Positions 1 to 64,000 of a stretch of DNA of 64,000 nucleotides are shown one piece after another. This stretch comes from Promethearchaeota archaeon (GTDB taxonomy: Archaea > Asgardarchaeota > Lokiarchaeia > Sigyniarchaeales > SOKP01). Each line of letters opens with the position of its first letter. Within the stretch, counting starts at the first letter, position 1. The DNA is taken from positions 1 through 64,000 of the forward strand of contig JAHPYZ010000011.1 of the NCBI GenBank assembly GCA_019058425.1, in the 5' to 3' direction. A program made the position numbers and the translations under genes. The notes beneath the pieces are model-generated. The model searched no databases. It was given only the letters and a program-made list of their open reading frames with translations, and was not told the origin of the DNA.

Positions 1-275
1 ATTTAGTGGCATTAGCAGCAAAAGATAATAATATTCCGTTTTATGTGGCTGCTCCAACGTCAACTTTATCGCTTACTGATACCATTAATGACGTTACCAT
101 TGAACAACGAGACAGTAAAGAGGTAAGTAATGTGTTAGGAAAAGTTCAAATTGTCCCAAATGGAGTAGAGTGCTTGAATTATGCATTTGATATAACACCG
201 TTTAGGCTTGTAACTGGTATAATTACAGAAGATGGAGTCTATACACCAGAGGAGCTATTGAAAAAGTATAAATAA
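1..275 (+). CDS. 3' end of an eIF2B-like / MtnA-family sugar-phosphate isomerase (partial)
   Basis: This is the C-terminal part of a gene that enters the window from the left; the frame is open from base 3 back to the edge. The segment with NIPFYVAAPTST, a later ERD and the region around GVECLNYAFDITP matches the C-terminal Rossmann-like domain of the eIF2B alpha/beta/delta, MtnA and ribose-1,5-bisphosphate isomerase superfamily. In archaea these proteins isomerise methylthioribose-1-phosphate or ribose-1,5-bisphosphate, or resemble translation factor 2B. The piece is too short to decide between them. The first in-frame GTG at base 6 is almost certainly internal. Confidence 0.75.
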   Translation, partial: LVALAAKDNNIPFYVAAPTSTLSLTDTINDVTIEQRDSKEVSNVLGKVQIVPNGVECLNYAFDITPFRLVTGIITEDGVYTPEELLKKYK

Positions 276-319
276 ACATAGAGAATTATTTTCTTTACAA
301 ATTTTTAAAGGTTAATTTA

Positions 320-547
320 ATGGAAAGAAAGAAATATCTTCAGATAGGTTTGCTATGTTTAGTACTAACTATCTTATGTTTATTGATTTTTATTATTATT
401 TCAGTGGTAGCAAATGCATATTATTCTGGAAGTCCTTTGTTTCTATCTGCTATTGAAATTATTAGTTTGATTTTAATTGTTTCTTCTATTACAGGAGGAG
501 TATTGGCATGCTTATTAATTGCATTGTATTTTATTAAAAAAATCTAA
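320..547 (+). CDS. small two-TM membrane protein, unknown
   Basis: A 75-residue protein begins with a basic stretch (MERKKYLQIG). It then has two hydrophobic segments, at about residues 8-32 and 42-70, separated by a short polar loop (YYSGSPLF). It ends in KKI, so both ends probably face the cytoplasm. It lies 44 bp downstream of the isomerase gene and could be co-transcribed. I recognise no family. The composition and two clear helices suggest a real small membrane protein, but nothing in the sequence gives a function. Confidence 0.45.
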   Translation: MERKKYLQIGLLCLVLTILCLLIFIIISVVANAYYSGSPLFLSAIEIISLILIVSSITGGVLACLLIALYFIKKI

Positions 548-572
548 AGTACAATTCATAATTTTTTTCTAA

Positions 573-695
573 TTAGAAATTTGCCAATATAGTCTTTATT
601 TGGAGAATATTTTTAGCCTTATTTAACTGATGCCTTTTGATCTTGGAATTTTCAACATCTCTCATTAACCATAAATAAATTTTTTTTGAAGAAAC
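573..695 (-). pseudogene. decayed C-terminal remnant of a tRNA-dihydrouridine synthase
   Basis: On the minus strand this segment reads through about 33 codons closely matching the end of the intact dus gene at 1711-2691. WLMRD, ENSKI, RHQLNKAK and IKTILA recur, and it stops at the same place (TAA at 573-575). The nucleotide match is also direct: around 611-672 it aligns with 1751-1811 with roughly a dozen differences and one gap. Upstream of the Trp codon the homology fades and no start or catalytic part remains. The flavoprotein gene at 838-1677 now separates it from the intact gene. It is best read as the leftover of a duplicated dus gene. Confidence 0.7.
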
Positions 696-837
696 GGTTT
701 CTTGCTAATTTCTGCCATAATTTTGACCATAAAGCCATGTTGTTGGATCTATATAGCTTAAAAATTGGTCTAATATTATTTTTTATACAATTTTTCTTTT
801 TTATTTTACATAGAAAATTTATACAGGTAGATAAAAG

Positions 838-1677
838 ATGAAAATTTTAACAATTATGGGAGGTCCTAGGAAAGGATATGGAGCTATTTGTATGGAAAAA
901 TTTGAAAAGGAATTAAAATTCCTTCAGGAAGTTGAATTTGAATATTTATACCTTAAAGATGTTAATCTAAACTCCTGTAGAGGTTGTTGTAATTGTTTTT
1001 TTAAGGGAGAAGATAAGTGTCCGGTAGGAAACGATGATCGGAATGAGATCTTTAACAAGATGGATCAGGCAGATGGAGTGATTTTCATGGCTCCTATTTA
1101 TGCCCTACATGTTCCTGCTTTGATGAAAAACTTTTTTGATAGGTTTTCGTACATTTTTCATAGACCTTATTTTTTTGGAAAAATAGCAATCGGCATTTGC
1201 AATCAAGGAATTAGTGGAGCAAAAAGGGTTACAAGTTATTTTAATGATGTTGCTTCATCTTGGGGCTTTAATTTCGTGAATGAATTAAAATTAAGCACAA
1301 TTCCTTATACAGGAGTAGAAAAAAAGATGGTCAAGAAAATTCGAAAATCCTGCAAGACTCTCATAAATGCATTAAATGGACCAAGATATCAAAAACCAAG
1401 TTTAGGAGATGTTCTTGGATTTAGAGTGAGGAAATTATTACATAATATAGCAAGAGATGAAACTAATGCAGATTATAAATATTGGTTTGAACAAGGATGG
1501 TTGAATGGTGATAAGAAATATTATTATGATGTTAGAATAGGTATTGGAAAAAGGATAATAGCGGGTCTTCTAAATCTAATATTAAAACCAAAATTCAAAG
1601 TGTTATTTGCTGAAGATCCTAAACAAATGTATACAAAATATCTAAAATTAGAATCTCTAAATTTTGAATCACTTTAA
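838..1677 (+). CDS. iron-sulfur flavoprotein, flavodoxin-fold NADPH-dependent FMN reductase family
   Basis: The N-terminus (ILTIMGGPRKGYG) is the FMN phosphate-binding loop of the flavodoxin-like reductase family. Residues 47-61 hold a compact cysteine cluster, C47-x2-C50-x2-C53-x7-C61, the spacing described for the 4Fe-4S site of archaeal iron-sulfur flavoproteins (Isf). It is followed by the typical APIYALHVPALMKNFFDR segment. The first 180 residues form this domain; a C-terminal extension of about 100 residues with two amphipathic or hydrophobic stretches is less usual. It probably moves electrons in the anaerobic cytoplasm, but donor and acceptor are unknown. The gene stands alone between the dus remnant and the intact dus gene. 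Confidence 0.8.
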   Translation: MKILTIMGGPRKGYGAICMEKFEKELKFLQEVEFEYLYLKDVNLNSCRGCCNCFFKGEDKCPVGNDDRNEIFNKMDQADGVIFMAPIYALHVPALMKNFFDRFSYIFHRPYFFGKIAIGICNQGISGAKRVTSYFNDVASSWGFNFVNELKLSTIPYTGVEKKMVKKIRKSCKTLINALNGPRYQKPSLGDVLGFRVRKLLHNIARDETNADYKYWFEQGWLNGDKKYYYDVRIGIGKRIIAGLLNLILKPKFKVLFAEDPKQMYTKYLKLESLNFESL

Positions 1678-1710
1678 AAAAATTAACAAAATATCAATAT
1701 TTTATTTTTT

Positions 1711-2691
1711 TTAAACATGTGCTAAAATTGTCTTGATATGCTGGATAGATTTTGCTTTATTTAGCTGATGCCTAATAATTTTAGAATTCTCAATATCTCT
1801 CATTAACCATATTGCGTTTCTTTTTAGTTCTATAAATTTAATTTCATCATTTCCTAATGGATGTGAGATTCCTCTTAAAAATTCATCAACTTTTTCCTCA
1901 TAAATCTTTATATACTCTTTAATCAAATCAATATTTCTTTTAGATGTAATTTCATTACCTTGGGTGAAATATTCATGGAGTTGGTTGAAAATTTGTGGAT
2001 TACCCATGGACTCCCTCCCTATCATTAAAGCATCCACTTGAGTATAATCAATAAAATACTTAGCACTTTTAGCACTAACAATGTCACCATTTCCTACCAA
2101 AGGAATTGCTAATCTCTCTTTCAGTTTTTTTACAGTCTCTAAATCCAATGTTCCCTCAGAAAAATTGCTCTTAACCATTCTAGCATGAATGATTAAAAAG
2201 TTTATTCCAGAATCATTTATCAAACGAGCCATCTCTTCAATATCAAAAGGTTTGTCATAACCTGTTCTAATTTTAAGAGAAATTGGCTTCGTTGAATGTT
2301 TTACTGCGGTTTGAATGAGTTGTCTTAAATTCTTAAAATCTTTCATGAGATATCCACCCTCTTTTGCTTTAATCGCTCTTTTGGATGGACATCCTGCATT
2401 TAAATCTAATACATCGTATTTATAACTTTCTAAGTAGTCAATTGTAGTTTTCAGAGCTTCTGGATCAGAACCAATTAATTGCACGCTAATGGGGCGTTCT
2501 TCTTCAATCTTAATTAAGTCTTTTTCTATAGATATCGGACTCTTTTCAATTCTTTTAGTATAAAGCATTGGAACACTTACTAAACCTACATTATAGAACT
2601 TTCTACAAAATCTCCTATAAGGTGCTGTAGTAACATTTAACATTGGAGCAAGAATATATCTATTGTCCAAATCAAGTGATCCAAGTCTCAT
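1711..2691 (-). CDS. dus: tRNA-dihydrouridine synthase
   Basis: A flavin-dependent enzyme that reduces uridine to dihydrouridine in tRNA. The 326-residue length is normal for the family. It opens with the barrel start YILAPMLNVTTAPYRRF, has the NAGCP motif near residue 100 carrying the catalytic cysteine, KIRTGYD in the middle of the barrel, and GNGDI followed by GRESMGNP for FMN phosphate binding. The C-terminal helical tRNA-binding domain includes WLMRDIENSK. It begins with ATG at 2691 and faces the GH20-like gene divergently. A degenerate copy of its tail lies at 573-695. Confidence 0.92.
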   Translation of the reverse strand: MRLGSLDLDNRYILAPMLNVTTAPYRRFCRKFYNVGLVSVPMLYTKRIEKSPISIEKDLIKIEEERPISVQLIGSDPEALKTTIDYLESYKYDVLDLNAGCPSKRAIKAKEGGYLMKDFKNLRQLIQTAVKHSTKPISLKIRTGYDKPFDIEEMARLINDSGINFLIIHARMVKSNFSEGTLDLETVKKLKERLAIPLVGNGDIVSAKSAKYFIDYTQVDALMIGRESMGNPQIFNQLHEYFTQGNEITSKRNIDLIKEYIKIYEEKVDEFLRGISHPLGNDEIKFIELKRNAIWLMRDIENSKIIRHQLNKAKSIQHIKTILAHV

Positions 2692-2798
2692 CGATTTAAA
2701 GCATATAGGGAATTTTACTTAAAATCTAAAATCATGAAGTTTTTTTAGTAAATGAAATTAACTATAATTAAATAAAGCTATTGTAAAGTATAAGTAAA

Positions 2799-3308
2799 AT
2801 GTCTAATTTCCTCAAAGAATTTAATTTTGAAAAAACCCCTAATAAAATTACCTATTTAGATAAAGATCCTCTAAAATTGAATAATGAATTTATTTTTTTT
2901 CATAACAAAAACAAATTTAGAAAAGAGCTCACTCGCCTCCAATATCTAATCAAATCTTATACTAAAGTACCCTTACACGCGGCAGGTATAAGAGATTCCT
3001 ACTTAAAAGAAGAGTTTTCAGAAAATTACTTGATACTTTTATTCACTACACATGAATATTGTAAAAAAGCAAATGAAATTATCAATCCAAATTCAAAAAT
3101 TGAACTAAATTCCGGATGCTTTTATCTTGAATCAAATTCAGATTTTTTACTCCTTCTTTCACGTGATATGGAAGGATTAGTTTATGGTATTGATGCCTTA
3201 GAAACCGTCTTAAAACAAGTCTTGGAAGATTATACAAATCAACAACGATTCGACGATTATATCAAAATTCGTCCATTTAAGCTAATGGATTGTATTAAAA
3301 CTATCTAA
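2799..3308 (+). CDS. stand-alone glycoside hydrolase family 20 N-terminal-like domain
   Basis: A protein of 169 residues. The stretch SGCFYLESNSDFLLLLSRD, then MEGLVYGIDALETVL and finally IKIRPFKLMDC, resembles the zincin-like domain that precedes the catalytic barrel in family 20 hexosaminidases: the 'activity, yes, within-domain Gly-x-x-Tyr-Gly' helix followed by a strand leading into the barrel. The barrel itself is absent, and the frame stops soon after the point where it would begin. It is therefore either a real single-domain protein or the front of a truncated hydrolase. No signal peptide is evident. It sits divergently from dus, with an A/T-rich promoter region between them. Confidence 0.45.
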   Translation: MSNFLKEFNFEKTPNKITYLDKDPLKLNNEFIFFHNKNKFRKELTRLQYLIKSYTKVPLHAAGIRDSYLKEEFSENYLILLFTTHEYCKKANEIINPNSKIELNSGCFYLESNSDFLLLLSRDMEGLVYGIDALETVLKQVLEDYTNQQRFDDYIKIRPFKLMDCIKTI

Positions 3309-3349
3309 ATCAAAATAAATAGAATATTTAAAGGTAAAAAGAAAAAGAT

Positions 3350-5068
3350 TTATCGAACAAATTTCCAAGGTTGTTGCCTTTTTAACCTATATGCCCGTTC
3401 AGCATAATCCATAATCATTCGATGGGTGTTAAAATATGCAGCTAATGAGATTGCGTTCTTTTGCATAAAGATCCACTCATCATGATCCATATAGGTAGGA
3501 ATAATTTTATTTTCTAGGGTTTCATAGATCACATTGGAATCAATGTCCCAACTATTCGAAACGCCTGGGACATCTGGATTTGAATCATCAGGGCCAATAG
3601 CCCAACCTGAAAGAGCATTCCTTTTATAAGCTTCTAACCACCATCCATCGAGAACACTAAAATTTGGAACACCATTTAATGCAGCTTTCATTCCACTAGT
3701 ACCACTTGCTTCACGATATCTATTAGGTGTATTAAGCCAAATGTCAACTCCTGATACAAGCATGTGAGAGAGATCCATATTGTAATTTTCCATCATTACA
3801 ACCTTTACACCATAGTTATCATAGAGATATTCACCCTTTTCATGAATTTCTTTGATATAATCTTTACCCATCGTATCTTTTGGATGAGCTTTTCCGGCGA
3901 AGATAAATTGAATACTATTTTTACAAATTTTACCTAGTCTATCAATATCATGAAATATGAGAACTGCTCTTTTATAGGTAGCAAAACGTCTAGCAAATCC
4001 AATTGTGATTAATTCTTCATCAAGTAAGTTCCAGCTATGACCTTTTTGATAATTAATGAGATTGAACTTATTCTCAATATGAGCATCAAAGAGATCTAAA
4101 TCATCCAATTCAATAGCGTTTTCGAGTACGGAGGGATTCGAACGCCAATCTGGCCACTTTCTTCCAAACATTTTTCGAAAAGGTTTAGAAACCCAAAAAG
4201 GTAAATGAACACCATTAGTAATATGGTCAATTTCATATTGAGGAAACATCTTCCTTGAGATATCCCCATGTTTTTTCGCAACAGCATTTCTGTACCTAGA
4301 AAGAGCCATACCAAGAAAAGTCATATTAAATTCTCCATTATCATCAGCAAGTTTTCGAATTTCTGAGGGCATTCTCTTTTTAAAAACTTTGTCAACTAAA
4401 TCTTGTTTGAAGCGATCATGACCTGCTGGTACAGGTGTATGGGTTGTAAATGCAACTTTTTCTTTTACTTTTTCGATATCACCTAATTCATTGTATAATT
4501 CTAGGGTAGAAAAAGATCCGTGGCCTTCATTCAGGTGATAAGTCTCAATATTATCGTATCCCAATGATTTTAAGAGTTTGACTCCCCCAATCCCTAAGAT
4601 CATTTCTTGTACTATTCGATTCCAACGACTCGTACTATCATAAAGAGATCCAGTCATCTTTTTCATCCAATCTTCATTACCTTCAACATCAGTAGTTAAA
4701 AGATAAATTGGTAGGACATGACCAGATTGACCTATTACTCGATAAAGCCATGCGCTTACAAGAACATCTTTATCTTCAATTTTCACAGAAATTGGTTTTT
4801 CTACTTTATCAAATTCATAATAAAAATTCCACGCAATTTCTTTTTCTCTTTGTTCGCCAAATTCATTAAAAAATTGGTAAAAATATCCAGAACTGTAGCA
4901 TAAACAAATACCGACCATAGGTATCTCTAAATCTGCTGCTGACCTTACAGTGTCTCCCGACAATACACCTAATCCGCCAGAATATGTAGGAATGTTACTA
5001 TCAATAGCAATCTCCATAGAAATATACGCCACTTTAGTATTAGCTCTTAATTCTTCATCAATTTCCAT
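3350..5068 (-). CDS. glgP: glycogen (alpha-glucan) phosphorylase, short archaeal type
   Basis: GT35-family enzyme releasing glucose-1-phosphate from alpha-glucans with pyridoxal phosphate. Recognisable parts are the N-terminal VAYISMEIAIDSNIPTYSGG and GVLSGD, the THTPVPAGHDRF segment in the middle, and the cofactor region EASGTSGMKAALNG followed by LDGWWLEA, in which the Lys of GMK is the expected PLP Schiff-base residue. At 572 residues it is of the shorter archaeal/thermophile class that lacks the long regulatory N-terminus of animal enzymes. It is monocistronic. With phosphoglycerate kinase elsewhere in the window it supports glycogen or maltodextrin breakdown. Confidence 0.9.
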   Translation of the reverse strand: MEIDEELRANTKVAYISMEIAIDSNIPTYSGGLGVLSGDTVRSAADLEIPMVGICLCYSSGYFYQFFNEFGEQREKEIAWNFYYEFDKVEKPISVKIEDKDVLVSAWLYRVIGQSGHVLPIYLLTTDVEGNEDWMKKMTGSLYDSTSRWNRIVQEMILGIGGVKLLKSLGYDNIETYHLNEGHGSFSTLELYNELGDIEKVKEKVAFTTHTPVPAGHDRFKQDLVDKVFKKRMPSEIRKLADDNGEFNMTFLGMALSRYRNAVAKKHGDISRKMFPQYEIDHITNGVHLPFWVSKPFRKMFGRKWPDWRSNPSVLENAIELDDLDLFDAHIENKFNLINYQKGHSWNLLDEELITIGFARRFATYKRAVLIFHDIDRLGKICKNSIQFIFAGKAHPKDTMGKDYIKEIHEKGEYLYDNYGVKVVMMENYNMDLSHMLVSGVDIWLNTPNRYREASGTSGMKAALNGVPNFSVLDGWWLEAYKRNALSGWAIGPDDSNPDVPGVSNSWDIDSNVIYETLENKIIPTYMDHDEWIFMQKNAISLAAYFNTHRMIMDYAERAYRLKRQQPWKFVR

Positions 5069-5228
5069 TTTTTATCACATTTTGATGTATATTTCGCTAA
5101 AATTATTGAAAAATAAGAATTTTATATATTACTTTTATAATCCTATAGTATAAAATCTTATCTTAAAAAAAACTGTTAAACTAAAAGTAGAAAAAAAATT
5201 AAGAAAAATATTTTTTAGATTATATTTT

Positions 5229-6491
5229 TTATCTCTCTTCTTGTATTTCTTCGAGAGTTTTACCTCTTGTTTCATAAGGTTTCAATATTAATGTAAATAG
5301 AGGTATTATCAACAATAATCCTGGTATTATCCAGAATATTGTCCAATTATCCAATGCTAACAATGCTGCAGCTATTAAAGGACCAAATACATATGAGATT
5401 CTTGTACCTAACGAAGCTATACCCATTCCAGTAGTTCTAATCTCTGTCCGAAAGACTTCAGTAAAATATACCATAATCCAAGTAAATAATACAGTCATAG
5501 AGAAGTATGCCAACCATAAGGTTACAGGATGCCCTGTAACTCCCAATAAGATAAATCCCAGAACTGAACCAACAGTACTAAAAACAAGAGTCACCTTTCT
5601 TGAAACCCTTTCCATAACTATACCAGATACAATCGCACCTACTAAGAGCATAAGACCTGCTACTAAAATAATTGTATCCCATTGAGGATACCAACCAGTA
5701 GGGGAAGTCTCAAGATAATATTGTTGCGCCCAAGAGTTTCCTACCTTTAAACCAATTGCCCATATACCATAAATTACAAATGCCATAAAAGCATATGTCC
5801 AATCTTTTTTATTAAAAGATTTTAATGCTTTTTTCATCTTAAGCAGCTCATGGCCTCTTTCTTCTTTTGCTTCCACCCATCTCTTAGGTTCTTTCATGAA
5901 ATACAGCAAAATTAATAATCCCATCATAACAAAAGCGAAGATTCCATAGCTCCATCTCCAACCTAGACTCTCAGCAATATCATCTCCTATGATAGCAGCC
6001 AGCGGTATAAGACTAATTAAGGTTGCGATACCTCCATAAAGAGCTCTCTTTTTAGCAGGAGACTCTTCACTTACAGGTATCTCCCATAGATTGCTGACTG
6101 TACCAGTTATAAGAATAGTATATAGAATAAAAAAACTCCAAATATTAGGTGTAAAGAATGGTATTAAAAGTGTTGGAACACCCATTAGAAGCAATAATAC
6201 TAGAGTACCTTTTTTCCTGCCGAATGCGTCTGTAAACCACGACAAAATAAAGACTGAGAATGTTGCAATCCCAAAAATTCCTTGCCAAAAAGCAAAAAAT
6301 TCATTAGAAGGAAGACTGTAATCTGTAAGAATATATGGAATCACTTGTCCTTCCATTAAATTCAAATTATTATCAAGAAAACCAACTAAGCCCATGAATA
6401 TAACAATGTACCATTGATATCTTTTTGATCTTAGTGTTTTTTCCTCGATTTCTTCATCTTTTTTTTTAATAAATGCGTCTACTTTTGACAT
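5229..6491 (-). CDS. major facilitator superfamily transporter, sugar-porter-like
   Basis: A 420-residue protein with about twelve hydrophobic helices and short cytoplasmic termini rich in charge. The loop after helix 2 reads DAFGRKKGT, matching the MFS signature G-x-x-x-D-x-x-G-R-R/K. The pattern of the second half (ERVSRKV after helix 8, a TEVFRTEIRTTGMG loop) resembles the sugar/metabolite porter branch. The substrate cannot be read from sequence. It lies just downstream of the divergent gap from glycogen phosphorylase but is transcribed alone. Confidence 0.8.
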   Translation of the reverse strand: MSKVDAFIKKKDEEIEEKTLRSKRYQWYIVIFMGLVGFLDNNLNLMEGQVIPYILTDYSLPSNEFFAFWQGIFGIATFSVFILSWFTDAFGRKKGTLVLLLLMGVPTLLIPFFTPNIWSFFILYTILITGTVSNLWEIPVSEESPAKKRALYGGIATLISLIPLAAIIGDDIAESLGWRWSYGIFAFVMMGLLILLYFMKEPKRWVEAKEERGHELLKMKKALKSFNKKDWTYAFMAFVIYGIWAIGLKVGNSWAQQYYLETSPTGWYPQWDTIILVAGLMLLVGAIVSGIVMERVSRKVTLVFSTVGSVLGFILLGVTGHPVTLWLAYFSMTVLFTWIMVYFTEVFRTEIRTTGMGIASLGTRISYVFGPLIAAALLALDNWTIFWIIPGLLLIIPLFTLILKPYETRGKTLEEIQEER

Positions 6492-6617
6492 GTATTTTAC
6501 TAAGTTGTTTTTACTTATAAAGCTATAATTATTTTTCTATTACTTCAAAGTAGTTATTTAGTGTGAGAAATGAAAAAAGAAAAAGAATAAAAAAGATTTT
6601 TTCAAAAAAAGCAAAAT

Positions 6618-7259
6618 TTAGATAATTAAGGGCTCACCGTCTTCTTCTAATATTTCAACCTTAATACTTGGTTCTTTTTTCTCAAGTAATTTCTTGAATT
6701 CACTTAAATCTTTTCCCCAGTTATGCATCGGGACAGCAATTTCAGGTTTAACATCTACTATAGAGTCAGTAGATTCATCAAAATCCATAGTATATGTTCC
6801 ACCACATGGCATTAATGCAACTGTTATGTTTCGACTTGCTAGATCTTTCATTTCAGGAATTCTTTCAGTGTCCCCTGCATGGTATACACTTTTACCTTCC
6901 GCAGTTACTATTATACCTGCCCATTCATTACGTTTAGGATGATTTGGCTTTTTGATATTATAAGCTGGAACTAACTCGATTGAAAGATCCTTATAGTCAA
7001 ATGAATGTCCTAATTTCAAAGGTGTACCATCAAATTTTTGCAGACTACTAGCAATACTCTCAGGACCTATAACAACCGTATCATCACTCATCAGTTTTCT
7101 TATACTACTTGAATCAAAATGATCTCCATGAGAGTGTGTTGAAACAATTATGTCTGCTTTTTCTGCTCCTTTTTTAATTTGGTAAGGGTCAAGATATATG
7201 ATTCTCCCGCTAGGAGTTTTTATTTTAAATGCAGCGTGACCTAACCACGTTATTTCCAA
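6618..7259 (-). CDS. metal-dependent hydrolase of the MBL fold (UPF0173-type)
   Basis: A 213-residue protein starting MEITWLGHAAFKIK, typical of UPF0173/L-ascorbate-lactonase-like metallo-beta-lactamase proteins. The metal motif is THSHGDHFD near residue 41, with later histidines in YHAGDTERIPEM and PMHNWGKD. The usual family length is about 210-230 residues, so it is complete. The physiological substrate is unknown for most members. It is the only gene in its short transcription unit. Confidence 0.85.
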   Translation of the reverse strand: MEITWLGHAAFKIKTPSGRIIYLDPYQIKKGAEKADIIVSTHSHGDHFDSSSIRKLMSDDTVVIGPESIASSLQKFDGTPLKLGHSFDYKDLSIELVPAYNIKKPNHPKRNEWAGIIVTAEGKSVYHAGDTERIPEMKDLASRNITVALMPCGGTYTMDFDESTDSIVDVKPEIAVPMHNWGKDLSEFKKLLEKKEPSIKVEILEEDGEPLII

Positions 7260-7377
7260 TTAATTTCCACCTCTTTGTTGATGAATATATAATTTATTAT
7301 AATGATAGGATACCTTAAAATAATAATGTATTAATAAAGATTTGAACTATGGTATACTATAAAATTTATGAGAAGAC

Positions 7378-7740
7378 CTAGTCTTCTTCTTCAAATTCCC
7401 ATTCGGGATTTTCAAGAGGAATTTTTTTTGTGATCCCATAATTATCTTCTTTTGATATATCGAGATTCTCAAACCTTTCATTGAATAATCTATCTTTAAA
7501 ATTTGGGATTTCGTTAATTAATTTAGGTTTTAACACAAAATTTGGAGGATGTGCATAGATTTTTTTCGGTGTTATTTCATCTATTAACTTCTTTTCAAGG
7601 TTTAGTTTCTTTTTAGAAATAAATCTATCGACATCAAGAACATTTGTCTCCTTTGGACTAATTGCTTTTAATGGTAAACTAGATCTTATTATTCGGCAAG
7701 TGGGACAATTAACTTCATCCAAACCGTGAATACAAGTCAT
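7378..7740 (-). CDS. small zinc-motif protein, unknown function
   Basis: A 120-residue protein beginning MTCIHGLDEVNCPTC, so C3, H5, C12 and C15 form a likely CxH...CxxC zinc knuckle. The rest is charged and low in predicted structure, with many Lys, Pro and Ile-Pro pairs and an acidic tail (EFEEED). I know no named family; the architecture resembles small Asgard-restricted proteins. An AGAAGAG stretch just upstream may serve as a ribosome site. The zinc knuckle plus a long disordered tail would fit an adaptor, but that is inference. Confidence 0.6.
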   Translation of the reverse strand: MTCIHGLDEVNCPTCRIIRSSLPLKAISPKETNVLDVDRFISKKKLNLEKKLIDEITPKKIYAHPPNFVLKPKLINEIPNFKDRLFNERFENLDISKEDNYGITKKIPLENPEWEFEEED

Positions 7741-7856
7741 TTTTCTCTTCTATAATTTTTCCAAGTTCTAAGTATTTCGAATTACTAGTATCATATATTT
7801 TTTATTATTATAATTTTTAGATACTATATTAAAACGCACTTTTTTAATGAAATAAA

Positions 7857-8636
7857 TTGTCGATAAAAGGAGTTTTTTTTGATCTTTATGGTACAATATT
7901 GGTCCCAAAAAATAACAGAAAAGCATGGGAAAAGTGGCTATTGACTTTTTACACACTCATGAGAAATAATGGTCTAAAACTTTCAAGAAGAGATTTTAGA
8001 AATTTATGTAATGGTTTTTTATCAAGAGAAGAACCCGTAGAGAAAGATAAAATCCTAACTGTTTATGAGAATAGAATTAAAGATTTTGCTATAGATTTAG
8101 GATTAGACCTTAAAATAAATGAGATAAAAAAAATTGCCAATGAAAGTGTTATTTCTTGGCATAATTATGTGGAGATCGATCCTGAAGCTATTCCATTACT
8201 AAAAAAATTAAAAAATGAGAAATGTCTTGCCTTGATAACTAATTTTGATCATCCTCCTTATATCTACTTAGTTTTATCCAAATACAAGCTCATGGAATAT
8301 TTTAAATATATAACTATTTCAGGAGAAATTGGCATCAAAAAACCCGATCCAAGAATTTTCGATAAGCCTCTTGAAAAATTTGAATTAAAACCACAAGAAG
8401 TTTTATACATTGGAGATAGTAGTGAAGATATTGAAGGTTCTCTAAAAGCTGGTATTAAGCCTATATTGATACAACGTCAAAATTTTAAGAAAAGATTGAT
8501 AGGAAATGATTATTTCTCAAATAAAAAAGTAAAAGAAAAAGAATTAACCATCAATAATCTAAATTTAATACCTTTTAAAACTATTTCACGACTAGGTGAG
8601 CTATATCAAATACTCGGTTTACTATCAACTTCTTAA
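7857..8636 (+). CDS. HAD-superfamily hydrolase
   Basis: The protein begins MSIKGVFFDLYGTI, HAD motif I with the nucleophile Asp in DLYGT. Motif II is in LITNFD, motif III Lys in GIKKPDPRIF, and motif IV in IGDSSEDIEG. The cap is the helical type 1 insertion between residues 20 and 100. The 259-residue length is normal for soluble phosphatases of the haloacid dehalogenase group. The only plausible start is TTG at 7857, because motif I begins almost immediately after it. Substrate unknown. Confidence 0.85.
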   Translation: MSIKGVFFDLYGTILVPKNNRKAWEKWLLTFYTLMRNNGLKLSRRDFRNLCNGFLSREEPVEKDKILTVYENRIKDFAIDLGLDLKINEIKKIANESVISWHNYVEIDPEAIPLLKKLKNEKCLALITNFDHPPYIYLVLSKYKLMEYFKYITISGEIGIKKPDPRIFDKPLEKFELKPQEVLYIGDSSEDIEGSLKAGIKPILIQRQNFKKRLIGNDYFSNKKVKEKELTINNLNLIPFKTISRLGELYQILGLLSTS

Positions 8637-8773
8637 TTCAATAGAAGGTGTCTATATATCATGATGAATGATATTTTTTATAAACTTTATAAATTTAAGT
8701 CAATTTTACCTAGTATTCAAAGATAAAAATATTTACTTTTATCCAATAAGAACAACCAAAAAGTGAAAATGTA

Positions 8774-10540
8774 ATGACAGAATGGCAAGTTAATGAAGAT
8801 AAAGCATGGTTTAAGAAATGGTGGCCAGAAAGAACACCAAAAAATCATAAATTCGAAAAAATTTCATTAGGAGAGTTCTTTGAGAGACAACGAGGAAAAT
8901 ATCCTAATGAAAGGCTAATGTGGTTTATAGAATCATGGATGACTTATGAAGAAACAGGACAAGCCATTGATTCTTTAGCAACCGCTCTAGATAAGTTAGG
9001 CGTGAAGAAAGGAGATGTAGTTGCATATTTAATGCCAAATTGCTTTCAATATGTTATTTGTTTTTATGCAACTGTAAAACTAGGTGCAATTGCAACTGGT
9101 ATAAATCCCACTTATAAGCCTTTAGAAGTACTACATCAACTTAAAATGACTAATTCTAAGGTTTTAATTACCTTAGATGCATTGTATGGAGAATTCGTAC
9201 GCCCAATTATTAGTAGAACAAATATTGAGATGGTAATTTATACAAATATTGCAGATTTAGCTTCAGGGTTATCAGGAATAAAGAAGAAATTAGGGAAAAT
9301 GATTGGTAAAATCCCTACAGGAAAAGTTGATTTTCCTAGTGCAATTAATTTTATGGATCTTCTTAATACTGAACCTGATATTCCAGAAGTAGAATTTGAT
9401 CCTACTGAACATACAGCTACTTTTATTATGACTGGTGGAACAACAGGTGTACCAAAAGCAACAGTCTTGACGCATTATAATTTAGTTTCTAATGCAATCC
9501 AATGCGTATTATGGGTAGGTGGTGAGGATCCAGGCGTAGGTGATATTGGGGCAATTCCACTATATCATTCATTTGCAATGACCGCAGTTATGAATGTAGC
9601 CATAGGTTTAGGGGGATGGATGATGCTCTTTCCAAGACCTCCTCCAACTGGTGATTTTTTAAAGGAAATTACTCATATTGAAGCTCCAAAAGGCCTCTTT
9701 TATGCTGGCGCTGAAATACTATTCAAAAGAATAGCGGATTTTCCAGATTTAAAGAAATTTCCAGAAGTAATGGGGAAATTAAGACTCTGTATTTCAGGTG
9801 CGGGACCTCTACATGCTCCTGTGCAAAAATCATTCCAAGAAAATACTAAAGGAAGAATTGTAGAAGGATATGGGCTCTCAGAATCAAGTCCAGTAGTAAG
9901 TGCAGGAAATTTATTTGGCGAGAGCCCAATTGGAACCATTGGAATGCCATTGACGGGTACAGATTGGGGAATTTTCGATGCAGAAGAATTTGAAAAAGGA
10001 CCAATAGCGAATGGGTCATCTGGGTCAAAATATGGTGAGGAAAATACTGGAGAGATTTGTGTATGTGGTCCCCAAGTTATGAAAGGATATTTAAACCAAC
10101 CAGAAGAAACAGCAGATACGTTGAAAAAATGGGATGGTCGAACATGGCTACTAACGGGTGATATTGGATTTATGAATGAAGATGGTACGATCGCGATAAG
10201 AGATAGGAAGAAACAATTAATCAAAGTTGCAGGTCACTCAGTCTTCCCCGCGGAAGTTGAAACTATGCTTATGAGTCATGAGGCTGTTTCTGAAGCAGCT
10301 GTTGCAGGACTACCCGATCCCGCAGGTAAAGTAGGAGAAATTACGAAAGCATGGGTTGCCTTGAGACCTGAATATCAAGGTAAAATCACAGGAGAAGAAT
10401 TGATAGCTTGGACTGAAAAAAACATGACTAAATGGAAATGTCCCGCTTTGATTGATATAATTGAGGAAGTTCCTAAGAGTGTTATGGGAAAAGTCCAGAG
10501 ACGTGTTCTCCAAGAAGCTGATCCTTTATTTAAAAAATAA
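8774..10540 (+). CDS. long-chain acyl-CoA synthetase (AMP-forming)
   Basis: An ANL-superfamily adenylating enzyme of 588 residues. It has the P-loop-like TGGTTGVPKATVLTH, the GYGLSESSP adenine-binding motif, LTGDIGFMNEDG with IRDRKKQLIK (hinge), and KSVMGKVQRR with the C-terminal catalytic lysine. It activates carboxylic acids to acyl-AMP and then acyl-CoA. Sequence alone suggests a medium/long-chain fatty acid substrate. The window also has an enoyl-CoA hydratase (36334) and an acyl-CoA dehydrogenase (55832), but none are linked in an operon. Confidence 0.88.
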   Translation: MTEWQVNEDKAWFKKWWPERTPKNHKFEKISLGEFFERQRGKYPNERLMWFIESWMTYEETGQAIDSLATALDKLGVKKGDVVAYLMPNCFQYVICFYATVKLGAIATGINPTYKPLEVLHQLKMTNSKVLITLDALYGEFVRPIISRTNIEMVIYTNIADLASGLSGIKKKLGKMIGKIPTGKVDFPSAINFMDLLNTEPDIPEVEFDPTEHTATFIMTGGTTGVPKATVLTHYNLVSNAIQCVLWVGGEDPGVGDIGAIPLYHSFAMTAVMNVAIGLGGWMMLFPRPPPTGDFLKEITHIEAPKGLFYAGAEILFKRIADFPDLKKFPEVMGKLRLCISGAGPLHAPVQKSFQENTKGRIVEGYGLSESSPVVSAGNLFGESPIGTIGMPLTGTDWGIFDAEEFEKGPIANGSSGSKYGEENTGEICVCGPQVMKGYLNQPEETADTLKKWDGRTWLLTGDIGFMNEDGTIAIRDRKKQLIKVAGHSVFPAEVETMLMSHEAVSEAAVAGLPDPAGKVGEITKAWVALRPEYQGKITGEELIAWTEKNMTKWKCPALIDIIEEVPKSVMGKVQRRVLQEADPLFKK

Positions 10541-10628
10541 TTTTATACCTATTTTTTTTTAATAGACTAATAAAAATTAAACTTGGATATCTACCTTCGA
10601 AATTCATGATTTGCCTTACAATCTTGCG

Positions 10629-10754
10629 TTAAATCTTTCCTAAATATATAACATCTCTTAAATCATTGCTGATCCATCCTTGTCCATCATATTCAGAGAA
10701 GCGTGGAAGATTTGTAACAAAATTGTATCTAATTGGCTTTCTGTCACAAGTTTT
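10629..10754 (-). pseudogene. possible gene remnant inside a 364-bp gap
   Basis: The gap between the acyl-CoA synthetase and the GNAT array (10541-10904) holds no complete gene. On the minus strand a frame of about 40 codons ending in TAA at 10629-10631 has protein-like composition (PIRYNFVTNLPRFSEY, then GWISNDLRDVIYLG). It lacks a start codon in a sensible place. It could be the tail of a lost gene or chance. The rest of the gap is A/T-rich with no obvious structure beyond the presumed promoter just before 10905. Confidence 0.25.
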
Positions 10755-10904
10755 TATTATATAAATAGTAAAAAGCGAATATCTCTGAAGAGTTCAACCT
10801 TCTTTTGAAAATAAAATCAAGATATTCCTATAATTTGCGAAATTTAATAAAGTATGACCCTTTTAAACTATTATAGCAAAATCAAATAAATCCTCGTTAT
10901 AAAA

Positions 10905-11468
10905 ATGTCTGAAGTTAAAGAAGATAAAGCTTTTCCCTTTATTGAGGGAGAAAATGTTTCTCTTTGTCCATTAAATATGGATCACATTAATCTCTATGCT
11001 AAATGGATGAACGATCCAAAAATACGTAAATTTGAAAGGAATAAATTTCCCCAAACTGTTGAAGATGTGAAAAAATCTTTTGAGTCTAAAAATCAAGATG
11101 TAAAAGTAGAATTGTATTTTGAAATATGGCACAAGAATGATAAGAAACCTATAGGATATATAGGATTTCCTCATATTCAGTGGTTTATACGAAATGCTTT
11201 CATATTTTTTCTAATTGGAGATACCAACTATTGGGGACAAAACATTGCAACAGAAGCAGGAAAACTAGTAGTTAATTACGGTTTTAGTGAACTTAATCTA
11301 CATAAAATAACAGCTCGAACAATTTCTACAAATATGTCCTCTATAAGAGTAGCTGAGAAAATTGGATTTACACATGAAATAACTCTTAAGAAAGAAGTAT
11401 ACATAGATGGTAAACACGTTGATATTGTAGAGTATGCTCTTTTTAAAGAAGATTGGATGAAATCTTAA
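10905..11468 (+). CDS. GNAT-family N-acetyltransferase, copy 1 of 4
   Basis: A RimJ/RimL-type acetyltransferase of 187 residues. It has KWMNDPKIRKF near the N-terminus, an acceptor-side strand ending in KKPIGYIGF, and the acetyl-CoA pyrophosphate segment YWGQNIATEAGKLVVNY, followed by NLHKITARTISTNMSSIRVAEKIGF. All are hallmarks of the protein/small-molecule N-acetyltransferase branch. It is the first of four tandem paralogs separated by 39-45 bp. Target unknown: ribosomal protein termini, antibiotics and amines are all acetylated by this branch. Confidence 0.85.
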   Translation: MSEVKEDKAFPFIEGENVSLCPLNMDHINLYAKWMNDPKIRKFERNKFPQTVEDVKKSFESKNQDVKVELYFEIWHKNDKKPIGYIGFPHIQWFIRNAFIFFLIGDTNYWGQNIATEAGKLVVNYGFSELNLHKITARTISTNMSSIRVAEKIGFTHEITLKKEVYIDGKHVDIVEYALFKEDWMKS

Positions 11469-11513
11469 TAATCATCAATAAACCAATTTGTTATTATATA
11501 AAAGGTAATCGAA

Positions 11514-12104
11514 ATGGCAGAAAAAGAAAAATCTATTGATAAACATAATTCAGAAGCTTTTCCTTTTATAAGAGGCAAAATAATTGATCTATGTCCACAA
11601 AAATCTGAATATGTGAAATTATATATTAAATGGAAAAATAACCCTAAAGTTCGTAAATATTCTCGAAATGTAGTACCCAGGACTAAAGAACAACAGAAAA
11701 AAAGATTCGAAGAAATAAGGGAAGGATTTAGAGATCATATCTCTTTAGATATATGGCATAAAAAAGATAAAAAGCTAATAGGTCAGTGTGGATTAGCATG
11801 GATTAATTGGGTCAGTGGATGGGCAAATGCGTTTCTTTTTATTGGTGAGCCTGAGTATTGGGGGAAAAATATCGCTACTGAAGCTACTGAATTACTTGTT
11901 GAATACGCTTTCAATGAATTAAATCTAAAGAAAATACAAGGTGGAGCAGCAATTGAAAATATAGGTTCATGGAGTGTTGCTGAAAAGGTTGGATTTAAAT
12001 TTGAAGGAATAAGAAAACATTCAATGTATGTTGATGGAAAGTTCGTTGATGTCAAGGTACATAGTTTGCATAAGGAAGATTGGATAAAAAGTAAAAAAGA
12101 CTAA
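11514..12104 (+). CDS. GNAT-family N-acetyltransferase, copy 2 of 4
   Basis: The same fold as its upstream neighbour, 196 residues. The cofactor loop is YWGKNIATEATELLVEY and the conserved NIGSWSVAEKVGF helix follows. The C-terminal half from WHKKDKK onward is much closer to copy 4 (12783-13367) than to copies 1 and 3, at both protein and DNA level, whereas the N-terminal halves differ. This suggests gene conversion or a recent partial duplication. It sits 45 bp after copy 1, in the same direction, probably on one transcript. Confidence 0.85.
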   Translation: MAEKEKSIDKHNSEAFPFIRGKIIDLCPQKSEYVKLYIKWKNNPKVRKYSRNVVPRTKEQQKKRFEEIREGFRDHISLDIWHKKDKKLIGQCGLAWINWVSGWANAFLFIGEPEYWGKNIATEATELLVEYAFNELNLKKIQGGAAIENIGSWSVAEKVGFKFEGIRKHSMYVDGKFVDVKVHSLHKEDWIKSKKD

Positions 12105-12143
12105 ACCAACTTTTTCAATATTTTACATTATTACTAGCCAAAA

Positions 12144-12737
12144 ATGAAAATAAAAAAAAATTGTAAAGATATGAAAGAAAACAAAGTAATTAATTCTGTT
12201 CCCTTCTTAGAAGGAAATATTGTTGACTTATGTTCGATCAACTTAGAGCATGTAAATTTGTATAATAAGTGGGGCAATGATCCCAATGTTCGTATATACT
12301 CCAGAAACGTGATTCCTTGGAATTTAGAGGAAGTAAAAAAATGGCTCGAACAACAGAAAGAAGGTATAAAAACAAACGTTATATTCGAAATTTGGCACAG
12401 GAATGATAAGAAACCTATTGGAACCGCAGGATTATCTGATATTAAGTGGTTTAATAGAAATGCTAATTTATATGTAGATATTGGAGAACCAGAATATTGG
12501 GGGCATAATATTGCTCCTGAAGTAAGTAAATTGCTGATTGATTACGGGTTTGAAGAACTAAACTTACATAAAATTTATGTGGGGATTTATTCGCCTAATA
12601 AAAGATCTTTACGAGCAGCAGAAAAAATTGGCTTTAAGTACGAAGCTACACTTAGGGAACAGATCTATATTGCCGGAGAATACGTTGATGAAATAAAATT
12701 TGCTATTTTCAAGAAAGACTGGTTAAGCTCCAAATAA
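12144..12737 (+). CDS. GNAT-family N-acetyltransferase, copy 3 of 4
   Basis: A paralog with WGNDPNVRIYSRN, WHRNDKKPIGTAG and YWGHNIAPEVSKLLIDY. The cofactor-loop Thr before Glu is replaced by Pro (APE instead of ATE), so activity or specificity may differ. The first ATG is at 12144, but the ATG at 12171 would give the same short lead before the conserved FLEGN strand as in the other copies and may be the true start. It lies 39 bp after copy 2. Confidence 0.82.
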   Translation: MKIKKNCKDMKENKVINSVPFLEGNIVDLCSINLEHVNLYNKWGNDPNVRIYSRNVIPWNLEEVKKWLEQQKEGIKTNVIFEIWHRNDKKPIGTAGLSDIKWFNRNANLYVDIGEPEYWGHNIAPEVSKLLIDYGFEELNLHKIYVGIYSPNKRSLRAAEKIGFKYEATLREQIYIAGEYVDEIKFAIFKKDWLSSK

Positions 12738-12782
12738 TGTGTTAAATAAAGTTTTATTAAAAATATAGTTAATTAAGGTTTG

Positions 12783-13367
12783 ATGAAATATATGGTAGAA
12801 AAAGAAGAAAAAATAGTTCCAGTTTTTATTGAGGGAAATGAGATAAGTCTTGCAGTCCAAGATTCAGATCACGTTGACTTATATGCAAAATGGATAAATA
12901 ATCCAAAAGTTCGTGTATTTGCTCGATCGGAAACACCTATAAGAGTTGAAGATATTAAGAAATGGTTTGAACCTCGGAAAGGAAGAGTACCAAAATTTAT
13001 AGTCTTTGATATTTGGCATAAAAAAGATAAAAAACCAATAGGTCAGTGTGGTTTATCATGGATTAATTGGGTCAATGGATGGGCAAATGCTTTTCTTTCT
13101 ATTGGCGAGCCTGAGTATTGGGGGAAAAACATCGCTACTGAAGCTACTGAAATGCTTGTTGAATATGCCTTCAATGAATTGAATCTTAATAAATTACAGG
13201 GTGGTGCTGCTGTTGAAAATATAGGTTCATGGAGTGTTGCTGAAAAAGTTGGATTTCAATTCGAAGGAATACGCAAAGATAGCATGTATGTTAACGGTAA
13301 ATATCATAATGGCAAAACTTACCGTATCTTAAAAGAAGAATGGATGAAATATAAAGAAAATAAATAG
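12783..13367 (+). CDS. GNAT-family N-acetyltransferase, copy 4 of 4
   Basis: The fourth tandem paralog. The cofactor segment YWGKNIATEATEMLVEY and GGAAVENIGSWSVAEKVGF are almost identical to copy 2, including at DNA level over about 270 bp (13010-13280 against 11750-12020). The N-terminal half is as different from copy 2 as from the rest. Possible starts are ATG 12783 and ATG 12792; the latter gives the family's usual ten residues before the first strand. The short lead AAGGTTTG may be a weak ribosome site. Confidence 0.83.
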   Translation: MKYMVEKEEKIVPVFIEGNEISLAVQDSDHVDLYAKWINNPKVRVFARSETPIRVEDIKKWFEPRKGRVPKFIVFDIWHKKDKKPIGQCGLSWINWVNGWANAFLSIGEPEYWGKNIATEATEMLVEYAFNELNLNKLQGGAAVENIGSWSVAEKVGFQFEGIRKDSMYVNGKYHNGKTYRILKEEWMKYKENK

Positions 13368-13418
13368 TTTTTTTCAATACTATCAGATTATCCCCTAAAA
13401 ATCAAAAAATTTGATGAT

Positions 13419-13601
13419 CTAATAATAACAGTCTTCTTTCAAAAATAGAGCAAATCTATAAATAAAATCTTGTTCCATGACAATTCCCCTCTCTCTAAGG
13501 TGAATCATTTTTACAAACTCATTAGATTTCCAGTTTTGAATCATGTCTTCAGGATAACAATTGTAAATCAAACTAAGATTCAAGATATTTAGATTATTCA
13601 A
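13419..13601 (-). CDS. small hypothetical protein or gene remnant
   Basis: A 60-codon frame from ATG to stop in the gap between the GNAT array and the MFS exporter. The product has plausible composition (YPEDMIQNWKSNEFVKMI, then FIYRFALFLKEDCYY) but matches no family I recognise, and no clear ribosome site precedes it. It could be a real small gene or the tail of a lost one. The divergent promoter region for the MFS gene lies upstream of it. Confidence 0.3.
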   Translation of the reverse strand: MNNLNILNLSLIYNCYPEDMIQNWKSNEFVKMIHLRERGIVMEQDFIYRFALFLKEDCYY

Positions 13602-13647
13602 TTATGAATTTCATAAACTTTTGAAATAATCAATAATTTATTTTTCT

Positions 13648-14940
13648 ATGGAGTCAACTGCTTCTAAACACACCTTTAAGAGTTATCTTTTTTTCTGGGG
13701 AGGGCAATTATTTTCATTATTAGGCTCATCTATCGTTCGGTTTGTCATAGTCGTGTGGATAGCTTTAGAAACACTGAGTCCAATTTTTGTTTCTATTGCA
13801 TTTTTCTTGGGTGCGCTTCCAATGGTTATGATTCCTCCCATCTTGGGGGTGTTTATCGACAGATGGAATAGAAAACTTACTATTGCATTAGCAGATTCAC
13901 TTCAAGCTTTCATAACTTTTATGATGATAATACTTTTTTTGACAGGTGTTGCTAATTATTGGCTTATAGTTTTACTTAATGTTCTTCGTGGAATATGCCA
14001 AGCTATTCATTTCCCTACTGTGAATGCTATTATACCTATAATGATACCAAAAAAATATTTAAGCAGAATGAATGCAATCAACTACTTATTCACAGGTGTT
14101 ATACAAGTAATTGGTCCCATCATAGGTGGTTTCTTATTAGCTTTCTTTAAAATTGAACAAATACTTTGGGTTGATATTTTCACTTTTCTAATTGCAATTA
14201 TTCCATTAGTCCTCATTACCATTCCCTCTATCAAGTTAAATTCAGAAAAATCTGAAAAAGTTTCCTATTCAAAAGATTTCAAACAAGGTATAAGAACCTT
14301 AAAATCTGTTAAGAGCTTTCTTATATTGATAGTATTTATTTCCGTGATTAATTTATTAAATATGCCCTTTACGGCCCTGATGTCTCTATTTGTTTTTATA
14401 AATCACGGTGGAGAAGAAATAAATTATGCTTTTATAATGGCATTTTTACAAATGGGTATTGTCATAGGCGCAATGATAGCTTTATTAAAAAAGCATTGGA
14501 AACATAAAGAATTAATCATATTATGGTCTGTGTTTATTGGAATTGGTGGGTATTTAATAACAACTTTAGCTCCGACAGGTAATTTCCTATTAATGGGTAT
14601 TGGAGCCTTAATTCATGGAGCTTTAATTCCAATAGCAAATACAATGTTTCTTACAATATTACAAACAAAGATTCCTCCAGAATCCCAAGGAAGAGTATTC
14701 TCGATTGTTATTAGCATTGCAGCGGCAGTTACACCTCTCGGAATGATAATTTCTGGGCCATTAGCAGAATTATTTGGAATCAGATTGTTATTTATTATAT
14801 TTTTGTATTTACAATTTGTAAGTATTATGGTAACTTGGTTTTTCACCAATCTAAAAAATATTATACATAATGAATCGAGAGATGAAGTTATAGAACAACA
14901 AGAGGATGTAAGTTTAAGACCTGAACAAATTGAGTTTTAA
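13648..14940 (+). CDS. MFS exporter (MFS_3/EntS-like)
   Basis: A 430-residue protein with about twelve helices. The N-terminal FKSYLFFWGGQLFSLLGSSI followed by FVIVVWI, and GVFIDRWNRKLTI after helix 2, are typical of the efflux branch that includes EntS and macrolide exporters. The C-terminal tail is charged and cytoplasmic. It directly follows the GNAT array, and acetyltransferase plus exporter would suit a defence role against small molecules, although no sequence feature proves this link. Confidence 0.82.
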   Translation: MESTASKHTFKSYLFFWGGQLFSLLGSSIVRFVIVVWIALETLSPIFVSIAFFLGALPMVMIPPILGVFIDRWNRKLTIALADSLQAFITFMMIILFLTGVANYWLIVLLNVLRGICQAIHFPTVNAIIPIMIPKKYLSRMNAINYLFTGVIQVIGPIIGGFLLAFFKIEQILWVDIFTFLIAIIPLVLITIPSIKLNSEKSEKVSYSKDFKQGIRTLKSVKSFLILIVFISVINLLNMPFTALMSLFVFINHGGEEINYAFIMAFLQMGIVIGAMIALLKKHWKHKELIILWSVFIGIGGYLITTLAPTGNFLLMGIGALIHGALIPIANTMFLTILQTKIPPESQGRVFSIVISIAAAVTPLGMIISGPLAELFGIRLLFIIFLYLQFVSIMVTWFFTNLKNIIHNESRDEVIEQQEDVSLRPEQIEF

Positions 14941-15044
14941 TCCTCTTTTATTGATTTAGACGGTTTGTCAATAAATTTTAATTATTGTTTTAATTCCATA
15001 AAAATATTCTAAAAGAAATTTAATAGAACAACTTAATTCTTACG

Positions 15045-16181
15045 ATGACAAAAGGAATAATTATTTCGGGTGGATGGGGAACTCGTTTACGTCCTTTAAC
15101 ATGTACAATCCCTAAATCTTTGATACCAGTAGTCAATGAACCTGTTATTGAAAGACAAATCTTATTATTAAAAGCCGTGGGTATAAAAGATATTATTTTA
15201 GCTGTGAGTGTAATGTCTGATGTATTAAAAGCTTACTTTGGAGATGGAGATAAACTAGGGATAAATATCCAATATACAGATGAAAAAAGTCCATTAGGTA
15301 CTGCAGGTGCTATTAAGTTAGCTGAAGATTACATAAAAGATGAAAATTTTTTTATGTTAAATGGAGATGTTATCTTAAATTTTGATTTCAAAGAAATAAT
15401 TCAAGCTCATGCAAGATATAAAGGTTTAGGAGTAATTGCAAGTAAAGTTATCTCAGATCCCTCAAGATATGGTGTTTTAATTATTGATGAAGATACAAAT
15501 AAAATTACTAAATTTCTTGAAAAAACCGAGTATGTTCCTCCAAAAGAAATGACAATTTCAATGCCAATAAACGCTGGTGTTTATCTTTTAGAACCAGAAA
15601 TTCTCACATATATCGAGCCAAAAAAGAGAGTGTCAATTGAAAAAGAAGTTTTTCCTATTCTTGCCGATGAAGGAAAACTATATTATTATCCAATTCCAGG
15701 AATTTGGAAGGACATAGGCAAACCCGAAGAATTATTAGAAGGAAATATTCAGTTAATGAACGATATTATAAATAATCAAAAAGAAAAAAAAGAAAATATT
15801 ATAGAAGAAAATCTAAAAATCGAAGAAAATGTAGTAATAAATTCTCCAGTAGCTATTGGAAAAAACGTAGTTCTTAAAAAGAATTGTAAAATTGGACCCA
15901 ATGTAATAATTGGAGATAATGTGCATATAGGAACTTATACCGAAATTAAAGATACATTGATTTATAATGAGGCTCATATTTCTGAAAATGTTAAATGTGA
16001 AAAGACAATAATCGCAGATAACTGCCTAATTCATGATGGAGTACAACTAATTGGGAACAATCAAAATCTTGTCATTCTTTCTTCGTATGTAGAAGTAATG
16101 GATAATGTAAAGTTAGTTGCTCCTTCTAAGGCTTCATTATCAGTATGCCATCATGATGTTGTTAGATTGGATGTATCCTAA
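15045..16181 (+). CDS. sugar-phosphate nucleotidyltransferase with left-handed beta-helix tail
   Basis: The N-terminal Rossmann-like NTP-transferase domain starts IISGGWGTRLRPLTCTIPKS, with the signature G-x-G-T-R-L-x-P-L-T and the substrate Lys in PKSLIPVVN. FMLNGDVILNF carries the metal-binding Asp, and GVYLLEPEI follows. From about residue 255 hexapeptide repeats of the beta-helix type (IGKNVVLKKNCKIGPNVIIG and similar) form a C-terminal trimerisation or acyltransferase-like domain. It makes an NDP-sugar, probably GDP-mannose, UDP-GlcNAc or dTDP-glucose; which one is undecided. Its stop is 9 bp from the convergent gene at 16191. Confidence 0.86.
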   Translation: MTKGIIISGGWGTRLRPLTCTIPKSLIPVVNEPVIERQILLLKAVGIKDIILAVSVMSDVLKAYFGDGDKLGINIQYTDEKSPLGTAGAIKLAEDYIKDENFFMLNGDVILNFDFKEIIQAHARYKGLGVIASKVISDPSRYGVLIIDEDTNKITKFLEKTEYVPPKEMTISMPINAGVYLLEPEILTYIEPKKRVSIEKEVFPILADEGKLYYYPIPGIWKDIGKPEELLEGNIQLMNDIINNQKEKKENIIEENLKIEENVVINSPVAIGKNVVLKKNCKIGPNVIIGDNVHIGTYTEIKDTLIYNEAHISENVKCEKTIIADNCLIHDGVQLIGNNQNLVILSSYVEVMDNVKLVAPSKASLSVCHHDVVRLDVS

Positions 16182-16190
16182 TTAGATATT

Positions 16191-17564
16191 TCATATCTCT
16201 TCACGAAGTTTGATAATTTTTCTTTTTAGCTTCTTAATTCGAGAATCAGAAATATTATAAATTAGAAAACTCTCGAGAATTTTTAATGCTTTTTGATAAT
16301 GCTGAATACTATTGATATAATCACCACTTTTTTCAGCGTTTTCTCCTGCTTTTAATGTAAAGTCTAACTCTATTTGTTTGACTTGTTTATCCAATTCTAA
16401 CAGAATTTTTGAAATTCGATCAATTTGTGATTTGAGTTTAAACTCTCTTGCCAAGAAAAGGGCTTTTTTATATTCTTTTTCTCCTACTTGATATGCTAAA
16501 GCTTTCTCAGCAGTTTTACCTTTCCTGATCAATTCTTTAATAACATTAATTGCTGAATTCTCATCCATATCTTCCATTTGTTCTTTTAATTCTTCAATAT
16601 CTGAGTCTGTAATAATCATCGATGATATTGGTTTGTATTTTTCAGCTTTTTCATCTTGAACTTCTTTGATTCTTTCCAGATTACTCACAGCTGCCTCTAG
16701 CTTAGTTGGTATAATAGTTTTATTCTCTACTAGCTGATATATCTGGTATAAAATAACATGTGAATCTAAGTTTACAATTTTTTTTACTCGATTTAGCAAA
16801 TTATTTATAAAAAAGAAGGATTTCGAAACAAGTAATTCCTTAGCAATATTAAAAATTGCTTTTTGAATTTGATTTTGGTTGATTCCCTCCAAAATTTTAG
16901 GAGCAATTGATTGAGTTAAAATCATAGGGAAAACTAGCCTAATTTCAAATGAATCTACAATAAAATCAACCATATTTTTAAAATAAAGCATTCCAGCACT
17001 TCGAAAATTAATAAGTTCTTGACTGTAAGTGTCTTCAAATTCAGGGATGAAATGTAAGACTTGAGTTTTCATATTCTCAGAAGCTTTATTATCAAGCATC
17101 AAGCAGAGTCTAATAAACTCTCCATCTCTTAAGAGAATATTAAAATCTTGATATTGAAATTCATAAAAGTTTTGATCTCTTGTAGATTGTGAAGACTTAT
17201 ATGATTCTTTATGTGATTCAGAAAATCTAATATTTGCCTGAATGAATCCACTCAATAGATCTGCCTTTATTTCTTCTCCTGAAACAGGGTAGTTCAATAG
17301 TGTTAATCCTGATTCATTATCCATAACTATTATATGTCTTATATTGAGAACATCCGAGAATTTTCGATAGATTATTTGTTGTTCCATCTTAATGCGACGG
17401 TCTTCTGATTCGATCTCAAAAACCTTAATCTCAGAATCCACTTCAAATCCAAGTTGTTTCAACTTATTTTTAACACACGCAAAACAATACTTTGGATATT
17501 TTACACATTTCTCCTTAATTTTTCCACAATTAAATCCCAAGTGGTCTATCTCAAAATAAACCAT
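16191..17564 (-). CDS. Cys-cluster protein with longin/roadblock-like core and C-terminal helical repeats
   Basis: A 457-residue protein of no named family. The N-terminus has C13, C20, C27 and C30, a probable metal site. Residues about 75-180 alternate strands and helices (HIIVMDNESGLTLLNYPV, then EIKADLLSGFIQANIRF, later FNILLRDGEFIRLCLMLD). This is the pattern seen in longin/roadblock-type domains that are abundant in Asgard genomes. The last 100 residues are helical, with a TPR/MIT-like AGENAEKSGDYINSIQHYQK. A role as an adaptor around small GTPases or membranes is inference only. It starts at ATG 17564 and is convergent with the nucleotidyltransferase. Confidence 0.55.
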   Translation of the reverse strand: MVYFEIDHLGFNCGKIKEKCVKYPKYCFACVKNKLKQLGFEVDSEIKVFEIESEDRRIKMEQQIIYRKFSDVLNIRHIIVMDNESGLTLLNYPVSGEEIKADLLSGFIQANIRFSESHKESYKSSQSTRDQNFYEFQYQDFNILLRDGEFIRLCLMLDNKASENMKTQVLHFIPEFEDTYSQELINFRSAGMLYFKNMVDFIVDSFEIRLVFPMILTQSIAPKILEGINQNQIQKAIFNIAKELLVSKSFFFINNLLNRVKKIVNLDSHVILYQIYQLVENKTIIPTKLEAAVSNLERIKEVQDEKAEKYKPISSMIITDSDIEELKEQMEDMDENSAINVIKELIRKGKTAEKALAYQVGEKEYKKALFLAREFKLKSQIDRISKILLELDKQVKQIELDFTLKAGENAEKSGDYINSIQHYQKALKILESFLIYNISDSRIKKLKRKIIKLREEI

Positions 17565-17827
17565 AGAAAACTTCTATATCCATTTCTTTTAGGAATCAAA
17601 ATATGATCAATATTCCTTATAACAATATTACTTTGTACTTTTATTTGGTTTAACATAATGAAACAGGCATTTAAATTTTTAGAATAGGTATAGTTTGAAG
17701 GGAAATAATAAGAAGATAATGATTAGATTTTTAAGGTTAATATTTATCAACAAATAAAACTTTTTAGATCGTGAATTAAAGAAATAATCATAGAAACGTT
17801 TTTTAGTAAAAAATTAGAGGTTTTGTT

Positions 17828-19294
17828 TTGAAAGATTTTAAAATTGATGATGATTGGATTTTGAAACGAATTTCTAAACAGAGTAATAGTTTCAGTGAAT
17901 GGATGAGTGGCTTAATTAAAGGTATAGAGAAAACACTAGAAGAAATTAATCCCGAAGCGCTTGATGAATTCAAAAAAGATGAAATGATTTTATCATTCCA
18001 AGGGTTGGACAAGGATTTAAGCGAAGCACAAAAAGAATTGGATAAGTTAGGATTTTTGGGAAAAGGTATTTCAAATTTCACAACGAAAATGTTTAGTAGG
18101 GTTAAAAAACCAATTGAGAAACATATTAAAAGATCTTTAAGAAATGTTGAGGGCTTAGATTTTGAATTAGATTTTATTACAGGTAAAAAAAAAGATTTAT
18201 CTACTGCTCTTTATGATGTATCAAAAGAGAGAGGGATTGAATCTGAAGGATTACTCTATCTTATAAAAGCCCTACCAGACCTTGAGGCCTTTCTTTATAG
18301 TACCAGTGTAAGAAAATATTATCGGGATCATACTGAACATGCTCTTCGTGTAGCAGTTTTAGGAGATTTTCTTTTGGAACAAGATCTCGGACAAGGATCA
18401 TTGGAAGGATTGATTTCTGAATTAACAGAAATTGATAAGAAATTGCTAAAAGATAAATTCTGGTGGATTACGGGACTTATTCATGATATTGGTTATCCAT
18501 TAGGAAAAATGACCACAGCAGTAAATTATTCCCTTGTGAACCAACTTTTAAAATGTTATCCCACTATTGATTTAGAATTTATTCCCTTTGAAATCAATTT
18601 AGGTTGGAAAGGTCAGCAAGAGGAATATCTTAAGATTTTGGAAGAAGACCTTTCAAAAGAAGCCCGTACATTAATAAGAAAAGGAGCTGGAATTAAAGAT
18701 CAGGAATTACCCCCTCAAAAAACTCAGGTTTTCATAACTCAACCAGATGGGCATCCCGAATATCGTTATAAAGATCCAATTCAACTAGATCATGGAGTTA
18801 TTTCTGCACTTTCTCTTCTTAAAGGGCTTGGATCCCCTCAGGAAATTAAAAATAATGATGAATATAATGGATATATTCTAGTGGCTAAAGCAATAGCATT
18901 GCATAATTTTAAAGCTCAACTAAAAGATTATGTTTTTGATGAGCAGCCTTTAGCATTTTTCTTAATGTTAATAGATGAATTACAAGAATGGGGACGACCG
19001 ATACCAATTCAAATACGTGACACTTATTTTACAACCGAATTGAAAAAAGTAACTCTATTAAACGATCTAATACTAAATTTGGATGATTTTACTTGGTTAA
19101 TGCAGTTTAAAAACCAACAAGCTAAAGACTTAATGAATTTTAAATTCAAATTATTTTCAAAAGGCAAGAAGAAGGCATTTGGAAGGTTAATTAGTGGAGA
19201 AAGGTTCCCTAAAACTACGATTAATCTTCAAGATGTTGAATTTGCTGAAGAAAAGAAAGAAAAAATTGTAGCACAAGATACTATAGTAATTTGA
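17828..19294 (+). CDS. HD-domain metal-dependent phosphohydrolase-like protein
   Basis: A 488-residue protein. Its central part carries a full set of HD-type metal ligands: H168/H171 in YRDHTEHALRV, H219-D220 in LIHDIGYP, H322 in QLDHGV, H359 in AIALHN and D383 in LMLIDELQEWG. The N-terminal 120 residues are helical and have no recognisable fold. HD enzymes cleave phosphoesters of nucleotides or second messengers; the substrate here is unknown. The start is TTG at 17828 after AGAGG. The small gene at 19309 is translationally coupled. Confidence 0.72.
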   Translation: MKDFKIDDDWILKRISKQSNSFSEWMSGLIKGIEKTLEEINPEALDEFKKDEMILSFQGLDKDLSEAQKELDKLGFLGKGISNFTTKMFSRVKKPIEKHIKRSLRNVEGLDFELDFITGKKKDLSTALYDVSKERGIESEGLLYLIKALPDLEAFLYSTSVRKYYRDHTEHALRVAVLGDFLLEQDLGQGSLEGLISELTEIDKKLLKDKFWWITGLIHDIGYPLGKMTTAVNYSLVNQLLKCYPTIDLEFIPFEINLGWKGQQEEYLKILEEDLSKEARTLIRKGAGIKDQELPPQKTQVFITQPDGHPEYRYKDPIQLDHGVISALSLLKGLGSPQEIKNNDEYNGYILVAKAIALHNFKAQLKDYVFDEQPLAFFLMLIDELQEWGRPIPIQIRDTYFTTELKKVTLLNDLILNLDDFTWLMQFKNQQAKDLMNFKFKLFSKGKKKAFGRLISGERFPKTTINLQDVEFAEEKKEKIVAQDTIVI

Positions 19295-19308
19295 GGTGAT
19301 TCAAGATT

Positions 19309-19587
19309 ATGGAAGAACTAAAAGAAAATGGATTAAAAATCTTTAATGCTCTATTTGAGCGAAAAAAAAGTGTTGAAATTGATGAAATCGAATACGACAT
19401 AAAGAGATTTTCTAGTGGTGTAAGATATGTGGATCTTTTTGGATATCGTTATATCGAACAAAATCGTAATAAAAAATCGGAGTGGGGGAAAAAGGCTAGA
19501 GAAGGCCATCAAATAATGTGGATTATTAAGGGAAGACGATATATCGCACAAATTTTAGATGGACAATATAAAGATCTAAAGAAATAA
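19309..19587 (+). CDS. small basic protein coupled to the HD-domain gene
   Basis: A 92-residue protein of unknown family with a basic, aromatic-rich centre (YDIKRFSSGVRYVDLFGYRY) and a C-terminal WIIKGRRYIAQILDGQY. The Shine-Dalgarno-like GAGGTGAT at 19293-19300 overlaps the stop codon of the HD gene, so the pair is very likely co-translated. The charge could suit nucleic-acid or phosphate binding; this is not shown by any motif. Confidence 0.6.
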   Translation: MEELKENGLKIFNALFERKKSVEIDEIEYDIKRFSSGVRYVDLFGYRYIEQNRNKKSEWGKKAREGHQIMWIIKGRRYIAQILDGQYKDLKK

Positions 19588-19743
19588 TCAAGAAAATTTG
19601 TTAAAAATAAAAAATAAGAAAAAAAATATTTTATTAAAAATAAGGATTAAATCCAATAGCAGCTTCTATAATTATTACTTCCCTTGGGCTTAAGTTGTTT
19701 TTTTTCAATTTTTCCACCTTTTTTATGTTCGATTTTTTTTATT

Positions 19744-19861
19744 TTTTTAAACGTTTGATTCTTAATAATAAAATAGAACATATCATATATAAATGTTTTG
19801 TTTTTTTATGATTTTTCAAACGTTCGAAAAATATAAATATTATAAAATATATGTATTATTT
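19744..19861 (+). promoter_or_regulatory. promoter with two AACGTT-centred palindromes upstream of a winged-helix regulator
   Basis: A near-perfect palindrome TTTTTCAAACGTTCGAAAAA occupies 19812-19831, and a second AAACGTTT-centred site lies at 19746-19760, about 66 bp (six helical turns) upstream. A/T-rich TATA-like sequence (ATATAAATATTATAAAATAT) follows directly before the ATG at 19862. The spacing and shared centre suggest operators bound by a dimeric wHTH, most simply by the gene product itself. Known biology supports auto-regulation of ArsR-type regulators; binding here is inferred. Confidence 0.5.
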
Positions 19862-20497
19862 ATGAGTAAAGATAACATTGAAAAATCTATTCTAGATGTG
19901 TTAAAAAGTGATGTACGATTTCGTATATTCTCATTATTACACTTATATCCAGAATTGAGTTTTTCTGAAATTTCCAAAAAAATGAATAAAAGTAAATCAA
20001 CTATACATCATCACCTAAAAGAGTTGATTGATTATGACATTATTGAGCTCTCTCGTCAAGAAAAAGTAAGAGGAAACATTTTAGCTAAATACTATTCATT
20101 AAAGCCTGGATACCTTGAGAAGTTGAGTAAAACAGATTCTGAAATTGATAAAGCTACTCCATCAACAGTGGAATTCTTTATAGCTTATCTGAATTTTAAC
20201 ATTAGAAATCTTGAAATTTATAAAAAATTTTTTGAAGTACTTGGAAAAAGGGAAGATGGACTTGAACAGTTGAAAGAAATGCTTAAAAAAGAAGAAAGTT
20301 TTAGTAGTATGCTCTTTCTTAGTGAGGAAAGATATAAAAAAGTACGAGCTCTTTATTCGGATTTTACCCAAAAAATTAATGAAATTGAACGAGAAGAAAA
20401 TGGGATTAATGGGGTTAAGAGAGAAAAGCCTTTTTATATATTTACTTTGGGAATGTCATTAAAACAAGTAATTGAAGGACTTAGCAAAGCTTCTTAA
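19862..20497 (+). CDS. ArsR-like winged-helix transcriptional regulator
   Basis: The product is 211 residues from the ATG at 19862, MSKDNIEKSILDVLKSDVR. I prefer this start because the further in-frame ATG at 19793 would place coding sequence over the operator-like palindromes. The DNA-binding part is residues 15-75: LSFSEISKKMNKSKSTIHHH is the helix-turn-helix, followed by LIDYDIIELSRQEKVRGN and LAKYYSLKPGYLEKL as the wing. The remaining 130 residues are helical with charged coiled segments, likely for dimerisation or sensing. No cysteine metal site is seen, so it is not a classic metal sensor. Confidence 0.78.
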   Translation: MSKDNIEKSILDVLKSDVRFRIFSLLHLYPELSFSEISKKMNKSKSTIHHHLKELIDYDIIELSRQEKVRGNILAKYYSLKPGYLEKLSKTDSEIDKATPSTVEFFIAYLNFNIRNLEIYKKFFEVLGKREDGLEQLKEMLKKEESFSSMLFLSEERYKKVRALYSDFTQKINEIEREENGINGVKREKPFYIFTLGMSLKQVIEGLSKAS

Positions 20498-20649
20498 AGT
20501 GTATAAAAGTTAAAATCACTCTATAGAACAGTGGAATCCATCAAATTTGAAATTGGAAATTTGATCCAAAAATTGGACCCCATTTTATTTTAAATCTTTT
20601 CTATTCTTTTTTTGATTAAGTGAAAAATAAAACAAAATTGTGATATAAT

Positions 20650-20763
20650 ATGGAAGTTAAAATAAGAATAGATACAATATATGGAACTTATGATATTAAC
20701 AAGGTTAAGAGTAATCTAGATAAGAAATTTGCTCAAATAAACAAAGTACCAATAAATATATAA
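20650..20763 (+). pseudogene. shortened copy of the 63-codon small gene
   Basis: Open from ATG to TAA for 37 codons: MEVKIRIDT, then YDINKVKSNLDKK. It aligns with the protein encoded at 21056-21247 at both ends but lacks the middle, so an in-frame deletion has removed most of it. It may still be translated, since a TATA-like GATATAATATGG overlaps the start, but it is best regarded as a degraded duplicate. Confidence 0.5.
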
Positions 20764-20797
20764 AAAATTCAAGCTTATATCTTTTCCATTTCTTAGT

Positions 20798-20823
20798 TGA
20801 GTATATTCGAAAGAATATACTCA
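20798..20823. terminator. perfect inverted repeat, GAAA loop
   Basis: TGAGTATATTC, the loop GAAA and then GAATATACTCA form an 11-bp perfect stem. The second repeat unit has an equivalent hairpin at 21281-21308 with a different loop and compensatory flanking pair, so the stem is maintained while the loop changed. Its place between convergent coding ends suggests a bidirectional transcript end or RNA-processing site. Confidence 0.5.
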
Positions 20824-20825
20824 CT

Positions 20826-20930
20826 AGAACTTTAAATTCCCTTTAAACCTATCAAGAATTAATTCTAAATAGGATTTTTTTATAGATTCCAACCTTTCTT
20901 TTAATATCAAATAAACTTAAGAAATCAGCA
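20826..20930 (-). pseudogene. frameshifted C-terminal remnant of a CYTH-domain gene
   Basis: On the minus strand this encodes the tail of the CYTH protein found at 21323-21916: ESIKKSYLELILD against ESIRKSYLELIFD. Further upstream FLSLFDIKRK lies in another frame, so at least one frameshift has occurred. A stop follows in the expected area. No more of the gene is present. It is the 3' part carried along in the tandem duplication. Confidence 0.6.
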
Positions 20931-21055
20931 TTGAACAGTGAAATCCACCAAATTTGAAAGGGGAGATTTGATCTAAAAATTGGACTCCATTTTACTTTAA
21001 TTCTTTTCTTTTCTTTTTCTATTCAGTGAAAAATTAAATAGAATAGTGATATATT

Positions 21056-21247
21056 ATGGAAGCTAAAATAAGAATAAACACAAATTATTACGAATTTTTG
21101 GATTTAGTTAAAGATATATCCAAAAATTCCAAATCTATTCAAAACAGTCTAATGAAAAAAATATATGAAAATTATGATATAAACAAGGTCAAGCATAATC
21201 TAGATAGGCAAATTGCACTTCTAGATAAATTACTGATAAATAAATAA
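21056..21247 (+). CDS. small hypothetical protein, 63 residues
   Basis: The product starts MEAKIRINTNYYEFLDLV and is Lys/Asn/Ile-rich and helical, ending LDKLLINK. No family recognised. The ATG overlaps a TATA-like element (GATATATTATGG), giving a leaderless or very short leader. That it was duplicated with conserved ends in the truncated copy at 20650 supports it being a genuine gene rather than chance. It converges with the CYTH gene across a 12-bp hairpin. Confidence 0.5.
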   Translation: MEAKIRINTNYYEFLDLVKDISKNSKSIQNSLMKKIYENYDINKVKHNLDRQIALLDKLLINK

Positions 21248-21280
21248 AAAAATCAAGCTTAAATCTTTTCCATTTCCTAG

Positions 21281-21308
21281 GTGAGTATATTCTCTTGAAT
21301 ATACTCAC
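21281..21308. terminator. 12-bp perfect inverted repeat between convergent genes
   Basis: GTGAGTATATTC, loop TCTT, then GAATATACTCAC. It sits between the stop of the small gene (21247) and the stop of the CYTH gene (21323), and its twin in copy 1 keeps the stem with a different loop. A bidirectional transcription end is the simplest reading. Confidence 0.6.
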
Positions 21309-21322
21309 TAGCACTTTAAATT

Positions 21323-21916
21323 TTATTTTATCTTGTCAAAAATTAATTCTAGGTATGATTTTCGTATAGATTCTTCCCTTCTAATACCTAATAAACCTAA
21401 GAAATCGAATAGAATTTCTTTAGAATCTTCAAGTTTTTCCGAAGAATGTAATAAACATTCTACTTCTATAAAATGTTGATCTAATATTGGTAAATAATCA
21501 ATCAAAGCTTCTATCTGATAATTTTTAAACTCAAATTCATATAAATCTCTTTCCTTTTTGACCGTAAGAACTTCTTGAAAACCTAATTCTTTCAATAAAA
21601 ACTTCATTGTCTCAGTATCTTCAATCTTAATATCTAATTCTTTACGAGTCTTTGTCGAACTGTCTAATTTTTTACCTTTATATGTTATATAATGATTAAT
21701 ATTGTGTTTAATTATTTGATTATTTTTGTTAAATTCAATAGATTTTCTCACTCTTAAAGCTTCATCTGTTTCTTCAAAATTTCTTAATCCTTTTGGCATA
21801 TTAAAATAAGTATCTTCATGTTGTAAAGATATTTTATATACACCATTATTTTCCTCGAACTTTTCTCTAATAGCGGATGGATCTGAGATTCGGACTTTTA
21901 TTTCTACTTCAATCAT
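21323..21916 (-). CDS. CYTH-domain protein (class IV adenylate cyclase / triphosphatase-like)
   Basis: A 197-residue protein starting MIEVEIKVRI, the ExExK signature that binds metal and triphosphate in the CYTH tunnel fold. Later conserved charges follow: ALRVRKS, YITYKGKKLDSSTKTRKE, KKERDLYEF and HFIEVEC. The family includes CyaB adenylate cyclases, thiamine-triphosphatases and inorganic triphosphatases; the archaeal members are closest to the CyaB type, but activity cannot be assigned. Length fits a complete single-domain protein. Its tail has been duplicated at 20826. Confidence 0.83.
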   Translation of the reverse strand: MIEVEIKVRISDPSAIREKFEENNGVYKISLQHEDTYFNMPKGLRNFEETDEALRVRKSIEFNKNNQIIKHNINHYITYKGKKLDSSTKTRKELDIKIEDTETMKFLLKELGFQEVLTVKKERDLYEFEFKNYQIEALIDYLPILDQHFIEVECLLHSSEKLEDSKEILFDFLGLLGIRREESIRKSYLELIFDKIK

Positions 21917-22058
21917 TCTAATTTTTTCCTTACTGATAACAATTATAATTTACTATTTTTTATTAGTATTAATGGATTGAATTCGAGTTGATCTTTTTAT
22001 TTCAGCATCATTTAGCATCGTTAAAGAGCTTGCAGAAAAATATGGTTATCTTCCCTAT

Positions 22059-22964
22059 ATGATAGATAGATACATCCAATTTTTAGGAATAGATGACACT
22101 GTACAATTATTAGAAGCAAACGAAAAGCCATTAATACCCTCAATACGTACTAATACTCTTAAAATATCTGCATCAGAATTGAAAAGAAGACTCGAAAAGA
22201 AAGGAAATGAGTTAGAACCAATTGAATGGATTCCTTATGGATTTGAAGTTAAAAAAACATCTATAAATTTAGGATCTTCCCATGAGTTTTTACAGGGTTA
22301 TTATTACTTACAAAATGTTGCTTCGATGCTTTCAGCTATCATACTCGATCCTAAACCGGATGATGTTGTACTCGATATGTGTGCTGCTCCCGGAAGTAAA
22401 TCCACTCATTTAGCTCAACTTATGGGAAATAAAGGGAGGCTTGTTTTAATTGATAAAAATAGAAACCGAATACCTGCCTTAGAAGTCAATTTAAGGAGAA
22501 TGGGTGTTCTAAATTCAATTATATTAAATATGGATGCTATTAATTTATCGGATCTAAATATTAAATCTAACAAAATTCTGTTAGATGCTCCATGCACCGG
22601 AGAAGGATTAATAAGACAAGATCCTAGTAGAAAGAAAAGTAGGATGGTGAAAGAACTTGAAAAAATGTCTTCAATTCAAAGGAAGTTATTGAAAGCTGGA
22701 TTAAATACATTAGATTCTAGAGGAAAACTTTTATATTGTACCTGCTCTATAGCTCCTGAAGAAAATGAGCTGGTTGTAAATGATGTATTAAATCAGGTAA
22801 AAAATTTCGAAATAGTAGAAATTCCTCGAAATTATGGTATGAAAGGATTGACAGAAGTTTTTGGAGTTTCAATGTTAGATAGTCTAAAGTTCTCACAACG
22901 TTTATATCCTCATCTTCATGATACTATAGGCTTTTATTTCTGTCTTATAAAAAATATTAACTAA
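22059..22964 (+). CDS. RNA cytosine-C5 methyltransferase (NOL1/NOP2/Sun family)
   Basis: A SAM-dependent methylase of the RsmB/Trm4 family. It has MCAAPGSKSTHLAQLM (SAM motif I), LIDKNRNRIPALEVNL, LLDAPCTGEGLIRQDP with the PC catalytic cysteine, and LLYCTCSIAPEENE with the TC nucleophile. The usual N-terminal helix precedes the listed ATG: the same frame is open upstream and reads VKELAEKYGYLPYM, as in relatives, back to a TGA at 21978. An ATG two codons before that TGA (21972) is in frame. The real N-terminus is therefore uncertain: either a non-ATG start, a sequencing error or a recent nonsense change. Confidence 0.85.
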   Translation: MIDRYIQFLGIDDTVQLLEANEKPLIPSIRTNTLKISASELKRRLEKKGNELEPIEWIPYGFEVKKTSINLGSSHEFLQGYYYLQNVASMLSAIILDPKPDDVVLDMCAAPGSKSTHLAQLMGNKGRLVLIDKNRNRIPALEVNLRRMGVLNSIILNMDAINLSDLNIKSNKILLDAPCTGEGLIRQDPSRKKSRMVKELEKMSSIQRKLLKAGLNTLDSRGKLLYCTCSIAPEENELVVNDVLNQVKNFEIVEIPRNYGMKGLTEVFGVSMLDSLKFSQRLYPHLHDTIGFYFCLIKNIN

Positions 22965-23057
22965 AATTATAGTGGAATTTTGGTCTATATGAATTTATAG
23001 GGAAATTCATCTTGTATTTTATTATTTTATTATCTTAAAAGGAATCTAATAATTTCA

Positions 23058-24008
23058 TTGATTTTTTCACAAGAAGTAGGAATTTCTCCAGAATTACATA
23101 TTTTTAGCGAAGAGTTATATCTAAATTTATTAAGAATTAATCTTTATAGAATTCTTGACATAAGTATAAAAGATACCCCTATTAGGAAATTAGGAAAAAT
23201 TAAAATTCTGAAAGAATCTGAATTAAATTCAGATTTCGAAGATATAATAAAGTTGGTTATCTCTATCATGAAACCTCAGATTTTATCTAGAAACATTGGA
23301 TTAGAGCATCCAAGTGTAAGGAAAGTAATAGAGATAGCTGAAGAGATTATGAGCAAAAACAAGTTATTAAATGTGGAAAATCTCTATAATTTGGCAAAAA
23401 AACGATTGAATTTATCGAGAAATGGCCTTCTATTTATAATAAAATTTTTGATTAATAAAAAGATTCTAATTGAGGGATCAAAGTTTTCTAAGGAAACTGT
23501 TCTTTTAAATGGTATTAGAAGAAATATTTATAACTATATTAAAGTAAATCCCGGTGTACATTTCTCTTTATTAAGAAAAAAGGCATTATCTGTCGAATCT
23601 GGTAGTTCCGGGCAATTAATATGGCACTTAGAGATGTTAATAAAATTTAATTATATCAATAAAACTAGTGTAGGGAATTACACCATTTTTTTTCCTATTG
23701 AGATGGAGATTGAATTTGGAATTATAACTTTTCTATTACGAGATAGGATTAATTTAAAAATTATCGAGTTTATAGCTACACATAAATCAATCAAAAAATC
23801 AGAAATTTATAAATTAATAGACGAAAAAAGAGATCTCGTTAATTATCGTATAACCAATCTAATAAACTATGATTTGATCTATTTTGAAAATGAAAACACT
23901 AAGGAGCTCTGTATAAATCCTACCAAACAAAGTGATATTTTTGATATTATCAATATTTTTAGAAAAAAATTGAATAAAACTGAATTAAAAAAAATTAATA
24001 AAAGATAA
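23058..24008 (+). CDS. multi-winged-helix protein, probable transcriptional regulator
   Basis: A 316-residue basic protein with repeated winged-helix-like units. Residues about 95-150 (VENLYNLAKKRLNLSRNGLL), 150-215 (RRNIYNYIKVNPGVHFSLLR with a degenerate second helix) and 225-290 (LKIIEFIATHKSIKKSEIYK, then LVNYRITNLINYDLIYF) each look like a wHTH. The C-terminal tail is lysine-rich. The start is TTG at 23058. It ends 5 bp before the 7TM-longin gene, so the two are almost surely co-transcribed. It could regulate that receptor gene or work with it. Confidence 0.65.
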   Translation: MIFSQEVGISPELHIFSEELYLNLLRINLYRILDISIKDTPIRKLGKIKILKESELNSDFEDIIKLVISIMKPQILSRNIGLEHPSVRKVIEIAEEIMSKNKLLNVENLYNLAKKRLNLSRNGLLFIIKFLINKKILIEGSKFSKETVLLNGIRRNIYNYIKVNPGVHFSLLRKKALSVESGSSGQLIWHLEMLIKFNYINKTSVGNYTIFFPIEMEIEFGIITFLLRDRINLKIIEFIATHKSIKKSEIYKLIDEKRDLVNYRITNLINYDLIYFENENTKELCINPTKQSDIFDIINIFRKKLNKTELKKINKR

Positions 24009-24013
24009 GAAAA

Positions 24014-25330
24014 ATGGTATTAAATTGGACACCTGAAATCATTGTAGAAATATTCACAAGTTCGATTATTTTAATAGCTACACTATTAATGTTCATTACA
24101 CCGAGAACAAAGAATATTAAATCATTGTCGTTTATCAGAGTAGCTCTCTTTTTCATGGGTATGCTTTTTGCGCTAGATTTGCTAGCAAATCTTTATTTGA
24201 ACCAATTTCTTTCCCGAATTTGTGGACTTATGCTATTTCCTAGTGCAGTGTTCTTTGCAATTGGTATAAACTATACAATTAAAGAAACATTTAATTCCCC
24301 ATTCTTGCTTATAGCTGTGGGTTTAGGTATTTTATACACTTACTTAGCATTTCAACCTGGGGCAGTTAGATTTGAAATTGAGGGAGATTATTTAAATTTG
24401 AATTGGATTGGCTTATACGAATTAGGGGGTTTAATTTTCATATTCTTTGTTGGGAGTGCTTCATTTTATTGGGGATTAAAAACTTGGTTAAATGCTCCAT
24501 TTTTAATTAGAAGAGAAGCGTCCATTTTTTTCCTTGGTACTTTAATAAATGGCCCCTTAACTCTACTTATTTACACCTTTTATTATTGGAATCCAATTTT
24601 TATTTTGTTTGCCTACGCAACTACTGGTTTAGGAAACTTATTTGTTTGTCTTGGTATATTAATGGAGCCTAAACTCTTATATATTTTACCATTTACAGTT
24701 AATAGGATTGTTGTAAGAGATCGAAATGGTAATGCATTATATAATTATGATTGGTCTCTTTCTAGTTTAAGGGAATCAGTTTTTACTGGATTTCTAAATG
24801 CAGTACAACTTATGAGCGATGAAGTAATAAATATGGGAGGGTTGTTGGATATAAAATTAGAAGAAGGGATATTAACATTATATGAATCGGATTTAATCTC
24901 AGTTGGATTATTATCGTCCAAATCTTCGAAACTATTAAGAGAATGTGTTGTGGGGTTCTCAATGGAATTCCAAATTATTTTTGAAAAGGAACTTAAGCAA
25001 TCATGTGTAAATCAAGCGAAATATGAGTCTGCATATGATTTGATAGAGAAATACTTCTCCAACTTTCCTTATAAAATGATTACTAGCAAAAAACAATCTC
25101 TGATTTTATCAGGTGAATATACAAAAATACCTTTAGAGTTGGAAAGTAATTTTAAAGAGATTTTCCAAAATGAGATGGAATATAATTTCATTAAAATTGA
25201 ACTTCAAAAGTCTCCTTTAAACCAAAGCTCAGAGTTTTTTTCATTATATAACGATTTAGAAAATGAAGCGCGAGAAATGGTTGAAGATAATTCAAAATCT
25301 CTGGAATATAAACTCCATGATGAACTTTAA
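24014..25330 (+). CDS. seven-TM protein with cytoplasmic longin-like domain, paralog A
   Basis: Seven hydrophobic helices are visible at about 8-28, 39-60, 68-87, 95-113, 131-155, 168-190 and 196-216, putting a short N-terminus outside. Residues 221-330 then form an alpha/beta unit: LLYILPFTVNRIVVRDRNG, ALYNYDW, FTGFLNAVQLMSDEV and LISVGLLSSKSSKLLRE. This resembles the longin/roadblock-type platforms that eukaryotes use to bind small GTPases and that are expanded in Asgard archaea. The last 110 residues are helical and acidic. It is a likely membrane receptor passing information to a GTPase or transport system. The family is not one I can name. Confidence 0.65.
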   Translation: MVLNWTPEIIVEIFTSSIILIATLLMFITPRTKNIKSLSFIRVALFFMGMLFALDLLANLYLNQFLSRICGLMLFPSAVFFAIGINYTIKETFNSPFLLIAVGLGILYTYLAFQPGAVRFEIEGDYLNLNWIGLYELGGLIFIFFVGSASFYWGLKTWLNAPFLIRREASIFFLGTLINGPLTLLIYTFYYWNPIFILFAYATTGLGNLFVCLGILMEPKLLYILPFTVNRIVVRDRNGNALYNYDWSLSSLRESVFTGFLNAVQLMSDEVINMGGLLDIKLEEGILTLYESDLISVGLLSSKSSKLLRECVVGFSMEFQIIFEKELKQSCVNQAKYESAYDLIEKYFSNFPYKMITSKKQSLILSGEYTKIPLELESNFKEIFQNEMEYNFIKIELQKSPLNQSSEFFSLYNDLENEAREMVEDNSKSLEYKLHDEL

Positions 25331-25579
25331 AGTTATAGATTGAAAAAATCAATGATTAGAATTATATATTAATACTATAGGCAATTCAAAACTAATATAA
25401 AAAATGGAAAATTGACAATTATGTAAAAGAAAAAGTTATTATATATTTATATACTAAAATAGATTACATATTATTCGTAATTTACGTTTAGTAAAGGAAT
25501 CCTCTTCAATATATTGAACCCTTAAAAGAAGAAGTTTATTTATCTAAATTAAATAAATATAAAAAAAGGCGTAAGAATA

Positions 25580-26878
25580 TTGTTAAATTGGACTACTGAA
25601 GTAATTGTTGATTTCATAGTAGGAACAATTATTTTCTTAGCCTTAATAATAACCCATTTTGAGCCTAAAATCAAAAAACTCAGATCAATCCTCTATATTA
25701 GGATAGCAATATTTTTTATGATGCTAGTTTTTTACATCGATGCTTTGAGTATTCTTTATTTAAATATCACTTTGTCACGATTCAATGCATTTAACATTGC
25801 CTTCACCTCTATTTTTCTCTTAATGGGAGTTAATTACATCTCGAGACAAACCTTCAATTCAATCTTTTTAATTATTAATTGTTGTTTAGGAACATTAATG
25901 GTTTATTTAGCTTTTCAAGCAGATTCAATTAAACTTGTAACTGAATTTGGATACTTAAATATAAAGTGGATTAGAGCTCTTGCATTAATGGATATTATTA
26001 TATCTCTTAACCTAGTAGTAGTATTACTATATTGGGGTTTTAAAACTTGGGTAAATTCGCCTTTTTTAATTAAAAAAGAGAGTTTAATATTCTTAATAGG
26101 GATACTCTTTATAGGACCAATCTATCTCATTTTCTATATACTCTACTATTTAAATATCCTATTTGTTACAATTGGGGATCTTTTAATGGGTCTGGGAACT
26201 TTAATATTTTGTTTCGTTATAGGAAGAGAGCCAAAGTTATTGTATATACTCCCTTTTACAATTCATAGAATTGTAGTAAAAGATAGAAATGGAAATCCTT
26301 TATATGATCATGATTGGTCTCAATCAAATATAAATGAAACGATATTTACTGGATTTTTAAACGCAGTTCAACTTATGAGTGAAGATGTAATGCAAATTGG
26401 AGGTTTATTCGATATAAATTTGGAAGATGGTATTCTTATTTTACGAGAATCTGCACAGATCACAGTCGGTCTTGTCTCATCGAAATCCTCAAAATTGTTG
26501 AAAGATTCAGTAGTTAAATTTACAGCAGATTTTGAAAAAAAATTTGAACGTGAATTAAAAAAGTCAATTAAGGATATGACTCAATATGAAGGGGCATATG
26601 AACTTATAGAAAAATACTTTTCAAATTTTCCATATAAGACTATTAAAAGTAAAAAACAACCCATATTTCTTACAGAGAGATATACTAAAATTCCTTTAGA
26701 ATTAGAGAATAAACTTCGTACAATTTTTAATGATGAAGAAGAATATGAAGCTATTAAAGCTGAATTAATAAAATCTCCCCTTTCTTTTATTTCAGAGTTT
26801 ATCAGACTCCATGATCAATTAAAAGATGAAGTAAAAGGGATTTCATCTGAAGATATTAAATATCTAAATGAGAATTAA
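25580..26878 (+). CDS. seven-TM protein with cytoplasmic longin-like domain, paralog B
   Basis: A paralog of the protein encoded at 24014. It has the same LNWT opening, the same seven-helix layout, and near-identical cytoplasmic motifs (LLYILPFTIHRIVVKDRNG, LYDHDWSQ, TGFLNAVQLMSEDV, SSKSSKLLKDSVVKF and EKYFSNFPYKTI). The TM halves have diverged while the longin-like halves are well conserved. This suggests different ligands outside and the same partner inside. Translation probably starts at TTG 25580. A 249-bp A/T-rich gap precedes it and holds no other gene; it may hold its own promoter. Confidence 0.65.
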   Translation: MLNWTTEVIVDFIVGTIIFLALIITHFEPKIKKLRSILYIRIAIFFMMLVFYIDALSILYLNITLSRFNAFNIAFTSIFLLMGVNYISRQTFNSIFLIINCCLGTLMVYLAFQADSIKLVTEFGYLNIKWIRALALMDIIISLNLVVVLLYWGFKTWVNSPFLIKKESLIFLIGILFIGPIYLIFYILYYLNILFVTIGDLLMGLGTLIFCFVIGREPKLLYILPFTIHRIVVKDRNGNPLYDHDWSQSNINETIFTGFLNAVQLMSEDVMQIGGLFDINLEDGILILRESAQITVGLVSSKSSKLLKDSVVKFTADFEKKFERELKKSIKDMTQYEGAYELIEKYFSNFPYKTIKSKKQPIFLTERYTKIPLELENKLRTIFNDEEEYEAIKAELIKSPLSFISEFIRLHDQLKDEVKGISSEDIKYLNEN

Positions 26879-27047
26879 GAATACATTATTATAATTTTCA
26901 GTAATTTAAAAAACTTAGAAAACATAAAGTTAGTTTATCTTTAGTATACAATTTTTTAATTTATAGTTTTTGTAGAAATTTGGTCCTATTAAGTTTAAAT
27001 AATCAGATAATAAAAAAATTCATAACTCAATTTTATTAAAAAATTTT

Positions 27048-27076
27048 AGGGAGTATTAGTAGGCGAAATCCTCCCT
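27048..27076 (-). terminator. hairpin followed by T-run at the end of the Nip7-like gene
   Basis: Read on the minus strand, AGGGAG pairs with CTCCCT around a 17-base loop and is followed by TAAAATTTTTT. It lies 10 bp past the stop of the gene at 27086-27667. The stem is short, so this is a tentative terminator. Confidence 0.35.
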
Positions 27077-27085
27077 TTTAAAGAA

Positions 27086-27667
27086 TTATTGCTTTTCTCT
27101 CAAGTAGATACCCTTATCACTCAAATTCAAAGCAACAATATCTTTTGGTTGGAGATGTTGTAGAATGTTAGTATCAGATTTAGATTGTGCAATAGCAAGA
27201 ATTTCATCAAATTCGTTAAAAATTAATAAGAAATCCCCCTTCTCAAGATGAGAGGATGTTTTAACAATCATATTCTTTGAAATATGGTTTCCATATAAAA
27301 CTGATTTTTCTCCTTTCTTATTAAGATATAAACGATTAATATCAGAAAGATTTCCTTGTTTGTATAGAAATTCTGTACCTTCTAAGCTTAAATAAAAATA
27401 TGATTTTTTGATAAATCCAAAGTATAGATTTACTAGATAAATTTTCCCTTTAAATCCATTTAGATCTATTATTTTTTGAAAATCATTGGAAACTAAGTAA
27501 ACCGTAGGGTAATTAGTTTTCTTTTTTGACTCAATTATAGAAATATATAATTGCTTTTTAGATTCTATCAAGAATTTTAAAATATTGGGAGAAAATTTAG
27601 ATAAGGATTCAGAAATGATTTTATTCTCAATTTCATTTATTTTTCTGAAAATTGAAGATCTAATCAT
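27086..27667 (-). CDS. Nip7-like PUA-domain protein
   Basis: A 193-residue protein. Its C-terminal part (SVLYGNHISKNMI, then GDFLLIFNEFDEILAIAQS, IVALNLSDKGIYLREK) matches the PUA domain of NIP7, including the LYGNHI/V turn that contacts RNA and the final GEYVR-like end. The N-terminal 100 residues are divergent but keep the alternating strands (PTVYLVSNDFQKI, KIYLVNLYFGFI) of the Nip7 pre-PUA domain. NIP7 works in large-subunit ribosome assembly in eukaryotes and archaea. The match is by motif and layout, so function is likely but not certain. Confidence 0.65.
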   Translation of the reverse strand: MIRSSIFRKINEIENKIISESLSKFSPNILKFLIESKKQLYISIIESKKKTNYPTVYLVSNDFQKIIDLNGFKGKIYLVNLYFGFIKKSYFYLSLEGTEFLYKQGNLSDINRLYLNKKGEKSVLYGNHISKNMIVKTSSHLEKGDFLLIFNEFDEILAIAQSKSDTNILQHLQPKDIVALNLSDKGIYLREKQ

Positions 27668-27828
27668 AATCTAATAAAATAGAAAGAATTAAGAAAATTT
27701 ATAATTATTAATCAATGGAGATTTAAAAAATAATACACCTTTAATTAGAGATAAAAAAAAAATAAAATTTCATGTAGAAATTTTGCTTAATAATTATACA
27801 AGACCTAATCCAATATTCATTTATTTTT

Positions 27829-28635
27829 CTATACTAAATTAAATTCTGTTAATTGGTTCTTCAAATTTTCAGCTAATATCCCTAATTTCTGTGCTGTAGT
27901 TGAAATTTCCTCTATTGAAGATGTCTGTTGCGTTGTAGATGAACTTATTCCCTCTATAGAAGAAGATGTCCTATAGATTTTATTAATAATTTCTCCAATT
28001 TTACCGCCTGTGTTTATAACTGCATTTTTTGATTCTTCAGCTAATTTCCTTACCTCATCAGCAACTACAGCAAATCCTCTTCCATGCTCACCCGCTCTTC
28101 CTGCTTCGATACTAGCATTTAGAGCTAATAGATTTGTTTGTTCAGAGATATTGGTTATTAAATCCATTATGACTTGAATTTCATTTGAGGTTTTAACAAC
28201 ATCTCGAGAATCTAAAGCAATATCTTGAGTTGTTGAGGATATTTCTTCTGATGCGGCATTTACTTCACTAATACTCGCTGCCATTTCTGTAGCGATATTT
28301 GCGACAGATACAGAAGTTTGAGAACTAGATTTTAACAAGGTTTTAATTGTATTCTCTTGACGTAGAATAACTTTAATGATATAGTAAAATGAATAAAAAA
28401 CTAATGCAACAGCAGGAGGAATCATACATAGAATAGTAATTAGGTCACTATCAAAAGGATCTAGAGCAAATATCACAAATATCATCAACACAATAATTGC
28501 TATAGTCATAATTGAAATTACTCTAAAAGCTAAAGATTCTCTGTTTAATCCATACTTTCTCTTAAAGAAAATGAATGCTAAGGCAAAGACTCCTACTACC
28601 ATTAATATTTCATACTCAAGTGGTATTTGAGGCAT
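27829..28635 (-). CDS. minimal methyl-accepting chemotaxis-like signal transducer
   Basis: About three N-terminal helices (residues 8-25, 37-58, 64-90) are followed directly by an MCP signalling domain. The hairpin tip [41 protein letters not shown] contains the E-I[14 protein letters not shown] core read in two parts, and the following IEGISSST helix region is where methylation would occur. There is no HAMP domain and no extracellular sensor. No che genes occur in the window. It may signal from membrane state or through a partner such as a 7TM receptor. Confidence 0.78.
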
Positions 28636-29073
28636 TCTTGAAAAGCTCTAATTTGTAAATAAAAATTTCTAATGTTTTTTAAATAAACATAGAAATTACT
28701 TTTAAATATTTTTAAATAGAAAATTTACATACTCTATAGGATCATGAAGTTATCAATAAATTGAATCATAGTAAAATAAAAATAATATACAGAATTGCCA
28801 AATTATTTTTATGATACTTTTTCCATAGTATAAGAGATATTAAATCTAGAGAGAGTTTATTATATTCACAGGAATAAGTTTTGTGGAGAGGAAATATAAA
28901 ATTTTTATATTTAATCATTTAGATAATTCATAACAATTAAATTGAAGAACGATTATTATATTATAAGAGTAAATAAATCAAATTAACTAATAGAATAAAT
29001 TTATATGTGATAAGATAGTTCTGGTAAAATTGGAATAAAAATACTAAAATTAGAAAAAAGGTAAAAAACAGAA
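28636..29073. other. 438-bp A/T-rich intergenic region, no gene seen
   Basis: Between the divergent MCP-like and EAP30 genes both strands are closed to ORFs of any length with coding character. Several TATA-like runs are present (for example around 28907-28917 and near 29000). The gap presumably holds both promoters. I saw no strong hairpin or repeat in it. Confidence 0.5.
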
Positions 29074-29787
29074 ATGGGTATTAGAAAGATTGAAGATGAG
29101 ATTGACCTAAAAGAAGCTATGAAAAAGAAAGCTGCCGAATTGAAAATGAAGGACATGCAAGCAAAAGCCTCAGTTGAAAAATTCACTAAAGATAAACTAA
29201 GAGACCTTGCTAAGAAACATGGTGTTTTATTAGCTTTAACTCCCGAGTTAAGAAAAGAAGTAAAAGAATTGCAGAAAAAGTATAATATTCCCTCTTCAAA
29301 AATTATTACTGACCAAATAACAGAGCATGATGTTTTAAGAAAGTTCTCAAAAATAGATCACCAAAAATTAGGAATGTTAGCATACCAAAGAGTTTTGATG
29401 AGTAAAGAGGAAACTGGAGGAATTATCCCGTTATCAGAAGTCTATGAATTAGTTAATACAGGAATTTTAAATGGTAACATTGAAGTAAAAGATGTAGAAA
29501 AATCACTACGACTGCTGAAAAAAACAAAAGTTATTGATGATATAACCGAATTGGAATCAGGATCAATTATTATAAGATTTTTTCCCATTGAGTATACGAG
29601 TGATGAAGCCAAGGTTGTTGATTTAGCTAAAGAGAAAGGTGTTCTTACTTTAGAAGATGTTTGTACTAATTTAGAATGGTCACAAGATCGAGCTTTAAGA
29701 TCTTTAGAATCACTCGAAAGAAGTGGTATTGCTAAATTTAGGGAGAACATCTTAACTGGGAAACAATGGTATTTCCCCTCATTGTGA
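29074..29787 (+). CDS. ESCRT-II EAP30-domain subunit (Vps22/Vps36-like)
   Basis: A 237-residue protein whose layout follows eukaryotic Vps22/SNF8. It has a basic N-terminal helix (LKEAMKKKAAELKMKDMQ), a linker, and then two winged helices. The end, LEWSQDRALRSLESLERSG followed by GKQWYFPSL, mirrors the WETERARQ...EAHYWLPAL end of SNF8. EAP30 proteins form the stem of the ESCRT-II Y complex and bind Vps25. The gene converges with the Vps25-like gene with only 15 bp between stops. This supports a common role in membrane remodelling; Vps22 against Vps36 identity cannot be told. Confidence 0.85.
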   Translation: MGIRKIEDEIDLKEAMKKKAAELKMKDMQAKASVEKFTKDKLRDLAKKHGVLLALTPELRKEVKELQKKYNIPSSKIITDQITEHDVLRKFSKIDHQKLGMLAYQRVLMSKEETGGIIPLSEVYELVNTGILNGNIEVKDVEKSLRLLKKTKVIDDITELESGSIIIRFFPIEYTSDEAKVVDLAKEKGVLTLEDVCTNLEWSQDRALRSLESLERSGIAKFRENILTGKQWYFPSL

Positions 29788-29802
29788 GGAAAATTATTAA
29801 AC

Positions 29803-30696
29803 TTATTCTAACTTAATTTTAAACGCTAATTTTCCATCATCCAACTTTAAGATTTTAGCTTTTCGATTCTTAGCTAAAATCTTGAAAATCTCTTCCAGAT
29901 CTTCAAGTGGAAGCGAGCTAAAATCTTCTTGTTTTGCTTCTCTTAATTCATAGATCATGATTGGCTCAATTTTTCCATTCTCATAAGCCCATTTCCATAT
30001 TTCATCAGACCATACTTCAAGAGTTTTCCAGTATACTCTCAAACTTTCTTTCTTTTTTGAAAGCCATTTTGCTTGGTTCTGACTTATTAGTTCTTCAGAA
30101 ATTTCTTTTATGTATTGCTCCCTTTTAGTAAAATTCATGAATGGTTTATGAGTTGTTAACTCTCTGGTGTAGATTATATGAAGAATAGCAAATCTAGCAT
30201 AATCAAAAAGAACTTTTGCCCATTCTGTTTTCCACGAAATATAATCATTTTTGTTTTTGTTTTTATCAGGCATATCATACATGAACTTCTTTCTTTCCTC
30301 TTCGAGCCAAGGATATGCTTGCAACAAATTTTCATAAGCGGTTAGTTTCTTTTCGATTAGACCTTTTTCTCCAATAATTTCTTCTTCAAGGGTTTGTAAC
30401 TCTGATTCAATTTGATCAGCATGCTTTTGATAAACTTTAGTGTCTATCTCCCCTAGCTTGGAGGACAAAATATCTTCAAGTTTATCAAATTGTTCTTCAA
30501 TAAAATCTAACTCTGTGGCTTTTATTTCATCTTCCTTAATGATATGCTTTTGTGTAGCTTCTATTTCCAATTGCTCTTTTTCTTGTTTTAATATCTTTAA
30601 CCTAGCCAGTTCTTTCCTTAATTCCTCTAACTCTTTTTCTGCTTTTTCTTTAACTTCCTTTGGAACTTCAGTTGATCTTTCTCTTTGTCTTTCCAT
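29803..30696 (-). CDS. ESCRT-II Vps25-like subunit with N-terminal coiled coil
   Basis: The C-terminal 165 residues match Vps25. YPWLEEERKKFMYDMPD corresponds to the WPWQYRFPPFFT start, WAKVLFDYARFAI to the first winged helix, and SLRVYWKTLEVWSDEIWKWA to the region ending in the second winged helix (IMIYELREAK, LKLDDGKLAF). In front is about 125 residues of charged heptad-like sequence (KELEELRKELARLKIL and so on), a coiled coil absent from eukaryotic Vps25. Vps25 normally links the ESCRT-II stem to the ESCRT-III protein Vps20. The stop lies 17 bp from the start of the next gene downstream on the map, vps4, which is transcribed first. Confidence 0.85.
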   Translation of the reverse strand: MERQRERSTEVPKEVKEKAEKELEELRKELARLKILKQEKEQLEIEATQKHIIKEDEIKATELDFIEEQFDKLEDILSSKLGEIDTKVYQKHADQIESELQTLEEEIIGEKGLIEKKLTAYENLLQAYPWLEEERKKFMYDMPDKNKNKNDYISWKTEWAKVLFDYARFAILHIIYTRELTTHKPFMNFTKREQYIKEISEELISQNQAKWLSKKKESLRVYWKTLEVWSDEIWKWAYENGKIEPIMIYELREAKQEDFSSLPLEDLEEIFKILAKNRKAKILKLDDGKLAFKIKLE

Positions 30697-30713
30697 ATTA
30701 ATCGTTTACTTTT

Positions 30714-31925
30714 CTAAAATTCTCCGAATTCTTCCGCCCATGCATTATATTGTTTTAATAATGCTGCGTTGGTCATCGGTTTTACTTTTTTAAGTGCTTT
30801 TTTGAAATCTTTTACTGTAATATCTCTAACCTTTACTTCTTTATCGGAATCTTCTAGAAGTCCCCCCATATCTAACTCACGTACGGGCATCATTATTACT
30901 TCACGACATACATTTGCGATATCTCTTCCAGAATAACCTTCACTTCTAACTCCTAGTTCAACAAAATCCTCTTTTGTTAATGCTGAATCTACTCCCTCAG
31001 TATGGATTTTAAATATTCCGGCCCTACCTTTTAAATCTGGAAGAGGTACATGCACCCTTTTTTCAAATCTACTTAGCATGGCATTATCTATGTCCCAGGG
31101 GCGATTTGTTGCTCCTAAAACCAACAATGGTTTTCCACGACCTGATTTTAATCCTTGAATTTCGCTTAAAAGCTGAGTTTTAACTCTTCTTTCACCACCA
31201 CTCTCAGAACCTTCTCCCCGTTTTGTTGCTACAGAGTCAATTTCATCCATAAATATTAGACTTGGTGCTTTTAATCTAGCAACTTTAAATAAAGAACTAA
31301 TTAGTTTTTCACTTTCACCTAACCATTTGCTTAGTAGATCTGCTGAAGAAGCACTAAAAAATGTAGCATTGCATTCGGTCGCAGCAGCTTTAGCTAATAA
31401 GGTCTTACCACATCCTGGAGGACCGAAGAGTAAGATTCCAGACCAAGGCCTTCTAGCACCTGTAAATAATTCTGGCTTTGCTATTGGCAAAACTATCGCT
31501 TCTCTCACTGCTTGTTTTACGTTTTCTAATCCTGCAATATCATCCCACCTTACATTAGGAGATTCTGTGACAATTGTACCAGATATCATATCAATGAGTT
31601 CTTGTTCTTCGGATGATACACTCGTCTCACCCTTTGATTCATCATCATCCCCTGAAACACCAGGTCTTCTAGATGGTCTCGCGCTTCTAGGTCCACCAAG
31701 TTGAGATTTTAATATTTTTGCACGTTCCACATATTCCTCTATATTTTTTTGACATAAAGCTCTCATTTGAGGATTTTTGTTATATTTCATGAACTGTATT
31801 AGAATTTCGGCAGCTCTATTATATTTATTTATAGCTTGATGATATTTTCCTTGACTATCTAGCAAAACAGCCTCTTTTGCTGTTGATACTGCATATTGAT
31901 AAAGTTTTGAATCTACCGACGACAT
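30714..31925 (-). CDS. vps4: Vps4/CdvC-like AAA ATPase with MIT domain
   Basis: Residues 1-75 are a helical MIT domain (YAVSTAKEAVLLDSQGKYHQ and AINKYNRAAEILIQFMKY). After a disordered linker, the AAA cassette has Walker A GPPGCGKT at 168-175, Walker B LIFMDEID near 223-230, GATNRP as sensor 1 and LSRFEKR as the arginine-finger region. The C-terminal YNAWAEEFGEF matches the Vps4-specific last helix. It disassembles ESCRT-III filaments after recognising their C-terminal MIM motifs. It is read first, with the Vps25-like gene 17 bp downstream, and diverges from the ESCRT-III gene at 32114. Confidence 0.92.
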   Translation of the reverse strand: MSSVDSKLYQYAVSTAKEAVLLDSQGKYHQAINKYNRAAEILIQFMKYNKNPQMRALCQKNIEEYVERAKILKSQLGGPRSARPSRRPGVSGDDDESKGETSVSSEEQELIDMISGTIVTESPNVRWDDIAGLENVKQAVREAIVLPIAKPELFTGARRPWSGILLFGPPGCGKTLLAKAAATECNATFFSASSADLLSKWLGESEKLISSLFKVARLKAPSLIFMDEIDSVATKRGEGSESGGERRVKTQLLSEIQGLKSGRGKPLLVLGATNRPWDIDNAMLSRFEKRVHVPLPDLKGRAGIFKIHTEGVDSALTKEDFVELGVRSEGYSGRDIANVCREVIMMPVRELDMGGLLEDSDKEVKVRDITVKDFKKALKKVKPMTNAALLKQYNAWAEEFGEF

Positions 31926-32075
31926 AATAACTTTATAAAAACCATTTTATTATTTGTTTTTAATCTAATTTAACAATTAGTAATATTAATAATTTTATCC
32001 GCATATATCAAATTTACTCTTTAACCTAATGAGATTAATGATTGGTCTCCAAAAAATTAAATACTCATCATAGCA

Positions 32076-32085
32076 TTTATATATT
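32076..32085 (+). promoter_or_regulatory. TATA-like box of the ESCRT-III gene
   Basis: TTTATATATT ends 28 bp before the ATG at 32114, which would give a transcript start within about ten bases of the start codon. This is typical for near-leaderless archaeal mRNAs. No other good box lies closer. The divergent vps4 promoter must lie between it and 31925. Confidence 0.45.
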
Positions 32086-32113
32086 AAATAATTACTAATT
32101 AGATTTGATAAAA

Positions 32114-32752
32114 ATGGGTTTCTTAAAAGATATTTCTAAGTGGTTATCTGGCGGGAAGAAGGATAAGAATACTGTACGATCTGCTGCCATCAAATTAAAA
32201 GTCTTTAATAAGAGATTATTACGACAAGTAAAAAAATTGGAGATGAGTGGAAAACTAGCAAGAGATAAAGCAGTGAACCTCAGAAAGCAAGGCGACCTTG
32301 AAGGATCTAAATTCCATGCAAGGAATTATTTACAAATTAAAAAGCAAGGTAGAGCTGTAGAAATGTTCCGTACAAATTTGGAAGGGCTTTTATTCAAACT
32401 AGAACAAGCAAATGCAGTTAAAGATGTATCTGAAATTATGACTGGTATTGCACAATCTCTTTCAACTTTAAAAACTCAGCTTTCTGTACCACAAATGACT
32501 GAGATTATGAGCCAAATCGATATTGATATGGAAGAATTTGCTGTAACTGCAGATATTGCAACAGATGGTATGGATAGTATTAGCATCGATACTGCTGTAA
32601 CAGATTCAGACGTGTCTGAGGTTTTAGGCGAAATTGATGCTGAGATCCAAGTAGAAATGGGTGTAGCCTTACCAAGTGCCGCTTCTGGTGCTTCAGATGA
32701 AAAGATAGCCGAATTAGAGAAAGAATTAAATCGTTTGAAATCAGATGAATAA
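32114..32752 (+). CDS. ESCRT-III-like filament protein (Vps2/24/46 type)
   Basis: From the ATG at 32114 the product is 212 residues. A short amphipathic start (MGFLKDISKWLSGG) is followed by the basic ESCRT-III hairpin (AAIKLKVFNKRLLRQVKKLE, KLARDKAVNLRKQGDLEGSK), then helices with QLSVPQMTEIMSQIDIDMEEF. It ends in an acidic region and a C-terminal helix IAELEKELNRLKSDE, which fits the MIM1 pattern (L-x-x-E/R-L-x-x-L-K) recognised by MIT domains. An upstream in-frame TTG (32105) is less likely because a TATA box sits at 32076. It polymerises on membranes and is recycled by Vps4, encoded next door. Confidence 0.9.
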   Translation: MGFLKDISKWLSGGKKDKNTVRSAAIKLKVFNKRLLRQVKKLEMSGKLARDKAVNLRKQGDLEGSKFHARNYLQIKKQGRAVEMFRTNLEGLLFKLEQANAVKDVSEIMTGIAQSLSTLKTQLSVPQMTEIMSQIDIDMEEFAVTADIATDGMDSISIDTAVTDSDVSEVLGEIDAEIQVEMGVALPSAASGASDEKIAELEKELNRLKSDE

Positions 32753-32954
32753 ATTTTTTTTTGTAAATCACTTATTTATTATACTTTTAGTATAAGTATG
32801 GCAAGATTGGGTTCTCCTTTTAATATTTAATCAATTTCGATTTATATTAGTAATAAAAAAAAATCACTATTTATGTTAAAAAATCATACTTTAGATTAAA
32901 CTTAAAAATATAACAAATAATTATAGATCTAACTATAAAAATAGTGTTAATAGC

Positions 32955-33506
32955 ATGGAATTAAGTTTCAAAGTTATCATAATCGGTCCCGGAGCGGTAG
33001 GGAAAACTAGTTTACTTAATAGGTTCGTACACAATGAATTTTCCTTAAAATATAAGTTAACTATTGGCGTTGATTTCTTAACCAAAAGTTTAGAATACGA
33101 ACCTGAAAAATTTGTTAAACTCCACATATGGGACATAGGAGGGCAAGAAAAATTTAAATTTCTCCATCGTAGCTTTTACGAAGGTGCATTTGGGGCTTTA
33201 ATTGTCTTTGATCTCTCAAGACATCAAACTTTTTCAAGTATGAAAGAGTGGCTTTCAGAAATGCGGAGTATAGTAATTAATGATATCCCTAGCGTAATAC
33301 TTGGAAATAAATCAGATCTAATACCCGAAATTGGCCAGACAATAGATAGAAAGGAAGTAGAAGAATATGCTAAAAAGGAAGATTGTCTCTACATTGAAAC
33401 ATCAGCTAAAACCGGAGATAATGTTGAAAAAGCTTTTCTTGAACTTACACGTCGTATGGTAAAGAAGATAGGAAAACTGGTAACAAAAAGTAAAGAGGAT
33501 TCATAA
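32955..33506 (+). CDS. Ras/Rab-like small GTPase
   Basis: A 183-residue GTPase. G1 is GPGAVGKTS at 11-19, switch I Thr about 36 in KLTIGVDF, G3 WDIGGQE at 59-65, G4 NKSD at 118-121 and G5 SAK at 150-152. G3 reads IGGQE where most Rabs have TAGQE. Gly remains at the fourth position but Ala is replaced by Gly, as in some Arf-like and Asgard GTPases. The C-terminus (VTKSKEDS) has no cysteine, so it cannot be prenylated by the eukaryotic route; membrane recruitment would need a partner. It lies 200 bp downstream of the ESCRT-III gene on the same strand. Confidence 0.9.
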   Translation: MELSFKVIIIGPGAVGKTSLLNRFVHNEFSLKYKLTIGVDFLTKSLEYEPEKFVKLHIWDIGGQEKFKFLHRSFYEGAFGALIVFDLSRHQTFSSMKEWLSEMRSIVINDIPSVILGNKSDLIPEIGQTIDRKEVEEYAKKEDCLYIETSAKTGDNVEKAFLELTRRMVKKIGKLVTKSKEDS

Positions 33507-33648
33507 AATCTTTCGAGTTATTACATAAACTAAATTAATACTTTAAATACCTTTAATACAAATTCTTAGCAAAAGTTATTAAAAGATTTATGTCTATTTT
33601 AAACTTATTCTACGAATCAAATAAATGCAAATATTAGTGATAATTATG

Positions 33649-34662
33649 TTTTTACCAGAATTAGTTACAATTGGGAGTAACACATTAGATATTATAATTG
33701 ATATTGATGATATATTACGTTTTGAATTAATGGATAAAGATATTATAAAAAAGTACACAGCGATTGAATACTCTCGTAAACTGAATGTTAAGAATGTTAG
33801 ATTTGTCCCAGGAGGGTCAGGAGCTAATATAGCAGCAAATTGTTCCATGCTTGGATTAAAAAGTTCATATCTTGGTGTAATGGGAAATGATTTTTCAGCA
33901 GAAATTTGTTTAACCGACTTAAGGAAACGAGGTGTTGATCTATCTCACGTAATTCAAACTGAAAGAGATACTACAGCATTATCAATAATTTTAAGAACTC
34001 CATGGGGTAAAGATAGAAGTATTCTTGCTTACAAAGGTGCTAATAATCTATTAAGGTCCTCAGATGTCAATGAAGAATTATTCAATAACATTAAAGCATT
34101 CGCTTGGACTTCTTTAACTACTGATGATGGGTGTAGCGCTATAGAAAAAGCGATAACGTTAACAAAAAACAAAGGTGGTCTTATTTTTGCGGCCCCAAGT
34201 ATGTCAATTATTAAAAATGCTACAAAATGGGCAAAAATCTTGATTTCCAATTCCGATGTAGTATCAATGAATTTAGAAGAAGCCCAAGAATTTACGGGAG
34301 AGAGTAAAAAAACTCTTATGATAAAGAATTTCTTGGATATGGGAATTAAATTAATTTCAATAACTGATGGCCCTAATGGTTCGATTATTTCAGATGGAAA
34401 GATTATTATCAATAGTGGAGTTTATAGTGCAGGTAAGGTTGAGGATACCACTGGAGCGGGTGATGCTTTCCTAACTGGAATCTTAATCTCTCGGTTAAAT
34501 AATTTCAATCTTGAAAAAACATCAAAAATGGCAACAGCAATGTCTTATTTAGAATGTTTGGAAGTAGGTGTCCGAGAAGGGTTACCCCAGAGTTTACAAG
34601 AACTTGAAGATTTTATAAATAATAATACTATCAAGCAAGTTATATCCGAAATTGTACAATAA
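33649..34662 (+). CDS. PfkB-family carbohydrate kinase
   Basis: A ribokinase-type sugar or nucleoside kinase. It has the N-terminal GSNTLDIIIDIDD, the sugar-binding loop VPGGSGANIAANCSMLG, and GAGDAFLTGIL (DTTGAGD motif with the catalytic Asp) near the end. I place the start at the ATG at 33649; the ATG at 33625 would add eight residues before the conserved strand and is less usual. Members phosphorylate ribose, fructose, adenosine or fructose-6-phosphate. No lid residues identify this one. The gene precedes tRNA-Gly by 63 bp. Confidence 0.83.
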   Translation, partial: FLPELVTIGSNTLDIIIDIDDILRFELMDKDIIKKYTAIEYSRKLNVKNVRFVPGGSGANIAANCSMLGLKSSYLGVMGNDFSAEICLTDLRKRGVDLSHVIQTERDTTALSIILRTPWGKDRSILAYKGANNLLRSSDVNEELFNNIKAFAWTSLTTDDGCSAIEKAITLTKNKGGLIFAAPSMSIIKNATKWAKILISNSDVVSMNLEEAQEFTGESKKTLMIKNFLDMGIKLISITDGPNGSIISDGKIIINSGVYSAGKVEDTTGAGDAFLTGILISRLNNFNLEKTSKMATAMSYLECLEVGVREGLPQSLQELEDFINNNTIKQVISEIVQ

Positions 34663-34725
34663 AACAGATTTTTTAAGATTCAATAAATTTTAATTTTTTG
34701 ATATATTTCTAATATTAACGTAAAT

Positions 34726-34828
34726 GCGCTCTTAGTATAGTGGTAAGTATGCCAGGTTGCCAAGAACTATGAGGAAAAGCATCGTTCGCAATTACCTGGC
34801 GACCCGGGTTCAATTCCCGGAGGGCGCA
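34726..34828 (+). tRNA. tRNA-Gly(GCC) with intron at 37/38
   Basis: The acceptor GCGCTCT pairs with AGGGCGC, with one G:T, followed by the discriminator A; the T-arm CCGGGTTCAATTCCCGG is intact. The anticodon stem is CCAGG/CCTGG. The loop TTGCC plus two bases is interrupted by about 31 nt (34763-34793) exactly after position 37, the canonical archaeal intron site processed by the bulge-helix-bulge endonuclease. A TATA-like TGATATATTT lies some 20 bp upstream. The CCA end is not encoded. Position assignments were made by hand pairing. Confidence 0.9.
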
Positions 34829-34975
34829 CTTTTTTCTCTATAAACTAAATATCTTCAATATTTTATTAAGATGTTCACATGCTAAAACTTTTTAAAATAA
34901 TTATATTCACCTAATATAAAGAATAATTATTCAAAATTTATTATTTAATCTAAATAAACGTGATAAGTGGATAAA

Positions 34976-35992
34976 ATGAGTATAGATATATCAGATAGTA
35001 TTGAAAGTGGTAATTTGACTATTAAAGTTCTAACTACAAATACGACTCTTTCAACGTTATTAACCGATGAAAAATTTGAAGGAAAAGTAGTACAACCCCA
35101 TACTAATGCAAGTAAATATTTAGGAGAGCATGGTCTTGCTATGAGCATAGAAATAAAACAAGGAGAAGAGACAAAAAAATATCTTTTAGATGCGGGAGGT
35201 CCCAGAAACTCTATAATCTCTAACGCAGAAGCAATGAGTATAGATTTCAAGGATTATGATAAATTGATCTTAAGTCATGGGCATGTGGACCATTTTGGAG
35301 GGCTGATGAATGTACTTCCTAAACTTAAAGAGGGATGTGAGATAATTATAACTCCTAATTCATTTAATCAAAACACAATTTTAGTCCCGAAAGCAAGTCA
35401 AGAGTTTTACTCCCCAGAAGAATTAACAGAGGGATTTCGTGAATTGCAAAAACAAAATGCCTTTATCTTTAGTATAAAATTACCTTCAATGAATAGATCC
35501 TTAATTGAGAACTTAGTTTCTCAAAATAAACTTAAAATTGTAGAGACTCAGAAACCAATTAAATTATCTAAAGGAATAACAACTAGTGGAGAAATTGAAA
35601 TTTTTGATGAGACAGAACTTACTAAAGGGATCTACTTAATGAAAAGTAGAAAAGAATTTGAAAAAAACACCTTTAGAGATGAAAATTCAATATATATTAA
35701 TGTTAAGGATAAAGGACTTGTAGTGATTTCGGGATGTGGACACACCGGAATTATAAATACAATTAAACACGGACAAAAATTAACTGGAATCAACAAGGTT
35801 TATGCTGTTATCGGTGGATTTCATAAGGAGTGGGAAAAAACAGAAGATATTGAAGAATCAATTCGAATTATCGAAGAATTAAATCCAGAAATAACATGTG
35901 GAATGCATTGTACAGGATTTGAATTTAATAAAATAATGTCTCGACATCCATCTCATACCTTTGGGATAGTCGGAACAGAATTTCACCTATAA
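34976..35992 (+). CDS. MBL-fold hydrolase of the dihydropteridine/aminobenzene phosphate synthase-like group
   Basis: A 338-residue protein with the metallo-beta-lactamase motif SHGHVDHFGGL near residue 100 and later GCGHTGI and GGFHKEWE, which carry the other metal ligands. The length and the LDAGGP and GMHCTGFEFN segments fit the archaeal family related to 7,8-dihydropterin-6-methyl-4-(beta-D-ribofuranosyl)-aminobenzene-5'-phosphate synthase, an enzyme of methanopterin biosynthesis. It is not proof of that step. An in-frame GTG at 34967 is the alternative start. The gene sits about 24 bp before the TIGR04076-like gene on the same strand. Confidence 0.7.
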   Translation: MSIDISDSIESGNLTIKVLTTNTTLSTLLTDEKFEGKVVQPHTNASKYLGEHGLAMSIEIKQGEETKKYLLDAGGPRNSIISNAEAMSIDFKDYDKLILSHGHVDHFGGLMNVLPKLKEGCEIIITPNSFNQNTILVPKASQEFYSPEELTEGFRELQKQNAFIFSIKLPSMNRSLIENLVSQNKLKIVETQKPIKLSKGITTSGEIEIFDETELTKGIYLMKSRKEFEKNTFRDENSIYINVKDKGLVVISGCGHTGIINTIKHGQKLTGINKVYAVIGGFHKEWEKTEDIEESIRIIEELNPEITCGMHCTGFEFNKIMSRHPSHTFGIVGTEFHL

Positions 35993-36024
35993 CTTTTTTT
36001 TTTATTAAAATCTGTGTGAAGAAA

Positions 36025-36333
36025 ATGGTAAATCAAAATTATAACATATTTATTGAGATTTTTGAAAGTGATGGTTTTTGTAATCGCCATAAAGTTGGTG
36101 AAAAATTCAAATATCCAGAAGATAATGGTAAAATTTGCCACTGGTTATTAGATAGTATGAATTCAATGATTCGCGTCCTTAATTATGGAGGTACTCTTCC
36201 ATGGACATATAGTGATACTCCTTATGAAAAAAGCATTGATCTAAATGGAATAACAACTGAATTTGTACGATGTCCAGATCCAACTGCTAGAATTGTTGCT
36301 AAAATTACTAGAATTCCAAGTTCAAATGATTAA
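36025..36333 (+). CDS. TIGR04076-family small protein
   Basis: About 102 residues. VGEKFKYPEDNGKICHWLLDS followed by GGTLPWTYSDTPYEKS and FVRCPDPTARIVAKI fits the TIGR04076 family, small cysteine-containing proteins of unknown role common in anaerobes. The in-frame GTG at 36016 would add three residues. Conserved cysteines are C near residue 14, C41 and C near 87. It overlaps nothing and ends one base before the convergent enoyl-CoA hydratase stop. Confidence 0.6.
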   Translation: MVNQNYNIFIEIFESDGFCNRHKVGEKFKYPEDNGKICHWLLDSMNSMIRVLNYGGTLPWTYSDTPYEKSIDLNGITTEFVRCPDPTARIVAKITRIPSSND

Positions 36334-37167
36334 TTAATCTGTCCAAAAATTTCTGGCTAGTCCTCGTCGTTTATTCCAGAGTTCATTTTTTCCAGAAAAG
36401 CCTATAATACCTGCTCCCTTATCTGCATCTTTAATTTGCCACATTCCGCTTACAGCTCCAGTTAAGGCACCCGAAAGTACCTCAAATCCTTGTGCTGTAT
36501 ATAAATCGCACTCAACTCCACGATTAATTATAAATTTTAATTGGCGCATACCTTGTTGATTCTTCGAAGCCAAGACTTCAAGCAATTTTTCGACCTCTAA
36601 ATCAAGCTGATCATTAGGAACAACACGATTCCATAAATTCCACTCAACAGCTCTTTTTGCTGAATGTAGTGCACCTATTAAATTAATTTCCTTTGCCCGA
36701 CGTCTCCCTATCAAGCGTGCTAAGCGTGTAGTCCCTCCCCATCCAGGAGTAATTCCTACATCCACTTCAGGCATGCCCCATTTAGCTCTTTCCGTAGCAA
36801 TAACAAAGTCACATGCCATAGTAATTTCTAATCCACCTCCAACAGCATAACCATCAACTGCAGCTATCGTAATCTTATCTAACTCTTCTAATTGATTTGC
36901 CATGTTTTGATAATATCGGACACGACGGGTGATATCGTTAGCATCACCCCAATTCAACATCTCATTAATATCATCTCCAACACTGAAATTACCTCCAGCT
37001 CCTTTTATTACAAGAAATTTTGTTTTTGTTGACTTGCGGACTTCTTCAATAGCATATACAATCTCATCTGAGAGCTGCATGCTTAAAGCATTCAATACTT
37101 TTGGTCTATTTAGTGTAATCCAAACTACATTCTCTTTTTCTTTAAATATTAGTTGTTCATATTTCAT
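36334..37167 (-). CDS. enoyl-CoA hydratase/isomerase (crotonase family)
   Basis: A 277-residue crotonase-fold enzyme. GGNFSVGDDINEM gives the first oxyanion element, YAVGGGLEITMACD the second with one catalytic Glu, and KWGMPEVDVGITPGWGGTTRLAR the second Glu. It adds water to enoyl-CoA in beta-oxidation or acts as an isomerase. Some members also catalyse dehydrations in other pathways. It is the only fatty-acid gene in this stretch and diverges from the corrinoid operon. Confidence 0.87.
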   Translation of the reverse strand: MKYEQLIFKEKENVVWITLNRPKVLNALSMQLSDEIVYAIEEVRKSTKTKFLVIKGAGGNFSVGDDINEMLNWGDANDITRRVRYYQNMANQLEELDKITIAAVDGYAVGGGLEITMACDFVIATERAKWGMPEVDVGITPGWGGTTRLARLIGRRRAKEINLIGALHSAKRAVEWNLWNRVVPNDQLDLEVEKLLEVLASKNQQGMRQLKFIINRGVECDLYTAQGFEVLSGALTGAVSGMWQIKDADKGAGIIGFSGKNELWNKRRGLARNFWTD

Positions 37168-37281
37168 AAATTAAGTTTCAATCATATTGTTATTAAAGAT
37201 TAATAATGCATTTCAAAGAAAATTTGAAAATACTCGAAGTAATATTTCTTAAGTATTATTGAGGAATTCTCTTAAGCTATA

Positions 37282-37370
37282 TGAAACAGCGTGAAAGGTC
37301 TGTTTCACGAAGTTAAAGAAAAGAAAAGAATTCTTCATCAAATTGAATTTACAGAAAGCTTAATATATAA
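37282..37370 (+). promoter_or_regulatory. interleaved inverted repeats and TATA-like box before the corrinoid operon
   Basis: TGAAACA at 37282-37288 pairs with TGTTTCA at 37301-37307, and the overlapping CGTGAAA at 37290-37296 pairs with TTTCACG at 37303-37309. The two stems are mutually exclusive. A TATA-like TAATATATAA follows at 37361-37370, about 90 bp before the ATG at 37462. Because the repeats lie upstream of the presumed transcript start, an operator shared by the divergent genes is more likely than an RNA switch. Confidence 0.35.
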
Positions 37371-37461
37371 CTTTGTTTCTATGCTAGATTGATACGTAAA
37401 TCCAATACGTGTCATAAACAATCAAAATTTATGAGTGTAAAATTACGAATGTGAAGGAATA

Positions 37462-38088
37462 ATGGACTTTATAACTGAAATTGTTGAATTAAATGAAAAT
37501 AATGTAAAGGAATTATTAAAGACAAGAATTCAAAATAATGAAGACCCTCTAAAAATTATGGATGATGTAAAAGAATCAATGAAAATTATAGGAGATAAAT
37601 TCAGTAAAAAAGAATATTTTCTACCAGAATTGATAATGTCAGGAGAAATTCTAAAACAAATTTTTGAAGAATTGGGTCCAAAACTAAAGGAAACACAAAT
37701 ATCTGGAAAAAAAAAGGGGAGAGTGCTATTGGGGACCGTTTCTGGAGATATTCACGATATTGGAAAAGATGTCGTGAAATTCATGTTGGATGCAAATGGA
37801 TTTGATGTGTTAGATTTGGGAGTAGATGTTCCAGCTGATAAATTCATTGAAAGTTTGAGGGAATATAAGCCCAATGTTTTAGCTTTGAGCGGTTTCCTGA
37901 CACTTGCATATGATTCGATGAAAGAGATCATTGGAAAGTTAAAAAAGTCTGGATTGAGAGATGACGTAAAAATTATGATTGGAGGCGGTACAGTGGATGA
38001 GAGAATTGTAGGATATGTCGGAGCTGATGCTTATGGACAAAGTGCTGTCGATGCTGTAAATATAGCAACTAAATGGACGGAGGTATGA
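37462..38088 (+). CDS. corrinoid methyl-carrier protein (MtbC/MttC-like)
   Basis: A 208-residue protein with an N-terminal helical cap (about 1-85) and a C-terminal Rossmann-like B12 domain. It carries the signature GDIHDIGKD at 95-103 (D-x-H-x-x-G, lower cobalt ligand His98), ALSGFLTL for the SxL motif and MIGGGTV for GG. It shuttles methyl groups between a substrate-specific methyltransferase and an acceptor methyltransferase. An AAGGA-type site precedes the ATG. Its stop overlaps the ribosome site of the UroD-like gene, so the pair is translated together. Confidence 0.88.
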   Translation: MDFITEIVELNENNVKELLKTRIQNNEDPLKIMDDVKESMKIIGDKFSKKEYFLPELIMSGEILKQIFEELGPKLKETQISGKKKGRVLLGTVSGDIHDIGKDVVKFMLDANGFDVLDLGVDVPADKFIESLREYKPNVLALSGFLTLAYDSMKEIIGKLKKSGLRDDVKIMIGGGTVDERIVGYVGADAYGQSAVDAVNIATKWTEV

Positions 38089-38093
38089 GTAAA

Positions 38094-39404
38094 ATGAGTA
38101 AAATTATACCAGAACAACTTATAAAAGAAAGAGTCCAGAGGGTAAGAGATGCATTAGCATTGAGAGAACCAGATCGCGTTCCTATCACACCATTTGCTGA
38201 TGTTTTTTTTGCACCCCTTCAAGTGGGATTGTCCCATAAAGATACGATGTATAAAGGTAGAAAAGTGGGTAATGCAAGTCTTAAAGTATTTAGTCGGTAT
38301 GATTGGGATCTTTACCCTTATATGGTTTTATCCGGTTTGGGAAAGCTCAACGATCTTGTCGGGAATCAATGTATGAAATGGGCTGGGGCTTCTGATCCAG
38401 ATTATCGTTTAGGTGATAACCAACCATATCAATATATAGAAAAGGCATGGATGCAAGCAGATGAATATGAAGAATTAATAACTGATATGACAGGTTTTTT
38501 ACTTCGTAATATCGTTCCACGTCAAAATTCAGAGTTAAAAGACTTTGAAAAATTACCTCAAGCATCAATGTTTTCCTCAATGATGTCATATTTGGGAGTT
38601 GTCATGTTTTTTGTGGATCGAAAAGTGAAGAAGATGCTTAAGAACATGAAGAAATCACTAAGAGCAATGATAGGGTTATTTCTTGGTATGAGAAAATATA
38701 ATAAATCAATGAAGAAATTAGGAAATCCCGTAGCAGGGATGGGTGCTGGTATAGGAATGGCACCTTTTGACATGATATCAGATTCTTTAAGGGGAATGCG
38801 TGGAACTATGATTGATATGTATAGAAATCCAGAAGAATTAAAAAAAGCATGTGATATGTTTGCGGATTACCAGTTAAAATCTCTTGATGCAGGTGGTTTG
38901 GTTTTTGGGGGATCTGATGAAGATACAGTCTCAATGTCTTTCATGCCATTACATAGAGGTGCTGATGGATTCATGAGTAATGACCAATTCGAGGAATTTT
39001 ATTGGCCAGGACTGACTAAGACTATGGAAGGAATGATTAAAAGAGATTTTATTCCAATGCCTTTCTTTGAAGGAAGGTATAGCGATCGATTAGAGTATTT
39101 AGCGGAATTTGCGAAGAAGCATAAAGGGAAACTTGTCTACTGGTTTCATGATACAGATCTTATCAAAGCAAAAGAAATGATGGGAGATTATGTATGTATA
39201 AGAGGTAATGTTCCTGCATCTTTACTAATTGGAGGACCACCTAAAGCTGTTGAAGACTACGTTAAGGAATGTATAGAAGGATGTAAGGAAGGCGGAGGTT
39301 ATCTCGTGGATGGTGGAGTTTCTGGAATCCCTAACGAAGCTCCACATGAAAATGTGAAGGCTATGACCGATGCCGTTCATAAATATGGTTGGTATCGAAA
39401 ATAA
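38094..39404 (+). CDS. uroporphyrinogen decarboxylase-family methyltransferase
   Basis: A 437-residue protein starting MSKIIPEQLIKERVQR, with VPITPFADVFFAPL and a barrel that ends in GGPPKAVEDYVKECIEGC and GGYLVDGGVSG, as in the UroD superfamily (which includes MtaA/MtbA and the methylcobamide:CoM type). I use ATG 38094 because GGAGGT at 38079-38084 ends nine bases before it; ATG 38085 would touch the ribosome site. Adjacent to a corrinoid protein, it is probably a methyltransferase rather than a haem enzyme. The methyl donor and acceptor are unknown. Confidence 0.82.
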   Translation: MSKIIPEQLIKERVQRVRDALALREPDRVPITPFADVFFAPLQVGLSHKDTMYKGRKVGNASLKVFSRYDWDLYPYMVLSGLGKLNDLVGNQCMKWAGASDPDYRLGDNQPYQYIEKAWMQADEYEELITDMTGFLLRNIVPRQNSELKDFEKLPQASMFSSMMSYLGVVMFFVDRKVKKMLKNMKKSLRAMIGLFLGMRKYNKSMKKLGNPVAGMGAGIGMAPFDMISDSLRGMRGTMIDMYRNPEELKKACDMFADYQLKSLDAGGLVFGGSDEDTVSMSFMPLHRGADGFMSNDQFEEFYWPGLTKTMEGMIKRDFIPMPFFEGRYSDRLEYLAEFAKKHKGKLVYWFHDTDLIKAKEMMGDYVCIRGNVPASLLIGGPPKAVEDYVKECIEGCKEGGGYLVDGGVSGIPNEAPHENVKAMTDAVHKYGWYRK

Positions 39405-39509
39405 ATCAATTTTTTTTTAAAATATTTACTTTACATAATTGAAGATTAATATTCTATTGAAGATTCAAAATCTAATCAAGTTAAATATGTTAAATCATAT
39501 TACTATTAC

Positions 39510-40598
39510 ATGTCTTCACATCTAGATACCCCTCAAGGCCCCTTTCCTCCCAAAGTTGAGCGAGCGTTTTTAGACATTTGTCGTAAATATCCTGAACAAG
39601 TATTAACAAGCAATGATTCTTCTATGAAAGAAGGTTTTGAGTACCTATTTAGTGTAGGTCTTAGCTTTCCTGGTGCTGGGACTAAATATTCTAAAAGAAA
39701 AATGATGAAAGATAGAATATCCGCGTTTTCCCAGGGTAAAGGGAAAATTTCTAGTCTAATATCAATGATGAAGATTTTTCCTAAAATATTTATAGGATTG
39801 AAAAGAAGTTATAGAGATTTAGAACCTTATATTCAAGAAATTGAGAATTTATCATTTAAACGCACAAATCTTCCACCTCCTTCAACTAACCATGAGTTAT
39901 GGGAAGAACTCAACCTATATACTGCTAAAAAATGGGATATAACTAAAATTGGTTTCACTGAACTACCAAGAGAATTAATTTTTAAGGATAAACTGGTGCT
40001 TTTTCGGTATGCATTAGTCTTTATTCAAGAGATGAATAAGGATAAGATTGATCAAGCACCCTTATCTGCTGCAGGTAGAGAAGTTATGAGGGTATATGCA
40101 ACTTTGGGACAAGCCGTGAATGAAATTGCGAGATGGTTACGAAAGAAAGGGATTCGTTGTCAAAGTAATCATCCATTGGGAGGATTGGTCTGTACTCCAC
40201 CACTTGCGGGAAAAGCAGGAATTGGAGGACAAGGAATGCATGGGATGCTTATAACTCCTGAATTTGGATCACGCCAAAGGATTGCACCGATTTTTATTGA
40301 AGAGAAAATATTCGACTATACCGATAACTCAGACCACATTTGGATTGAAGAATATTGTAAAACGTGTGGCTTATGCCAAAAAAATTGTCCTGCTAATGCA
40401 ATTCAAGAAATAAAACGAATTACTATTAACAATGTTCCTGGTATTGGAGCTATGCGTACTTGTATTGACCGAGAAAAGTGTTTTCCCTATTTTCTGAAGA
40501 CAACAGGTTGTAGTATCTGCCTTAAAGTATGTCCTTTCTCTAAAGGTAACCAAACTTATGATAAGTTAAAAGATATAATAAACAAGAAAAAAAATTAA
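39510..40598 (+). CDS. reductive-dehalogenase/epoxyqueuosine-reductase-like Fe-S protein
   Basis: A 362-residue protein with the corrinoid/Fe-S reductase layout of RdhA and QueG. GKAGIGGQGMHGMLITPEFG (234-253) matches the G-x-x-G-x-x-G-x-L-I-T-P-E-F-G loop that surrounds cobalamin. Two ferredoxin-type clusters follow: C283, C286, C289, C293, and C324, C334, C337, C341. No twin-arginine signal is seen, so it is cytoplasmic. It follows the corrinoid/UroD pair by 105 bp on the same strand and may supply reduced corrinoid or use the same cofactor. Dehalogenation is possible but unproven. Confidence 0.75.
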   Translation: MSSHLDTPQGPFPPKVERAFLDICRKYPEQVLTSNDSSMKEGFEYLFSVGLSFPGAGTKYSKRKMMKDRISAFSQGKGKISSLISMMKIFPKIFIGLKRSYRDLEPYIQEIENLSFKRTNLPPPSTNHELWEELNLYTAKKWDITKIGFTELPRELIFKDKLVLFRYALVFIQEMNKDKIDQAPLSAAGREVMRVYATLGQAVNEIARWLRKKGIRCQSNHPLGGLVCTPPLAGKAGIGGQGMHGMLITPEFGSRQRIAPIFIEEKIFDYTDNSDHIWIEEYCKTCGLCQKNCPANAIQEIKRITINNVPGIGAMRTCIDREKCFPYFLKTTGCSICLKVCPFSKGNQTYDKLKDIINKKKN

Positions 40599-40606
40599 AC
40601 CTGATT

Positions 40607-41446
40607 TTATAAAAACCCCAGTAGATCTGTCACTCCACTAATTTTTGGAACTGTGATTTTAAAATAATTTTGGACAATATCTATTAAAAGCGATAAATAA
40701 GGTTTTTGTATTCTTTCTCCATGTTTTTCTAAAATATGTTCAATAATTAATTTAGACGTTATTGCTTTTCCTTCTTTATTCTGTATAAGTTCAGTAATTG
40801 TTTTAGAGAATTCGTATACTTTATTTATCTCATTTCTTAAAATGATTACTCCTGCCATTAAATCATATTCTGTTGCAAATTTGTGTACCATTTCTTTTTC
40901 AAATTCTAATTTTTTCGGTTGAATAATTTTCAATTTATCTCTTATTACTTCACGATTTTTAAAGACAATATAGTCCTTATAATCATTCTTACTAGATTTA
41001 TAATGAGCTTCTGATATAATTAATAAATCAAATTCAAACGAATTTTCCGTTATTGCTTTAAAGAAATTAAGAAGATGATTATATAAAAATTCCTGATCTG
41101 AAAGTATTATTGCTTTCTTTCCTAAAAAAATGGTTTTAATAATATTTACCATTAACAATTCCGGAATATTCATCTTTATTAAATCGAATTTAATTGTCTC
41201 TGTTTCTGGAGTGATTTTTTCTTCTGCAGGTATAGTTTTAGGGAGTTCAATTTTAAAATCAGCTACCAAACAATCTCTTACAGAAAAATTTTTATCCACA
41301 TAAGCAATAAATGAATGTTCACATATCATTCCTGCTGCTATATTGATAGCTAAAAGACCCTTTGCAACATTTTTTGTAGCATCATCTGCAATCTCAATTT
41401 GTTCCCATTTTGAGCAAATGGGACAACGGATTTCAATCTTAGCCAT
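40607..41446 (-). CDS. zinc-motif protein of unknown function
   Basis: A 279-residue protein. Its first 45 residues have C8-x-x-C11 (RCPICSKWEQI) and C42-x-H44 (MICEHSF), a plausible zinc knob. After a Pro/Glu-rich linker, ATP/longin-like alternating segments appear (LGKKAIILSDQEFLYNHLL, FEFDLLIISEAHY). The rest is helical and basic. No family that I can name; the shape resembles several uncharacterised Asgard proteins. It converges with the RdhA-like gene by 8 bp. Confidence 0.55.
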   Translation of the reverse strand: MAKIEIRCPICSKWEQIEIADDATKNVAKGLLAINIAAGMICEHSFIAYVDKNFSVRDCLVADFKIELPKTIPAEEKITPETETIKFDLIKMNIPELLMVNIIKTIFLGKKAIILSDQEFLYNHLLNFFKAITENSFEFDLLIISEAHYKSSKNDYKDYIVFKNREVIRDKLKIIQPKKLEFEKEMVHKFATEYDLMAGVIILRNEINKVYEFSKTITELIQNKEGKAITSKLIIEHILEKHGERIQKPYLSLLIDIVQNYFKITVPKISGVTDLLGFL

Positions 41447-41591
41447 ATTTAGAAAAATGCAATATAAATAATTAATTACAATATTGAAAAACTGTTCTTA
41501 TACAACCTTATTTTTATATATATATCAAATGTTGTATTGTTACTTAATAAATTTGCTCAATAACATTAGGTAATTAAAATAGAGAGTATTT

Positions 41592-42071
41592 CTAATATCT
41601 TTTAACTCGACCGTAATTTTTCTCTATTAGATTTGCTATAAGTAGACAAAATATCGCACTTAGAATTTCTGCTATTAAAAAAGCTATAGTATTATCATAG
41701 AATACGATAGAGATAAAGAAAACAATGAAGAAAAAGAAATTAAAAAAGATGAAAATTATCAATAATGGTTTTGTTACTGGAATACTTAAAAATCTCTTAA
41801 GAGTTGAACTTTTGATTTTAGATTTAAGAAATCTAGTCCTTAATTTTTCTCTTCTCTCAACTTGAGCATAACTTTCAAATATAATAAGCGCTGCATAGAA
41901 TAATGCTACCCATATACCAATTGGAATTAAAACTATAATGATATGATTGCCCATAGCTAATAAATATTGACCTATAAAAATAAAGAATAATTGGAAAATT
42001 CCACTCATTCCTAGCAATAACAATCCACTTCCAAAGTATTCCTTTGATGTCCAACGAATTTTTATCGGCAT
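41592..42071 (-). CDS. four-TM membrane protein, unknown
   Basis: From the ATG at 42071 (MPIKIRWTSKEYF) the product has 159 residues and four hydrophobic helices (about 14-36, 41-65, 98-120, 124-146) with a basic loop ERREKLRTRFLKSKIKSST in between. The open frame extends upstream into the tRNA-Val gene, where translation is implausible, so I reject the earlier ATG at 42140. No family recognised. The positive inner loop suggests N-in, C-in topology. Confidence 0.5.
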   Translation of the reverse strand: MPIKIRWTSKEYFGSGLLLLGMSGIFQLFFIFIGQYLLAMGNHIIIVLIPIGIWVALFYAALIIFESYAQVERREKLRTRFLKSKIKSSTLKRFLSIPVTKPLLIIFIFFNFFFFIVFFISIVFYDNTIAFLIAEILSAIFCLLIANLIEKNYGRVKRY

Positions 42072-42098
42072 ACTAATCTTTTTATAAATATAATTTAG

Positions 42099-42201
42099 TG
42101 GGCCCGGCGCGATTTGAACGCACGACCTTCCGCACGTCAAGCGGACGTCATACCGAGTTATCCAAAACTCAGAAAATGAGTTTTCTCTAGACCACGGGCC
42201 C
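42099..42201 (-). tRNA. tRNA-Val(GAC) with an apparent D-loop intron
   Basis: On the minus strand the acceptor GGGCCCG pairs with CGGGCCC, discriminator A. The anticodon arm is TCCGC-TTGACGT-GCGGA and the T-arm GTGCG/CGCGC with TTCAAAT. The D-arm starts GTCTAG and ends GGTATGAC, but roughly 31 bases (about 42155-42186) intervene, with a 7-bp internal hairpin AAAACTC/GAGTTTT. Removing them restores a normal tRNA, so this is a non-canonical intron in the D-loop. An 8-bp inverted repeat (TTATTCAT/ATGAATAA) lies just before the 5' end at 42204-42223. The exact splice points were not determined. Confidence 0.82.
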
Positions 42202-42339
42202 TTTTATTCATATTTATGAATAATTAAATTACTCGTATGTAATTTATATTATTAAAAAATAAATATTTTATTAAAAATTGTAGATTTCTGATAAATTCCC
42301 TTACTTTTAAAAATAAAATAAAAAATTAAAAATATTTGT

Positions 42340-43575
42340 TTAAGCTTTTTTCTCTCGTAAAGCCCGAATCATGGGTAAATCATTTCCAGAAAGAATTTCT
42401 AACATGGCACCACCAGCAGTCGAGATAAATGAAACATCATCTGCTTTACCCGCCATTGAGGCCGCAGCTCCCATTTCACCACCCCCAATTATGGTAAGAG
42501 CCTTGTTTTTCTTTGTAGCATTTACCATAGTGCCTATAATCTCATTTGTGGCCTTTCTAAAAACTTCCTTTTCAAAAATCCCAGGTGGACCATTTGCGAT
42601 AATTGTTTTACATTTCATGAGGATTTCATTAAATTTCTCAACTGTTTTCTCACCTATATCTCCGGTTGTTGTATTATATGTACCGGCTTCGTCTATATTA
42701 ATCGTTTTTCTATTACCATTATCATCTATAATTAAGTCTACTGGTAGAATTATCTTATCTTTATATTTCTCATATGTATCAATTATCATATCTTTATTAG
42801 CTTCTAAGTCTTTAACAATAATATTATGGTTGGGTTCTCCCATATTTTTACCTAAAGCTTCAAAGATCAAAATCGCAGTCAATCCTGAACATAGGGCATA
42901 GTCTAACTTTTCATTATCGAAATTATACTTCATTGCTTTAAATTTATCAATAGCTTTTGCTCCACCAATTAACATTGCCATAGGTTTTTCAGGATCCTGC
43001 ATTATTTTCTTCAAGGCGTCTAACTCTTTATCAGTGATCGGTCCTGCCATCATCTTTGGCCACCCTACTATGGATGCATGAGCTCTATGGGCTGCTCCAA
43101 AAGCGTCAACAATTACATAATCCACTAACGGATATAATGTTTTTATCATTTCAGTATTTTCTGCTTCAGAAAAATCTTTATAATTTTTCATTTCTCCTTC
43201 AAATTTTCGAACATTATCAAGAACTAAAACCTCTCCTGGTTTTAGATCTCTAATTGCTTGAACAGCCTGTTGACCAAAGATATCTTTAACAAACTTAACT
43301 GGTCGACCAAGATATTTCTCAATTTCTCTCGCATGTATATCTAAGTCTGTAAAATCGTCATTTCCAGGACGAGATTGATGAGCTAAAATAATTACAGCAC
43401 TTTTTTTAAAATATTCATTCAAAGCTGGAACAAGAGCTCGAATTCGAGGAGAATCTCTAATCTCCATTTTTTCTGTATCAATATTAGAGTTAATATCAAC
43501 TCTCATTAAGATTTTTTTTCCTTTTAATTTCACATCTTTATAAGATGTATAATCTATCTTCACTTGTCGTTTCAC
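42340..43575 (-). CDS. pgk: phosphoglycerate kinase
   Basis: Glycolytic/gluconeogenic kinase, 1,3-bisphosphoglycerate + ADP to 3-phosphoglycerate + ATP. Landmarks are KILMRVDINSNI (substrate Asp/Asn), VIILAHQSRPG, the LDNVRKFEGEM segment, IVDAFGAAHRAHAS, MLIGGAKAIDKF and IIGGGEMGAAASMAG with the C-terminal nucleotide loop. At 411 residues it has the usual archaeal length. It is divergent from larB and 138 bp from tRNA-Val. Confidence 0.95.
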   Translation of the reverse strand: MKRQVKIDYTSYKDVKLKGKKILMRVDINSNIDTEKMEIRDSPRIRALVPALNEYFKKSAVIILAHQSRPGNDDFTDLDIHAREIEKYLGRPVKFVKDIFGQQAVQAIRDLKPGEVLVLDNVRKFEGEMKNYKDFSEAENTEMIKTLYPLVDYVIVDAFGAAHRAHASIVGWPKMMAGPITDKELDALKKIMQDPEKPMAMLIGGAKAIDKFKAMKYNFDNEKLDYALCSGLTAILIFEALGKNMGEPNHNIIVKDLEANKDMIIDTYEKYKDKIILPVDLIIDDNGNRKTINIDEAGTYNTTTGDIGEKTVEKFNEILMKCKTIIANGPPGIFEKEVFRKATNEIIGTMVNATKKNKALTIIGGGEMGAAASMAGKADDVSFISTAGGAMLEILSGNDLPMIRALREKKA

Positions 43576-43719
43576 TTTTAATTAGGATTTAAAATTGATA
43601 TAACAGTAATTTATAATTATTTTGAGTAGTTATTATTTTTTTTCAAAAATTAGTAAAATACAAAATTCATGGATTTTTATTGACCTCAAGAAAATAATTA
43701 TTTGCAAAGGTAAAGCTAA

Positions 43720-44499
43720 ATGAGTGAGATAAAAGATATCCTTCAAAAATTAATTGATAAGAAAATTTCTTTAATTGAAGCAGAAAAATTATTGAAGGCC
43801 AATTTAATTGAAGAAATTGGAGAGATAGCAAAGTTAGATATTTTACGTAAGACGAGAACAGGAATCCCTGAAGTAATCTTTGCTCAAAATAAAGACTCGA
43901 AAATATTGATTGACATCATTACGGGATTCCTAAATAAAAACAAATTCGCGATTATCTCACGTTATAATGAGGAGCATAAGGCAAATATTCTTGAAAATTT
44001 TTCTAATAACGAGGATTTTATTATTGAATTAAACGACTTAGGGAAAATAATCGTGATTAGAGAGGTCTCATTTAGTTTTGATAAAAAAGGAGGAATGATT
44101 GGAATTATCACAGCTGGTAGTTCTGATATACCAATTGCGATTGAGGCAAAAATCATCGCAGAGGCAATGGGATGTGAAGTTGAAACTAGTTTTGATGTTG
44201 GAATTGCTGGATTACATCGAATATTTACACCCTTGAGTGACATGATAAAAAGAGGAGTTCATGTAATTATTGTCTGTGCAGGAATGGAGGGAACATTACC
44301 AGGAGTTGTTGCCGCTCTTGTAGATATTCCGGTTATTGGTGTTCCCATTTCAAGTGGATATGGAATGGGTGAAAAGGGGAAGGGAGCACTAATCACCATG
44401 CTTCAATCTTGCTCTCCAGGATTATTAGTTGTGAATATTGACAATGGATTTGGTGCGGGGTCTTCCGCAGCTATTATAGCAAATAAAATTGCTGAATAA
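43720..44499 (+). CDS. larB: LarB, nickel-pincer cofactor carboxylase
   Basis: A 259-residue PurE-like enzyme that carboxylates nicotinic acid adenine dinucleotide and hydrolyses it in the first step of nickel-pincer nucleotide synthesis. The C-terminal half is PurE-like: GIITAGSSDIPIAIEA, the GIAGLHRIF segment, and VIIVCAGMEGTLPGVVA followed by GVPISSGYGMGEKGKGA. The N-terminal helix (LQKLIDKKISLIEAEKLLKA) and IPEVIFAQNK are typical for LarB. LarC lies 1.7 kb downstream on the other strand; LarE and the target enzyme LarA are not in the window. Confidence 0.9.
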   Translation: MSEIKDILQKLIDKKISLIEAEKLLKANLIEEIGEIAKLDILRKTRTGIPEVIFAQNKDSKILIDIITGFLNKNKFAIISRYNEEHKANILENFSNNEDFIIELNDLGKIIVIREVSFSFDKKGGMIGIITAGSSDIPIAIEAKIIAEAMGCEVETSFDVGIAGLHRIFTPLSDMIKRGVHVIIVCAGMEGTLPGVVAALVDIPVIGVPISSGYGMGEKGKGALITMLQSCSPGLLVVNIDNGFGAGSSAAIIANKIAE

Positions 44500-44671
44500 T
44501 TTTCATTCAAGATTATTTTTAGTCTAAGCTTTTCAAAATTCACTTGTATGTTAAAGAATTTCATTTCTCCTTCTAGTCTAATTACGTTTAGAAAAATAAT
44601 TTATATATTTGGGTTTAAATTTCACTTAATTAATCAAATTAAATCACAAAAAATATTAAAAAGTGAAATTT

Positions 44672-45337
44672 ATGACTCCAACACCAGCTTCAGCGACGGC
44701 TTTAGCTAATCTACGTTTATTAAATCCGGAATTAGGATGGTATGTTATTCCACTACTCGCGATAGTTCTATATATTTATGGTGTAGAGCTCAAAAATGCG
44801 AGAGAAACAGGAAATTGGAGTACTATTTTTGCAGGTTTAACTGTCTTAGGTCTTGATTTAATTAATGAAATATGGAATGGACTTGTCTTTGCATTTTCTA
44901 ATTATTCTGCTTTTTGGACTACTCCCGGAGCTAGTGCATATATAATTTTAATTGGATGGAATATTGAAATCGCATTTATGTTTTCTATCGCAGGAATAAT
45001 ATTTGCGAAGTTTTTACCAGAAGATAAAAACAAAAAGATTCTTGGACTTCCTAATCGATGGGCAATGGCGATCGGATTTGCTCTCTTTTGTGTAATTGTA
45101 GAAATTTTTCTTAATTTGGGAAATTATTTAATCTGGGAATATTGGTGGTGGAATTGGTATAATCCAATTCTCATCTTTCTAATAGGATACTTTCATTTCT
45201 TTGTAGGAGCATTTTATATATATGATTTACCAGATAGAAAATCTAAAGCAAAAGTCGTTGGGATAATTTATGCTATAGGAATTGTGCTATTATGCATCTT
45301 TTTACCACTAGGTATCGCAGGAATAATTAATTTTTGA
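44672..45337 (+). CDS. multi-TM membrane protein, unknown
   Basis: About 221 residues with six or seven hydrophobic helices and many Trp (WEYWWWNWYNP). A TATA-like TTATATATTT lies at 44601-44610. The GTG at 44663 and ATG at 44672 are both possible starts; I use ATG. No family recognised, and no motif for transport or catalysis. It follows larB by 172 bp, so a connection with nickel handling would be pure guesswork. Confidence 0.5.
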   Translation: MTPTPASATALANLRLLNPELGWYVIPLLAIVLYIYGVELKNARETGNWSTIFAGLTVLGLDLINEIWNGLVFAFSNYSAFWTTPGASAYIILIGWNIEIAFMFSIAGIIFAKFLPEDKNKKILGLPNRWAMAIGFALFCVIVEIFLNLGNYLIWEYWWWNWYNPILIFLIGYFHFFVGAFYIYDLPDRKSKAKVVGIIYAIGIVLLCIFLPLGIAGIINF

Positions 45338-45596
45338 GATAAATAACTCCATTTTTATTTTTTTTATTCTAATGTTCTAATCCATTTACTTAAACATATA
45401 TTTGATTAAATTTATGTTTTTTTCCTTTAAGTGAACGATTAGATTATTCATTTTATCATCCCTTTTTGATATCTCTAGGGCTTTAATTTAAGATAGATAA
45501 CTATATATAGGTACATTAATATAATTAATATTGAACTTATTTTTCAATTAATAATATCTTAAAAAAAAAATCTAAGAAAACGTAGTTGAGACCCAG

Positions 45597-46139
45597 ATGG
45601 TCGCATCTATTAATCATACTGAACTATTTGAGAAATCAAAGCAATTTTTTGAAAGTGGCGATATTCTTAACACTTTAGAGAATTACACGAAAGCAATGGA
45701 GCGCATTGATCGTACTCAGATTAAAAATAAAAATGAATACATTCAATTTCTGGAAGATATTTTAAACCATTGTAGAGAAAATAATTTACCCGAAGAAGAA
45801 GCACTCGTTTTGAGAACATTAGCAAGAACATACTCTATTTTTAAACAACATGCTGAAAGTATGAAATATCATTACCAATCATTAAAAATTCAGAAAAAGT
45901 TAGGTAAAAAATTAGAGACTGCTGAAGGATTGGTATTTCTAGCTGAAGATCTTGAAGTATCTGGAAATTTTGACAAATGCATTCAAACATTCCAAGAAGC
46001 TTCCGAAGTATATCAAGATTTGGGCAAATTAAGAAACGTAAAGGAGATTAAAAAGGAATTAACTAGATTAGAAGCTTTTTCTAAAGAAATGGTTGAAGAT
46101 GAATATATTATGCATAAATTTAACGTAGATAAATATTAA
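45597..46139 (+). CDS. TPR-like helical protein
   Basis: A 180-residue all-helical protein with tandem tetratricopeptide-like pairs: FEKSKQFFESGDILNTLENY, ALVLRTLARTYSIFKQHAES and AEGLVFLAEDLEVSGNFDK with the family's small/large residue spacing (G-D/N at turns, A near the helix end). TPRs mediate protein contacts. Nothing shows the partner. It converges with larC. Confidence 0.65.
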   Translation: MVASINHTELFEKSKQFFESGDILNTLENYTKAMERIDRTQIKNKNEYIQFLEDILNHCRENNLPEEEALVLRTLARTYSIFKQHAESMKYHYQSLKIQKKLGKKLETAEGLVFLAEDLEVSGNFDKCIQTFQEASEVYQDLGKLRNVKEIKKELTRLEAFSKEMVEDEYIMHKFNVDKY

Positions 46140-46209
46140 ATCATCATAACATTGAAACTTGTTTTCTACCTATTTTTTTTTCTTTTTATTTTTGTTTAAG
46201 TAAAAACAA

Positions 46210-47499
46210 TCACTCGAAATCATCGTACATTTGTTTCATTTTAGCATCAGCTATGAGTTGAATTTTTTTCACAGTCATACCAGTCTCCTCACTTATATTT
46301 CTTAGGTCTTCATATTCTGGCTTAATATTAATTAATTCCATTCCATTCTCTGTTTCAATAAATGAGATTTTATAGTTAATTTCGTAATGTTTTCCATTAA
46401 CATCAATAATTTTACTTTCGATTTTCCGGTTAATACAAACACGGCTAATAATGTTGAATCTTACACCTAATGTCCCTAATTCCTTCATTATTTTTTCAAT
46501 TATCTTAAAAGTTAGTTCTGGGTAGCAAAGGACCTTAATGATATGTCCCGGTCTGTTTTTTTTTGTAATACTTGAAAAAATCTGAACATCTAAAACATCT
46601 TCTTCTTCTAATTTTGAGATAAAATTTCCTAGAATTTCTCCAGACACATCATCAACATCAGTTTCCAATATGCTGACTTGCTCCACATATTTTTGTAAGG
46701 GTTGAGTTATATCAGAACCATGGAATTCTTTATCCTCACCATAGAAAATTCTTAATATATTCAGGAATTTTTCAAATTTCTTTTGCCCTGTGCTATAATT
46801 AGATTTTATAATTTTCATATTTGGAAAATATTGAATAATTTGAGGTTCTAAATTGGCAAGTAGTGCTGCTCCAGTTGGAGTAGTTAATTCAGATTCGATA
46901 GGGCCTCCATATGTTATTAATTTTGATTTTTCTAAAATCTTTAAAGTAGCTGGGGCGGGAATGGCTAGAATACCATGTTTTGTATTAATAGTACCACCAC
47001 CTAAAGGGATTTTACTACAAAAGATTTTTAAATCTCTATTATTAAACCCATTAATCTCATCAAGCGCTAATGCTACTCCGATGACATCTATCAATGTATC
47101 AACAGAACTTAGTTCATGCAAATGAATATTCTTAGTTAATTCTCCATGTACTTCTGCTTCTGCAAGAATTAAAGATTCTAAAACTCTAGTTGCATACTCT
47201 TTCGCAGTATTAGAAATTTTTGAATTAGCCAAATAATTATATAATGATTTTTGAAGAATAGTTGCTGTTCGGTGCTCTTTGGTTTCCTTTATCTCTATAT
47301 TTAATTTATTTACTTGAATTCCTGTTTTTTCTGTTTTCATTAACTTAATTTCTAATCTTGAAACCCCAGGTAAAATATTTTTTAATTCTTCCAAATCTTT
47401 TAATATCTTATTAGGTTCTGGAACTAATTCTAAAAGAGCGGCAAGAAACATATCTCCAGAAATTCCAGAATTCTGTAAATCAATATATAGTATTCTCAT
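46210..47499 (-). CDS. larC: LarC, nickel insertion protein for the pincer cofactor (single ORF)
   Basis: A 429-residue CTP-dependent nickel insertase that completes the nickel-pincer nucleotide. The start MRILYIDLQNSGISGDMFLA is diagnostic, followed by HLHELSSVDTLIDVIG and SELTTPTGAALLANL. The second domain has ETDVDDVSGEILG and GVRFNIISRVCINRK. In some bacteria LarC is made through a programmed frameshift; here both halves are in one frame. LarB is encoded at 43720. The other nickel gene, nikR, is 900 bp upstream of its start. Confidence 0.9.
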   Translation of the reverse strand: MRILYIDLQNSGISGDMFLAALLELVPEPNKILKDLEELKNILPGVSRLEIKLMKTEKTGIQVNKLNIEIKETKEHRTATILQKSLYNYLANSKISNTAKEYATRVLESLILAEAEVHGELTKNIHLHELSSVDTLIDVIGVALALDEINGFNNRDLKIFCSKIPLGGGTINTKHGILAIPAPATLKILEKSKLITYGGPIESELTTPTGAALLANLEPQIIQYFPNMKIIKSNYSTGQKKFEKFLNILRIFYGEDKEFHGSDITQPLQKYVEQVSILETDVDDVSGEILGNFISKLEEEDVLDVQIFSSITKKNRPGHIIKVLCYPELTFKIIEKIMKELGTLGVRFNIISRVCINRKIESKIIDVNGKHYEINYKISFIETENGMELINIKPEYEDLRNISEETGMTVKKIQLIADAKMKQMYDDFE

Positions 47500-47628
47500 A
47501 TTATTCTCTATTTAAAATAACTATAAAATCATTAGTTAAAGTAATAACAATTTTATAATTATATTATCTTTTTAATAATATTAAGAATTATAAATAATAA
47601 ATTATATTTTCAACGTTAGGGCAAATAT

Positions 47629-48363
47629 ATGTCAGAACTACAAACTATTAAGGCTTATCTTAACCAATTACCTGCCACTCTATTAAAATTGCTAAATATT
47701 GAACCTCCACAGGGGATAATCCCAGAACCAGTTCAACAAATTCTAGATTTATATCAAGGTATCGAACGAATTAGCATAAATTTAATCGATAATTTCGGAC
47801 TTTTTGAAATTACTTATCTTAAGCCACAATTCATGATCACTAACTCTGAGGTAATGTTATTACTGAGCACTAAAAATCCCTATACTTTAGGAGTACTACA
47901 CCAAATAATATTTGGTGGTTTTAATGTTGAACCTAATGGATTTCATTTACTAAAAAATATTAATAATGCAGGGAAAACATCATGTTTTATTGGCAGGAAA
48001 AAAGACTTAGATAGATATGATGGAGGAACAAAATCCATTCCTAAAGATACAGATATGAGTACTTGGGTTGAATCTGCGAAAGCTATCAATACTCATGACC
48101 TTTCATGGATGCATTATTTAGATTTTGAGAATCTACATAAACAACAACAACGATTAAAGCAAAGAACTCCAGAAGATTTAATTGAGAAACTTATAAATAG
48201 AACAGATAAATGGATATTGGGAAATTATAAGCAACTTAGGACAAATTCATTAATGATCATTATTGGTGATCATGGTAGGGTAAAAATGGATATGGCATAT
48301 AGTGGAAAGATTGCCCAATGGAGAGAAGCAAGTGTTCCCATTGCAATCCTTATGAGAAAATAA
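47629..48363 (+). CDS. alkaline-phosphatase-like superfamily domain protein, small
   Basis: A 244-residue protein. The C-terminal MIIIGDHGRVKMDMAYSGKI followed by REASVPIAILM resembles the D-H-G-x metal site and 'R-x-P' end of the type I phosphodiesterase/nucleotide pyrophosphatase branch. THDLSWMHYLDFENLHKQQ also fits the D-x-x-x-H element. The nucleophile region is not clear, and the protein is much shorter than most members, so activity is uncertain. It is divergent from larC and 46 bp upstream of nikR in the same direction. Confidence 0.5.
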   Translation: MSELQTIKAYLNQLPATLLKLLNIEPPQGIIPEPVQQILDLYQGIERISINLIDNFGLFEITYLKPQFMITNSEVMLLLSTKNPYTLGVLHQIIFGGFNVEPNGFHLLKNINNAGKTSCFIGRKKDLDRYDGGTKSIPKDTDMSTWVESAKAINTHDLSWMHYLDFENLHKQQQRLKQRTPEDLIEKLINRTDKWILGNYKQLRTNSLMIIIGDHGRVKMDMAYSGKIAQWREASVPIAILMRK

Positions 48364-48409
48364 TTTTCTTTTATTTACCTTTAGTTTTAAATTAAATCAG
48401 TTGTTTAAA

Positions 48410-48916
48410 ATGGAAGAATATAAACGTTTTACAATTTCTCTTCCTCAAGATCAATATAACAAGTTTGAGGAATTTAGAAATAAATTAGGAATCTCAAGAT
48501 CAGATGCGATTAGAAAAGCAATGCATCTCTTGATAATACAAGATGAAGCTATATCGATCATATCAGAAAACGTCGTAGGGTGTATTGCAATAATGATGAC
48601 CCACGAGCATGTTGATATAAACGATGAACATGTTCATAATCATTTAGATGATTCACACCACGATCATGACTATATTTCAAGACCCATCTATGCAAATGTT
48701 CAACAAACGGATGAAATATTAAAAAATGATATTCAACATCATTTCCATGATATAATTATATCAACAATGCATGTTCATTTAGAATATGAGAAATGTTTGG
48801 AAATAATTGCTGTTTCTGGGCCATATAAAGAAGTGAAGAAATTAAAAGAGGCTCTTCAACGATTAAAAAGTGTATTATCATTAGGATTCTTTATTATTGA
48901 TAAAGAGATAAAATAA
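48410..48916 (+). CDS. nikR: NikR-like nickel-responsive regulator with a His-rich insertion
   Basis: From ATG 48410, 168 residues. The N-terminal ribbon-helix-helix is KRFTISLPQDQYNKFEEF and LGISRSDAIRKAMHLL. The C-terminal ACT-type metal domain has H110, H121, H123 and C129, exactly the spacing of the square-planar nickel site of NikR (H-x10-H-x-H-x5-C). Between them, residues 65-86 add eight His with Asp/Asn, a likely extra nickel buffer or sensor, not seen in the 130-140-residue classic NikR. It probably represses nickel uptake. The nearby larB and larC make this a nickel neighbourhood. Confidence 0.85.
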   Translation: MEEYKRFTISLPQDQYNKFEEFRNKLGISRSDAIRKAMHLLIIQDEAISIISENVVGCIAIMMTHEHVDINDEHVHNHLDDSHHDHDYISRPIYANVQQTDEILKNDIQHHFHDIIISTMHVHLEYEKCLEIIAVSGPYKEVKKLKEALQRLKSVLSLGFFIIDKEIK

Positions 48917-49137
48917 GAATAAAATATTCCATTTTTAGAAGAAGTATAAGGTATAAGGCGATTTGGTTAGGAATTTTTATTCTTTATTTATATTAAGTGG
49001 GTTATGTGTGTTAATTACAACATCCTATTTAATAAATATAAATTTCTAAAGAGTAGTAAATTAGTGATTTCTAACTTAAATAGAAATAAAATAAAAAGAA
49101 TAATATTATAAAAAAAAACCAATTAATAATTTTTAAA

Positions 49138-49335
49138 TTATAAGTCTTTTTCTTGGACAGTTTTCCTATTATTTGCTTTAGCTCTTGCGATTGCTTTGTC
49201 GAGAACATCAATAATTGCATCATTAAGTGCTGGACCATCAATCAAATCCCCACTTGTGTTACATCCTTTTCCTTTGATATATTCTCGAACCTTGCTTTTT
49301 ACAAAAAGAGCCTCAACAGCAGCTTTTTTAGCCAT
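49138..49335 (-). CDS. very small histone-fold protein
   Basis: A 65-residue protein: ALFVKSKVREYIKGKGC (first helix), SGDLIDGPALNDAIIDVLDKAIARAKANNRK (long second helix and L2) and TVQEKDL (start of the third helix). The order and the RKTV-x-x-K/D-D loop match histone-fold proteins, in particular the short DUF1931/HMf-like group. It is at the lower end of possible length for a full fold. A role in chromatin or transcription is likely by family. Confidence 0.65.
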   Translation of the reverse strand: MAKKAAVEALFVKSKVREYIKGKGCNTSGDLIDGPALNDAIIDVLDKAIARAKANNRKTVQEKDL

Positions 49336-49603
49336 TTTTTTATTCCTCCTAATGAGTTTTTAAATATGTTTTAAAAATACTTTAAATAAAATTATATTTA
49401 AAATATTATTTCTCCTACTGCTATTTAAATCTAGTTGAAAAAACATCTTAAATGATGAATAAAAACTCCCTAAATGCAATTTCTAGAAATTTAAAATTTT
49501 GTAAAAATAGAGGCAGATTTTAGAATTAATTATAAATTTAGTAAGATATTATTTATTCCATACTGGAAACAATTGATTTGGATAGTATAATAAGGAATTT
49601 TTG

Positions 49604-49738
49604 ATGAAAGTTATTTCTCTTAATGGAAAATGGAAATGCAAACCTGACAATAAGAATATAGGTGTGAGAAATAAATGGCACCTTTCTGAAAATTATAATA
49701 TAATTAACAATCATTTATTGGATATTGAAATCCCTTAA
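49604..49738 (+). pseudogene. 44-codon GH2 N-terminal-like fragment overlapping the GHMP kinase start
   Basis: ATG to TAA for 44 codons: MKVISLNGKWKCKPDNKNIG, a Trp-His stretch and DIEIP. This is the way family 2 glycoside hydrolases (beta-galactosidase/mannosidase) begin: 'LNGxWKF-x-D-P-x-N-x-G ... W ... I-x-V-P'. The rest of such an enzyme is absent. The last 14 bases overlap the TTG start of the kinase, so it might act as a coupled leader peptide if translated. It could be a truncated gene or a small genuine one. Confidence 0.4.
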
Positions 49739-50765
49739 TAAAAAATTGAAAAACATAATTCACTCAAAAGCACCTGTCCGAATTTGCGATATTGGAGGTT
49801 GGACTGATACTTGGTTTTATCCAAAGGGTGCTATTTTTAGTATTAGTATCGATTTGTGTAGTCATATTAGGATCATCCCAAACTTTTCAAAAATAATTAA
49901 TATTTTTTCAGAGAATCTTAAATTGCGTACAGAGATCCGAGATTTTTATAAAATAAGATATAATGGCACACTTGATTTATTAAAAGCAGCAGTAAAAAGA
50001 ATGAATATCAAAGAAGGTATTGATATCTATGTTAAAGCAGAAGCCCCTCCGGGTTGTGGAACAGGAACAAGTGCTAGTGTGGCCGTAGCATTAATAGCGG
50101 CATTAACTCATTTCTTACAGGAAGACTTAAAACCAGGAGAAATTGCAGAATTAGCTCATAACCTTGAGATTGAAGAATTAAGATTAGAAAGTGGAGTTCA
50201 AGACCAGTATGCTGCGGCTTATGGAGGAATTAATTTTATGGAGATTGATTATCCTTCTGTGAAGATAATTCCGATGAATGTGAAAAAAAAAAGATTAGAA
50301 GAACTTGAAAATCAATTGATTTTAGTATATTTAGGTTCAAGAAGTTCAAATAAAATGCATAAAGCGGTAATAGAAAATTATAGAAAAGGTGATAAATCTA
50401 CATTAAAATCATTAGAAATCATGAAAAATTGTGTTTATGAAATGAGAGAAGTAATTAATTCTGAGAATCTTGAATTAATCGGAAAGGTTATGAATAAGAA
50501 TTGGGAAGCTCAAAAGAAGTTACATCCACTCATGGTTAATCCAATTATTAATGAAGTAGAAAAAATCGCTAAAAATAATGGTGCTATTGGTATTAAATTG
50601 AATGGTGCGGGAGGGGGTGGTTCAGCTACAATCTTATCGGCAATAGGATCTGAAAACAAACTAAAAGCTAAAATAAAAGAAGAAGGGTTTCAAGAGCTAC
50701 CAGTAAAATTTAATTTTGATGGTGTTCAAACCTGGAAATCTAATTTGATTGATAATAAGATTTGA
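49725..50765 (+). CDS. GHMP-family sugar kinase (HddA/fucokinase-like)
   Basis: A 346-residue kinase with KAPVRICDIGGWTDTWFYPK (sugar-binding N-terminus), EAPPGCGTGTSASVAVALIA (ATP loop), SGVQDQYAAAYGG (catalytic Asp region) and KLNGAGGGGSATIL near the C-terminus. The R-I-x-x-x-G-G-W-T-D start is that of heptose-7-phosphate or fucose-type kinases rather than of galactokinase. The start is TTG at 49725, supported by an alignment of the first strand. A terminator hairpin follows at 50777. Confidence 0.82.
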   Translation: MKSLNKKLKNIIHSKAPVRICDIGGWTDTWFYPKGAIFSISIDLCSHIRIIPNFSKIINIFSENLKLRTEIRDFYKIRYNGTLDLLKAAVKRMNIKEGIDIYVKAEAPPGCGTGTSASVAVALIAALTHFLQEDLKPGEIAELAHNLEIEELRLESGVQDQYAAAYGGINFMEIDYPSVKIIPMNVKKKRLEELENQLILVYLGSRSSNKMHKAVIENYRKGDKSTLKSLEIMKNCVYEMREVINSENLELIGKVMNKNWEAQKKLHPLMVNPIINEVEKIAKNNGAIGIKLNGAGGGGSATILSAIGSENKLKAKIKEEGFQELPVKFNFDGVQTWKSNLIDNKI

Positions 50766-50776
50766 AATTTGTATAA

Positions 50777-50798
50777 CACTGAAAAGTCAGTGCTTTTT
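50777..50798 (+). terminator. hairpin and T-run after the kinase gene
   Basis: CACTGA, loop AAAG, then TCAGTG at 50777-50792, followed by CTTTTTA. It comes 11 bp after the stop codon at 50765. The 6-bp stem with perfect complementarity and a T-run is the clearest terminator-like structure for a plus-strand gene in this region. Confidence 0.5.
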
Positions 50799-50822
50799 AT
50801 AGTTATTTTTTAAAAGTAAATC

Positions 50823-51623
50823 ATGGGAATACAAGATCGACTACCCTTGTCTTCAATAATTAAGAGATCTTTTGATAATATTAACATTCACAATATCTTT
50901 ATCTTTAATAGATCTGGTGTTTGTTTTTATGGCAAAAATTTTACTGATTATTTTAAAGTTGAAAAAAATCTTGTCTCTCCTTTCATCACAGCCTTGATGT
51001 CTTTCTCTAAAGAAATGATTGGAAAAAAATTCAAGACATTAGAAATGGGTGATGTAAAATTTGTAATTTTTGAAATGGGCTCAATGAATTATAATATTCT
51101 ATGTGATACAATAGAAAATGAAAAATTTTTGGAGGAAACTATTTCAAAAATTAATAAACGCCTTTCGAAATATATGATTAAGAATAAAATTAATATAGAT
51201 GACCAAATCGTATTCGATAGTAAATTAATTGAAGTTATTGAAGAAATTATTGATGATGTATTTAGTAATGAGTTTAACTTAAAGAATGAAAAACAGATTA
51301 TCGAATATGTAAAAGAAACGATATCATTTGATGGAATAGATGGTAATATTCTTTTAACTGATAGAGGAAAAGTGATATATTCATCCTACAATACATTAAA
51401 TTTAAAAAACTTCTTAAAAGAGGTCGAATTTCGTGTTAAAATTCATAATAATTCAATCTTAAAGCTTTTTTATACCTTAAAAGATAATAGATTTATATTT
51501 TCAGAATATGTTAATAATAAATATTTTGTAATATTGGTTTTTAATTCACATGTTAAATTTGGGATGGCTGAACATTATTTAGCTCGAATTGTAAAATCTA
51601 TCAAAAATATTCTTTCAGATTAA
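50823..51623 (+). CDS. two-domain longin/roadblock-like protein
   Basis: A 266-residue protein. Residues 20-115 (NIHNIFIFNRSGVCFYGKNF, NLVSPFITALMSFSKEM, VKFVIFEMGSMNYNILCDT) have the strand-strand-helix-strand-strand-strand-helix pattern of a longin domain. Residues 165-262 repeat it: GNILLTDRGKVIYSSYN, FLKEVEFRVK, LFYTLKDNRFIFSE, YFVILVFN, and a final helix AEHYLARIVKSI. Such domains bind small GTPases or form transport adaptors. No TM helix is present, so the protein is cytosolic. The family is not one I can name. Confidence 0.6.
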   Translation: MGIQDRLPLSSIIKRSFDNINIHNIFIFNRSGVCFYGKNFTDYFKVEKNLVSPFITALMSFSKEMIGKKFKTLEMGDVKFVIFEMGSMNYNILCDTIENEKFLEETISKINKRLSKYMIKNKINIDDQIVFDSKLIEVIEEIIDDVFSNEFNLKNEKQIIEYVKETISFDGIDGNILLTDRGKVIYSSYNTLNLKNFLKEVEFRVKIHNNSILKLFYTLKDNRFIFSEYVNNKYFVILVFNSHVKFGMAEHYLARIVKSIKNILSD

Positions 51624-51772
51624 ATTGATATTTGAATCGTCTAATTATTTAAGTATCAGTATCTTTATCACAATTTAAAAATCTTAGAATAAGATTCAAA
51701 TTTATGATTTATAAAAACTAAATTAAAAAATCTCCAAATATAATCATAAAGTAAAATTGAATGTGAAATACC

Positions 51773-52276
51773 ATGTCAAAAACAGAAGAAGGTTTAAAGG
51801 AAGCATTTGCTGGTGAATCACAAGCAAATCGTAAATATTTAGCTTTTGCTCAAAAGGCAGACCAGGAAGGTTTTTCTCAAATAGCAAAAATTTTTAGAGC
51901 TGCTGCAGCAGCAGAAACAGTTCATGCCCATAATCATCTTAAAGTACTTGGTGGGGTTAAATCAACGAAAGAGAATATACAAGCTGCAATAGAAGGAGAA
52001 CATCATGAGTTTACTTCAATGTATCCCGAGTTTCTTGAAGTTGCTAAAAAAGAAGGTAATAAAGATGCTGAAAGAACATTTAACTATGCTAATGAAGTAG
52101 AAAAAGTTCACCACAAGTTATATTCTACTGCTCTTGAAGCAATTGAGAGTGGTAAAGATTTAGAGAAAAAAGACGTATATATTTGTCCTGTCTGTGGATA
52201 TACTCATGAAGGAGATCCACCAGATAATTGTCCAGTTTGTGGTGCAGCAAAAAAAGCTTTTAAACAAATTACCTAA
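51773..52276 (+). CDS. rubrerythrin
   Basis: A 167-residue non-haem iron peroxidase. The ferritin-like four-helix bundle carries the E-x-x-x-E/H metal ligands (GLKEAFAGESQANRK, AAAAAETVHAHNH, EGEHHEFTSMYP, AEEV-like helix with VEKVHHKLYS). The rubredoxin-like end is VYICPVCGYTHEGDPPDNCP followed by CGA. It reduces peroxide in anaerobes. The gene stands alone with no obvious redox neighbour. Confidence 0.92.
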   Translation: MSKTEEGLKEAFAGESQANRKYLAFAQKADQEGFSQIAKIFRAAAAAETVHAHNHLKVLGGVKSTKENIQAAIEGEHHEFTSMYPEFLEVAKKEGNKDAERTFNYANEVEKVHHKLYSTALEAIESGKDLEKKDVYICPVCGYTHEGDPPDNCPVCGAAKKAFKQIT

Positions 52277-52309
52277 TTTATTTTATTTTTTATTTTGAGT
52301 TTTATTATT

Positions 52310-53899
52310 TTACATTTTCCAAGGACTATAGCATTCTTTGACTTTTAAAAGGTAATCATTAAGGGAGAAGTTCAAATCCTTTTCTGCTTTCTGTAAACCA
52401 ACAGGAGTGGCTCCATTATTATAATAATTTAAAAGTAAATCTGAAACTTGTTGATTTCCTAATGAGATCAATGCTTGAAGTCTAGCGTTTTTAATAATTG
52501 ATTTAAAATTTTTAAATCTTAACGTTATTGAGTTTATACTCTTAAGTTCCTGCTCCAATCTCTGGTATTTCCTTCTCAATTTAGTTAAATTTTCATCTAA
52601 ATAGAAGGTTATCTCTTTTTCATATGGAGTATTAATTTTTGGAATAAAGGGATTAATATTTACCCTTAAGGAATTCTTAGTAAAACCTAATTGATCTATT
52701 GATTTCAATAGGCTAATAATTTCTTCAATATCATCTTCTCTTTCGTTAGGTAATCCAATTAAAAAATAAAATTTAATATTTTTAATTTGAGAATCTTTAA
52801 TTTGTGTTACGATTGATATTATTTTTTCATTCGATATTTTCTTTCCAAGAGCATATCTTAGTTTTTCTGAACCCGCTTCTGGGGCAATAGTAATTGTTTT
52901 AATTTCGGCTTTTTCGAATAATTGAATTATACCTTGCGTTAAATGCTCCACTCGAATTGAAGGAACTGTTAATCTTTTTCCATTATCAATTATATACTCA
53001 CATATTTGTTTGAATTTAGGATGGGATGATACACAAGAACCTATAAGACTGATTGTATCATAATTGGAATATTGGATACTTTTTTGAATAAAATTAATTA
53101 TATTTTCATAACTCCTATTTCGAAATGGATAATTATGAAAGGAGGATATGCAAAATTTACATTGAAATGGACATCCTCGATTCAATTCTAAAAAGAAATT
53201 ACTTTCAAATATAGATTTTTTACTGGGAATTTTAGAGATTAATTGAAATATGGGTGTTGGAGAATCATCAAGATTTTTGAGAACTACTCTTTTTACATCA
53301 TTTTCAAGTATTGGAATAAATAATCCTTCGACATTTTTTGCTCTCTCTAAAAATTCTTCAAAACTTATTTTTTGTTTGTTGTAAGTTTGAAATAAGTCAA
53401 AGAAAAGAGGTAAATTTTGTTCCGAATCACCAATAAATAGGATATCAAAGAATTTACTCAACGGAATTGGATTTGAGGTGACTGCTGGACCACCCGCAAT
53501 TAACAACGGAAATTTTGAATCATCTTTTTGAGTCTTTTTTTGACGTTCTTGAATAGTTAGGGGAATTTCTGCTTTGTCTAATATCCATAAAATATTCTTA
53601 AAATCATTTTCAAAATGCAAGGAAAATCCTAGAATATCAAACTCGTCTGGTAATACTTTATTTTCGAGGGATCGTAATTCATTTTTTGAAGAATAATCTT
53701 TTGAAGCGGGAAATTTTAAAGATAAATTGTCGGGAATGAAAATTCTTTCGCATGCAATATTATCAAATGAGTTAATTAAGAAGTAGAGAAGTCTAATAGA
53801 ATATGAAGACATACCAAGTGAGAATCTATTTGGGTACACTAATCCAAAAGAAAACTCAATTTTCCGCCAATCTTTAACAATAACGTTCTCTGTATACAT
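52310..53899 (-). CDS. radical SAM protein with B12-binding-like N-terminal domain
   Basis: A 529-residue protein. Residues 1-200 are a Rossmann-like part (ILGFSLHFENDFKNILWIL, LLIAGGPAVTSNP, ILFIGDSEQ) as in the radical SAM/B12 group, but no D-x-H-x-x-G was seen, so the domain may not hold cobalamin. The radical SAM cluster is C243-x3-C247-x2-C250 in NRGCPFQCKFCIS, followed by DTISLIGS, PEAGSEKL and FYFLIGLPNERE. Reaction unknown; related proteins methylate or join unactivated carbons. Confidence 0.8.
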   Translation of the reverse strand: MYTENVIVKDWRKIEFSFGLVYPNRFSLGMSSYSIRLLYFLINSFDNIACERIFIPDNLSLKFPASKDYSSKNELRSLENKVLPDEFDILGFSLHFENDFKNILWILDKAEIPLTIQERQKKTQKDDSKFPLLIAGGPAVTSNPIPLSKFFDILFIGDSEQNLPLFFDLFQTYNKQKISFEEFLERAKNVEGLFIPILENDVKRVVLKNLDDSPTPIFQLISKIPSKKSIFESNFFLELNRGCPFQCKFCISSFHNYPFRNRSYENIINFIQKSIQYSNYDTISLIGSCVSSHPKFKQICEYIIDNGKRLTVPSIRVEHLTQGIIQLFEKAEIKTITIAPEAGSEKLRYALGKKISNEKIISIVTQIKDSQIKNIKFYFLIGLPNEREDDIEEIISLLKSIDQLGFTKNSLRVNINPFIPKINTPYEKEITFYLDENLTKLRRKYQRLEQELKSINSITLRFKNFKSIIKNARLQALISLGNQQVSDLLLNYYNNGATPVGLQKAEKDLNFSLNDYLLKVKECYSPWKM

Positions 53900-53936
53900 T
53901 TATAAGAATTTTGAAAATAAATTTTATAAAAATCAT

Positions 53937-54737
53937 TTAATCATAAGTAATAGACTCTTGTTCTGCTTTAATTTTCTCAATCTCTTCCACAATAAGTGGT
54001 AAAATTATTCCAGTTTTATGATTGATAACTATTTCAGCTCGCTCATCTAAATCAGTTGGCTCATCATTAATTATTATTAATTTTCCTCCTTCCCTTAAAG
54101 AATATAGAGGTAAATCACAAATAGGTGCAACAGTGAGGGAAGATCCAGCAATTAACATAACGTCTGATTTCTTTGCCAAATCAATTGCCATATATTTTTC
54201 AAAGTTAGGTAGTTGCTCTCCAAATAAGACTACTGACGGTTTTAATGGAGCACCACAATAATTACATGCTGGACTTTTTTCCTTTTTAACTTTACGTAAT
54301 ACTTGTTCTTTATTATAACTCGCACGACATCCCAGACAAGAGAATCTATTGATATTACCATGGACTTCATATACGATAATAGATCCTGCTTTTTGGTGTA
54401 ATTCATCTATATTTTGTGTTATTATTGCTTTAATAATATTCATTTTTTCAAGTGAGGCAATTGCATAATGACCTGGATTGGGTTCGGCACTAAATAAGGT
54501 AGGTGCAATATCTTCAGCCATTTTCCAAAATTTTGATGGATCTCTTAAGAATGATTGTATACTTCCATATATTTCAGGTTTATATTTTTCCCATATACCA
54601 CTTTCTCCTCTAAAATCGGGAATTCCTGATTCGGTTGAGATTCCCGCTCCAGTTAATACTACTGCATTTTTTGATTTTAATAGTAATTCCGAAGCTTTTC
54701 GAATACTTTCTATTTCTTTTGGTTTCAATGTTTTCAT
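53937..54737 (-). CDS. Sir2-family NAD-dependent deacylase
   Basis: A 266-residue sirtuin: AVVLTGAGISTESGIPDFRG, AIITQNIDELHQKAG (the QNID motif), VYEVHGN (catalytic His), two Cys pairs CLGC and CNYC for zinc, then PSVVLFGEQLPN and LIAGSSLTVAP. It removes acetyl or acyl groups from lysine using NAD. Targets in archaea include chromatin proteins such as Alba. It is the only deacetylase in the window and could act on the products of the GNAT array, but that is speculation. Confidence 0.92.
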   Translation of the reverse strand: MKTLKPKEIESIRKASELLLKSKNAVVLTGAGISTESGIPDFRGESGIWEKYKPEIYGSIQSFLRDPSKFWKMAEDIAPTLFSAEPNPGHYAIASLEKMNIIKAIITQNIDELHQKAGSIIVYEVHGNINRFSCLGCRASYNKEQVLRKVKKEKSPACNYCGAPLKPSVVLFGEQLPNFEKYMAIDLAKKSDVMLIAGSSLTVAPICDLPLYSLREGGKLIIINDEPTDLDERAEIVINHKTGIILPLIVEEIEKIKAEQESITYD

Positions 54738-54910
54738 TTTTATTGTGAATGAAAATGTTTAAGTTGTTAATGCATGTAATTTTAATAAAATTTATACTTA
54801 TAGATTAAATTAATACGTACTAGTGTATATTTCTAACATAAAATATAAAAAAATTAATATATTCAATAATTCTATAATCCATAATAGCTAATTTCTCAAA
54901 GTTTTTCTAC

Positions 54911-55801
54911 ATGATCTCTTCTTTCAGCATTATTTTAGAGAATGATGTTTTATATTGTTCAGATGAAAATAAATACAAAGCTTTTGAAATAGTATTATTT
55001 GTAGAGAAGCTCATGAATATATTTAGATGGCGTTTAAAAAATATCTGCTTAAAAAGTAGGAAAAAGAAAAGAGAACGTATTATTGTTGAGCATATTATTA
55101 CAAATGCCGGTCAGAACTTATTTTTTTGCTGTGTCGGTCATTTTAGTGTTGGATCAAAAGAATCTTTTAAAATGCTAAAAGAATTTCGTGATCAAGTCAA
55201 AAGTCAATATAAAGACCTATCCCGATTAAAATTTGCTTCAGGAGAACCAACATTTAAGCAAGTTATTAATCTTATAACAGAGTATTTAAAAGATAAATAT
55301 TTGGATCCTTTAGAAGAAGAAATTATTTATGATAAAGTTAATAATAATAACGGCAGAAATGAAATTTTATATGCAGGTATTTCTGCTCAAGGGTTGCCCA
55401 TTATTTCTCAATTATATGACAATAACCTTTTAAGTAACCTAGAAAGAGAAAAAACATTTGAAAATATAGAATTATTTAGTTCAGATCTTTCAGCAAAATT
55501 AGCTACTATTTCTATGAACACCCAAATCCGTGCTAAAACAAAAATTAAAGAGATCCATTTAGATGATATTATAAATCCTGAAAATCATAATGGCAAAAAA
55601 GTTATATTATTTGGAAATATCAATGGTTATTCTATAGATTTCATAGCCACGGGTAATTTTTATAAAATAAAGTCAGTATTTAAACAACTCAAGGCGAAAA
55701 TGGCATTGGATTCTGCCTTCAAAAATGAATTTTCCGGGGACTTGAGGCCATTCAAACATTTATCTTATTATCTTGATGAAGTTGTAAAAGAATTCGATTA
55801 A
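54911..55801 (+). CDS. two-domain longin-like protein
   Basis: A 296-residue protein. The N-terminus SSFSIILENDVLYCSDENKY, then KAFEIVLFVEKLMNIF, and after a basic loop NLFFCCVGHFSVG with SFKMLKEFRDQVKSQY, has the longin or AP-like sigma layout. A second unit from about 150 (EILYAGISAQGLPIISQLYD, KLATISMNTQIRAKTKIKEI, VILFGNINGYSIDFIA) repeats it in part. No TM helix. It is likely a GTPase-binding or coat-type adaptor; I know no named family. Sir2 lies divergently upstream. Confidence 0.58.
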   Translation: MISSFSIILENDVLYCSDENKYKAFEIVLFVEKLMNIFRWRLKNICLKSRKKKRERIIVEHIITNAGQNLFFCCVGHFSVGSKESFKMLKEFRDQVKSQYKDLSRLKFASGEPTFKQVINLITEYLKDKYLDPLEEEIIYDKVNNNNGRNEILYAGISAQGLPIISQLYDNNLLSNLEREKTFENIELFSSDLSAKLATISMNTQIRAKTKIKEIHLDDIINPENHNGKKVILFGNINGYSIDFIATGNFYKIKSVFKQLKAKMALDSAFKNEFSGDLRPFKHLSYYLDEVVKEFD

Positions 55802-55831
55802 ATTCCCTCATTAAAAGAAGAGAGGATTTTT

Positions 55832-57589
55832 TCATAGAACTGCTACTTGTTCTTGAAGTTTTACAGATTCATTTTTCTTAAATTTTCGCAATAATTTAGA
55901 GAATTTTAGTGGCTTACTTGTATAATTAAGTTCTGCCAATGCTAGTTCTTGGTATGCAATGAATAATTTATTAGAAAATTCTTCCCAATCTCGACAAATT
56001 GCCAATGTTTCATCATCATTTCTGAGAAGACTATCATATGACATTATTCTGTTAAATTCTGATGAATATTCTTCAATAACATCTGAGTTTGCTCCGTCTA
56101 GTAAATCTCTACAAAATTCATAAGCAGGGTACCAGTTTTTAACTCGTGAAAAATCTCGATGAATTTGCATTAGTAGTACATTTCTTGGACCTTCCCATAA
56201 TTCCATAATCATTGAATCTCTATGAAAACGCGGAGATGAAAGAAAATCTTCCATGATCCCATGCCCTCCATAAAATGAAATGGCTCTTCTTATCATTTTT
56301 GGTGCTTCATCCGCTACAACAATTTTTTGAAGCATTATCAATTCGCGTAATCTAAATCGACGTTTACGTTCTTCTAGATCTTCAATTTTTTCTAATTCTC
56401 TTATTCCACTAATAAGTTTTTCTTGAAAATGAATGTATTCAGCATAAACCTTAAAACAACCCACTGCAGATCGTTTTGCAAAATGATCTAACTCGTTAAT
56501 TTGATTTATCATCATAGGAAATGAAGATATTGGTACATCAAAAGCAGTTCTAAATTGAGAATATAATATTGCTTCTCTTGCTACTCGTATCGCTCCTGAT
56601 GCCATTCCAAAAGCAACATGAAGTCTTGATAACGAAAGAACAATCCCAACAATATCAGCAAGACCCATTTCAAGCGGACCTATAGGGTATGCTACAGTAC
56701 CATTATATGTAATTTCTGCTGTGGGTAATTCAGCGGTTCCTAATTTCTGCTTAAGTCTATCAATTGTATAAGAATTTCTTATTTCTTTTTCTTTATTCCC
56801 AGGTAACCAAGCAGGAACAGCAAACGCAGCCACTCTCGTGGATGATTGAGTGCCTTTAGGTTTTGCAGTTACTATTTGATGATCTGATTGTATTGCTGAG
56901 CAGAAAAACTTCTGACCATATAGACGCCACACATTTGAATAACCATCAGGACCTTCCTCTTCTTCATATACGGCTTCAACTAAATTTGCAGGAACATCGC
57001 TTCCGCCCTGAATTTCACTCACAAATTGGGAACCTAATTTATATTCACCATTTATGCCATCTCTAATAGAAATAAGGATATTTTTTGCTTCGGGGCTTAA
57101 GCTATTCTCATACTTTTGCATAAGTTCAAATGCTCCATGGGTACACGCTACAGGACACATTACACCCGCTTCTCCGTTCTCGTACAATAAAAACATTTTA
57201 ATGAAACGGCTCCATGCCGAATTTCTCGCGGGATCAAAAAGTCCAAGGCTAAAAACTTCACGCTCTAGGATCTCAGTCTCTAAACATCGCTCTATACGAT
57301 CTATTCGATGATTATGAGCATCATAATGTTTTACTTTAGTAACTTTTATTCTATTTTCAAGTTCATTCGCTTTATCAGCAAGATTTCGAAATCGAAATGA
57401 AACATAATCAGAAAGAGCTCGAAGATCTCTATCAAGTTTCTCAAACTCCTCTGGAGGGGTATATTTCTTTACAAGAGCTTGAAGAAACTCATCATCTTTA
57501 TAATAATTGAAATGATTTCTTACAAAAAGAAAATCATCAAACGAGTAAGGATTGGTCCTATTTCCTTCTAGTTTAGAAATTAATATCAC
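55832..57589 (-). CDS. acyl-CoA dehydrogenase, AidB-like branch
   Basis: A flavoprotein dehydrogenase of 585 residues. Conserved parts are GSQFVSEIQGGSDVPAN, WRLYGQKFFCSAIQSDH, SLSRLHVAFGMASGAIRVA, and the C-terminal FYGGHGIMEDFLSSPRFHRD followed by IMELWEGPRNVLL, as in isovaleryl-CoA dehydrogenases and AidB. The extra N-terminal helix region of about 100 residues is also AidB-like. It oxidises acyl-CoAs to enoyl-CoAs or has a protective role. No electron-transfer flavoprotein genes are nearby. Confidence 0.85.
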   Translation of the reverse strand: MILISKLEGNRTNPYSFDDFLFVRNHFNYYKDDEFLQALVKKYTPPEEFEKLDRDLRALSDYVSFRFRNLADKANELENRIKVTKVKHYDAHNHRIDRIERCLETEILEREVFSLGLFDPARNSAWSRFIKMFLLYENGEAGVMCPVACTHGAFELMQKYENSLSPEAKNILISIRDGINGEYKLGSQFVSEIQGGSDVPANLVEAVYEEEEGPDGYSNVWRLYGQKFFCSAIQSDHQIVTAKPKGTQSSTRVAAFAVPAWLPGNKEKEIRNSYTIDRLKQKLGTAELPTAEITYNGTVAYPIGPLEMGLADIVGIVLSLSRLHVAFGMASGAIRVAREAILYSQFRTAFDVPISSFPMMINQINELDHFAKRSAVGCFKVYAEYIHFQEKLISGIRELEKIEDLEERKRRFRLRELIMLQKIVVADEAPKMIRRAISFYGGHGIMEDFLSSPRFHRDSMIMELWEGPRNVLLMQIHRDFSRVKNWYPAYEFCRDLLDGANSDVIEEYSSEFNRIMSYDSLLRNDDETLAICRDWEEFSNKLFIAYQELALAELNYTSKPLKFSKLLRKFKKNESVKLQEQVAVL

Positions 57590-57724
57590 ATCCTTTTATT
57601 AATTCAGTAAATGATTAAAAGAATCTTAGAAGATAAATCGTATATAATTTATTAAATTTTTAGAAATGCAATATTCTTAATTGATGAAGTAATATACTTC
57701 AAATCGATTATTTTTAATTTTGGT

Positions 57725-58540
57725 TTATTCAGCACTCGTTTCTTCCGATTCTTCATCAGTACTTTCTGTTTCAGATGTTTTTTCATCAGGTTTTCTTTCT
57801 TTCTGAGGTTTACTGGAGGATTGAGCAAGTTTTTTTACATTAATTCTTTCAGATCTTTTTATTTCTGACTTTCTAGATCTTTTTACCTCTACTTCCACAA
57901 TATCAAATTGATCGTCGGGAACTTCCTTGTCTTCCCCGCCTTCGGGAATGGAGATTAATTTACTCTTGATAATCACAGAATTAGACAATGGATATATCGT
58001 TTTTGCTACTCTTTGAATTTGATTCTGAAATTCACCAAATACAACACCAGCTATAAATTTCTCATGGTTTAGACTTTTAGCAAATTCTCTCAATATCTCT
58101 CTCATTATTTTTCGAATTAATATCTGTTGACTACTTCTAGCTCTTTTTATAGTAGTACATAAGATTGTAAGCCGAAAAATATAGTTATCTTTGGTTGTTA
58201 AATTGATAATCGTTTGTATTTTAGTGCTTCCTCTTCCGATAAGGGATCTGACAAAATCGTTTGTGTAACTATGACCTTGGAATACTGTATTGCATTTTCT
58301 CGCTTCATCATTTATATCTTTGATTTGAAACTTTAATTTTAAACTAATATCAGAATATTTTCCAGTAAAATCATATAATAACGCCTCAACAGTTCTTCCC
58401 ATCAAATTATCTTCCATTCCAATAATTTCCCCTATTGGTTTGAAATTGAAACTCTTACTCGCTATGGTAGTGTACCAATTTTTATCTTTAAAACTGACTT
58501 TTTTTACTTTTGGTTTTTTCTTCCTTGCTCTTGAGCTCAC
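57725..58540 (-). CDS. rps3ae: small ribosomal subunit protein eS1 (S3Ae)
   Basis: A 271-residue ribosomal protein found in archaea and eukaryotes. The N-terminus RARKKKPKVKKVSFKDKNWY, then IIGMEDNLMGRTVEALLYDF and NTVFQGHSYTNDFVRSLIGR, followed by LTILCTTIKRARSSQQILIR, are clear family signatures. A C-terminal tail rich in Lys, Glu and Ser/Thr (about 40 residues) is longer than in many archaea. It is 14 bp downstream of the uS15 gene and shares its transcript. Confidence 0.93.
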   Translation of the reverse strand: MSSRARKKKPKVKKVSFKDKNWYTTIASKSFNFKPIGEIIGMEDNLMGRTVEALLYDFTGKYSDISLKLKFQIKDINDEARKCNTVFQGHSYTNDFVRSLIGRGSTKIQTIINLTTKDNYIFRLTILCTTIKRARSSQQILIRKIMREILREFAKSLNHEKFIAGVVFGEFQNQIQRVAKTIYPLSNSVIIKSKLISIPEGGEDKEVPDDQFDIVEVEVKRSRKSEIKRSERINVKKLAQSSSKPQKERKPDEKTSETESTDEESEETSAE

Positions 58541-58554
58541 TTTACATCATCTCT

Positions 58555-59013
58555 TTATCTTGCTACTAAAGTTCTAATTTTCTCAACATCGTATTTGAAA
58601 TCAGGTGCTAAAAGTTTCTTCTTTTTATAATATTTAATCAACCGATATATCTTACTCTCAGTTCGATTTAGACCTTTACGAGCTTCGAGATCTTTATGAT
58701 TTGTTTCAAGATGCTTTCTTACGTTCAAAGCTTTCCTAACTAAATTAGCGAGTTCTTCCGGTAATGTCGTTTCAATATCGTTTTCTTCCAGAATCTGACT
58801 AACTTTTTTACCAGTTACGACTTTAACTAACGGTACGCCTCTAGAGTCTCTCATTATAGTACCAATCATTGATTTTGAGTGGCCTCTTCTTGCGAGTTTT
58901 ACTACTTCGCTTTCAACTTCCTCAGGCGACAGTTCTATCCATACTGGTTTTTCCAATCTAGCAGGTCTAGTTGACCCACTACTTCCTTTTTTTCTGCTGT
59001 GCATCCGAGCCAT
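58555..59013 (-). CDS. rps15: small ribosomal subunit protein uS15
   Basis: 152 residues starting MARMHSRKKGSSGSTRP, the archaeal/eukaryotic form with an N-terminal extension, then WIELSPEEVESEVVKLARRG, LPEELANLVRKALNVRKHLE and KIYRLIKYYKKKKLLAPDF. It binds 16S rRNA and bridges subunits. AGGAGA lies about a dozen bases upstream of the ATG on the minus strand, a good ribosome site. It is the first gene of the pair with eS1. Confidence 0.94.
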   Translation of the reverse strand: MARMHSRKKGSSGSTRPARLEKPVWIELSPEEVESEVVKLARRGHSKSMIGTIMRDSRGVPLVKVVTGKKVSQILEENDIETTLPEELANLVRKALNVRKHLETNHKDLEARKGLNRTESKIYRLIKYYKKKKLLAPDFKYDVEKIRTLVAR

Positions 59014-59213
59014 TATTTATTTACTTCTCCTATATTTTATAGATTACCACTGAGATGTTAAATATTAAGATATAAAATAATTAAAGAAGTATACAAAATA
59101 AAATTTTGGAATTTTGAAGCTATAAAACAGATTTTCTTTAAATAATTCCATGTTCAATAGGTTTTGATTATTAATCATTTAAAACTATAATATTTATGAA
59201 GCAAGAAGAAAAT

Positions 59214-59780
59214 ATGATTTATTTTGTTACAGGAAATATAAATAAATTTAATGAAATTTCTGTTATTTTTTCAAAAGCAAATATGAAATATTGTTTACAA
59301 CAAAAAGATATTAAAACAATAGAAATCCAGGCAGATACTATAAAAGAAGTCGCTTTATTTAAATTAAATAGTATAAAAGGGCAAATTAATGGTTCATATT
59401 TCATAGAAGATGCAGGATTTTTTATTGATATTCCTCTTAATGGGTTTCCAGGTGTTTATTCTTCCTATGTCATGAAAACAATAGGGAACAAAGGATTATT
59501 GAGCTTAATAGATGATTTTGAGAATACAAAAGCTCATTTTAGCACAGTAATCGCCCTTCATTATAAACCTCTTGATAAAAACTTTTATTTTGAAGGATGT
59601 GTTCATGGGAAAATCTCAAAAACAATAAGAGGAACTGGGGGTTTTGGATTTGATCCAATTTTTTTACCTGATATATTACCAGATAGAACATTCGCAGAGA
59701 TAACTACAGAAGAAAAAAATAGGATATCTCATAGGGGTAAAGCTTGGAATAAGTTTATTAATTTTATGAAAAAAACATAA
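59214..59780 (+). CDS. XTP/dITP diphosphatase (HAM1/RdgB family)
   Basis: A house-cleaning pyrophosphatase removing ITP and XTP. IYFVTGNINKFNEI is the N-terminal nucleotide motif (x-x-T-G-N-x-x-K), FIEDAGFFIDIPLNGFPGVYS gives the metal-binding Asp, and GTGGFGFDPIFLPD and ISHRGKAWNKF are the C-terminal signature. I use ATG 59214, since MIYFVTGN is the usual start; the ATG at 59196 would add six residues. About 188 residues is standard. Confidence 0.9.
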   Translation: MIYFVTGNINKFNEISVIFSKANMKYCLQQKDIKTIEIQADTIKEVALFKLNSIKGQINGSYFIEDAGFFIDIPLNGFPGVYSSYVMKTIGNKGLLSLIDDFENTKAHFSTVIALHYKPLDKNFYFEGCVHGKISKTIRGTGGFGFDPIFLPDILPDRTFAEITTEEKNRISHRGKAWNKFINFMKKT

Positions 59781-59820
59781 ATACATTATTTCTTTTAATT
59801 TCGAAATATAGAGGAATAAA

Positions 59821-60804
59821 ATGAGTAAAATAATAAAATGGGGAATTTTAGGTTGTGGAAGGATAGCACATAAGTTTGCTGAAGGTTTAAGAGTACTTCC
59901 TGGTGCAAAATTGGAAGCTGTTGCTTCTAAAACAGAAAGAAAAGCAGAAGATCTTGGTAAAACGTTTGGTGTGAAAAAAATATATAATAATTATGAGGGA
60001 TTAGTTAATAATCACGCTGTAGATGTTATATATATTGCGACTACTCATAATTTCCATTATCAAAATGCATTATTCTGTCTAACTCATGGCAAACATGTTC
60101 TCTGTGAAAAACCTATAACACTAAATGCTGATCAAGCTGAAGACTTAATTAAGACAGCTCGTAACAACAATTTGTTTTTAATGGAAGCAATGTGGACAAG
60201 ATTTTTACCCTGTATTATAAAATTAAATGAACTTATAGAACAGGATATAATTGGAGAAATTAAACATATCACAGCTGATTTTGGAATAAATCGTGAGTTT
60301 GATCCAAAAATAAGAGCATTTAATCCTGAACTTGGAGGTGGAGCATTACTTGATCTAGGGATTTATCCAATTAATTTTGCAAGAATGGTTTATAAACAAT
60401 CACCTTGCAAAATAAAAAGTAGCGCGGATATTGGAATAACTAAAGTCGATGAAAAATCTTGTTATTTATTTGAATATGAAAATGGACAAACTGCTATGCT
60501 CTCTTCTTCGTATAGATTACTCATGACACATGAAGCATTTATCTTTGGAACAAAAGGATATCTAAAAATTCCTGATTTTTACCATCCAACAAAAATTGTC
60601 TTAAAATTAGAAGCAAAACCGAAGAAAATCTTTAGATTCCCATTTAAGTCTACTGGTTATAATTATGAAGCATTAGAAGTAATGAAATGTTTAATCTCTA
60701 ATCAAATTGAAAGTAAAATCATGCCATTAAATGAGACTTTAGAGATAATGAAAACTATGGACATAATACGTTCTCAGTGGAATCTTAAATATCCTGGAGA
60801 ATAA
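59821..60804 (+). CDS. Gfo/Idh/MocA-family oxidoreductase
   Basis: A 327-residue NAD(P)-dependent dehydrogenase acting on a sugar or cyclitol. WGILGCGRIAHKFAEGL is the Rossmann dinucleotide loop, LCEKPITLNADQAE carries the catalytic EKP motif, and MEAMWTRFLPCI and GALLDLGIYPINF complete the substrate domain. The E-A-M-W-T-R-F/Y motif is typical of the dihydrodiol-dehydrogenase/glucose-fructose branch. GAGGA precedes the ATG. Followed by a VOC gene 25 bp downstream. Confidence 0.88.
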   Translation: MSKIIKWGILGCGRIAHKFAEGLRVLPGAKLEAVASKTERKAEDLGKTFGVKKIYNNYEGLVNNHAVDVIYIATTHNFHYQNALFCLTHGKHVLCEKPITLNADQAEDLIKTARNNNLFLMEAMWTRFLPCIIKLNELIEQDIIGEIKHITADFGINREFDPKIRAFNPELGGGALLDLGIYPINFARMVYKQSPCKIKSSADIGITKVDEKSCYLFEYENGQTAMLSSSYRLLMTHEAFIFGTKGYLKIPDFYHPTKIVLKLEAKPKKIFRFPFKSTGYNYEALEVMKCLISNQIESKIMPLNETLEIMKTMDIIRSQWNLKYPGE

Positions 60805-60829
60805 TTAATTAAATTAAGAGGATATTCAA

Positions 60830-61219
60830 TTGAAAATTGAACATATTGCGATTTGGGTTAGGGATTTGGAAAAAATGAAAAATTTTTATAAAGAATATTT
60901 TGATGCGAAATCAAATAAAATTTATTATAATATAAATAAAAAGTTCTCATCGTGTTTTTTAACATTTGATAATACAACTAGATTGGAACTAATGCAGAGA
61001 CCATTAATTCCAGAGTCTCTAAATAATCCTTACAAGCAGTATATAGGTTTAATTCATATGGCGATTTCCGTTGGATCTGAGGAACGAGTGATTTCTCTAA
61101 CTAATCGTTTAGTAGACGATGGCTATGAAGTATTAGATAGACCAAGATATACGGGGGATGGTTACTTTGAAAGTAAAGTATTTGATCCAGAAAAAAACCA
61201 AATTGAAATTACTGTTTGA
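60830..61219 (+). CDS. VOC-superfamily glyoxalase-like protein
   Basis: A 129-residue vicinal-oxygen-chelate protein: KIEHIAIWVRDLEKMKNFYK with the first metal His, FLTFDNTTRLELMQ with a Glu, LIHMAISVG with His, and YFESKVFDPEKNQIEI with the final Glu. Two beta-alpha-beta-beta-beta units form the fold. TTG at 60830 is the start, with AGAGGA six to ten bases upstream. Its 3' end overlaps the convergent ABC ATPase by 11 bp. Confidence 0.82.
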   Translation: MKIEHIAIWVRDLEKMKNFYKEYFDAKSNKIYYNINKKFSSCFLTFDNTTRLELMQRPLIPESLNNPYKQYIGLIHMAISVGSEERVISLTNRLVDDGYEVLDRPRYTGDGYFESKVFDPEKNQIEITV

Positions 61220-62327
61220 AAAGATAATATATATTTTCTTTAGTCTCCTTATCAAATAAGTGGATTTTTTTATCATTAAATGTTAGATATAATTCATTTC
61301 CAATTTTTAAGTTCTCAATTTTTCTCGTAACACAAATTATCAATTTTCCATCCAAAACCAAATGAATTTCAAATTCTCTTCCCATTGGTTCTATAATATC
61401 AATTGTTGCTTTTACTGAATTATTCAATTGTTCTGTTGAAATTAAAACGTCTTCGGGTCGAATACCTAATATCAATTCCTTCAAGTTCTTGTCATTGAGT
61501 TTTAGAAGATTATTTGGCAATAAATAGTCCATGAAACCTAAATTTAGATACATTTTTCCATTCTCCTTTTTTAGATCACCTTCCAACATATTCATTGGAG
61601 GACTACCAATAAATCTAGCAACAAATATGTTTTTTGGAAAATCATAAATTTTATTCGGCGTGTCTACTTGTTCTAACTTCCCTTCATTTAATATTGCGAT
61701 AGTATTTCCCATAGACATTGCTTCAATTTGGTCATGAGTCACATAGATAGTTGTGATACCTAACTTCTTGTGTAATCTTTTTAGTTCAGCTCTAGCAAAA
61801 ACTCTTAATTTTGCATCAAGATTCGAAAGAGGTTCATCCATTAAGAATACATTAGGTTCTCTAACGATTGCTCTTGCTAATGCAACTCTTTGTCGTTGAC
61901 CTCCACTAAGCTGTTTTGGTTTTCTCTCCAAAAGTTCTTCAATTTCAAGACTTTTAGCAGTTTCAATAACTTTTTTTTTAATTTCTTCTTTACTTTTATT
62001 TTGAACTTGTAATGGAAATGCAATATTCTTAAAAACAGTCATATGGGGATAGATAGCATAGTCTTGAAAGACCATTGCGATATTTCTCTCTTGGGGTCTT
62101 TTACAGTATTTCTTATCAGCAGAAGTAACGAGCTTATCGCCAAACCATATTTCACCTTCCTCAGGCTTAATTAATCCTGCGATACTAAAAAGTGTTGTCG
62201 ACTTTCCACACCCAGAAGGACCAAGTAATATAAAAAGTTCACCATCTTTTATATCAAGATCAATTTTATTTAGGGCATAAACATCCCCATATTTTTTTAC
62301 TAAATTTCTTATTTTCACATTAGTCAT
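61209..62327 (-). CDS. sugar ABC transporter ATP-binding protein (MalK/UgpC type)
   Basis: A 372-residue ATPase with Walker A GPSGCGKST near residue 38, LSGGQRQRVALARA as signature, LMDEPLSNLDAK (Walker B/D-loop) and TIYVTHDQIEAMSM (switch His). The C-terminal 130 residues are the TOBE/regulatory domain (LILGIRPEDVLIS). It powers the two permeases encoded upstream in the same operon. Its last codons overlap the VOC gene on the other strand. Confidence 0.93.
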   Translation of the reverse strand: MTNVKIRNLVKKYGDVYALNKIDLDIKDGELFILLGPSGCGKSTTLFSIAGLIKPEEGEIWFGDKLVTSADKKYCKRPQERNIAMVFQDYAIYPHMTVFKNIAFPLQVQNKSKEEIKKKVIETAKSLEIEELLERKPKQLSGGQRQRVALARAIVREPNVFLMDEPLSNLDAKLRVFARAELKRLHKKLGITTIYVTHDQIEAMSMGNTIAILNEGKLEQVDTPNKIYDFPKNIFVARFIGSPPMNMLEGDLKKENGKMYLNLGFMDYLLPNNLLKLNDKNLKELILGIRPEDVLISTEQLNNSVKATIDIIEPMGREFEIHLVLDGKLIICVTRKIENLKIGNELYLTFNDKKIHLFDKETKENIYYLFKQ

Positions 62328-62339
62328 AATATAATACCT

Positions 62340-63257
62340 CTAACCTTTTATGGCTCCCGCCATTAATCCTTGCATTAAGTATTTTCCAAGCAAAATAAAA
62401 ATCAGCAAAATAGGTATAGAATACAAGAACGAACCAGCCATTGTATTATTCCATGCAGTTTCAGTACTTCCAGCCATATTGGAGAGAGCAAATGATGCTG
62501 GCTCAAAATTTGTCCCTGTTAGTATCAAAGCAAAGAGATAATCATTCCATATACTGGTAAACTGAAAAACGGCAGCAACTATAAAAGGTAAAGGAGATAA
62601 TGGTATAATAAGACGTCTATATATTGTCATTACTCCCGCGCCATCAGTCTTTGCTGCATCTATTAAACTTTCTGGAATTGATTCGTAATAACTTCTAAAG
62701 AGAAGTGTTGTCATAGGAATTCCGTATATAGTATGTACTAATATCATGGCCCATACTGTATCATATATCCCTAAATTTCTTATAGTAATAAAAAGAGGAA
62801 TTATTATTGATTGATACGGAAGAAAAATTCCTATAGTAAGAAGAAGAAATAAGATATTAGAACCCTTAAATTTTAATTTAGTTAATACGAAACCACATAT
62901 AGAACCTAATAAACAAGATAATAAGGTTGCTGCAGTAGTAAATAAAACTGAATTAAATAAAGATTGATGTAATTCTTGCCAAGCAACATAAAAAGGATCT
63001 AATGTTGGATTTGTGGGTGGAGCAAGAGGAGAGGTTATTGATAAATCTGCTTGAGTCTTAATTGCAGACATAATGCCCGACCAAAGTGGTAATAATGATA
63101 TAATTACAGCAACTATTAAAATAGCATAGAGTATTACACGTTTTATTATTTTCTTTACTTTTGTTAAAATTACTCCTTGCGTACTGTAAATGCTTACATA
63201 TTTAATATCATCAGTAAAATCTATATTTTCTAAGTGGTGTTCTTCTTGTGAATTCAT
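62340..63257 (-). CDS. sugar ABC transporter permease (MalG type)
   Basis: A 305-residue permease. After an unusual charged N-terminus (EEHHLENIDFTDD) come six helices. The EAA loop DAAKTDGAGVMTIYRRL and the following IIPL are typical for carbohydrate-uptake permeases. The N-terminal 30 residues before the first helix are longer than usual. It lies 3 bp after MalF and 12 bp before the ATPase, one operon. Confidence 0.88.
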   Translation of the reverse strand: MNSQEEHHLENIDFTDDIKYVSIYSTQGVILTKVKKIIKRVILYAILIVAVIISLLPLWSGIMSAIKTQADLSITSPLAPPTNPTLDPFYVAWQELHQSLFNSVLFTTAATLLSCLLGSICGFVLTKLKFKGSNILFLLLTIGIFLPYQSIIIPLFITIRNLGIYDTVWAMILVHTIYGIPMTTLLFRSYYESIPESLIDAAKTDGAGVMTIYRRLIIPLSPLPFIVAAVFQFTSIWNDYLFALILTGTNFEPASFALSNMAGSTETAWNNTMAGSFLYSIPILLIFILLGKYLMQGLMAGAIKG

Positions 63258-63260
63258 TTC

Positions 63261-64000
63261 TTACTTCCTCTTCCTGTATGTTATATAAAGATAAGGAACA
63301 ACAATTAACATAACTATTAATAGTAGTGTCGTAGCAATTGCAGCACTATATGCAAACTGATTAGATCTAAAAGCTACTCTATATATCATAATTGGTAAAA
63401 TTGTAGTTGCCCAACCAGGTCCTCCTTCATCAGTCAATATCCAAATAAAATCAAATGCTTTTAACGCAAATATCATAAGAATGACAAAAGCTGTAAAAGT
63501 TGATGTCTTAATTTGTGGGATAATAACACGTGAATAAAGCTTAAAGCCAGACGCACCATCTATTTGAGCGGCCATAACATGGGATTGCGGGACAGATCTT
63601 ATTGCTGCTAGAAAAATCAACATTACATAACCAGAAAATTGCCATACTAAAGCTAAAGAGACACTAAAAATTGCTATATTTGGATCACTTACCCACGCTT
63701 GTTGTAAAAATCCAAGGCCAAAAAGATCTAATATAGTATTAATAACTCCTTCCTCAATAAACATCCATTGCCATAAATAGCCAGTAACTATGAATGAAAG
63801 CGCATAAGGGAATAAATAAATAGTTCTAAATACACTTTCCTTCCTGACCTTTTGATCTAAAAGTATTGCTAGAAAAAGGCCAATAATAATACTAGACGGT
63901 ATAAATACAATCATAAAAACAATGTTATTTCTTAAAGCGATCCAAAATATTGGATCATTAACCATCCTGAAATAATTTTCAAATCCTATAAAACCAGAAG
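63261..64000 (-). CDS. sugar ABC transporter permease (MalF type), partial at the window edge
   Basis: The 3' part of the first permease; the frame stays open to the last base of the window, reading SGFIGFENYFRMVNDPIFW, a typical MalF segment before the second transmembrane helix. So the first ATG seen (63965) is internal. The EAA loop AAQIDGASGFKLYSRV is present. A periplasmic-type binding protein and regulators would be expected upstream, outside the window. Confidence 0.88.
   Translation of the reverse strand, partial: SGFIGFENYFRMVNDPIFWIALRNNIVFMIVFIPSSIIIGLFLAILLDQKVRKESVFRTIYLFPYALSFIVTGYLWQWMFIEEGVINTILDLFGLGFLQQAWVSDPNIAIFSVSLALVWQFSGYVMLIFLAAIRSVPQSHVMAAQIDGASGFKLYSRVIIPQIKTSTFTAFVILMIFALKAFDFIWILTDEGGPGWATTILPIMIYRVAFRSNQFAYSAAIATTLLLIVMLIVVPYLYITYRKRK

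Follow-up and report, generated by a model that had tools for sequence, protein, structure and literature searches.

Gene content of the locus

The window, by which we mean the whole 64,000-nucleotide stretch of DNA analysed, carries on its forward strand two paralogous genes, A and B, preceded by a gene for a winged-helix (HTH) regulator (Table 1). The initial annotation described A and B as seven-helix (7TM) membrane proteins with conserved cytoplasmic and variable membrane halves, and this description holds: both open reading frames exist, seven transmembrane helices are predicted by AF2, and the two proteins align end to end across 429 residues at 50% identity (E 1e-149), with 66% identity in the longin domain, 40% in the 7TM region and 49% in the C-terminal extension. 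The same gradient appears in the family-wide means (66%, 41% and 45%, respectively), so it is a property of the whole family and nothing special to this pair. Profile and similarity searches recovered relatives from 55 of the 65 genomes of the family, and a 7TM profile matched 76 of the 228 genomes of the phylum (30 of 62 genera), so the pair of open reading frames is not a product of chance. Searches of A and B against Pfam and NCBIfam gave no credible match; hits to EnY2, DUF1800, adenylosuccinate lyase, Arm_3 and WbqC fell below cut-off and were rejected as chance.

Table 1. Positions of the paired genes and their predicted parts within the window.
Feature	Position	Strand	Basis
Upstream in-frame extension of HTH open reading frame; translation doubtful	23058..23267	+	C-terminal extension HMM in relatives
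Winged-helix regulator, ~246 aa from conserved Met	23268..24008	+	PF24266, HTH_24
7TM-longin receptor A, 438 aa	24014..25330	+	ORF list, AF2
7TM sensor region of A, residues 7-217 (predicted)	24032..24664	+	AF2, positive-inside
Longin-fold domain of A, residues 229-347 (predicted)	24698..25054	+	AF2, Foldseek
C-terminal helical extension of A, residues 353-438 (predicted)	25070..25327	+	HTH-paired members only
7TM-longin receptor B, second copy, 432 aa, TTG start	25580..26878	+	ORF list, alignment to A
Longin-fold domain of B (predicted)	26261..26617	+	Homology to modelled A domain
C-terminal extension of B	26633..26875	+	49% identity to A

As first annotated, the winged-helix gene ends 5 bp ahead of the ATG of A; a gap of 249 bp separates A from B, and on the sequence it is plausible that all three genes are transcribed together. 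Homologues of the HTH protein align to the ATG at 23268 and not to the listed TTG at 23058, which is probably not the true start. The protein matches PF24266 (HTH_HVO_0163_N) over cut-off (E 1e-7) and HTH_24 at E 0.0036, and has at least two predicted winged helices; the PF24266 domain is present in 17 of 22 members of the HTH family, with a second winged helix predicted. The stretch between the two candidate starts is probably the remnant of an earlier 7TM-HTH joint. In a 13-sequence set, an HMM of the 7TM C-terminal extension matched the region ahead of the HTH in three relatives (L095, E 1.2e-7; L075, E 1.6e-7; L062, E 1.9e-5), which fits an old joint of both genes; on the window's own pre-HTH region it reached only E 0.34.

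Just beyond the window, at contig positions 66651-67925, is a third 7TM copy with a homologous HTH gene upstream. It is oriented divergently from a cluster for a sugar ABC transporter, and the binding protein encoded there matches SBP_bac_1.

Membrane topology

The AF2 model of A, computed from a 49-sequence alignment (pLDDT 75.7), has seven transmembrane helices (residues 7-28, 36-61, 64-90, 96-112, 133-160, 163-189 and 196-217) followed by a cytoplasmic domain. Inner loops hold on average 10.4 lysines and arginines vs 1.4 in outer loops, and the direction is the same in 49 of 49 family members, which places the C-terminal domain in the cytoplasm, as had been proposed; placement outside the cell was not found. 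The 7TM-longin proteins are thus predicted to be N-out/C-in. In the model of A the outer loops are short, with a single 20-residue beta hairpin.

Seven helices and an N-out topology are shared with G protein-coupled receptors (GPCRs), and a Foldseek search with the 7TM part listed class C and class A GPCRs at E 5e-3 to 3e-2. Unlike GPCRs, the window proteins come without a heterotrimeric G protein and without any match in sequence: they matched none of the GPCR families in Pfam, a 7TM-only profile found no GPCR in the PDB and the full-length profile reached only CXCR1, at E 0.054. Given this, and Foldseek TM-scores of just 0.27-0.37, homology to GPCRs was rejected.

Another parallel is offered by HisKA_7TM (PF16927) and 7TMR-DISM_7TM (PF07695), which are likewise 7TM input modules ahead of cytoplasmic outputs; the 7TM module of relatives of A and B also precedes histidine kinases. 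Among 42 relatives, one matched PF16927 (E 4.1e-5) and one PF07695 (E 4.2e-4). The window proteins differ in matching neither family in Pfam and in having a longin domain and an HTH partner as their output.

Fold of the cytoplasmic domain

Modelled in the full-length protein and alone (pLDDT 82.6 and pTM 0.80 for the isolated domain), the cytoplasmic domain of A has the order beta-beta-alpha-beta-beta-beta-alpha-alpha, with no N-terminal helix. Comparison with known longins was made by fold search in place of profile-profile alignment. All 50 of the 50 best Foldseek matches in the PDB were longin or roadblock folds, headed by AP2 sigma (E 2.5e-4, TM-score 0.65) and including COP zeta, Ragulator, the VAMP7 longin, TRAPPC1 (TM-score 0.62) and MK-D1 roadblock2. 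The E-values are modest, but the matches are uniform and the helix order is that of a longin by published criteria (PMC10933270), so the longin fold is a firm assignment for the modelled domain, bearing out the longin-like domain of the initial annotation. A roadblock/LC7 identity was rejected on the same helix order, since a roadblock would have an N-terminal helix and one C-terminal helix; roadblock structures aligned over only ~75-110 residues of the domain, and the window genes are absent from the 23 PF03259 (Robl_LC7) matches of the genome.

The predicted domain agrees in fold and in strand and helix order, including the extra C-terminal helix, with TRAPPC1/Bet5, the VAMP7 longin, AP-sigma and COP-zeta, and known longins align across most of it at TM-scores of about 0.5-0.65. 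It differs from them in lacking a significant sequence match, in being joined to a 7TM region and in having no SNARE or TRAPP context. Against the Pfam longin profiles, the window proteins gave no match over the curated cut-off and relatives matched only below it.

A superfamily profile built from 25 members found ~49 domains in this genome, a number similar to the 41 longin superfamily members of Lokiarchaeum, in the same phylum, five of which are fused to Arf-like GTPases (PMC4917890, PMC10933270). Pfam matches within the superfamily were weak, two members matching Sybindin (best E 2e-4) and two Fuz_longin_1 (best E 2.5e-3); the signature GFLxAI in alpha-1 is widespread among the Loki members.

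Pairing of the 7TM and HTH genes

The proposal that the winged-helix gene and the 7TM gene form one unit is strongly supported across relatives. Among loci fetched by 7TM similarity alone, 41 of the 42 intact long-form 7TM genes (428 or more aa, with a 75-residue extension) had an HTH gene next to them or fused on, as against none of the 23 short forms, in which the extension is missing; the sole intact long-form gene lacking its own adjacent HTH is B, at 25580. When two truncated 7TM genes are included, the HTH lies upstream in 39 cases and downstream in three, and is fused in one. Adjacent genes share a strand, with gaps of -53 to +71 bp, and the fusion joins 7TM, longin, extension and HTH in one natural polypeptide of 676 aa (L049/L090). 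In the reciprocal search, 52 of 55 core HTH genes adjoined a 7TM gene and the remaining three lay near contig ends. The pair also occurs in two further families of the order (L207 and L237), once with a 4-nt overlap. Sensor and DNA-binding domain are therefore near-exclusively paired and once fused, as in a membrane-linked regulator.

The pair also co-diverges as a cassette: HTH and 7TM distance matrices correlate at r = 0.88, and when HTH copies were permuted among the paralogues within a genome r averaged 0.63, with 0.0002 of permutations reaching 0.88. The initial annotation had read the unequal conservation of A and B as different inputs feeding one partner; the different inputs stand, whereas the single partner does not, as HTH and 7TM copies duplicate together and each has its own HTH. 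Linkage and co-divergence would also follow from a single operon duplicating as a block, and the HTH could simply regulate its own operon. The C-terminal extension, of low pLDDT in the AF2 model, is confined to HTH-paired members.

Related architectures and distribution

A search of Asgard genomes for the same fusion, as the initial annotation had suggested, found it well outside the family, ~360 aa 7TM-longin proteins being present in many genera of the phylum. Nearly all of the distant loci opened have 7TM and longin together; in three (L204, with PAS and REC; L205, with REC; L213) the 7TM region instead precedes HisKA-HATPase without a longin. The full order 7TM-longin-HisKA-HATPase occurs in L044, and L054 is alike by sequence. 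That the 7TM module also stands ahead of histidine kinases marks it as an input module. Two of the 7TM-histidine kinase proteins end in a C-terminal receiver.

Longin domains are joined to other membrane parts as well. In the window's own genome, tandem MFS-like transporters (L036, contig C11, 2233-3882 and 3939-5570) each have a C-terminal longin, with Sybindin matches at E 0.022 in one search and 9.6e-4 in another, and are possible transporter-receptors. Further multi-TM-longin proteins occur in L150, L152 and L154, and giant proteins with an Ig-like ectodomain, a transmembrane segment and a longin are likely of the kind mentioned among Asgard longin proteins (PMC10936438).

The initial annotation knew of no such layout in bacteria; every related locus found here is from Asgard archaea, bar two probably mislabelled contigs. 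The gene on one of these (L113, labelled Bathyarchaeota) is the same gene as that of L209, from a genome assigned to the order of the window, which suggests a labelling or binning problem; the same probably applies to L097, labelled Pacearchaeota. The presence of the 7TM-longin fusion in several classes of the phylum suggests that it is probably old.

Genomic neighbourhood

Downstream of the pair, the window holds an ESCRT cluster (29074-32752) encoding EAP30/Vps22, a Vps25-like ESCRT-II protein, Vps4 with MIT, and Snf7. One lineage of the cassette is fixed beside these genes in the order CYTH-NSUN-HTH-7TM-PUA-EAP30-Vps25-Vps4-Snf7, and is found with EAP30 in 16 loci. Other cassettes adjoin NosD/beta-helix surface proteins (L064, L079 twice, L085), other secreted giants or a solute-binding protein (SBP_bac_1), and an MFS_2 sugar transporter follows one pair. 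Large secreted-like neighbours were enriched beside pairs off the ESCRT locus (9 of 34 vs 29 of 383, p 0.0016), in a test devised after the neighbours had been inspected and with secretion scored by a crude hydropathy proxy.

Interpretation of the cassette

We interpret the locus as a two-protein cassette of membrane sensor and transcription regulator with the longin domain as cytoplasmic relay, a reading to which we give a probability of about 0.55, with its mechanism inferred. Having almost no extracellular domain, the 7TM sensor would perceive a small or membrane-borne signal. The sensor is joined to a cytoplasmic longin and a putative helical C-terminal extension, and a DNA-binding protein with winged helices in tandem would come from the paired gene. 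Signals reaching the membrane part may alter the platform formed by longin and extension, which would hold, release or switch the winged-helix protein and so change transcription of linked genes. Candidate targets at other loci are the surface beta-helix proteins, the sugar ABC transporter and the MFS_2 sugar transporter; at the window locus the ESCRT-locus genes may be targets. We infer contact between HTH and longin through the extension because the extension strictly co-occurs with the HTH; this contact, the direction of signalling, the ligand and the target genes are all presumptive. The window family thus most likely signals to genes rather than to a nearby GTPase, and its cassette is best read as belonging to an Asgard-wide 7TM-longin class that is also joined to histidine kinases.

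One-component regulators of the ToxR/CadC type are membrane-linked transcription regulators. They resemble the cassette in coupling a membrane sensor to a winged helix, and in L090 the two are fused here too; the window family differs in usually using two genes, seven transmembrane helices instead of one, and a longin relay.

A role for small GTPases had been expected, with the gene at 32955 as partner. On that account the longin would offer a Rab- or Arf-like GTPase a platform for docking or exchange, the 7TM part would be GPCR-like and the HTH would only regulate expression of the operon. Longin and roadblock folds do bind small GTPases in TRAPP, Ragulator and MglB (PMC10933270), and L155 combines one of the genome's ~49 superfamily domains with a P-loop domain that contains GELGVGKT and has no Pfam match. 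The expected partner is nevertheless not supported: the Rab-like gene at 32955 is kept in only one of 11 syntenic loci spanning Snf7 to PfkB, and a Rab-like gene stands within 1 kb of just two of the 39 long-form 7TM genes. Nor is a longin fold alone proof of a GTPase, because the PAS/GAF/longin superfamily has many roles (PMC4917890). Eight genomes, with 7TM proteins of the short sister family that are 68-92% identical to one another, do have a Rab-like gene 20-40 bp from the 7TM gene, but it is convergent, not co-transcribed, and confined to a single orthologous locus. A GTPase may thus still play a part in the short family, and a link between 7TM-longin proteins and GTPases is best sought there; for the window family this lends no support to such a role. 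Signalling through a GTPase platform and through an HTH relay are not mutually exclusive; as an account of the longin domain here, the GTPase platform is unlikely. The Rab-like gene of the short family adjoins a short tandem 7TM-longin pair in L103-L109 and L111.

Slightly less likely still is that the longin serves only as a dimerisation or signal-relay spacer before any output, like PAS or HAMP, with no partner of its own. The histidine kinases preceded by 7TM-longin (L044, L054) or by 7TM alone agree with this, as do the shared GFLxAI signature and the membership of longin and PAS/GAF in one broad superfamily (PMC4917890), but short-family proteins end in the longin and carry no output after it, implying that the longin itself has a binding partner. 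We regard as doubtful, too, an evolutionary scenario in which ancient Asgard 7TM receptors activated Rab/Arf-like GTPases through a longin dimer, a pre-eukaryotic GPCR-like layout from which the HTH-paired, DNA-signalling Loki branch was derived. Least probable by a clear distance is that the membrane protein is a component of the ESCRT locus linked to transport or traffic, acting in membrane remodelling under a local HTH repressor: the pair is kept between NSUN/CYTH and PUA-EAP30-Vps25-Vps4-Snf7 in the 16 loci above, and there are reports of Asgard longin proteins carrying ESCRT-type domains (PMC10936438), but many pairs lie elsewhere, beside sugar transport or surface-protein genes, and L056, with a receptor 80% identical, has no ESCRT gene within the following 7.7 kb.

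In eukaryotes, longin domains lie at the heart of the GEFs, coats and SNAREs of trafficking; Asgard archaea have dozens of copies, and a published caution warns against inferring trafficking from them (PMC4917890). The large syntenic family described here shows that in Asgard archaea the fold can serve as the cytoplasmic part of seven-helix membrane proteins, whose genetic ties are to gene regulation or to histidine kinases, those to GTPases being weak. If the signalling cassette is confirmed, longins may have carried signals from membrane to genome earlier than, or alongside, their use in trafficking, and a concrete HTH-7TM pair and a natural fusion are now available to test this. The longin fold, the 7TM sensor and the winged helix are each of known kinds; their combination, pairing and spread are absent from the literature searched. 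That search, for 7TM-longin proteins or longins with histidine kinases, returned no description, an absence that is not proof of novelty, and the papers on the expanded Asgard longin superfamily among those searched do not describe the 7TM-longin, MFS-longin or 7TM-longin-histidine kinase architectures.

Other features of the window

A tRNA of 103 nt, an intron-like length, is found by Rfam at 34726-34828 (forward strand, 54 bits) and is missed by ARAGORN. On the reverse strand, 27829-28635 encodes a short protein with an MCP signalling domain; it has hydrophobic stretches near the N-terminus, and no ligand domain could be recognised in it. Two further genes of the window (16191-17564, reverse strand, and 50823-51623, forward strand), whose products have no Pfam match, carry a Loki longin-superfamily domain, at E 3e-21 and 2e-6, respectively.
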